Positions 1-37,032 of a stretch of 37,032 bases of DNA are shown here, one piece after another (position 1 is the stretch's first letter; each line of letters opens with the position of its first letter). Source of the DNA: Leptolyngbyaceae cyanobacterium RM1_406_9. Lineage in GTDB: Bacteria; Cyanobacteriota; Cyanobacteriia; Elainellales; Elainellaceae. The translations under genes and the position numbers were made by a program. The notes below the pieces were generated by a model. It searched no databases and was not told the origin of the DNA. It saw nothing but the letters and a program-made list of their open reading frames with translations. The stretch spans positions 1 to 37,032 of the forward strand of contig JAAUQZ010000020.1 of the NCBI GenBank assembly GCA_012033355.1. Reading direction: 5' to 3'.

Positions 1-1
1 G

Positions 2-499
2 GGTGCGAATCCTTGTGCAGGCGCGAATCCTTGTGCGGGTGCTAACCCTTGTGCGGGTGCTAACCCCTGTGCGGGTGCTGATGCTTCTACGACCGACTCT
101 ACTGCACCTTCTGTTTACTCTGATACCAGTGGTCTAGCTATCCGAGGAACTGACCCAGTTGCTTACTTTACGGAGAATAGACCTGTTCAAGGTAGTAGTC
201 AATTTGAGTATGAGTGGAATGGTGCAACTTGGAGATTTGCCAGTGCCCAAAACCGCACGAGCTTTGCTAATAACCCTGAAGCTTATGCTCCTCAGTATGG
301 TGGCTATTGTGCTAAAGCGGTTAGTGAAGGTAATCTTGCCTCCATTGATCCTAATGCCTGGAGAATTGTGGAGGGTAAGCTCTATCTCAACTACAGCGCA
401 GAAGTGCAGCAGCAATGGTTGCAAGATGTTCCAGGCAACATTGCCAAAGCCGATGCCAACTGGCCTGAGGTGCTAGTCGGAAATGTTGTTCATCAATAG
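2..499 (+). CDS. YHS domain-containing protein, 5' truncated by window edge, preceded by GANPCA hexapeptide repeats
   Basis: Frame 2 is open from base 2 to TAG at 497-499: GANPCAGANPCAGANPCAGANPCAGADAS...GLAIRGTDPVAYFTENRPVQGSSQFEYEWNGATWRFASAQNRTSFANNPEAYAPQYGGYCA, a YHS-family pattern (GxDPVAYF...YAPQYGGYCA). Confidence 0.8.
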   Translation, partial: GANPCAGANPCAGANPCAGANPCAGADASTTDSTAPSVYSDTSGLAIRGTDPVAYFTENRPVQGSSQFEYEWNGATWRFASAQNRTSFANNPEAYAPQYGGYCAKAVSEGNLASIDPNAWRIVEGKLYLNYSAEVQQQWLQDVPGNIAKADANWPEVLVGNVVHQ

Positions 500-544
500 A
501 AATAAGAACATAGCCGAATAAAGGCGTTGCTCAATTTAGGTATA

Positions 545-589
545 AATGGGTGTGAGTGTTACGTTCGCGTAGTACTCACACCCATTTTT
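545..589 (+). terminator. Rho-independent-like terminator after the YHS gene
   Basis: AATGGGTGTGAGTGTTACG-TTCG-CGTAGTACTCACACCCATT stem (about 19-bp arms, 2 mismatches) followed by TTTT. Confidence 0.6.
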
Positions 590-623
590 ATGCTTGTAGT
601 TAGACTTACGCATTCTTCTATGG

Positions 624-647
624 AGCAAGGGGCTTAAGCCCCTTGCT
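624..647. repeat. 24-bp perfect palindrome AGCAAGGGGCTTAAGCCCCTTGCT
   Basis: Read directly; self reverse-complementary. Confidence 0.75.
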
Positions 648-779
648 AACGCGGCGTTCGCCTGACTTTCTGTGAAATTAAAGAATTAGAGAGGTGAAAA
701 TAAAGTTTCCCAAGAATTTCAATAACGACCTTAAAATCTAGTTGGTAAGGGCATCAATTCTTGTAGGAAACATTACGTA

Positions 780-3508
780 ATGTTGAGTCATAAGCTGCTG
801 CGGTTGATTCTTCTTGTCACTTTGGGTTTGCAGCTCTTTGTTGTGGGACAGTTGGGCTATTTTTTCGTCGGTAACGAGCCGCAGAACAACGTTATCTTAC
901 TTTGTCTCTCGGCTGGAGGTTTGGCGATCGCCCTTACCTTTCTTCTTCAAATTGATCAGCGCCTCAGACGAGAGACTGAAGGAAAAGCTGACGCGCTAAA
1001 AGAGATTAGTGCGTCCAAACAGGCTGAACAAGAATTACAGCAGCATAAAACTCAAATGCGTGCGTTCTATCAATGGTAGTTATTCAGGGCCTTACGTTTG
1101 AGCAAAGAGTTCAGCGGTTTTTGGAGTTGGGTTGTGAATGTTTCAACTTGGACCTCGGAATTTTTGCTCAAGTTAAAGAGAGTTGCTACACCGTAGTTGC
1201 TGTTCACGGCTCAGACGAATTACGTCCAGGTGCAGTCTTTGACTTGAGCCAAACTTACTGTGCAGTTACCATTCACTCGGCAGAACCCGTCGGGTTTGAA
1301 TTTGCACAAAAGTCAGAATGGGTGACGCATCCCTGCTACCAAGCCTTCCGTCTGGAAGCTTACTTAGGAATGCGAGTTATGGTGAATGGGAAACTATACG
1401 GGACGCTTAATTTTTCCAGCCTGACTCCGCATCCTCGCAAGTTTACTAAAGTCGATCGCGATCTGATTGAGATGATGTCTGAGTGGATTGGTACAACGCT
1501 AGAACGTCATCACTCAGAAGCAGCCCTCCATCAATCACAAGCTCGTTATCGTGCAGTAGTTGAAGACCAGACAGAATTGATCTGCCGCTTCCTGCCCGAT
1601 GGAACGATTCTTTTTGCAAATGAAGCGTATTGTCGCTTTTTTGGGAAAGCAAAAGCAGAATTAATCGGCAAAAGCTATAAGCCAGTAATCTTTGAGGGCG
1701 ATCGCGAAGCGGTCGTTCGGCTTATCGCGTCCATGAGTCTAGAACATCCAGTCGTCATGATTGAGAATCGAGTGCTGGTGAATGGTGAAATTCGCTGGAC
1801 ACAGTGGATAAACCGAATGATTTTTGACCAGCAGGGACACTTTGTTGAGTATCAGTCAGTAGGGCGAGACATCACAGAGCTTAAACAGGCTGAGGAAGTT
1901 TCACGCCAGAACGAGGAGCGCTGGCAACTCGCTATTCAGGGAAATAACGACGGCATTTGGGATCATGACCTTGTAACGAACCGTCGCTTTATCTCTCCGC
2001 GCTGTACAGAAATTTTAGGATACTTCTACGATGAGATTAGCGCATTTGACGCATGGATGAATATAGTTCATCCCGATGATGTTGAGAATATGCGTCAAGC
2101 TTTTCAAAGACACGTTGACCGGGAAACCCCTTTTTACTCCTGTGAGTATCGAATTAAGTGTAAGGATGGTAGCTACAAGTGGCTGCTGACGCGGGGTAAG
2201 GCGCTGTGGAATGAGAAGGGAGAGGCAATTCGGGCGGTGGGTTCGGTTACAGATATTAGCGATCGCAAACGAGCAGAGTCAGAGTTGCAGCAGGCAAAGG
2301 AGGCAGCCGAAGCTGCCAATCGAGCTAAGAGTGCATTTTTGTCCAACATGAGTCACGAGTTACGCACGCCTCTTAATGCAATTTTAGGATTTACTGAGCT
2401 TTTAAGCATGGACCCTGCTACTAGCGAAGATCAGCTAGAACAGCTAGATATCATCCTTCGTAGCGGCGAGCATCTGTTGAAGTTGATTAATGATGTGCTA
2501 GATCTATCTAAGATTGATGCAGGTCGAATTGTGCTGCACGAAAATCAATTCGACCTGTATAAACTGTTGGATGACTTGCAGACTATGTTCAGCAGTCAGG
2601 CATCCAGCAAGCGGCTACAGCTTTACTTTGGCTGTGCCTCAAATGTACCTCAATATATCCGTGCAGATGAAGGTAAACTGCGTCAGGTTTTAATCAATCT
2701 ATTGGGTAACGCGATTAAGTTTACTGAAAAAGGGAGTGTGACTCTGCAAGTTCAGCAGGCAACGCAAGAAACATCTTGCATTTTATATCCCTCAGATCCA
2801 ACTTCTGCTGTTTTGAGTTTTGAGGTTAAAGATACAGGTTTAGGGATTGCTCCTACGGAGATCGGCCAGTTGTTTGAGCCTTTTGTTCAAACGTCAACAG
2901 GACAACAGCAACATCAGGGAACGGGTCTGGGATTAGCAATCAGTAAACGGCTTGTACAGCTAATGGGTGGGCAAATTACAGTCAGCAGCGTACCCAATCA
3001 GGGAACTGTCTTTAAGTTTGAAATTCCGGCTAGCTTGATCAAGCCCCACACTGAATCCACTTTCTCTGTCGCTAAACGAGTGGCTAGTCTAGCACCTGGA
3101 CAACCTGCTTACCGCCTCTTAGTTGTGGAAAATCAACACGATAGCCGAAATTTAGCAGTCAAACTGCTAACTAAAGTAGGTTTTGATGTCTACGAAGCTA
3201 CTAATGGTCAAGAGGCGATCGCCCTCTGGCGAAACTGGAAACCTGACCTGATTTTGATGGATATGCAAATGCCTGTGCTGAGTGGATATGAGGCAACTCA
3301 ACAAATTCGAGTTTTGGAGGCGAACTGCACCGCCTCATCATTTCAACCCACAGTCATTATTGCAATGACTGCCAGCGCATTTGAGGAGCAGCGATCGCAA
3401 ATTTTACAGTCTGGCTGCAATGACACCGTTTACAAGCCCTACAAGGTAGAAGAACTTTACGCCATTATTGCTAAACATTTGAGCGCAAGTTATGTCTACG
3501 TCGAGTAG
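780..3508 (+). CDS. Hybrid sensor histidine kinase (TM segments, GAF, two PAS, HisKA, HATPase, REC), split into ORFs 780..1079 and 1073..3508
   Basis: N-terminal ORF has two hydrophobic segments and a coiled-coil; second ORF has GAF (HPCYQAFRLEAYLGMRVMVNGKLYGTLNFSS), PAS/PAC, H-box SHELRTPLNAILGF, ATPase GTGLGLAISKRLVQLMGG, REC DLILMDMQMPVLSGYEATQQIR. The ORFs overlap by 7 nt in different frames. Confidence 0.85.
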
Positions 3509-3558
3509 TATCGTGCTGGTTTAAGCTTATGGGTTGGGGTGGAGGTGATGTTCGCAAT

Positions 3559-5772
3559 TTAGGAAGACCTGAGATCTAAAGACTTTTTAAGTTTCTGAAG
3601 TTTGTCGCGATCGCTTCTTAACTCCTTCTGCAACCCCTCATACTCTAGAATACGCTTCCTGATAGGAGCCTGGTTTCTTTCTGTTTCGCTTGTGACGTGA
3701 GCCGTCTGGTGCTTGGCAACTTGAAGAATTTTTTCGACCCGTCCTTCTTCAACTTCTAGCGCTGTGGTCAGATTTTGCACCAGTTTTTCAACCAAACGAT
3801 TTTTAGCGAGAGCTTGATAATAGCTGCGTAGATTATTTCTAATCTTTTCTGCTTCCTTTTCTCGCTCTAAATCTCTATCTTCCTGATATAGACGAGTGAG
3901 AAATCTAAACAGAAAGTAGAGAACTACTAGTAGCACAACAGTTGAGACATAAGGAGAAGCCTTAAATGCATTCACAACGGGTGCCAGAATGTGCTGCATA
4001 ATCTGCCTTCTGCTGGCAACGCCTACCATACTCAGGAAGCTAAACATAAAGATGAATTGCATCCACTGGCTTCTAATTTTTTTCAGCATATAGACCATTG
4101 GGGATGCTTCTCGATATCGACTTTCACTCAGCGGCATTGCAAAAGCTTCTTCAAAAATCGTTTGGTTATCGATGTTCTGCTCCGGTTGAAAAAGTGAGCG
4201 ATTCAAGTCAACCGAAGGCACAGAATGAAGCATTTCATAGGCTTTTTTTAGAAGCTCTCTCAAGCTGTTTTGGGGAGACAAACAGAGTATTTCCCATTCT
4301 TCATCAGCCCACCAGCTTAGCTCAGAGCGACAAAAATTCATCAGAGCCGTATTTGCATCAATTGCTTTTTCCTCGACGGTTTCTGGTTTGAGTAGTTTAC
4401 GCTTAGCTCCCTTAGGTTCAACGACTTCAATCGTAGAAAACCGCAACTGAATATATTTCCGTCCTCGATACTTGACGATATGAGGCTTTAGCTGATCGAC
4501 AAATCGCCGAATTTTATAGGAGATGCTATTTTCGAGATAATCATCTAACAAATCAACTTTCGACTGTTTTAGCTTATCTTTTGCCTGCTTGAAAAATGTT
4601 GCTTTGTCATCCTGAATTTGCCTCAAAATGATGTCAACCTTTTCTTTGATTGGGGTTTGTCCTGGCTGTTTTAGCTTCGCCGCATCACGCTGAGTGCTTC
4701 TCACTAGCTTTTTTTCGTCTAAATCAAGCAATCTTTCAACTAAACCTAGCTGAGCTAAGACTTGAGTAGTCAACCGTTTAGCAAGAACATCCTCAGGTTT
4801 CCGTTTAACCAAAGACTGCAACACTTTGAAGAATTTTTCTTCCTGTTGAATTGCTGCATTGAATTGAGTTGCTGATGTGTCGGACTGGAGATTGCTCAGC
4901 GGTAGCCAGAAAACATCCAGCGGAGAAATTGATTGGAGCCAAGCATTGATAGACTGATGCAGATCGGCGGCTTGAGCAGGCTGATGGAGTGAATCTGATG
5001 AGTCTGCTATGACTAGAAGGTTAGTAAAACGAGCCGTACTAATCTTTTCGAGTAACTGTTGTTCAACTGCCGTAAGAACTGTATGGGGGTTCATCACCCA
5101 ACATAAAACATCACAATCTGTCACCAGGCTATCAACTCGCTCATTGTTAGAATCAACAACGGGTTGATATTCAAAAAATAGCTCTGGACTGGTTGCGGTG
5201 GGCGATGAAGCGCCGAGAGTGATGCGATCGCCCTCCATTAAAACCTGACAGTCCTGTACTTGCTGTTCATTCACATAGGTGCCATTTCTACTCAAGTCGC
5301 AAATTCGCCAACTCGTATGGGTTTGGTGAGAATCAGCTTCACAGGGCTGTATGTCGGCATGATATCCAGAAACCAGTACATACGAGTCAGGAATTAGGAT
5401 CTGACACTCTGGGTGCCGTCCGATCGCTAACTTCTCGGTGGTAAGAGGATAGCGCTGTGACAGAGCATTCGTTTGCAGAACTAAGGCTGCTGTGGGTTCT
5501 GGTTGAGTTAGCTGCACACTCGCTAGCGGTGTAACTTTAAACTGATAAGCTGCCGACAGGTCACAAGTCCTTAAAAGGTTATACAGCGCTGTTGCTGAGT
5601 TTGGATTGTGGCTCACAATTTGCAGCGTTAATTTCCCTGCTTGGAGAGAGAGTACACTTTTTTCTAACGTTTGAGCGATCGCCTCAAAGGTTTTATGCTG
5701 CTGGCTTCTAGCCGCGACAAACTGCTGAATTTCCTGAATATTTTTGACCAGTTTTTCAGATTTAACTGACAT
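3559..5772 (-). CDS. FHA domain protein with degenerate dynamin-like region and C-terminal transmembrane segments
   Basis: FHA signature LAIGRHPECQILIPDSYVLVSGYHADI...WRICDLSRNGTYVNEQQV...MEGDRITLG; coiled-coil; hydrophobic segments WMQFIFMFSFLSMVGVA and VSTVVLLVVLYFLFRFL. Confidence 0.75.
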   Translation of the reverse strand: MSVKSEKLVKNIQEIQQFVAARSQQHKTFEAIAQTLEKSVLSLQAGKLTLQIVSHNPNSATALYNLLRTCDLSAAYQFKVTPLASVQLTQPEPTAALVLQTNALSQRYPLTTEKLAIGRHPECQILIPDSYVLVSGYHADIQPCEADSHQTHTSWRICDLSRNGTYVNEQQVQDCQVLMEGDRITLGASSPTATSPELFFEYQPVVDSNNERVDSLVTDCDVLCWVMNPHTVLTAVEQQLLEKISTARFTNLLVIADSSDSLHQPAQAADLHQSINAWLQSISPLDVFWLPLSNLQSDTSATQFNAAIQQEEKFFKVLQSLVKRKPEDVLAKRLTTQVLAQLGLVERLLDLDEKKLVRSTQRDAAKLKQPGQTPIKEKVDIILRQIQDDKATFFKQAKDKLKQSKVDLLDDYLENSISYKIRRFVDQLKPHIVKYRGRKYIQLRFSTIEVVEPKGAKRKLLKPETVEEKAIDANTALMNFCRSELSWWADEEWEILCLSPQNSLRELLKKAYEMLHSVPSVDLNRSLFQPEQNIDNQTIFEEAFAMPLSESRYREASPMVYMLKKIRSQWMQFIFMFSFLSMVGVASRRQIMQHILAPVVNAFKASPYVSTVVLLVVLYFLFRFLTRLYQEDRDLEREKEAEKIRNNLRSYYQALAKNRLVEKLVQNLTTALEVEEGRVEKILQVAKHQTAHVTSETERNQAPIRKRILEYEGLQKELRSDRDKLQKLKKSLDLRSS

Positions 5773-5814
5773 AACTCTTGTCCCATGAGTAACTAACAGG
5801 AGTAACTAAATTGA

Positions 5815-8091
5815 TTAAGAACGCGAATCGAGGTGAGACATTTGCCAAAGTTTGATCGTTCTGTCCCAGCTTCCACTGGCTAGCGTTTGCCCATTGGGAC
5901 TAACCGCTACAGAATAAACTTTACTGGTGTGTCCTCTAAAGGTGTGAAGTAACTCACCTGTATATAAGTTCCAGAGCTTTACCGTATTGTCTGCACTGCC
6001 GCTAACTAGCGTTCGGCTATCGGGACTGACGGCGATCGCGTGAACTTCATTGAAATGTCCAGTGAGGGTATTGATTAATTCGCCACTGTGTAAATTCCAA
6101 ACTTTAACGGTGTGGTCTGCACTACCGCTGGCTAGCGTAGCTCCATTAGGGCTGATCGCGACGGCATGAACTTCTGCGGAGTGTCCTTTCAACTGATGCA
6201 GGAGTTCTCCTGTCGGTAAGCTCCAAACCTTTACGGTATTATCTGCGCTGCCGCCAACCAGCAGCCAGCCGTCTGAACTGATATCTAGTGAGGAAATCGG
6301 GGCTGTATGTCCTATGAGATCGTTTAACAGTTCGCCCGTTTGTAAGTTCCAAATTTTAATCGTGTTATCTTCGCTGCTGCTCACTAAGGTTTGTCCATCT
6401 GGACTCATGACGATCGCTGAAATCGTCCAGGTATGAGCTCTTAGCGTGTGCAGCAGTTCTCCAGTTTCAAGATTCCACACTTTAATGGTGTTGCCCATAC
6501 TGCTGCTAGCTAGGAATTGCCCATCGGCACTGGTGGCGATCGCTGGACTTTCTCCCGATCCGTCTGTCAAAGTTTGAATCGGCTGTTCTAAGACAACATC
6601 CCAAACTTTGATGGTTTTGTCTGTACTGGCGCTGGTAAGGGTTTCTCCATCTGCGTTGAAGGCGATCGCCGTAACCATTGAAGAGTGCCCTGTGAGCGTT
6701 GAAATCAATCGTTCATCCCGCTGTTCACTGAACTCAGTAAATTGTGAGTTGCGAGAAGAGTCTGAACCCGCCAGAAACCCAACAAAAATAGTTGTCCCAA
6801 TTAGCATCAGCCCAACTCCAGCAAGTCGAGAGATTATTTTAGGCTTGAGCAAACCCTTAAGGTTACACAATCGCTGATAAATTTTGACTTGCGGTGCTTG
6901 ATCGGGTTCCAATTGGCGAGTGGATGTCAGCAGTTGTTCGGTTTCTCGCTGCCGTCGCTCCGTTTTGGATGTTTCGTCAGATGGAAACAGATCTGGCAAA
7001 GGTCGCGAAAAAGGTTCTGCTTGAGGGAGAGCAGGTTTTACTTGAGTTGGGGTATAGCTAGAAGCTACTGCTGACGGCAATGCAGGAGCAGGGGAAGTAA
7101 TCTTTGGTGTAGACGCAGCATGATCTGGTGCAGCATGACCAAGTTGTTCTAAATTGTGTACGACTTCTGCTGCGGTTTGGTAGCGGTCTTTCCAACTGTA
7201 GCGGGTCATAGTCGTTAGGATGGCTGCTAGTTCAGGGCTAACTTGTGTTTGCTGTGTCCAAAGTACTTCGGTAACACGCAGGTTTTCCTCAAAGTTGCGG
7301 GGGTGAAGCCCTGTCAATGCCTGAATGCAAATCATGCCCAGAGCATAGATATCACTATTGAGGCAGGGTCTACCCCGAATCTGCTCTATGGGGGTGTATC
7401 CTGCACTGTTAATTGCAACCGTCACATTACTTTGTTGAGATACGATATCTCCCGTAGATGATTTCACCAGTGCAGTTTGAACCTGTTTGACTGCGCCAAA
7501 GTCAATCAAGACGAGCCGATTATCGAGTTGGCGACGGATAATGTTTTCTGGCTTAATATCTCGATGAATGATGCCATGATCATGTACGAACGCCAAAATG
7601 CTCAAAACTTCCTTGAGAAGCTGAATGACTTGAGACTCAGACCAGCGATCGCCCTTCTCCTGATCTGGTGTGGCAGATTCAAAAGAAGCATCCCTAGCCA
7701 CCAATTCCAGGCTGAGTGGATGTCCTTCAATAAACTCCTGCACCAAATAGAACTCCCGATCTTTCTCAAAGTGTGCCAGCAGTCGCGGAATCTGGTCATG
7801 ATGTCCCAGCTTTTCTAGCGTTTCTGCTTCGTTGCTAAATAAACGTCTGATATTATTCAAACTATCAAGTTCGGCTGTTGCCAGTGATTTGAGGCGTTTG
7901 ACCACACATTTAGGATGACCAGGACGGCGAGTGTCCTGAGCGATGTAAGTTTCTCCAAAGCCGCCACTGCCAAGTTTGTCAATTACCTGATATCGCCCGT
8001 CTAACAGTTCGTTGAGGGCAGACGGTTGTACTGATGGTAAACCTTTGGAAGTATCAAGACTGGTAGGCATAAAATAATATTCCCCATACAC
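5815..8091 (-). CDS. Ser/Thr protein kinase with C-terminal WD40 repeats
   Basis: Kinase motifs YQVIDKLGSGGFGETYIAQD, HGIIHRDIKPENII, LIDFGAVKQV; TM segment; multiple WD units such as LTGHSSMVTAIAFNADGETLTSASTDKTIKVWD. Confidence 0.92.
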   Translation of the reverse strand: MYGEYYFMPTSLDTSKGLPSVQPSALNELLDGRYQVIDKLGSGGFGETYIAQDTRRPGHPKCVVKRLKSLATAELDSLNNIRRLFSNEAETLEKLGHHDQIPRLLAHFEKDREFYLVQEFIEGHPLSLELVARDASFESATPDQEKGDRWSESQVIQLLKEVLSILAFVHDHGIIHRDIKPENIIRRQLDNRLVLIDFGAVKQVQTALVKSSTGDIVSQQSNVTVAINSAGYTPIEQIRGRPCLNSDIYALGMICIQALTGLHPRNFEENLRVTEVLWTQQTQVSPELAAILTTMTRYSWKDRYQTAAEVVHNLEQLGHAAPDHAASTPKITSPAPALPSAVASSYTPTQVKPALPQAEPFSRPLPDLFPSDETSKTERRQRETEQLLTSTRQLEPDQAPQVKIYQRLCNLKGLLKPKIISRLAGVGLMLIGTTIFVGFLAGSDSSRNSQFTEFSEQRDERLISTLTGHSSMVTAIAFNADGETLTSASTDKTIKVWDVVLEQPIQTLTDGSGESPAIATSADGQFLASSSMGNTIKVWNLETGELLHTLRAHTWTISAIVMSPDGQTLVSSSEDNTIKIWNLQTGELLNDLIGHTAPISSLDISSDGWLLVGGSADNTVKVWSLPTGELLHQLKGHSAEVHAVAISPNGATLASGSADHTVKVWNLHSGELINTLTGHFNEVHAIAVSPDSRTLVSGSADNTVKLWNLYTGELLHTFRGHTSKVYSVAVSPNGQTLASGSWDRTIKLWQMSHLDSRS

Positions 8092-8162
8092 TTCTCTATT
8101 TACTTCTCGTTTTAGAACACTGTGTTTTATGCAAATCAGACAGTAATTTGCAAAGGCGATTC

Positions 8163-8195
8163 AGATCTGCGACTTCTCAGAGAAGTCGCAGATCT
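8163..8195. repeat. 33-bp palindromic dispersed repeat, copy 1
   Basis: AGATCTGCGACTTCTC-A-GAGAAGTCGCAGATCT; near-identical copy at 32680..32712. Confidence 0.85.
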
Positions 8196-8383
8196 TAGAC
8201 TCCAACCCTCATAACTCCAATGTGTAGTTTTGTAATGTTTTGCAGAATCCCGGTGTTTCGGTAGCTGAGAAGCTAATAGAAGGTTGGGCAATCACCTTTC
8301 AACATTCCATCCTTCATTTTATAAAACCTGCTTCAGAAGAAGTTAGGGAAATGTTGAGCCAGGAGTTTTGTAGGAGATGAATC

Positions 8384-8671
8384 ATGAAATCTTCTCTCAT
8401 TTTGACCGCAGTAACAGTAGTATTTCTCCAACTCTTTTGGTTAATTCCATTCCTGTCAGGAGTTTGGGGACTCTGGTACGGGTGGCGAATGATATCTGAC
8501 CCAAGCTTTGCTCATACAGAGGCAGATATGTGGCTGCGTTCCCAGGAAATTGCTGAAGTCCCAACAACTCATTGGAATAAGCCACGATTTGTCGATGCAC
8601 TGTGTCATATCACAGTCGGACCCATAGGAGTCGCAATGGGAATGTGGCTATTCCTGCAACAGATCGGTTGA
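8384..8671 (+). CDS. Small membrane protein (95 aa), unknown function
   Basis: Hydrophobic N-terminus LILTAVTVVFLQLFWLIPFLSGVWGLWYGW and C-terminus HITVGPIGVAMGMWLFLQQIG; ATG start. Confidence 0.55.
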   Translation: MKSSLILTAVTVVFLQLFWLIPFLSGVWGLWYGWRMISDPSFAHTEADMWLRSQEIAEVPTTHWNKPRFVDALCHITVGPIGVAMGMWLFLQQIG

Positions 8672-8708
8672 AGTAAGTGATTCGTTTACAGAAATAAAAG
8701 AGGCTGCT

Positions 8709-9596
8709 ATGTCAGACATTACCGACTTAATTGATCAGAATATTGAGAAAATGAGGGAACTTTCGCAGGAGGGCGATCGCGCCCTTGAAGAAGTGAATGA
8801 ACTGGAAGAGTTAATCGACACGCTGAGCGAAAACTTAGCGTCTAAAGAACAGGAAACACTCTCCGGTTTTGAAACCCTCAGTCAACGCCTGGAAACGCTA
8901 GAACAACAGTTGTCAACTGAAATTCAAATGGCAAAAGATAGCCTCAGCCCGATTCAAGAAGCCGCTCAGGGAATTGAAACTCAACTCACTGGATTTGCTG
9001 AAATGATTCGCGGTCAGCTTAGTGAACTGCAAAGCAGCGCTGAGGAAATGATGAGTGAAATCGAAGCGAAGGCGACTGAAATTCAGCAAAATTTAGATAC
9101 GATGACCACTCAGGCAGAGGAATTTGGCTCTGAAGTAGACACGCTGGAAAATGAAGCGGTCGCAGAGATTGACGGCATGAAAGAATCGGTCGTGTCCGTT
9201 CGCAGTGAGTTTACCCAAAGTCAAACCCAACTCACCGATGAGTTTACCGCTTTGATGGAACTGATTGGCGAAAAATTAGAAACCCTGCAAGCAGATTTTG
9301 AGCATTTGATTGAAACCAGTAACACTGAACTAGGTGAACTGGATGTGGCTCTGGAAACGTCTGCCAGTGATGCGTTCACAACTATCCAAGAAAAGTTCAA
9401 TGAGATTGGTGAAGGAATCACTACTTCGGCCCAAGAGTTGGTAGAAGCGGTTGCAGCAGTTGGAGAAGAGGCAGTGACGGATTGTGAAGAAATGAGCGAT
9501 CGCTTTGGCGACATTATCGATAAATGTGGCGATGTAGTTGCCATTATCCAAGAAATGATGCCCACGCTGGAAAACGTTGAAGAAACGTTGGGATAG
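8709..9596 (+). CDS. Long acidic coiled-coil protein CC1 (295 aa)
   Basis: Heptad-rich, acidic, almost proline-free sequence (ELIDTLSENLASKEQETLSGFETLSQRLETLEQQL...); ATG start. Confidence 0.7.
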   Translation: MSDITDLIDQNIEKMRELSQEGDRALEEVNELEELIDTLSENLASKEQETLSGFETLSQRLETLEQQLSTEIQMAKDSLSPIQEAAQGIETQLTGFAEMIRGQLSELQSSAEEMMSEIEAKATEIQQNLDTMTTQAEEFGSEVDTLENEAVAEIDGMKESVVSVRSEFTQSQTQLTDEFTALMELIGEKLETLQADFEHLIETSNTELGELDVALETSASDAFTTIQEKFNEIGEGITTSAQELVEAVAAVGEEAVTDCEEMSDRFGDIIDKCGDVVAIIQEMMPTLENVEETLG

Positions 9597-9612
9597 AAGT
9601 AAGGAGTCCTAT

Positions 9613-9713
9613 CTCGTTCCAATGCTCTGCATTGGAATGCCAATGGAGGCTCTGCCTCCTCAAACTAGCGGCAGAGCCGCTTGGCTAGGATTCCCAGGCC
9701 CCGCCTGGGAACC
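9613..9713. repeat. Dispersed cyanobacterial-type intergenic repeat (CTCGTTCC...GGAGGCTCTGCCTCC...GGCAGAGCC...CCTGGGAACC)
   Basis: Nested inverted-repeat segments; related copies at 13915..14018 and 26543..26592. Confidence 0.7.
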
Positions 9714-9762
9714 AGATTAACTAGATTGATTGTTCACTTATGCTTAAACGGAGAAACTCATC

Positions 9763-10746
9763 ATGGCTGAAGTGGTTGAACTCAATACTAATGTTGAAGA
9801 AACTTCGGATGTGCTAGAACGATTGCTCACGACGCTGGAGCAGGCGTGTGGAGACTTTCGAGAGCTAGCGACGGAACTGGAGTCGGAAACAGAAGAATTG
9901 CGTCAGGGCGATGAGTTAGATAGCCAGCTAGAAGCGCTGGAGCAAAGTTTATCTGATGCAGATAGTCAACTGGAAACAGCAGAAACAGAACTCACGTCCG
10001 CTTTAGATGAGTTGGAAGGGGCGATCGCCGACATCTCCACCGAACTCGAAGAGGCAAACGGCACCCTCACCGAAATGCGGGGAGAATTTGAAGAACTCAC
10101 CACCGCTATCACCGAATTTGAGACAGAAATGACCGAAGCTCAACAGGCATTAGGCACCTTTGAAGGAGCAGTCACTCAGCTTGAGGATGGCTTAACAGAG
10201 GCAATTCAGACGACTCAGGAAGCCTTTGAAACCCTGGAGCAAACCATCACCGAAGCTGAAACCCAGATAGACACTTTCTCTGAAATTGAAACGGATATTG
10301 ATGAGTTAGTCAGTGAACTGCGCGACACTCATCGAGAAGCGATCGAAACTGACTTTGACGAACTCAGCGAAGAGTTACGAAGCACCCATTCTGAAGCAAT
10401 CACTACTGCCAGTAACGACTGTGAAACTAGCATCAAAGACCTGTTTGAAACCTTCAGCAACTTTGTGAGTGAAGTAATCGAGCAGTATGAACAAGATGTC
10501 ACCGAGACGATCTCAGGACTCGCAGATGAGTGCGAAAACACCCACAAAGTTGCAGTTGGCGAAGCAACAGAAGAAGTGACAGGTGGAGCCGTTGAAGAAA
10601 TTGAAGGTGAAGCGGAAGAAACCAAAGGCGAAATGGAAGAAGCCCTATCTGTAATGAGTGAACTTGACCCACTGACTCAAGAAGTCGTTACCGCTGCAAA
10701 TGTGATGGTTGCTGCTAACACAATGGTCGAAGAAATGCTGGCTTAA
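9763..10746 (+). CDS. Long acidic coiled-coil protein CC2 (327 aa)
   Basis: Heptad-rich Glu/Leu/Thr sequence throughout; ATG start. Confidence 0.7.
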   Translation: MAEVVELNTNVEETSDVLERLLTTLEQACGDFRELATELESETEELRQGDELDSQLEALEQSLSDADSQLETAETELTSALDELEGAIADISTELEEANGTLTEMRGEFEELTTAITEFETEMTEAQQALGTFEGAVTQLEDGLTEAIQTTQEAFETLEQTITEAETQIDTFSEIETDIDELVSELRDTHREAIETDFDELSEELRSTHSEAITTASNDCETSIKDLFETFSNFVSEVIEQYEQDVTETISGLADECENTHKVAVGEATEEVTGGAVEEIEGEAEETKGEMEEALSVMSELDPLTQEVVTAANVMVAANTMVEEMLA

Positions 10747-10881
10747 GTACATCAAGTTATAGGGTGTGTTAGGCAAAGCTGTAACATACCACCCTAGAAG
10801 GCTTGGGTGCGTTACGCTACCGCTAACACATCCGCACCGAATGCAAAACCAACGAAGCAAAAACACAAGTACATAAGGGGA

Positions 10882-11322
10882 ATGAAAACTGTGAGCGTAC
10901 AAAATTTAATTAGCCGCATCGAAACAGCTAGAAGTAATCTTCAAGGAGCAAAAACTCAGTTGTTTAGTTCAAGGGCAATAAATCCTGCAAACATCACTAG
11001 CCTTCAAAATCCAGGAACTACGGAACCTTGTACTCCAGAACCTAAACCAGGTAGGGGAGAAGCAATACTGAAGGGGGCTTTGGCCGGTGCAGGGACAGGG
11101 GCTGTGGTTGGTGTAGGGGCTGGAGTAGCAATAGGTGTTGCTCCAGCAGCCACTGGAGTTGGTGCTGTAGCAACACCTATAACCGTCCCTCAAGGTATAG
11201 TTGCAGGTGGAATTATTGGAGCAGGTATAGGGGCTGGAGTAGGAGCAGTTGGCGGCTTACTATACTACGAGATAGATGCTATACCCGATGAGGGATGCCC
11301 TACGTTGCCACCCACACTGTAA
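10882..11322 (+). CDS. Glycine-zipper protein GZ1 (about 146 aa); start revised from ORF track 10807
   Basis: MKTVSVQNLISRIETARSNLQ... then ALAGAGTGAVVGVGAGVAIGV and GIVAGGIIGAGIGAGVGAVGGLL. AAGGGG lies upstream of ATG 10882; the 10807 extension runs into repeat-like sequence. Confidence 0.6.
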   Translation: MKTVSVQNLISRIETARSNLQGAKTQLFSSRAINPANITSLQNPGTTEPCTPEPKPGRGEAILKGALAGAGTGAVVGVGAGVAIGVAPAATGVGAVATPITVPQGIVAGGIIGAGIGAGVGAVGGLLYYEIDAIPDEGCPTLPPTL

Positions 11323-11413
11323 TAAACTACTAGTGCAAGTCTGGTTAGTTTTCTCTTGCAGTAAACCTTTTTAATAGAAAGCTAGTAGAGCGGGCATTGC
11401 CTACTCTACAATC

Positions 11414-11770
11414 AAAATTCTGCCTCAGAGCGTGAGTTGTTGAGTTCAGAATATGACGGTTTAGCCTCAGAACCCAAAGTTTCACCTTTGGAAATCAAAA
11501 TTTCTCCTCCAGAACAGAAAATTTATCCTTCGGAGCAGAAAACTTTGGGATCAAAGCAGTAAATTTCTCCTGCGGAAGTCAAAATTTCTCCTTCAAAGGC
11601 TAAAACTTTGGGTTCAGAGTAGTAAATTTTGAGGCCGGAATAGCAAATTTCAGGTTCAGAAGCTCAATGGTTGCGATCACCACTCAAAAATTTCTTCTCT
11701 AAACAGCAACGATTGAGTTCAAAATGCCATCGTTCGGGTTTCCAAGCTTGAACCTTGAAAGTTTCTAAGT
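11414..11770. repeat. Degenerate 21-bp tandem repeat array (about 17 units), noncoding
   Basis: Consecutive 21-mers aligned without gaps: AAATTTCTCCTCCAGAACAGA / AAATTTATCCTTCGGAGCAGA / AAACTTTGGGATCAAAGCAGT / AAATTTCTCCTGCGGAAGTCA / AAATTTCTCCTTCAAAGGCTA / AAACTTTGGGTTCAGAGTAGT, and so on. Confidence 0.85.
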
Positions 11771-11805
11771 CCAGCATTTCTCACAATTCATTAGAGGTAA
11801 TTACC

Positions 11806-12726
11806 ATGAGTGAAGCAACCAGTTCTTTGGAACAGTTAGCAACGGATTTACCTGAAAAACTGAGGCTTCTCACCGAGGAAGCAAGTGCAGTTCAGGAGGA
11901 AATCAATACGTTTGAAGAAAGTTTGAGTGGAATGCAGGAGGAGTTTAGCGGACTAATCGATCAAATTGAAACCAGTTTGGATGAGTTGCAATCGGAAGTA
12001 ACAGAGCATCAGACCGAACTGACCGAAAGTATCTCTGATTTGGGCAGTGAATTTGAGAATTTGCAGAGTGAGGTGATGAGCGATCGCACTGAACTTGAAA
12101 CCGAACTGCAAGAAGCTCAAACCAAACTCACCGAACTCAATACCAGTCTAGAAGAAGGGCTATCATCTCTTTCAACTGCGGGTGAAACGGCTCTCAATAC
12201 CTTGAATGAGGGGCAGGGCAAACTTCAGGGTGGTCAGCAGCAGCTTGATCAGGTGGTAGATACGGTTGAGGAAAGTGTAGATACGGCTCAACAGGTAATT
12301 GGAACGGCAACGAGTGCGATCGCCGAAGATATTTCTCAAGCGACCGATGCTTTAGAGGAAGCCAACAGAGAAATCGATACCGCAGTACAGGAAGTGGTAG
12401 ACGAACTTTCTAACTTAGATGAGTTAAGTAATGAGTTGACTACTCTTCAAGACAGCACCGTCCAGACCGAAATCAATTCTTTACTGGAGACAGCCAGAGA
12501 ATCAGTTGACACTCTGGGAACCAACATTGAAGATGCCCTGGAAAAAGTCACTAGTGCTGTTCAAGAAACGGGTTCAGAATTGTCTGGTACGGAGGTCAAC
12601 ATCTCCGCTGAGCGGGAAGAGTTGAGCGGTTTAGTCGATCAGCTACGAGAGTTAATCGAACCGCTGCGCCAGGGTGTCACCAGTGCCCAAGATGCGGCGG
12701 ACAAGCTGGGCATTCCCTGGGGGTAA
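11806..12726 (+). CDS. Long acidic coiled-coil protein CC3 (about 306 aa); start revised from 11755
   Basis: MSEATSSLEQLATDLPEKLRLLTEEASAVQEEINTFEESL..., heptad-rich; ATG 11806 follows AGAGGTAATTACC; ends DAADKLGIPWG. Confidence 0.7.
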   Translation: MSEATSSLEQLATDLPEKLRLLTEEASAVQEEINTFEESLSGMQEEFSGLIDQIETSLDELQSEVTEHQTELTESISDLGSEFENLQSEVMSDRTELETELQEAQTKLTELNTSLEEGLSSLSTAGETALNTLNEGQGKLQGGQQQLDQVVDTVEESVDTAQQVIGTATSAIAEDISQATDALEEANREIDTAVQEVVDELSNLDELSNELTTLQDSTVQTEINSLLETARESVDTLGTNIEDALEKVTSAVQETGSELSGTEVNISAEREELSGLVDQLRELIEPLRQGVTSAQDAADKLGIPWG

Positions 12727-12846
12727 GGAACGTGCAAACTGCCTCTACAAAATTCATGGCTTAAACCAGTACATCGTGTGAATTACCCTAATTAAGACCT
12801 TACACCAGTGGCAGCAGGTGTTGCACTAGCGCCTTGAGATCAATCT

Positions 12847-12960
12847 CAGGCTCAAAGCTGAAACTCGTTAAAACGAGTTGGAATGGTCTTCTAGTCCGCG
12901 TTTGAGTCAGTTTCAATTGACTTAAGCTGTTAGCCCGGAATTGATTCCAGGGCGGGGCAT
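12847..12960. repeat. Dispersed intergenic repeat with CTCGTTAAAACGAG hairpin
   Basis: AACTCGTTAAAACGAGTTGGAATGG...CAATTGACTTAAGCTGTTAGCCCGG, resembling a repeat type I recall as common in cyanobacterial intergenic DNA. Confidence 0.45.
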
Positions 12961-13012
12961 TGGGTAACAAATTAGTTCGGTGCAAGATCTCAGCTAACTA
13001 AGGAGAAAACTC

Positions 13013-13897
13013 ATGAGTGACTTACAAACCCTTGCGGGTGAAACCGTTAACAAGCTTTCAACACTGGCAGATGCCACCGAAACAACTCAGACTAAACTCA
13101 CCGATGTCAAAACTGAACTCACTCGAATTCGGCAGGCGGTTGATGAGGCTTGGGAAACCCTGAGCGATCGCGCTCAATCCCTCATCGAACAGGTAAACGA
13201 AGGCAAAACAGAACTTGCGGCTGAAGTAGAGACTGTCACTCAGGTAATTACTCAGCTAAAGCAAACCATCGACACCACGCAAAGTGAGTTAACCCAGGAA
13301 TTGGAAACAACGAAGGGGGCGATCGCCGCCATCGACGATAGGCTAGCCGAACTGGACATGGAAAGTGACATCACCGAAGCCGAGGAAGCCCTGAGTAACC
13401 TGGGTGAGAAGGAAATTGGCACTGAAGTTGAAGAAGCGATCGGGCAGGCGATCGAAGAACTCAACGGCTTCAATGGCGAACTCACTGCCTTTGAATCGAG
13501 CTTGGAAGGTCAGGTAGATGGGCTGGAATCTACCATCACTGAGCAGGCTGTACCTGCTATTGAAGGCGGAGCGCAATCCATCTCTGATCATTTTGATACT
13601 GCAATTGAACACTTCAACACTTCCATTCAAACGGTTTCAGACGGCATGGAGGAGTCTATTCAAGGATTGACGGAGGAAGTTAGCACCTCACAGGATGAGT
13701 TGTTGACCGAATTGGAAGGCACTGGCACTCAACTTGATGAGATGATGACCCAGTTGGAAGGAGCTATTGAAACGGCAAAAACCAGTGTCGTAGATGCTAC
13801 AGAAGCTCTGGTAGAAGGCATTGAACTCAGCAATGAGAGCTGTCAAAAAGCAGTAGAAGTGCTAACGGAATCCAGAGACGCTTTGGAAGCAATCTAA
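13013..13897 (+). CDS. Long acidic coiled-coil protein CC4 (294 aa)
   Basis: Heptad-rich sequence MSDLQTLAGETVNKLSTLADATETTQTKLTDVKTELTRI...; AAGGAG upstream of ATG. Confidence 0.7.
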   Translation: MSDLQTLAGETVNKLSTLADATETTQTKLTDVKTELTRIRQAVDEAWETLSDRAQSLIEQVNEGKTELAAEVETVTQVITQLKQTIDTTQSELTQELETTKGAIAAIDDRLAELDMESDITEAEEALSNLGEKEIGTEVEEAIGQAIEELNGFNGELTAFESSLEGQVDGLESTITEQAVPAIEGGAQSISDHFDTAIEHFNTSIQTVSDGMEESIQGLTEEVSTSQDELLTELEGTGTQLDEMMTQLEGAIETAKTSVVDATEALVEGIELSNESCQKAVEVLTESRDALEAI

Positions 13898-13914
13898 CTT
13901 CCTAGACATCTAAA

Positions 13915-14018
13915 CTCGTTCCGAGGCTCTGTCCTAGAATACAGGCTTAGAGGTGCTTCCTGAAAATCAAGTGGCAGAGCCACTCAAAAGGCATTCCCAA
14001 GTGAAGCCTGGGAACGAG
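13915..14018. repeat. Dispersed intergenic repeat, second copy (CTCGTTCC...GGCAGAGCC...GCCTGGGAACGAG)
   Basis: Outer arms CTCGTTCC / GGAACGAG and inner GGCAGAGCC match the copy at 9613..9713. Confidence 0.6.
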
Positions 14019-14105
14019 GAAACCTTCAAAACAAAGATTGAGGAACTTGGCGAAACCAGCATAGCACTAGCTTGTCTTTGTTTACCTATTAAGAAGACTG
14101 AGATC

Positions 14106-14981
14106 ATGAGTGTAGATAATTTAATGTCTCGTATTGATGCAGCGAGAGATCGAGTCCGAGAAGTCAGAGAAGAGGCGCTTGCAGCCACTGGTGGCATTAA
14201 AGGAATAATAGCGGCATCACTAATACTTGAGTGGCAAGCTAGTAAGGTGACCTATGAGCTAAAGGAGGATCATAAGAAGATCACAGCGAGAAATAGAAGT
14301 GCATTTATGAGAGAACAACGACATCTTGCTGCCGATCCGTCCCATCCATTACATGGTCTCCTCAATGACGGCAGATATCATGCAAAGCCAGTAGCTTTAC
14401 AGGCAGGTCACACTGTAACTCGTGATGGTCTGGTTAAATCGCTTAGTGGTGAGCTAGAGACATTTGCGTTGGAGGAGGCAATTCCCAACAATTATGATAG
14501 TCGTGCGGAAGGGCGAGGAGAGGTACTCAAGAAAACAGTTCTAGACATTGGCGGTTCTCCTGTCGAACTGACAACTGCACGGATACTCGCAGGAACTGGC
14601 TTAGTCAACGTTAACATAGTCGCAAATGCTCCGGAGCGTCCAGGAGTGCCTGCGTCTAATTCCCTTTTCACTGAGTCTATACCGGATGCTGCTGGAAGCA
14701 GCCAACTTCGAGGCATTCTTCGAGGAGGAAGTAAAGCTTTGGGACCGCTGGGTGCAGCCGTGGATCTTTATTATCTTGGTGATGCGATCGCGAAAGACAG
14801 TGGCACTTTTGGAGAAAACACTAGGACAACCGTAGGTGGAATTGCAGGAGGCTGGGGTGGTGCCGCTGCTGGAGCCGCAATTGGTTCTTTGATCTTTCCA
14901 GGTGTTGGCACAGTTGTGGGAGGCATTATTGGAGGAGTTGGTGGTGGTTTGCTAGGTGAATCTATAGGCGGGCTTTTCTAG
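14106..14981 (+). CDS. GZ2: N-terminal NLMSRIDAAR motif, polymorphic-toxin type 5-like region, C-terminal glycine zipper (about 291 aa); start revised from 13953
   Basis: MSVDNLMSRIDAARDRVRE...; LQAGHTVTRDG...TFALEEAIPNNYDSRAEGRGEVLKKTVLDIGGSPVELTTARILAGTGLV...VANAP; GGIAGGWGGAAAGAAIGSLIFPGVGTVVGGIIGGVGGGLLGESIGGLF. The 13953 extension reads through a dispersed repeat. Confidence 0.6.
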   Translation: MSVDNLMSRIDAARDRVREVREEALAATGGIKGIIAASLILEWQASKVTYELKEDHKKITARNRSAFMREQRHLAADPSHPLHGLLNDGRYHAKPVALQAGHTVTRDGLVKSLSGELETFALEEAIPNNYDSRAEGRGEVLKKTVLDIGGSPVELTTARILAGTGLVNVNIVANAPERPGVPASNSLFTESIPDAAGSSQLRGILRGGSKALGPLGAAVDLYYLGDAIAKDSGTFGENTRTTVGGIAGGWGGAAAGAAIGSLIFPGVGTVVGGIIGGVGGGLLGESIGGLF

Positions 14982-15055
14982 GGAGATACTCGAAATGCCT
15001 GATAGACGATGAGCAGCTTTTGAACTTGAACATTGAGTAATTAGGTGGAAAACTC

Positions 15056-15757
15056 ATGAATAAAACTGTTGATATGCGACAATTTGAGCTTGTTTTGGCG
15101 GTAGAGAAACATAATCCAGTACTTCTGAATCCTGAAGTCCTAAAAACCAAAGGAATCATTCCTCCTCATTGGGAGTTGGCTCAGCCACCGACCTATAACG
15201 AAGGTGTTGCTTTAACGATCTTCCAAAATGGAGTGTATATTGCTCATAGAGGCAATGCGATCGCCTTCTTCGAGGACATTAGAGTAAAAACTCTCGATGA
15301 GTTAGAAGTCCCTGAAGTAGTTTACAGATATGTTGAAAAGCTGCCACAGGAATACTATCAGGCAGTAGGGCTGAACCTGGAAGGGCATACTTTATTTGAT
15401 GGTAAGGATACAGCAAAAAGTTATCTTCAGGAGATATTTTCTAGTGGCGATCGCACCCATCCCTCTGATCAAAATCTGGTGCAAGCGATCGCCAACTTCA
15501 TTTACAAGATTAATAGAGGAGTAATGACTCTCACAGTGCGAAATACAGAGCTACAGCTTTCAGAAACAGAACAGACTCCAGTACTTCTGTTTGCTGCCAA
15601 CTTTCATCGTGATTTGTCTAAAATCCCTGAAGCAGAACGAGTTCAGGAATTATCTGAAACGATTGAGAATTGGCGGGACGATGTAGAAACCTATCAAGAT
15701 ATTGTCAACAACAAATTCTTGGCTCAAGACAACAGGTTAGCAAGTTCTGCTTACTAA
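15056..15757 (+). CDS. Hypothetical protein (233 aa); possible immunity/partner gene of GZ2
   Basis: ATG ORF 74 bp after GZ2, same strand; no family recognised. Confidence 0.6.
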   Translation: MNKTVDMRQFELVLAVEKHNPVLLNPEVLKTKGIIPPHWELAQPPTYNEGVALTIFQNGVYIAHRGNAIAFFEDIRVKTLDELEVPEVVYRYVEKLPQEYYQAVGLNLEGHTLFDGKDTAKSYLQEIFSSGDRTHPSDQNLVQAIANFIYKINRGVMTLTVRNTELQLSETEQTPVLLFAANFHRDLSKIPEAERVQELSETIENWRDDVETYQDIVNNKFLAQDNRLASSAY

Positions 15758-15784
15758 GCAAGATTTATGCTTGACAAAATATTT

Positions 15785-15880
15785 CTACTGTTGGAGTGGA
15801 ATCTGAATGATAAATTCAGTGCCTTTTCCAGGAGTTGAGAAACAGGTCGATTTGCCGCCATGTTTCTCAGTAATGATTTA
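15785..15880 (-). pseudogene. Histidine kinase C-terminal remnant
   Basis: Minus-strand reading gives IITEKHGGKSTCFSTPGKGTEFIIQIPLQQ*, a typical HATPase_c C-terminus with no kinase upstream. Confidence 0.6.
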
Positions 15881-16166
15881 ATAGCGATCGCCACTTCTAT
15901 TCACGCTGCATCCATTACAGCGGTGCGAATGGTAATCGTCGGAGAAGTCCTTTACTCCCAGTCATCGATTACGGGTTGATTGTCATTCCCTCCCTGGACT
16001 CTCCAACCGCATCAAGCGTTCACTGGAGCGTGGGTCATTAATATCCAGATCTTGAGTGTGTATCCGCTTATGAGAGAAGCTGCTGAACAGGAAACTCCAA
16101 CACAAACCAAATACAGCCCGTCCTGGTTCAACTTACAGCAATTGTCAGATGAGCAAGCTACGACGG

Positions 16167-16194
16167 GTAGGGGCAGTTTGCGAACTGCTCCTAC
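16167..16194. repeat. GTAGGGGC...GCTCCTAC palindromic repeat
   Basis: GTAGGGGCAGTT-TGCG-AACTGCTCCTAC; related palindromes at 28473..28499 and 36857..36884. Confidence 0.65.
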
Positions 16195-16211
16195 AAAATT
16201 TTGTGGTCACT

Positions 16212-16631
16212 TTAATCTTCGGAAAAGCACTCGTTGATAATTTGCGTCAAAGCTTGGTCGAGGGCTTGCCGAGTTCGAGCCTTTGCTGAGCGCAGCAGTT
16301 GCTTGAGTTTTGACCTGCCGCGTGGCTTGGGTTCAATTTTGCCTGTTTTGCGTTGGTGCCGTCTTAAATCTCGAATGAACAACAAACTCACCTTAAACCG
16401 TTTTGCCAATTGTTCTTGCGATCCTTCTTTCGCTTCATAAGCTTCCAGGATGCGTTGCCGTAAATCAACCGATAGAGGGGCAGGTATAAGCGGCAAGTTC
16501 TTAGCTATTTGAGTTCGCCGTAAAATTACCACACTATGGCTTATCCAATCAAGAACTGCTGTAAGCCTTAGTTCCAGTCGCTGCATTTTGTCGCCGCCCC
16601 GGACTTTGTTTACGGCTTTGCGATAAAACAC
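16212..16631 (-). mobile_element. IS630-type transposase N-terminal HTH fragment within a chimeric ORF
   Basis: PAPLSVDLRQRILEAYEAKEGSQEQLAKRFKVSLLFIRDLRRHQRKTGKIEPKPRG matches the IS630-family N-terminal HTH; unrelated sequence flanks it and the DDE domain is absent. Confidence 0.7.
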
Positions 16632-16885
16632 CGCTAATTCCTCTGGAGTTTGCAGGGGTTCAGGCTTAAGCGAAGCGTCTTGTAGACATCAAAAAGGGTG
16701 GCTGCCGGAGTGATTTGCATGACAAACAGGGAAGCAGCGGGGCACAAATGCAGCTATCAGCCTACCTCAAGTTCTATTTCTAGATTGCTCCTGTTTTCAT
16801 CGTTGAGCCTGAAAGATAGATTTTATCCAAACGCTTGAAGCTTAGCCTGATTAAATATTGAATATTAGAACGACAAGTTTAAGAT

Positions 16886-16915
16886 GTTGGGTTTCGCTTT
16901 GCTTCACCCAACCTA
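16886..16915. repeat. GTTGGGTTTCGCTTTGCTTCACCCAACCTAC dispersed repeat
   Basis: Shares GTTGGGTTTC...CCCAACCTAC with 33959..34048. Confidence 0.5.
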
Positions 16916-16949
16916 CTTCACTATAGCGCTCCGCGCTTGGATAACTAAC

Positions 16950-16996
16950 GGTTGTTTTGTGAGAGCCGCGCTGAGCGCGGCTCTCACAAAACAACC
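16950..16996. repeat. 47-bp perfect palindrome (22-bp arms, TGA loop)
   Basis: GGTTGTTTTGTGAGAGCCGCGC-TGA-GCGCGGCTCTCACAAAACAACC. Confidence 0.85.
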
Positions 16997-17208
16997 TGTA
17001 CTACACGCAACTGAGAATTGCTATATTTCCAGGCTGCTCCTATCTTGATCGCATACATCGCTTCAAAGCGCTGCACATCCTTTCGCATTTCCTCCAGGTC
17101 AAATGACCGGGGCAGAAAGTCTGGATTCTGGGTTGCGACCTCCAATGCTTTGATGACAAAGGCTCGGCTCTTATCGCCCATCTTGGGTAGAGCTTGGCAC
17201 TCTTCCAC
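16984..17208 (-). CDS. Hypothetical protein fragment (74 aa from GTG); reading frame extends upstream without an evident start
   Basis: Upstream in frame: AIATLKEKLPFLVDLTVEECQALPKMGDKSRAFVIKALEVATQNPDFLPRSFDLEEMRKDVQRFEAMYAIKIG...; the stop lies inside the 47-bp palindrome. Confidence 0.4.
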   Translation of the reverse strand: MEECQALPKMGDKSRAFVIKALEVATQNPDFLPRSFDLEEMRKDVQRFEAMYAIKIGAAWKYSNSQLRVVQVVL

Positions 17209-17406
17209 CGTTAAGTCAACGAGAAACGGCAGCTTTTCTTTTAAAGTGGCGATCGCGCCAGTGCTGCATCCCGGTCTGCTTAAGTCAACATCGCGCTAAT
17301 TTGATTGATGACCATGAGGAGATTTCCCTGGCTAAGTTTACGAGCTTCAGTTTGCCAAAATCACTCAGCACTAACTAACAGAGCCTAAGCTCTAAAGCAC
17401 AAAATC

Positions 17407-17440
17407 ACCCCTCACCCCTCATCCCTCATCCCTCATCCCC
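17407..17440. repeat. Heptanucleotide tandem repeat (CCCCTCA/TCCCTCA)
   Basis: CCCCTCA-CCCCTCA-TCCCTCA-TCCCTCA-TCCCC; the same heptamer in reverse complement at 28764..28783. Confidence 0.7.
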
Positions 17441-17502
17441 ACCTGTCCTAGTGAATAGTGCAAAATCGAAATAATCCCTCCTGTAACCCTAAATTCCTGG
17501 TT

Positions 17503-18224
17503 ATGCTCGAATCTGATTCTTTAAAGTTTGGCTTTCGGAAGCCCACCCAGGCTTTCTTAAGGTTCTTCAAAAGGCTGTTAAGTTCCCGCTGGCGATCGCT
17601 GGTGCTGCTGATTTTGGGAGTCTATTTGCCGCTGTTGGCGTTTGAGATGTTAGCGCTGAAAGTCAGAACCCATGAAGCCGGGTTTCCCTGGGATGTATCT
17701 GTTTTGCTGGCGATTCACAAAACGGCTCATCCCTACCTGGATGTGTTTGCGGCTTGGTTTACTAAGTTAGGGGTGTATTGGGGTGTGTTTCCCTTTGCCG
17801 CTGTGATAGGAGTGATTCTGTTAAGACAAAGACAGTGCGATCGCTTGCTTATTTACTGACCACTCTTTTAGGCAGCACTGCAATTAACATTACCGCCAAA
17901 GGAGTGATGCACCGGATTCGCCCTCATCTGTGGGAATCACTCTATCCAGCGGCATCAGGGTTTGCCTTTCCCAGCGGACACGCAATGGCAAGTATGTCTC
18001 TGATTGCAGCATTGGTGATTTTGACTTGGGGAAGCCGCTGGCAGTGGTGGGTGTTAATCGGTGGCGGACTGTTTGTGTTGGCAATTGGTTGGACAAGGAT
18101 TTATTTGGGAGTTCACTATCCCAGTGATATCTTGGCAGGGTGGCTGGTTTCAGTTGGCTGGTCTGCTGGTGTGAGTGTAATCATCAGACCTCATCTGCAA
18201 AAGTCAGTGGTTGACTCGTTCTAA
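17503..18224 (+). CDS. PAP2-superfamily phosphatase, split by an apparent frameshift near 17838
   Basis: N-terminal half 17503..17859; second frame carries KGVMHRIRP, FPSGHAMASM and TRIYLGVHYPSD, the three PAP2 motifs. Confidence 0.8.
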
Positions 18225-18767
18225 AAGCCAGAGAGAGGCGATCGCCCCCACAAAGTGAGCCGCAATCCCTGTCATATTTGCCATCGCTACTAAGATATCT
18301 AAAGCGCGAACGATTTTTTGAGGATCATAAACCGCAATTCCCTGAGGTTGAGCTAATACCTTACCTAGAAGTACACCTAAAGTTGCACCGCCGCCCAGGA
18401 TGGTCAGCAGCATTCCGACCAGGCTTACCCCTAGAGCTAGCCGCAACACTTTAATTACATTTTCCTTGTGTGGATTGTGTTGATCAGTACTAAGCAACAA
18501 TTTGGCAGTGCGAGTATAGCGAAATGAGAGAAAAATGGTAGCAAACAGCACCAGAACGCCACAGACCGCCCAAAAAATGCCAATTCCAATACCTGGAGTA
18601 TTTTCATCACTAAAGTTTTGTCCGGTGATTGCAAAAGCCAGGATTAGCGCCGAAACGATTGCCAGTCCAATTTGCAGCCAGAATGTAGCCCATCCCACTA
18701 GCCGAAAGTTGACTCCAATATCATGTAGCTTTGAATTCAGCGATCGCTGCTTTGGTTGAGTTTGCAT
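18204..18767 (-). CDS. DUF3611 family membrane protein
   Basis: 187 aa with four hydrophobic segments; pattern LHDIGVNFRLVGWATFWLQIGLA...GGGATLGVLLGKVLAQPQG...ALDILVAMANMTGIAAHFVG resembles DUF3611. Confidence 0.7.
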   Translation of the reverse strand: MQTQPKQRSLNSKLHDIGVNFRLVGWATFWLQIGLAIVSALILAFAITGQNFSDENTPGIGIGIFWAVCGVLVLFATIFLSFRYTRTAKLLLSTDQHNPHKENVIKVLRLALGVSLVGMLLTILGGGATLGVLLGKVLAQPQGIAVYDPQKIVRALDILVAMANMTGIAAHFVGAIASLWLLERVNH

Positions 18768-18912
18768 ACCGTTCCCTCGTTCTAACCGCAGATTCCATTA
18801 ATAAAATTCCACAGTCAAACTTTATCAATCGTTTGAATGAAGAAACTACCTCCTGTGGAGGGAAAAGGGAGCGGTCATGGGGCATTGATCAGCGTCTCTC
18901 TCACCTCACACC

Positions 18913-20021
18913 TTACTCTGCCCTTTGCCACAATCGAATTACTTCTGCCAGAGTCTGAGTATCAGGTGGAGCAGTCACTTGTCCAGAAGGATTTACCTGT
19001 GCGCCGGGGATATTTTGGCTCCAGGGGCTATTGGGAACGGACTGGAGATTGAGGGATTGATCAATGGGACGAAAGCCGTACTGCACAAATACAGCCTGCT
19101 GTTCTGGGGCGGTGAGGAAGTCTAGAAACGTTTGGGCGGCTTTGGCAGTGCGATCGCCTACATCGCGTCTGACAATTGCCGCTGTAGAGACTGTTTCAAC
19201 GGTTGGATTGAGGTAAAAGATCTGATATGGGTTGCCCTGCGTGGTTGCGGACTGCTGCCAGCGATAGAGGGCAATACTTTCATAAACGGTGGCAACGTCA
19301 GCATCGTTTGGGCCGCTAGTGATAAATTCTTGCAGCAAAATGTCTGTGGAGCGGGGTGGCTGATAAACCGATTGTTTCACTAGGCTGATGAGTGGGGCGA
19401 TCGCCGGATTGCTCAAACTAGCTACATTCAACTCACCATTAATTTAGACTGTGCCATCAGTCCGAGCGTAAGCTGACCGCTATTTGAGCGGGTTGGGTCA
19501 GTGGTGACAAAATCGAAGCTGCCCCACTCTTCTGAGCCACCGATTGCTGCCCAATTGCCTGCCTGAAGCGCCTGCTCTAGTCGCTGCCAGTTAAACTCCC
19601 CATTTGGGAAAAGTATTTGCCCCCGGTCAGCCCAGGCAATGCCGACAAGTATTGTTTTGGCAACGGGGCGAGGTGAGTCATAGAATGGTTCACTGTTGTT
19701 TTGCGCCTGCCAGCGATCGCTTAACTCATTCAGCAACTCACCGTTTGCCGGAATCAGCACGGTTGGCTGAAAGGTATTGGTGTCATCAATATAACGATTA
19801 ACGATATCCTGAGATCCTTGAAACTCAAGCTCTAGACGAATTGCAGGATATTCCTGCTCAAATCGGGTTTCTAGTGCTGACAGGGGTTCCTGAAGTTCGG
19901 TGCCACTCACCACAACAATCGTTTGCTGACTGCTCAGAGTGGGGGCGTAGGTTAAACCCAGCGCACCCAGGGCAATACCAATCGAGAGAATCAGGGAACG
20001 GCGTTTAGATTTAGCGTTCAT
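18913..20021 (-). CDS. Extracytoplasmic substrate-binding protein, split by an apparent 1-nt deletion (ORFs 19428..20021 and 18913..19431)
   Basis: Signal/TM-like N-terminus; PTRSNSGQLTLGLMAQSKL joins NGELNVASLSNPAIAP...YESIALYRWQQ if one base is restored. Confidence 0.75.
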
Positions 20022-20125
20022 GGGGCGATCGCCCTCCTTATTTCTAAAAGTTATTTCGAGAATGATTTAGGTTTTTGTGTAAATGCGGGCAAAACGTCCA
20101 TATTTACATAAAGATCTGAACATAC

Positions 20126-20841
20126 TCACTTCAAAACCATTAGATCAACATTTTCTTGGGCAAACTTCAGTTCCTCACTCAGCGATCGCAGTTCCATTGC
20201 TTCGCTGGCGTTGGTCAGGTCAGCGGTTCGCAGTTTGTTCTGCAATTCTTGTAAAACTCCGGCTGCATCTTGAATCAGCGTAGATAGACTGGTGACTTGC
20301 GCTTGACGAGAATCTTGCCCCTGCCGCGCAAGCTGAATGTTACGCCGCAGAGTATCTGCTAACTTTGTAAGCTGAACTTGGGCAGCACCAGAACTCTTTT
20401 GCAGCTTGGCTTCTACTTCGTTCAACTGCTGTTGCAGGTCGGTGATAGAGAGGAGTGAGTCTGCACCGTGTATTCGCTTGATGAGTTGGTCGATTTTAGT
20501 GGGCAGTTCTTTAGCGCGATCGCAGGCATACTGCACATTGCCCAGCAGTTCAAGCTGATTCACACGGGTCAGCAGTCGGGTAGCTTCGTCCATAAAGTCG
20601 CTGGCTTTGTTGGCTACCAGCGCTGCCTGTTGCCGAACTGCGATCAGTTCTGGCTCAGCGCTGGATCTAATCCTATTTCTGGCTCTTGTGCTTTTAGCGC
20701 GGCTGCACCGAGAGTGGCGATCGCCACCGCAGAAGGCAACATGACAACCGAGGGTAGCTTTGCCACTCGCACCCCTACTACCAGTGCGATCGCCCCAGCC
20801 AACACAGCTACCGGATAATAGAGGGGATTTACCAGTTTCAT
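20126..20841 (-). CDS. Membrane-anchored coiled-coil protein, split by an apparent 1-nt deletion near 20662
   Basis: MKLVNPLYYPVAVLAGAIALVVGVRVAKLPSVVMLPSAVAIATLGAAALKAQEPEIGLD (ORF 20644..20841) joins SAEPELIAVRQQAALVANKASDFMDEATRLL... (ORF 20126..20848). Confidence 0.7.
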
Positions 20842-20874
20842 AATTCACCAGCTTTGATACAGGGAAGTTTATCT

Positions 20875-22586
20875 CTAAAACTCGACCTGAAGATTGGACA
20901 TGACGCGAGAAATGCTCTCTGGGTCGCCTTTGGAATAGTAGCCGCCATTAGAGAGGCGATTTGTTCCAGCGCTTGTGGGTCAAAATCGCCTTCTTGACCA
21001 TAACCAACGGTGAAAAAGCCAATCCGATCGTCGCTACTAAAACCACTCTGCTCTAGCTCTGTGGCAAGTTGATCCAAACCAATGTTAGAGCCAGAATCTA
21101 CTCCATCCGTGAGAATTAGCACCGCGTTAATTGCCTCCTGACGCAAATTATCTTGTAGCCAGTTGCGGGCATAGAGCGCCGCATCATAAAGCCGGGTATC
21201 GCCATCTGCCTCCAGGCTGCTGATGAATTCTAAGCCGCGATCGCGCCCTGCCTGAGTGCCATCTACCAGCACAGGTTCACGCACTTCCGAGTCAAAGTCG
21301 ATCAGGGCAATCTGGTCATTGGGGCCCAAACTGTTGATGTAGGTTTGCAGAGTGCTTTGCACGGCGGGTAGCTTGTTGCCCTGCATTGAGCCAGATGAAT
21401 CAACCACCACTGCAACCAGCGACGGCTTTTTGGCAACCGCTTCCCAGGCACTAATCATCGCTTCTACCACTTCGGGTTGGGGTGGACGATAAGAGTCATA
21501 GGTGGCTTGAGGGTCAACCCCAAACTCAGATGTAAACTTGTCTCCCAACGCAACGCCCGATGTGCCGGGACGTAGACCCAGAGAAGTAGCGATTTGCTGG
21601 GTTTGGGGCGATCGCAAATATTCAATAATTTGTTCTGCCGCCTCCCGTTCCTGATCGCTAACCCAGGGAGCCTGCGGCAAAATTGCCCGCATATTAGACG
21701 AAAACGTAGCTTGAGGATACACCGCCTCATAACGCTGTCGCCCCGGCTGAAGCTGACTGTTTGCCGCAATCACCGACGACTCATAAACCGAACCAACCGA
21801 TGCCCAAAACGGTCCATTCTGCACCATTGCCTGAGCCAGAGAATTGGTCGAAACGCCATAGCGAGTAATCTTCTGCTGAATTTCCTGCACCTGAGGCGTA
21901 AATTGCTCTACATCGGCGATCGTCAGTTCTTCAGGGCGCTTACCCGACACCGACGCATACTGCGCCACCAGAGTTTGCAATCCCGAATTAGACCGAGTTG
22001 GAGCCGTGTGGACATAGTGAATTGCCAGCGGCGGACTGCTGGGGTCAATGTCACGATGCGTCTCGGCAGTCACCAGTACATCAAACAGATCTTCTGTATT
22101 GCGTAACCCCGGTGCCACATCAGATTGCGCCATAAACACCATTGGGCTACTCACTAACAGCGGTGAGTCAGTAATTTCAGAAATGTAATCTTGTCCCGGA
22201 AAGATTTGATCGATACGAGCAATCAGCAAACTCTGGTAAATCTCACCGTCTACAGACACCAGAACCGGAAAATCAGGAGAATTTGACTGAATGGTGCCAG
22301 ATTGAAGCTGTTGAGCCAGAGACACTACAATTGTCACCACGTCACCACTGCCTTCTGCCTGACAGGTCGCATGAAATGTTTCACCGCTGGCGATCTTAGG
22401 CTGCTGTTGATTAAATTGCTCAATTGCTTGATTGCAGAATTCATCTAACGCACTACCAACCAAAAGTTTCACCTCAAACCCCGGTAGCGATGCGTCAGGT
22501 GAAGAACCTCCTCCGCAAGCACTCAGAAACAGCAAGCTCAAGCCTGTGGCAAGACAACCAACTAACTGCTGAGATTTGAGACTCAT
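20875..22586 (-). CDS. Lipoprotein with substrate-binding-like domain fused to a C-terminal VWA domain; annotated frame ends at 20838, frame-corrected stop at 20875
   Basis: Lipobox LLFLSACGGG; SBP-like region with APTRSNSG; VWA MIDAS AVVVDSSGSMQGNK...LTDGVDSGS; downstream alternate frame gives SLNGGYYSKGDPESISRVMSNLQVEF*. Confidence 0.8.
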
Positions 22587-22950
22587 AAAATCGGTGTCCT
22601 AAAAAATAGTGTTGTGGAAATAGAATGCCCGGTCTTGATTACTTAAAGTCTAACTTTTGCAGAACCCATTTGAGATCGTAAGAAGAACTGCAAGCCATTT
22701 CAACATCAATCCAACAACGCGAAATGGGAATTTGAGAGGGTGTTTAAAGGTAGCGAATGTCCCCTCATAAGCTGCCCTTTTACCAGAGAAGCCGAACCTT
22801 CTGTCCAAATTCATATCAATACAGGCTTTGGGCTGATAAATTAAGCTTTTTAAGCATTCCTTTAGAATCTCTTCCTGCGCTCTGCCTTAAAGTAGCACTA
22901 GTTGCTATTGAAATCCGCAAATTGGCTGATTAAAGCCTGTAATCTACTGA

Positions 22951-22972
22951 GGATTAACAATGCTGTTAATCC
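22951..22972. promoter_or_regulatory. Operator-like inverted repeat in the divergent VWA/MCP intergenic region
   Basis: GGATTAACA-ATGC-TGTTAATCC, perfect 9-bp arms. Confidence 0.4.
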
Positions 22973-23484
22973 CTATAATTTTTAAGAGTGGCTAACTCAG
23001 CGGCGATAACTGCTAGTGAGAATGGGGCGATCGCTGGCGAGAATGCAAAGACGGTAAAAGTAGGAATGCAAGTCGCTTAATCAGGTTGCTTTAGTCCTGG
23101 AGTATAGATACCGTCCTCTTTACTTAGGGTTTTTAGCGATCGCAACGCTAAAACCATCTACTCTTATTGATGCTGCTGATTCAGAGTGCAGAACGTGTAC
23201 AGAAAGGTTCAGGTGCAAGGTTCAAGTTTATCAACTTGATGAACTCCGCAATCAGTAACCTAAATTTTAGGGAATATGAGGCTCTAGGTCTCATCCACCT
23301 CCTGCTGTGTCTGCCTTGCTAAGGAGTCAATCACTTAGTAAAAGTCTTCGCTGTAATCATCAACCCCACAAACAATCCTGAAACCGTGCATCAATCCCAG
23401 GTTGATGAGCGAATCATCATAGAAAAACAGGGTGAGTTTGCTAACTGTGACGGTGTAGATGTCGCGAAATCTTTGGAAGGAACA

Positions 23485-24936
23485 ATGAAGAAAATTAGAG
23501 GCATAAAACTCAGAACTCGTATCTTTTTGGGGTCTCTCCCTCCTATTTTGTTGCTTATTATGTTGAATGGAGTCACTTACTCACATTATTGGGAGATGAA
23601 AGAACTCCAAGAGGAGATAGAGACAGAGCAAGAAACAATTCGCGAAGTGAGTCAATTAACAGTTGGTCTGTCTAAGATAGTTCGAGCAGTCAGAGGTCAG
23701 GTGCTTTTTCCAACGGAGGAAGACTATCAGGATACTTATCAAGAAGGACTTGACCTATTTCAAGAAGCGTCTCCAGGAATTATTGAGATGCTTGAGGACG
23801 ATCCTGAACATATAGAACCAATGGAAAAAGTGCTGGCGGAAGCTAACGAAATAATAGAAACGTCTGAACGAGTGTTTGCGCTAGTGAAAGCAGGGCAAAT
23901 TCAGCAAGCTACCGCTCTAACGACTGAGATACGACTGGATGGTTTGGAGGATATTCATCAGAGAATTCTTCATGAGGAAGAGGAAAACCTGGCAGCGAAG
24001 AAATTGGAGGCTCAGTCTGCTCGGTCTTTCTTACTCATACTGGTTACGGTTGGCACTATCATCGCTGCTGCAATTGCACTCGCTTTAAATTCGCTAGTCT
24101 CTTCAATCATCAGTCGAACGCTTCAGGAATCTGTTGTTCACATCACGGACTCCTCCAATGAGATTGCAACAACTGTTGAACAGCAAGAGCGAATTGCCAA
24201 TCAACAAGTTGCTGAGGTGAATGAAACGACGGTTACAATGGATGAGCTAGAAGCTTCCTTTCGACAGACTTCAGAGCAAGCTAAAGCTGCCGCCACTGGT
24301 GCCGGACAAGTACTTGAACTTGCAAAAAGCGGAACTCAGGCAGTGGAGGACAACCTGGAAGGGATGTCTAACTTAGAAAAGGAAATGGAACTCATTGCTG
24401 AACAAATGTTGCAGTTGAGTGAACAGGCTAATCAAATTGGTACTATCTCCCAGCTTGTTTCAGACATCGCGAGCCAAACGAATCTTTTAGCACTCAACTC
24501 ATCGGTTGAGGCGGTTCGTGCAGGCGAATATGGGAAAGGCTTCGGTGTTGTTGCCAATGAGATTCGCAAATTTGCTGATCAGAGCCAACAATCTGCTGGC
24601 AAGATTAATGAACTGGTGTCTCAGATTCAGAATGCAATCCATTCAACAGTGCTAGTAACCGAAAAGGGCACGAAGCTAGTTACGGTAGAAGTAAAAACTG
24701 CGAAAAAAACTGAGCAGGCTTTTGCTGAAGTATCGCAGGCAATCGACAAAGTGGCGTTAAATACTCAACAGATATCGTTGAACCTGAAACAGCAATTAGA
24801 CGGCGTTCACCAAGTTTTGAAAGCAATGGAATCAATTAGTGATGGAACAAAAGAAACTGCAAGTGGTATCAGCCAAACTAAAATAAGTGCTCAACAACTT
24901 AATGAAATCGCTAAGAGTCTTGAACGACTAATTTAA
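23485..24936 (+). CDS. Methyl-accepting chemotaxis-type protein; start revised from 23386
   Basis: TM segments near N-terminus and at [24 protein letters not shown]; signalling tip [42 protein letters not shown]. Confidence 0.85.
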
Positions 24937-24949
24937 GTTGCAGGTTGTA

Positions 24950-25047
24950 TAGCGTTACGCGCATACCTTAGGATACTTTTTTGTGTAAAAGCGCCTACTT
25001 AGCGATCGCTTTTACACAAAAAGTGTTGATTAAGGCGCGTAGCGCTG
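24950..25047. repeat. Composite long inverted repeat, terminator- or MITE-like
   Basis: Inner arms ACTTTTTTGTGTAAAAGCG / CGCTTTTACACAAAAAGT; outer imperfect arms AGCGTTACGCGC / GGCGCGTAGCGCT. Confidence 0.65.
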
Positions 25048-25197
25048 CATCGTTTGAGTACAGAATTGGTAAAGAATTTGTGTTTCAGATTTGCGTCCAG
25101 GTTGCCGCCTGTCATGTCACTGTCTGCGCCAATCTGAATTATTTTGGTACAAGTTAAACCTGGATAAATAGATTTATAGCGGTAGCCATATTGATTA

Positions 25198-25240
25198 GGA
25201 CATTTTGGTGGCGCGGCTCCGCCGCGCCACCAAAATGTCC
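25198..25240. repeat. 43-bp perfect palindrome (20-bp arms, TCC loop)
   Basis: GGACATTTTGGTGGCGCGGC-TCC-GCCGCGCCACCAAAATGTCC. Confidence 0.85.
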
Positions 25241-25442
25241 TTGTCCTAACCTAGCTGACTACAGCTATAAATAAAAGAAAAGCACTGCACAATCGCAGTG
25301 AATTCACTAGCACAATTTCAGAAAAACCAACTGCCTGCGGGAAGTGGGAACCTGGTGCTTTCTGAACTAGCAACTCACTGATAACCGTACAGTGCTATGG
25401 AAGGGAACTTGTATATTTGCTGTTACTTCCAATAGTAACCTC

Positions 25443-25527
25443 AAAATCCATAGATAAAAATCACTAGTTCTTATCTCTTTCATAGATTCAAATCTATGAA
25501 AAATCCATAGATAAAAATCACTAGTTC
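25443..25527 (+). promoter_or_regulatory. 28-bp perfect direct repeat pair flanking an inverted repeat upstream of the LysR gene
   Basis: AAAATCCATAGATAAAAATCACTAGTTC at 25443-25470 and 25500-25527; CATAGATT-CA-AATCTATG at 25481-25498. Confidence 0.7.
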
Positions 25528-25592
25528 ATCTGCTTGTGATAGACTTTTATCCATAAACCTGCCCCGGCAGAAATTGACGCAGGAGCTTTCAG

Positions 25593-26516
25593 GTGATCCA
25601 CGCCACCCTACATCAACTCAAAGTGTTTGAAGCAACGGCTCGCCACGGCAGCTTTACCCGCGCTGCGGAAGAGTTATTTTTGACTCAGCCAACCGTCTCC
25701 ATGCAGGTAAAGCAGTTAACCAAAGCCGTAGGGCTACCCCTGTTTGAGCAAGTGGGCAAAAAGCTTTACCTGACCGACGCAGGGCGAGAACTATTTTCTA
25801 CCTGCCAAGATATTTTTAGTCGGCTCGATCAGTTAGAAATGCGAGTCGCAGACATGAAAGGCATGAAACAGGGGCAGCTTCGGTTAGCAGTCATCACCAC
25901 AGCCAAGTATTTTGTCCCTCGGTTGCTTGGACCTTTCTGTCAGATCTATCCTGGCATTGATGTTTCACTAATTGTGACCAACCACGAGCAGGTCATTGAG
26001 CGGCTGTCAGACAACCAGGACGACCTCTACATCATGAGCCAATTGCCTGAACACATGGATATTGAGGCTTATCCATTCCTCGACAATCCGCTAGTGGTAA
26101 TTGCACCTAGAAATCATCCCCTTGCAGGGCAGAAAAACATTCCTCTATCGCGGCTAATTGATGAGCATTTCATTATGCGAGAGCCGGGTTCGGGCACTCG
26201 TCGTTCGGTGCAAAAGCTGTTTGACCAGGAGGGGGTGTCTGTCAGGGTGCGGCTGGAGTTGGGCAGTAATGAGGCAATTAAACAGGCGATCGCTGGAGGC
26301 TTAGGACTATCCGTCCTTTCTCGCCACACTCTCACCCCCGAAGGCTCCAATAGTGAACTCACCGTTTTAGACGTGCAAGGCTTCCCTATTCACCGCAACT
26401 GGTATGCGGTCTACCTATCAGGCAAACAGCTTTCAGTGGTTGCCAGCACCTTCCTCGACTACCTCAAAGTAGAAGCAGCAAAACTGGCGGATGGAGCGAT
26501 GTCAATTTTGGTGTGA
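25593..26516 (+). CDS. LysR-family transcriptional regulator (RbcR/CbbR-like)
   Basis: HTH LHQLKVFEATARHGSFTRAAEELFLTQPTVSMQVKQLTKAVGLPLFEQVGKKLYLTDAGREL; 307 aa with LysR substrate-binding domain. Confidence 0.9.
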   Translation: MIHATLHQLKVFEATARHGSFTRAAEELFLTQPTVSMQVKQLTKAVGLPLFEQVGKKLYLTDAGRELFSTCQDIFSRLDQLEMRVADMKGMKQGQLRLAVITTAKYFVPRLLGPFCQIYPGIDVSLIVTNHEQVIERLSDNQDDLYIMSQLPEHMDIEAYPFLDNPLVVIAPRNHPLAGQKNIPLSRLIDEHFIMREPGSGTRRSVQKLFDQEGVSVRVRLELGSNEAIKQAIAGGLGLSVLSRHTLTPEGSNSELTVLDVQGFPIHRNWYAVYLSGKQLSVVASTFLDYLKVEAAKLADGAMSILV

Positions 26517-26542
26517 GGAGGGATAGCGGCTAGAGTGTGTTT

Positions 26543-26592
26543 CCTCGTTACAAAGCAGAGCCTTGTAACGCCACTCCAGAGGCTCTGCCTCC
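26543..26592. repeat. Partial copy of the CTCGTT...GAGGCTCTGCCTCC dispersed repeat
   Basis: CCTCGTTACAAAGCAGAGCCTTGTAACG...CCAGAGGCTCTGCCTCC. Confidence 0.5.
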
Positions 26593-26626
26593 TGCTTGTT
26601 CAGTCCCTTATCGTTACGATTTTGCG

Positions 26627-26659
26627 CCATTTCAGCCGCACGTCATGCGACTGAAATGG
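26627..26659. terminator. Hairpin between convergent LysR and peroxidase genes, candidate bidirectional terminator
   Basis: CCATTTCAGCCGCA-CGTCA-TGCGACTGAAATGG, 14-bp arms with one mismatch. Confidence 0.5.
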
Positions 26660-26681
26660 TGCTATCGAGTATCCCGTTGAT

Positions 26682-28361
26682 TTATAGCATCACGCCTGCA
26701 AACTTGAGGAAATCACCAATCGTGCGAATCTCGCTGCCATTTGGCAATTTCACTCCTTTACTAGGCTCCCATCGTTGACCGTTGTAGTCACGCTGATTCA
26801 AGTAAGAAGCAGGGTCATGCATCATCAGTCCAATGAATGTCTCAGCAACCAGGCGGCTACCCACTTCACCCAATGTCTCTCCTTTCGCCCGAACCTCGGA
26901 TTCTTTGAGAATGTAAAACCAGGCAGGTGTCTTCTCTAGGAAAGGTTCCAGCGCTTGATTCATTGCGTCGGAGTTGTCCTGCTTGAGTTCTTCTGGGGTT
27001 AGCTTCGGTACCCCCAATTTCGCCGCCAAACTTTGTCCAGTAGGAATGCTGAGTAAATAGCCACGCAGCAGGTTGCGCTTTGCCAGGTGCTTCAACAGTT
27101 CCTTGATCATCGGGGAGGATTCATCTTCTCCCTCATTGATCATGGTGGACAAAGGTGGAGTCAGGCGGGTGTCAATTTTGCGGGCAGAACGAGTTTGCCG
27201 CTCTTCAGCAGCAGCTTTATCCACAAATCGATCCCACTCAATGATCCAGTTGAAGGGCAGGGTATCGTTGGCACCGGGACCGTTGCGCTCACCGATGTTG
27301 CCTCTGCCTGTGAAGGAAAATAGTAGTTCAAAGCTGGCGCTGGGAATCAGAACAGCTTCGCGCCCAAAGTTGCGATTGTAGTCATAGGCAGCCCGCACCA
27401 TGCTGTGACCAAAGCGATAGGCTGCGACGGAGAACTCTAAAGGCATGAAGATATCGCGATGTCTCAGGTCGTAAAATTTCAGCCCGCTGTTCAGGATGTT
27501 GTCTACTGTTCCATTTACAGTCAGGGTTTTGAGGAAGTCGTTCACGACAAGCCACTGATGGTGCCAGCGAACCAGATTTTGCGATCGCTCAAACAGTCCA
27601 TGCTCATCCTTGAAGCTCTTAGGTTCGTTAGTCCGTACCCAATCCACCACCGCATTGTGGAAACGCAGGAAGGCCGTGTGAAGCTGAGCAACAATCAGGT
27701 TTTCGTCGTTGCGGCTGTCGCCAATGATGGCGTTTCTATCTTTACGGGGTAGGTCGCGCATCAGGTCGTCCACTGGCGGAATTTTATCTCCTGGAACATC
27801 GTTGCCCGCAGAGTCTTTGAGTGCGTTTTGACCAATTCTCAGTTTTACTGGATCTTCTTCCTGGTAGAAGTCTTTTGCCTCGGTTGGATTGGCCGGATTC
27901 AGAGTTGGGCCATCTCCGTAAACGCTGTCTAGATCAAACACGGGGCGGCGCAAGTTCTTCAGCTTTTCGGTCACGAAATCGGGTGCTAGAGGCTGAAAGT
28001 CATCTTTGGTGATGTCAGTTTGCAAATCTTGGGAAGCGCGATCGGTGTTAGCCGTCACATCATGGTCGATGAATTGTCCCCAATAGGTATAAACCGGGGG
28101 AATTTTGGAGTTAGCGTCCTCTGGATCAATAGGCGCTTGGGCATCGATCATGGCGTTGCCCAGGTCTTTTAGCTTGGCGATGGTGTCTGCTGGATTGTCT
28201 GCCGGAAGCAGGCTGTGGGGATCTGTGGATAGGTCGGGGAAAAGGTAATTAAAGTCTGTTTCTACGTCGATCGCCGATGCGCCAGTTCCCTGAGTTGTTC
28301 TTTCTACAAACTTTTCTCGAATGTAACCGCCATGACTAAATTGAAAAGGAATCTTTCGCAT
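26682..28361 (-). CDS. Animal-type haem peroxidase family protein
   Basis: YTYWGQFIDHDVT (distal His), LRIGQNA..., AAYRFGHSMVRAAYDYNRNF (proximal His). Confidence 0.88.
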   Translation of the reverse strand: MRKIPFQFSHGGYIREKFVERTTQGTGASAIDVETDFNYLFPDLSTDPHSLLPADNPADTIAKLKDLGNAMIDAQAPIDPEDANSKIPPVYTYWGQFIDHDVTANTDRASQDLQTDITKDDFQPLAPDFVTEKLKNLRRPVFDLDSVYGDGPTLNPANPTEAKDFYQEEDPVKLRIGQNALKDSAGNDVPGDKIPPVDDLMRDLPRKDRNAIIGDSRNDENLIVAQLHTAFLRFHNAVVDWVRTNEPKSFKDEHGLFERSQNLVRWHHQWLVVNDFLKTLTVNGTVDNILNSGLKFYDLRHRDIFMPLEFSVAAYRFGHSMVRAAYDYNRNFGREAVLIPSASFELLFSFTGRGNIGERNGPGANDTLPFNWIIEWDRFVDKAAAEERQTRSARKIDTRLTPPLSTMINEGEDESSPMIKELLKHLAKRNLLRGYLLSIPTGQSLAAKLGVPKLTPEELKQDNSDAMNQALEPFLEKTPAWFYILKESEVRAKGETLGEVGSRLVAETFIGLMMHDPASYLNQRDYNGQRWEPSKGVKLPNGSEIRTIGDFLKFAGVML

Positions 28362-28472
28362 GGTTTCCTCTCTCCATAAAAGGCACTGTCTGCCGAACTC
28401 TTCACTTAAACAGACCGATCACTGAGGAATTATCCTTACAGCAATTTCCACTTGGATACACCACAAAACCTG

Positions 28473-28499
28473 GTAGGGGCGGTTCGCGAACGCCCCTAC
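28473..28499. repeat. GTAGGGGC...GCCCCTAC palindromic repeat
   Basis: GTAGGGGCGGTTCGCGAACGCCCCTAC. Confidence 0.65.
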
Positions 28500-28964
28500 G
28501 CTGCAGCTTACCCATTCAAAAATGGCTGTAAGTGAAACATTGGAGCCAGAATATTTGGCTCGATTTCCATGTATCTACTGACGTGGCATCGTTGCCTCAG
28601 CGATCAAACATTAGAACGGTGGATTGACTGGACTGGCTTTGTTGCTGTCACTCTCGGAAAGCTTGCCCTGGAAGACTTTCACACCGTCTTTATCATTCTG
28701 GACAACCTATGAGCCAATGGCAGTACCCATGTGGGTACTTTGGTTGCGGTTCTATAGCAGTAAGGATGAGGGATGAGGGATGAAGTCGAACCTTGCCTAT
28801 TAAAGCTTTGCCGATTCCTGCTTGTCCTAAGCAAGCTTCGTACCGCTATATTACGGCAGTAATCACTGGACGGCGATGGCTGTAGCTATGTACGCGATGA
28901 GGTTTCGGTGCGACTGAGGGCGATCGCGATTGCTTCATAACCTTCAGTCTCAAGTATGGTTCAG

Positions 28965-31159
28965 CTAGATTCCAAGCTTTGCACGGAATACTCCGTACAA
29001 TACTCTAGACAGTTCGCGTCGGCGCAGAAGTTGACGATCTTTTGGTGTAGTGGAGAAGGTGCGATCGCTCACCGCTGGCACTGCCTTACTTACCAGGAAA
29101 AAGAGTTGCTGTCGCGTAATGGGCTGATCAGGAGCAAACCGCCTGTTTCCCGTACCCGAAACAATTTGCTTAGACACTAATGTTTCAATACTCGTGTAGG
29201 CCCAATGATGAGTCGGCAAGTCAGCAAAACTGGGCACAGCCGGAGATACTTTCTCAAACCCCAACAGCTTCACCAGTGCGGCGGCAACCACCGCTCGACT
29301 CACCGTTCCTTCTGGACAAAAGTGTAAACTATCCTTGTTCTCACTTCGCACAATGCCTGCCACTGCAAGCAGTTGAATTGCTTCAAAGTCAGGGTCATCG
29401 TGTGCAACATCATCGAACCAAAAGATTGGAATTCCATTGCGGGTCAGCAATCCCTGAAGCTTCCGGGTCGCTGATTCCTTTGTGACAATATCGCGGGGCT
29501 GGGCATTCGTCCAAACGCATAGGGCCGCCAGATAACCGCTAGCTTCCCCGATCGCCCATTCCACCGGATGCATTCGATAAGCCGCGTTAGTGATATGAGT
29601 CGTGCCAATACTTTTAGCAGAGAGAATCAGCCCGTCTACGTTAACGGGCACCAGTGCCCCAGCAGGCAAGGAAAACGGCAGCGCATAAACATTTCTACCG
29701 GGAAGGCTAACGTGACCGATTTCCTCATTACCGTGCAGATCGAGGTAATGATATTGACCAATGCCAACGCTGTCATTAAAACATTTGGCTCGTGCTTCTC
29801 CAGGAAAAAAGATTTCACCGACATCCTCATGGCGAATGGTGGTAAGTGCAACACCCCGTCGCGCTTCTCGAATGTAAGGTTCCAGGGCGATGCCGTCTGC
29901 TGTCCAGGTTAAGTCTCCTCGCGGTTTCAGATCCCTCACGCCATTAGTCTGAAGGAAATGAACATAGGCCCAGGCGCGATCGCGAGCTTGCTGAAGGTGC
30001 AGTCTGCGTTCTGCGCGGCTGACTCCCACCAGCACCCCAACCCGATAGTCGTTGCCACAGCACATTGGGCCACTGTGTCCATCTTTGTGCTGTCCCCAGT
30101 TAAGGACAGTAACATCACCAGGGCTGACCGTTTTTTCGTCTTCTGCCATTCGCAGCAGGCGACGATAGCGAAAAATGCCGTAGCTGTGAAAAAATCACGC
30201 GGTTCAGGTTCCCAATTGCCGCCGCTTTTAGCCCAAAATTTGCCGCGAAATTCCTGGGCATTGAGCCATCGTTGCGCCCCATAGCCTGTAGGGGCACTCA
30301 TCGGTACGCCTTTGCCTGGAGCCGTTCGCTCAACCACAACCCCAAAGGTAAATGACTGCTGACAGCGGGGTAGCGGGTGTTCTGGCAGCCGCTGTTCTCC
30401 CGTTTCGCTGCGAGCTTCTTGCCCAATTCGCGATTCGATGTCACCCAGTTCTAGTAGGTCGCCTAAATCGGTTGCTTCGATTACAACCTGTCCCTTAACG
30501 GTGAAGGTACGCCCATCTTGCACATCTTCAAACACCACACCCGTCACTCGTCGCCGCTGCTCTGGATTTTGCTCAAATAGAACTTCAATCGGTTCAGCTA
30601 GAGGAATGAGCTTCAGGTTGCCCTGATTGATATGGGGAGCGATCGCCCCATTCATCGCCGTTGCAGCCACTACTGGAGTGGTACACAGCGGACTGACCCA
30701 ACCGCCCCCCGGATTGGCGACGTGCTTGCCTTTGACAAGTTGAAGCGATCGCTGCTTCACCCGAAACTGCCGCTGCAACTTAGAGATGGCAAACCGTTCG
30801 CCCTCTACACAGGTTGTCGTTGCTCGATGTCGCAGTAAATCACCATCATCCGATGCAGGCAACGCTTGAGTAGTAAACTGTCCGCCCACGATTTGAGTGG
30901 GTTGCACTAAACACACATCCAGGTTAGTCCGGGCTGCAACCAGCGCTGCTGAATAGGCCGCTGTCGAGCCACCTACCACTAAAATCGAGCAAGACACAAC
31001 CTCCCCTTCCGCTGGTCGAGTAAACGCCCGACCTTCAAAAATTCCATTCCGTTGTCCAACTGAGGTAGGCTGTAACATTTCTTTCGGCGAAAGGGTGAAT
31101 CTTGCGGGTGTTATGGATTCTAAGCGCCCCAGTGCAGAGCTAACCCATTCGTACAGCAT
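28965..31159 (-). CDS. FAD-dependent oxidoreductase with C-terminal SLH-like region, split by an apparent 1-nt deletion near 30171-30175
   Basis: SILVVGGSTAAYSAALVAART (Rossmann), LILSAKSIGTTHITNAAYRMHPVEWAIGEASG; SLH-like AIQLLAVAGIVRSE...SFADLPTHHWAYTSIETLVSKQIVSGTGNRRFAPDQPITRQQ. Two overlapping ORFs (29936..31159 and 28965..30149). Confidence 0.8.
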
Positions 31160-31304
31160 GATTTAAACATCACCCAGTTCCGCCTCCGTATCCAACACAA
31201 CCTCAACTTCTCTGAATCATTCAGGTTCCCAAGCCAACCTGTGAGCCTGTGATAAAATAAGCTGTAAGCCACACAGCGAAAGGATTTCATTTCTCAGGAA
31301 TTTT

Positions 31305-32430
31305 ATGATAGAGGCTTTAGAAATCAAGCGAGACGTAGAAGTGTTGTCTGATCGCCTGGGTAAAACTCAGGACTATCTTTGACGTTCCGGCTTTAACTGC
31401 CAAGATTCAAGACCTGGAGCAGGTTGCGGCCCAGCCAGAATTCTGGGATAGCCAAGAGCAGGCACAGAAAACGCTACAGGAGTTAAACGATCTCAAATCG
31501 CATCTAGAACAGCTTCAGCAGTGGAAGTCCGCCCTTGACGATACCAAAGCGGTTTTAGAATTGCTGGAGCTAGAGACAGACGAGGCACTGCTGCAAGAAG
31601 CCCAGCATACTGTAACCCACCTAAGCCAGGAGCTAGACCAGTGGGAACTTCAGCAATTGCTGGCTGGACCCTATGATCAACGAGGCGCAGTTTTGACCAT
31701 CAATGCGGGCGCAGGCGGCACAGACGCTCAGGATTGGGCAGAGATGTTGCTGCGAATGTACACCCGCTGGGCAGAAAAGCATGGCTACAAGGCTCACCTG
31801 GCTGAGCTTTCCGAGGGAGACGAAGCTGGCATCAAATCCGTAACGCTAGAAGTTGAAGGGCGCTATGCCTACGGCTACTTAAAGGTCGAAAAGGGAACTC
31901 ACCGCCTGGTGAGGATTTCGCCGTTCAATGCCAACGGTAAGCGGCAAACCAGCTTTGCGGGGGTGGAGGTGATGCCAATTATCGACAGCTCCGTACAATT
32001 AGACATTCCTGAGAAGGATCTGGAGATTACGACTTCGCGGGCGGGCGGCAAAGGCGGTCAGAACGTCAACAAGGTAGAAACGGCAGTGCGAATTGTTCAC
32101 TTGCCTACCGGAATTGCGGTGCGCTGTACGCAGGAGCGATCGCAGCTTCAGAATAAAGAAAAAGCAATGGCGATTCTCAAAGCTAAGCTGCTGATTATCG
32201 CTCAAGAGCAACGCGCTAAAGAAGTCGCCGACATTCGTGGAGACATGGTAGAAGCTGCATGGGGCAACCAGATTCGCAACTATGTCTTTCATCCCTATCA
32301 AATGGTCAAGGATCTGCGGACAGGCACTGAGACAACGGCGATCGCCGATGTCATGGACGGCGACCTTGACCCCTTCATTGAAACCTGTTTGCGTCAGGAA
32401 AACCAAATGTTGCAGGAAAGTACAGTGTAG
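31305..32430 (+). CDS. prfB: Peptide chain release factor 2 with programmed +1 frameshift: join(31305..31379,31381..32430)
   Basis: MIEALEIKRDVEVLSDRLGKTQDYL then CTT TGA C; +1 frame continues DVPALTAKIQDLEQVAAQPEFW...; GGQ motif TTSRAGGKGGQNVNKVETAV. Confidence 0.95.
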
Positions 32431-32432
32431 TT

Positions 32433-32669
32433 ATGAACGATTCTCCTTCCATTCCAGAATCTCAAGGTTCTCCGGCGATCGCCGAGACACAAACGCCTAC
32501 CGTGCAACCAACCGAACCCGCTGCATCGCCTGCTGAACCCAAACCTAGCTACGTCAAGCTAGCCATGCGAAACATGGTTAGAAAGCGCGGCACATCCCTG
32601 TTTCACTTTGCCTTGACGACGATAGGGCTGCTGGTTGTGCTGGTGGGCTTGTCCTACCTGACCCGCTAG
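32433..32669 (+). CDS. DUF3285-like small membrane protein
   Basis: PSYVKLAMRNMVRKRGTSLFHFALTTIGLLVVLVGLSYLTR, between prfB and ybeY. Confidence 0.75.
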   Translation: MNDSPSIPESQGSPAIAETQTPTVQPTEPAASPAEPKPSYVKLAMRNMVRKRGTSLFHFALTTIGLLVVLVGLSYLTR

Positions 32670-32679
32670 GACGTGTTCC

Positions 32680-32712
32680 AGATCTGCGACTTCTCAAAGA
32701 AGTCGCAGATCT
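32680..32712. repeat. 33-bp palindromic dispersed repeat, copy 2
   Basis: AGATCTGCGACTTCT-CAA-AGAAGTCGCAGATCT; one base different from 8163..8195. Confidence 0.85.
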
Positions 32713-32762
32713 AAATTGAGCTTATTTCAGCGCCACTGACCTTAAGAAAGCTTGATTCCATT

Positions 32763-33296
32763 GTGATAGCCAATCAACCTGTGCAGGTAGAAGTCAGCAT
32801 CCAGGATGTTTTTTTGGGCTCTGAACTAACTTCAGAGTCACCCATTTCGGATGAAATCTGGCAGGGCTGGTTTAGCCGCTGGCTAGAGCATTTGCAGCCT
32901 GATTTGACGGCTACAGATGCTTACGAACTGTGTCTGCGCCTAACTGACGATGCTGAAATTCAAACGCTCAATGCCCAATATCGCCAGAAAGACCAGCCCA
33001 CAGACGTACTGGCGTTTGCAGCGCTGGAAGTAGAAGCTCCCTTCGTTGACCATGAGGTAGAAATACCGCTGTATTTGGGAGACATTGTAATCTCGGTTGA
33101 AACGGCGCGATCGCAAGCTCAACAAGAAGGACATTCCTTGCAACAAGAGTTAGCCTGGTTATCAGCGCACGGGCTGCTTCACCTGCTGGGTTGGGATCAT
33201 CCAGATGACAACAGCCTGATGGCTATGCTGTCTATGCAGGAAACTCTGCTGCGATCGGTGGGTCTTGGCACCCAATATTTGACAGAAAAAACTTAA
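32763..33296 (+). CDS. ybeY: rRNA maturation endonuclease YbeY
   Basis: LNAQYRQKDQPTDVLAF...LGDIVIS...HGLLHLLGWDH, the HGxLHLxGxDH motif; GTG start. Confidence 0.92.
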   Translation: MIANQPVQVEVSIQDVFLGSELTSESPISDEIWQGWFSRWLEHLQPDLTATDAYELCLRLTDDAEIQTLNAQYRQKDQPTDVLAFAALEVEAPFVDHEVEIPLYLGDIVISVETARSQAQQEGHSLQQELAWLSAHGLLHLLGWDHPDDNSLMAMLSMQETLLRSVGLGTQYLTEKT

Positions 33297-33462
33297 TCTG
33301 GGCTGAGTAAGCTGTAACATAGGTTCACTTATCGCCTTAGAAACTGGCACAGGATAGTACAGCATCCTACAGCACAGGTCTGTGTAGGGTCTAAAATTGA
33401 GCAGATCTGCTTTGACAACGGGTCTGCCTTCGACCACTGTAGTTCCCTTAACTTTTCTGCCT

Positions 33463-33927
33463 ATGTCCCAAGAACTATCAACCGAGACACCGCCTCACGC
33501 TCCCAAGCTGGTTAAGCCAAACCGCGAACTCTCTTGGCAAATTGCGTCTAGTCTGGTGGTCAGCTTTAAGTATGCTTGGGCGGGGCTAAGCTATGCATTT
33601 CAAACACAGCGCAATTTTCGGATTCATCTCTTTGTGGGACTGGTGGCGATCGCTCTCAGCATTTTCCTCAAGCTCAGCGCCGTTGAAATCGCCATCATTG
33701 GGCTAACTACCGGGGCTGTCCTGACGATGGAATTGCTCAATACGGCGATCGAATCGGTGGTTGACCTGACCGTCAAGCAAAACTATCACGATCTAGCCAG
33801 AATCGCTAAAGACTGCGCTGCTGGAGCCGTTCTGGTTTCTGCAATGGCATCGCTGCTGGTTGCAGGCTCTTTGTTGCTGCCACCCCTGCTTGAGTTAATT
33901 CAAACAACTCTGGCTCAGCACTCCTAG
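33463..33927 (+). CDS. dgkA: Diacylglycerol kinase family protein; start revised from 33397
   Basis: FKYAWAGLSYAFQTQRNFRIHLFVG...LTMELLNTAIESVVDLTV...ARIAKDCAAGAVLVSA. Confidence 0.9.
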   Translation: MSQELSTETPPHAPKLVKPNRELSWQIASSLVVSFKYAWAGLSYAFQTQRNFRIHLFVGLVAIALSIFLKLSAVEIAIIGLTTGAVLTMELLNTAIESVVDLTVKQNYHDLARIAKDCAAGAVLVSAMASLLVAGSLLLPPLLELIQTTLAQHS

Positions 33928-33958
33928 CCCAGCGAGAGCAACAACAGTAGCCGTCTTT

Positions 33959-34048
33959 GTAGGTTGGGTTGAGCTTTGCGAAACCCAACAAAGCAAGTAA
34001 ATGTTGACACAGTAGGAGTTGGGTTTCATGCTGTTTAACCCAACCTAC
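33959..34048. repeat. GTAGGTTGGGTT...AACCCAACCTAC dispersed inverted repeat
   Basis: GTAGGTTGGGTTGAGCTTTGCGAAACCCAAC ... GTTGGGTTTCATGCTGTTTAACCCAACCTAC. Confidence 0.7.
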
Positions 34049-34125
34049 GGTAGTTGTAAATTCTCCCACAGCAAACATCAGCAGAGATTTTCAATCCTGT
34101 TTGAATTATTCATCATTTATTTACT

Positions 34126-34719
34126 ATGATTCTCGTTATCGATAACTACGACAGTTTTACCTACAACCTGGTGCAATACCTGGGTGAATTAGGGGCTGAG
34201 TTGCCTGTCGCAGCAGATATTCAGGTTTATCGCAATGACCAGATTAGCCTGGAGCAGATCCGGCAGTTGCAGCCTGACGCGATCGTAATTTCTCCTGGCC
34301 CGGGTCGCCCTGAAGATGCCGGAATTTCTCCCGCATTAATTAAAGAATTAGGAGCTGAGGTGCCAATTTTGGGCGTGTGTCTGGGACATCAGGGAATCGG
34401 TCAGGCGTTTGGCGGCAAGATTACCGCCGCGCCAAAACTCATGCATGGCAAAACTTCTCCTGTGCAGCACAAAGGCGTAGGTGTGTTCAAGGGGTTAGCC
34501 AATCCATTTACGGCGACTCGCTATCACAGCCTGGTGATCGATGCTCAAACCTGTCCTGATGCGCTGGAAGTGACAGCCTGGGTAGAAGACGGCACGATTA
34601 TGGGCGTGCGTCACCGAGACTATCCCCACATTCAGGGTGTACAGTTTCACCCAGAAAGTATTCTTACGGATTCTGGAAAACAGTTGTTGAAAAACTTTTT
34701 GATCGAGGTGAAGCAGTAG
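34126..34719 (+). CDS. trpG: Anthranilate/aminodeoxychorismate synthase component II (glutamine amidotransferase)
   Basis: [62 protein letters not shown]. trpG and pabA cannot be separated from sequence alone. Confidence 0.9.
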
Positions 34720-34900
34720 AGGGTGCAAAGCGGTAGAGGGTGCTTTGAAGCAGACTATAATCACCATCCCAAATCTGCTGTATTCTGACGTAAGTTCCAC
34801 AAAGTTCTGTTTTCTTCGGTCAATGTCACCTGTAAGACCTGAGAAAGTTTGGAAGATCGGTTAAACCTAACAACAACACCCGTAAATCTCTAAGACCTGT

Positions 34901-36736
34901 ATGATGCCGATTGACCGGGATTCTCTGTTGCACCGCTGCAAAACGATTAAATTCCTGAATCGCAGCCTGATCTTTAGCCTTGCAGTGAGTTGTTTCACGC
35001 CTCTAGCGGTTCCGTCCTCTGCCGCGATGCTCTCGCAGGGGGTGACCCAACTCCCCAACACCACCCTGGACAGTGAAGCCCTTGAAGGTGAACCCAAACT
35101 GCCCAAACAAGCCTGCTCCCTTCCACCTGACCGCTCTGCCCTACAAATCAATGACCTGACCCAAAACTTGATGCAGGCAGCAACCTGGATAGAGGAACCA
35201 GAGAATGGACTGGGTGCAATTTTGCAGAGCGTCGGGCCGCAACTGGCTGCACAACTGACTCCTACGGTCTGGCCTGAGATTCATCAGCGATCGCGCTTAG
35301 CCAGAGTGCCGATCCTGATGTATCACGACATCCTGCCCGAAAAAGAAGTGTTTTTTGATGTCACCCCAGAGGAATTCCGAGAACATCTAGAACTGATTAA
35401 GGAAAATGGTTTAACACCCGTCAGCATGGATCAACTAGTAGCACACCTGCGGACGGGGTTGCCGCTGCCCGAAAAGCCCGTTTTGCTAACGTTTGATGAT
35501 GGTTACAAGGGTCACTACGATTACGTTCTGCCGCTGCTACAGGAGTATGGCTATCCCGGTTTGTTTTCTATCTATACGCATAAAGTTAGCCGCGATCATG
35601 GCAGACCTGGCTTAACCTGGGAACAGCTAGAGGAAATGGCGGCAGACCCGCTGGTGACAATCGCCGCTCACAGCGTCATGCATCCATCGGATCTGCGCGA
35701 ACTGTCAGATGAGACGTTACAGCAAGAAATTGTTCAATCTCGCCAGATTCTACAGGAACGGCTAGGCATCCCGATCCGCTATTTTACCTACCCCGAAGGC
35801 AAGTATGATGCGCGGGTTGCTGGGGAGGTTCGCAAAGCCGGATTTGAAGCGGCGTTAACGATGAACGATGCTGAAAACCTGATGGCAGGAGAATCTACTA
35901 ATCTGCTGGCGATCGATCGGATTGGGCAATCTCAAATCGAAGAAGTGATTGCGGATGCCTGGGGTGGCCCTTCACCTAGAAGATGGGGCGCTGCCTTTGA
36001 CTTTAACGCTCCCATCCAGATGAATGAAGTCACCTACGATGATGTGCCGCTGATTCTGATTTCGGGCGGCAAGCCTGTCACGATTCATGCAGATAGCCGC
36101 TATCAGGTTGAGGAAATCATTGCCGACAGCGAAGTTGCGGCGGCTGTCGATGGAGGCTTCTTCTCGCTCAAATACCTCGACTCAAACGTGATGGTCGGGC
36201 CGGTCTTGAGCCAGAGTGAGGGAGTTTTCGTTCCTGGAAACCCTAGCGAGAATCCTCTGCTAAACGGGCGACCGCTTGTGCTGATTAGTTCAAATCAGGT
36301 GCGGTTCGTTCCCTTTGATGCGGACAAACACAACACCCTGGAAGGCATTCAGGCTGAAATGGCAGATATCACCGATGCTTTTGTGGCAGCGGCGTGGCTG
36401 GTCAAAGATGGACAACCTCAGCCTGCCAGCACCTTTGGTAGTCTGTTTGATTTCGATGCCCGACGACACCGGGCTTTCTGGGGCATCAACCAGGACGGAC
36501 AGCCTGTCATTGGCGTATCCACTGACTACGTTGATTCCATTTCGTTGGGCGAAATGCTGTATCAGTCTGGTCTTCAAGATGCTGTCATGCTGGATTCTGG
36601 AGCAAGCACTTCCCTGGCTTACCGGGGTGAGTCACTGGTAGGCTATACGCCTCGTCCCGTGCCCCATGTGGTTGGATTGGTACCCCCCCAGTCTGATTCA
36701 CAGGCGAATGCTGGCTGTACAGTTGCGTCCAAGTAA
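34901..36736 (+). CDS. Polysaccharide deacetylase fused to a phosphodiester glycosidase-like (NAGPA-type) domain
   Basis: VPILMYHDILP, PVLLTFDDGYKGHYD, IAAHSVMHPSDL; C-terminal VDGGFFSLKYLDSNVMVGPVL...AVMLDSGASTSLAYRGESL. Confidence 0.85.
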   Translation: MMPIDRDSLLHRCKTIKFLNRSLIFSLAVSCFTPLAVPSSAAMLSQGVTQLPNTTLDSEALEGEPKLPKQACSLPPDRSALQINDLTQNLMQAATWIEEPENGLGAILQSVGPQLAAQLTPTVWPEIHQRSRLARVPILMYHDILPEKEVFFDVTPEEFREHLELIKENGLTPVSMDQLVAHLRTGLPLPEKPVLLTFDDGYKGHYDYVLPLLQEYGYPGLFSIYTHKVSRDHGRPGLTWEQLEEMAADPLVTIAAHSVMHPSDLRELSDETLQQEIVQSRQILQERLGIPIRYFTYPEGKYDARVAGEVRKAGFEAALTMNDAENLMAGESTNLLAIDRIGQSQIEEVIADAWGGPSPRRWGAAFDFNAPIQMNEVTYDDVPLILISGGKPVTIHADSRYQVEEIIADSEVAAAVDGGFFSLKYLDSNVMVGPVLSQSEGVFVPGNPSENPLLNGRPLVLISSNQVRFVPFDADKHNTLEGIQAEMADITDAFVAAAWLVKDGQPQPASTFGSLFDFDARRHRAFWGINQDGQPVIGVSTDYVDSISLGEMLYQSGLQDAVMLDSGASTSLAYRGESLVGYTPRPVPHVVGLVPPQSDSQANAGCTVASK

Positions 36737-36856
36737 AATTTCAGCGGTGGGAGGCAAAGCTTGCCATCTCTAGATCTCTTGCGTGAATCGTTACGCGGCT
36801 CCACCGCGCAAGGCGTTGCTGAAGGTAGGGATAATTTGTTTGTTCTGGTGCCTCCT

Positions 36857-36884
36857 GTAAGGGCGAACGGCCGTTCGCCCCTAC
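36857..36884. repeat. GTA(A/G)GGGCGAACGGCCGTTCGCCC(C)TAC palindrome
   Basis: Perfect GGGCGAACGG/CCGTTCGCCC core; same family as 28473..28499. Confidence 0.7.
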
Positions 36885-36919
36885 GCACGATTCACGTCCC
36901 TAAACAACGTGAGTTCGGG

Positions 36920-37032
36920 TTAAGGAGAGGGCAGTAAATTGTGGTCAAGGGCAATCGAGGGCTTCTTGGGCTGATGGCAATAGGCAATCAAACCGCAGAC
37001 GATGTTGACCAAGCAATTGACCGGTGAACGGT
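36920..37032 (-). mobile_element. Possible transposase C-terminal end, truncated by window edge
   Basis: Minus-strand frame reads ...[35 protein letters not shown]; family not certain. Confidence 0.35.

What the first reader, a model, noticed from the sequence alone, without database searches (positions are those of the whole stretch)
8709..15757. Duplicated module: two long coiled-coil genes followed by a glycine-zipper gene, twice in tandem, then a candidate immunity gene
Seven consecutive plus-strand genes follow the order CC1-CC2-GZ1 / CC3-CC4-GZ2 / 233-aa protein. The four CC proteins are of similar size (about 294-327 aa), acidic, nearly proline-free and heptad-rich, with no enzymatic domain I recognise. 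Each pair precedes a small protein ending in a glycine zipper (membrane-inserting or pore-like). The repeated syntax suggests a functional unit, for example helical carriers or alpha-helical toxin-like partners loading a membrane-active effector. The functional part is inference.
Basis: partly seen in the sequence, partly recalled or inferred. Interest (0 to 1): 0.85.

Follow-up and report, generated by a model that had tools for sequence, protein, structure and literature searches.

The report
Cyanobacterial toxin cassette with coiled-coil quartet
Four ancient coiled-coil genes in some cyanobacteria form a fixed frame around interchangeable toxin genes whose products share one short N-terminal tag, which looks like an undescribed polymorphic-toxin system whose delivery route is unknown.

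Summary
The genes are real, but the reading changes. CC1-CC4 are not a pair duplicated in tandem. They are four separate orthologous families, collinear in all loci that can be read in full and each one clade (99-100% bootstrap); six genomes have them with no toxin insert. In the window's genus and six other named cyanobacteria, the space between CC2 and CC3 (and after CC4 in the window's genus) holds exchangeable toxin cassettes: Ntox5 (the window's GZ2), DUF6973, Peptidase_C39, PT-HINT and Amidase_6, some with partner genes (one is SUKH-1). The cargo proteins share only a ~30-aa N-terminal helix. In 386 cyanobacterial genomes this tag occurs 3 times, always in the slots; in ten chosen genomes, 16 of 16 matches do. 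The 233-aa gene is not cognate immunity: it stays 81-95% identical while the toxin beside it is replaced, and its relatives sit beside giant Ig/RHS proteins on plasmids. Kinase genes flank all 16 loci and FHA genes 14. Best explanation: a polymorphic toxin system in which the acidic coiled-coil quartet recognises the tagged toxins. The genetics is well supported; tag-CC binding and export are inferred. No matching description was found in profile libraries or the papers searched.

The parts
3559..5772 (-). FHA-domain protein (737 aa; FHA, helical region), constant neighbour
   Evidence: PF00498 E=8.9e-14; orthologue beside the cluster in most loci
5815..8091 (-). Ser/Thr kinase-WD40 protein, constant neighbour
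   Evidence: kinase and WD40 repeats in translation; related gene beside the cluster in all 16 loci
8384..8671 (+). 95-aa small membrane protein, first gene of the array in the window's genus
   Evidence: max 19-residue hydropathy 2.28; 96- and 98-aa orthologues in the same place in the two congeners
8709..9596 (+). CC1, acidic coiled-coil protein, orthologous family 1
   Evidence: collinear orthologues, one clade with 100/99 support
9763..10746 (+). CC2, acidic coiled-coil protein, orthologous family 2; upstream border of cargo slot 1
   Evidence: 60-aa CC2-tail remnant found between cassettes in CCT1
10882..11322 (+). GZ1, slot-1 cargo: N-terminal tag (about 10882-10977) plus glycine-rich hydrophobic region, no recognised enzyme domain
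   Evidence: tag profile trained on other genera E=7.8e-11; 6.8e-14 genome-wide; clear orthologue just before CC3 in M33_DOE_097 and, essentially identical, in SM1_4_3
11410..11703 (.). degenerate repeats of 21-bp period between GZ1 and CC3
   Evidence: the same period in the same place in M33_DOE_097
11806..12726 (+). CC3, acidic coiled-coil protein, orthologous family 3; downstream border of slot 1
   Evidence: 81-aa CC3-head remnant between cassettes in P. tenue
13013..13897 (+). CC4, acidic coiled-coil protein, orthologous family 4
14106..14981 (+). GZ2, slot-2 cargo: tag (14106-14192), Ntox5 toxin domain (about 14397-14633), C-terminal glycine zipper (about 14832-14978)
   Evidence: tag E=1.1e-4 with the independent profile; PF15543 25.7 bits against cut-off 25; zipper kept and middle replaced in congeners
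15056..15757 (+). 233-aa conserved accessory protein of slot 2, not cognate immunity
   Evidence: 81-95% identical in congeners with other toxins; relatives on 22 cyanobacterial plasmids, in most of those opened beside giant Ig/CARDB/HINT genes

Best explanation
This is a polymorphic toxin locus of a kind not found described. The constant part is an array of four different acidic coiled-coil proteins (CC1-CC2-[slot 1]-CC3-CC4-[slot 2]) with a Ser/Thr kinase and, in nearly all loci, an FHA protein nearby. The variable part is cargo toxins that differ from strain to strain and share only a ~30-residue N-terminal amphipathic helix (L-[IM]-x-R-[IV]-[DE]-x-A-[RK]), with or without a partner gene. 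Most likely the quartet assembles in the cytoplasm into a helical scaffold that binds the tag, keeping toxins together and ready for release or transfer to competing cells. Kinase and FHA protein would control this by phosphothreonine signalling. New cassettes enter by recombination with borders in CC2, CC3 and the zipper. Shown: four orthologous families, collinearity, cassette exchange, shared tag, tag confined to the slots, linkage to kinase and FHA. Inferred: tag-CC binding, regulation, toxicity, export (route unknown).
For: Four families, collinear: reciprocal best hits (weakest for CC2 in G143), gene order in all loci, single clades with 98-100% support. Cargo exchange: FACHB-471 DNA is about 85% identical to the window through CC2, CC3 and CC4, has no match at 10745-11757 or 13897-14831, and matches again from 14832 inside the zipper into the 233-aa gene. 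Slot-2 middles show no significant similarity (E>=0.06). Toxin domains: Ntox5, DUF6973, Peptidase_C39, PT-HINT, Amidase_6; SUKH-1 partner. Tag: a profile trained without the window's genus puts GZ1, both FACHB-471 cargo proteins and GZ2 above all other untrained ORFs of 678; 3 of 3 hits in 386 genomes and 16 of 16 in ten genomes lie in the slots. Recombination scars: CC2-tail and CC3-head remnants between cassettes. Kinase at 16/16 and FHA gene at 14/16 loci.
Against: No toxicity, binding or secretion has been measured. No secretion machine is encoded in the array itself, and no CC or cargo protein has an evident Sec signal. Six genomes, and FACHB-63, carry the quartet without tagged cargo, so the quartet has some other or older job. 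The window's Ntox5 match is only just above the family cut-off, GZ1 has no recognised toxin domain, and slot-2 toxins have no obvious dedicated immunity gene. Structure models of CC4 and the 233-aa protein were too poor to use (mean pLDDT 46 and 42).
Confidence: 0.6

Rival explanations
1. The CC quartet is a kinase/FHA-regulated intracellular scaffold or filament, and the tag anchors toxins to it for use inside the cell (programmed death or phage defence); nothing is exported.
For: Six genomes and FACHB-63 have the quartet with kinase/FHA neighbours but no toxin; no signal peptides or export gene in the array; constant scaffold plus variable effector is the layout of multicellular-prokaryote conflict systems (PMC7159879).
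Against: Exchange among relatives, SUKH-1 partner, HINT pretoxin domain and orphan cassettes are typical of intercellular polymorphic toxins. A peptidoglycan-type amidase (Amidase_6) would need to reach the wall.
Confidence: 0.25
2. The tagged toxins are payloads of a cyanobacterial contractile injection system encoded elsewhere; the tag is a tube-loading leader and the CC proteins are chaperones or adaptors for loading.
For: Contractile sheath genes (PF04984) in 9 of 9 genomes reached through the named loci, against 71 of 386 in the phylum and about 40% of cyanobacteria with a CIS cluster according to PMC8894136; absent in five of six toxin-free quartet genomes. Ntox5 was listed only with PVC export by Zhang et al. 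2012 (PMC3482391).
Against: No sheath gene found in the window's own genome (83% complete). One toxin-free genome (G416) and FACHB-63 have one. No CIS gene lies in the loci. The nine genomes are related and large, so the excess is only suggestive.
Confidence: 0.2
3. CC1-CC4 are themselves alpha-helical pore-forming toxin subunits (ClyA/HBL/Mak type) that carry GZ proteins through membranes.
For: Four similar-sized helical proteins in one operon; weak profile matches to MakE/MakB and HBL.
Against: Those matches are far below the cut-offs (33 against 360 bits for MakE) and mixed with SMC, Rad50 and tropomyosin, as expected of any coiled coil. No CC protein has the hydrophobic segment such toxins need (best 19-residue mean 0.4-1.8).
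Confidence: 0.05
4. The module is a recent tandem duplication of a CC-CC-GZ unit followed by an immunity gene (the original finding).
For: Gene order in the window; the CC proteins are distantly similar to each other.
Against: Each CC is its own clade across 14-16 genomes, GZ inserts are absent from six genomes, and the 233-aa gene does not follow the toxin.
Confidence: 0.03

Closest known systems
[quoted passage not shown] 2012, PMC3482391)
   Same: Constant N-terminal trafficking segment, exchangeable toxin domains incl. Ntox5, HINT pretoxin domain, SUKH partner, displaced cassettes
   Different: The constant N-terminus is a bare ~30-aa helix matching no known trafficking domain; the constant genes are four coiled-coil proteins; slot-2 toxin domains lie between tag and a C-terminal zipper, not at the C-terminus
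Type VII (T7SSb) LXG toxins with small helical partner proteins
   Same: Works alike in outline: helical N-terminal tag, helical partner genes beside it, exchangeable toxin, immunity gene (resemblance from general knowledge)
   Different: No LXG or WXG domain above cut-off; partners are about 300-aa coiled coils; tag only about 30 aa; phylum is cyanobacteria
Extracellular contractile injection systems (eCIS/PVC; cyanobacterial CIS of PMC8894136)
   Same: Ntox5 listed as PVC-exported; sheath genes present in most genomes with tagged toxins
   Different: No CIS gene and no DUF4157 match in the window's cargo; cluster is not in a CIS locus
Cyanobacterial filament-forming coiled-coil-rich proteins (PMC7002697)
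   Same: Coiled-coil-rich cyanobacterial proteins without enzyme domain
   Different: Not compared by sequence here; no toxin cassette linkage known to me
Cyanobacterial giant Ig/RHS proteins on plasmids
   Same: They are accompanied by relatives of the 233-aa protein
   Different: Giant proteins, in one plasmid near a type I secretion operon; no CC array seen in the stretches opened

Membership tests
Polymorphic toxin system | Variable toxin domains joined to a constant segment in related strains | tested here: met
   Tag in 14+ otherwise unrelated cargo proteins; window, SM1_4_3 and FACHB-471 share CC and 233-aa genes but not slot-2 toxin middles
Polymorphic toxin system | Known toxin or pretoxin domains | tested here: met
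   Ntox5 25.7 bits (cut-off 25); PT-HINT 62.5 (27.7); Amidase_6 85.7 (23.2); Peptidase_C39 48.7 (22)
Polymorphic toxin system | Adjacent cognate immunity gene | tested here: inconclusive
   SUKH-1 partner in Myxacorys and variable partner genes in other slot-1 cassettes; none recognised for the window's GZ1 or GZ2
Polymorphic toxin system | Displaced or orphan cassettes produced by recombination | tested here: met
   CC2-tail remnant in CCT1 and CC3-head remnant in P. tenue, each between cassettes
Polymorphic toxin system | Toxin activity and neutralisation | not testable with these tools
   needs expression assays
T7SS LXG/WXG effector system | LXG or WXG100 domain | tested here: not met
   no LXG match; WXG100 only on CC3 at 19.0 bits, below cut-off 27.3
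T7SS LXG/WXG effector system | EssC/YukB FtsK-type ATPase in the genome | not tested
   only the genes around the cluster were read
eCIS cargo | Encoded in or next to a CIS locus | tested here: not met
   no CIS gene seen in 16 loci; sheath genes elsewhere in 9/9 genomes, none found in own genome
ClyA/HBL/Mak alpha-pore-forming toxins | Hydrophobic membrane-inserting segment and family profile score | tested here: not met
Zorya ZorA | MotA/ExbB membrane domain | tested here: not met
   PADLOC matches only to the coiled-coil tail; no membrane span in CC1-CC4
Ntox5 (for GZ2) | Curated Pfam cut-off | tested here: met
   25.7 against 25 bits, narrow

The most novel reading that the evidence does not exclude
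The coiled-coil quartet with its kinase and FHA protein is an undescribed, phosphorylation-controlled protein delivery apparatus of cyanobacteria, and the short N-terminal helix is its secretion signal; toxins are one class of cargo, and the toxin-free genomes use it for something else.
Probability: 0.3. Interest if true: 0.92.

Novelty: new variant of a known kind. Interest (0 to 1): 0.76.

Why it matters
Polymorphic toxins are normally tied to known secretion routes by recognisable N-terminal domains. Here the constant segment is a bare 30-residue helix, and the only constant partners are four acidic coiled-coil proteins with kinase and FHA neighbours. If the tag is a delivery signal, this is a route of toxin traffic, or a way of holding toxins ready, that has not been described in cyanobacteria. 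The tag is short and diagnostic, so it can be fused to a reporter and tested directly. The locus also gives a clean natural record of cassette exchange between species of one genus.

Tried and rejected
Domain scans of the CC proteins return dozens of weak coiled-coil matches (apolipoprotein, SMC, Rad50, MakE, ZorA, LmuB); I treat these as composition, because none with functional meaning passes its cut-off (a few generic helical models such as ApoLp-III do). The finding's tandem-duplication reading was tested with trees and dropped. The 233-aa gene as immunity was dropped. The OPX/PCP export pair (PF02563, AAA_31) behind CC4 looked like a candidate export channel, but it is adjacent only in one group of loci, and the window's genome has only distant OPX relatives (37% and less), so it is not a constant part. 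Plasmid searches with CC1 and CC3 found nothing; a viral-contig scan with CC4 found no relative, nor one with the 233-aa family. Structure models of CC4 and the 233-aa protein were too weak for fold search. Literature searches found no description of the system. DUF6973 is in no held paper.
Full report
What is there. The window lies in a 5.47-Mb, 404-contig cyanobacterial assembly, 83% complete. The extra GZ2 leader is dispersed repeat DNA. The four CC proteins are strongly acidic, almost proline-free, strongly heptad-periodic and without membrane spans.

The CC genes are four families, not a duplicated pair. Searches in relatives found CC1-CC2-CC3-CC4 in the same order and strand in 16 loci, counting one split over two contigs (SM1_4_3) and one contig that begins at CC2. 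Best hits go family to family, except that CC2 of the window and of G143 are too far apart for a clean reciprocal pair. A maximum-likelihood tree of 60 proteins gives each family as one clade with 99-100% bootstrap and 98-99% SH-aLRT; a thinned tree agrees with 98-100%. How the four families join is unresolved (AU p 0.24), so a very old pair duplication is possible, a recent one is not. In six genomes (G143, G153, G221, G185, G402, G416) the four genes are contiguous and no GZ gene is present. A CC3 profile finds the family in only 8 of 386 cyanobacterial genomes at E<=1e-20.

The slots hold exchangeable toxins. Between CC2 and CC3 (slot 1) lie: GZ1 in the window and, essentially identical, in SM1_4_3; a DUF6973 protein plus a 136-aa gene in FACHB-471; a Peptidase_C39 protein plus a 255-aa gene in CCT1 and FACHB-1515; a PT-HINT protein plus a 175-aa gene, then two more cargo genes, one with Amidase_6, in Phormidium tenue FACHB-886; a protein without a recognised domain plus a SUKH-1 gene in Myxacorys; and other cassettes in Phormidesmis priestleyi and M33_DOE_097, the last with a GIY-YIG-like protein (by eye only) and a GZ1 orthologue. 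After CC4 (slot 2, window's genus only) the window has an Ntox5 protein, FACHB-471 an unrecognised 309-aa protein and SM1_4_3 a protein that by eye resembles deaminase toxins. Their middles show no significant similarity, while the last ~85 residues are nearly the same. At DNA level, window and FACHB-471 match at about 85% through CC2, CC3 and CC4, not at all in 10745-11757 and 13897-14831, and again from 14832, inside the zipper, through the 233-aa gene (that output lists several loci together, and the FACHB-471 rows were recognised by their coordinates). Remnants of CC2 (60 aa, 75% identical to the intact copy) in CCT1 and of CC3 (81 aa, 86%) in P. tenue lie between cassettes, as expected if cassettes enter by recombination with borders in the CC genes.

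The tag. All cargo proteins begin with a ~30-aa helix of the pattern L-[IM]-x-R-[IV]-[DE]-x-A-[RK]. A profile built only from other genera and run on 678 ORFs gives GZ1 E=7.8e-11, FACHB-471 slot 1 1.7e-7, GZ2 1.1e-4 and FACHB-471 slot 2 1.5e-4, above every other ORF outside the training set; the SM1_4_3 slot-2 tag scores poorly with it (0.13). With all 15 tags, the profile finds 3 places in 386 genomes, all inside CC clusters, and 16 places in ten selected genomes, all inside or at the proper edge of the clusters; FACHB-63, which has the quartet but no cargo gene of this type, has none. The tag set was assembled from the clusters, so the second count partly repeats the training; the absence of hits elsewhere does not.

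The 233-aa gene. It is 81% identical in FACHB-471 and 85-95% in SM1_4_3, whose toxins differ. Relatives (about 27-38%) lie on 22 cyanobacterial plasmids. In the eight opened, most are next to giant genes annotated as Ig-domain, CARDB or HINT proteins, one near a type I secretion operon. This fits a chaperone or adaptor for the constant parts of large or zipper-ended proteins, not a cognate immunity protein. Its fold could not be modelled.

Neighbours. A Ser/Thr kinase gene lies within about 10 kb of the cluster at all 16 loci and an FHA gene at 14 (not G143, G153). These genomes have 7-19 FHA matches each, so chance linkage is unlikely, though the loci are not independent. An OPX/PCP export pair follows CC4 in six loci but is not linked in the window's genus.

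How it may work (inference). The CC proteins are very acidic and the tag carries conserved basic and leucine positions, so a coiled-coil or groove contact is plausible; no complex was modelled. Kinase and FHA protein suggest control by phosphothreonine. Export is open. Sheath genes occur in 9 of 9 genomes reached through the named loci, against 18% of the phylum sample and a published 40% (PMC8894136), but not in the window's incomplete genome, and also in FACHB-63, which has no tagged cargo. A purely intracellular role cannot be excluded.

Comparison with what is known. By its cargo this is a polymorphic toxin system (domains, HINT, SUKH, displaced cassettes: met). It is not filed under T7SS LXG (domain absent), eCIS (not in a CIS locus) or alpha-pore-forming toxins (no hydrophobic segment). 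PADLOC matches of the CC proteins are coiled-coil noise, and those of the kinase are kinase-domain matches. Searches of the paper library found no description; subscription papers and preprints are not held there.

Noticed in passing
window 11410-11703; L061 2882-3183: Degenerate repeats of 21-bp period lie between GZ1 and CC3 in the window and in the same place behind the GZ1 orthologue of M33_DOE_097; they seem to travel with the cassette.
   Followed up: partly
L019-L026 (plasmids): The 233-aa family is an unannotated companion of giant Ig/CARDB/HINT genes on cyanobacterial plasmids; one such gene spans about 34 kb (Gloeothece PCC 7822, CYAN7822_RS39750). It has no named domain.
   Followed up: partly
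L041, L042, L043, L054 behind CC4: In G143, G153, G221 and G185 further coiled-coil genes follow (about 300, 526-553 and 308 aa, in two genomes also 298 aa); the 526-553-aa one starts M[ED]I[ST]EKAKK[IV]VASS. The array is larger there.
   Followed up: no
L060 6768-7637: FACHB-63 has a 289-aa glycine-rich protein without any profile match between CC1 and CC2 and no tagged cargo: perhaps a third insertion site.
   Followed up: no
window 18913-20021 (-): Two adjacent ORFs match the first and last part of one solute-binding protein profile (PF13531), so the gene is split by a frameshift or an assembly error.
   Followed up: no
window 17458-18224 (+): Two overlapping ORFs read like one PAP2-type membrane phosphatase broken by a frameshift (by eye from the translations).
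   Followed up: no
window 9605-9730 and 13910-14040: GC-rich intergenic stretches, the second read through by the GTG-started GZ2 ORF, with similar copies elsewhere in the genome.
   Followed up: partly
window 26682-28361 (-): Animal-type haem peroxidase gene (PF03098).
   Followed up: no
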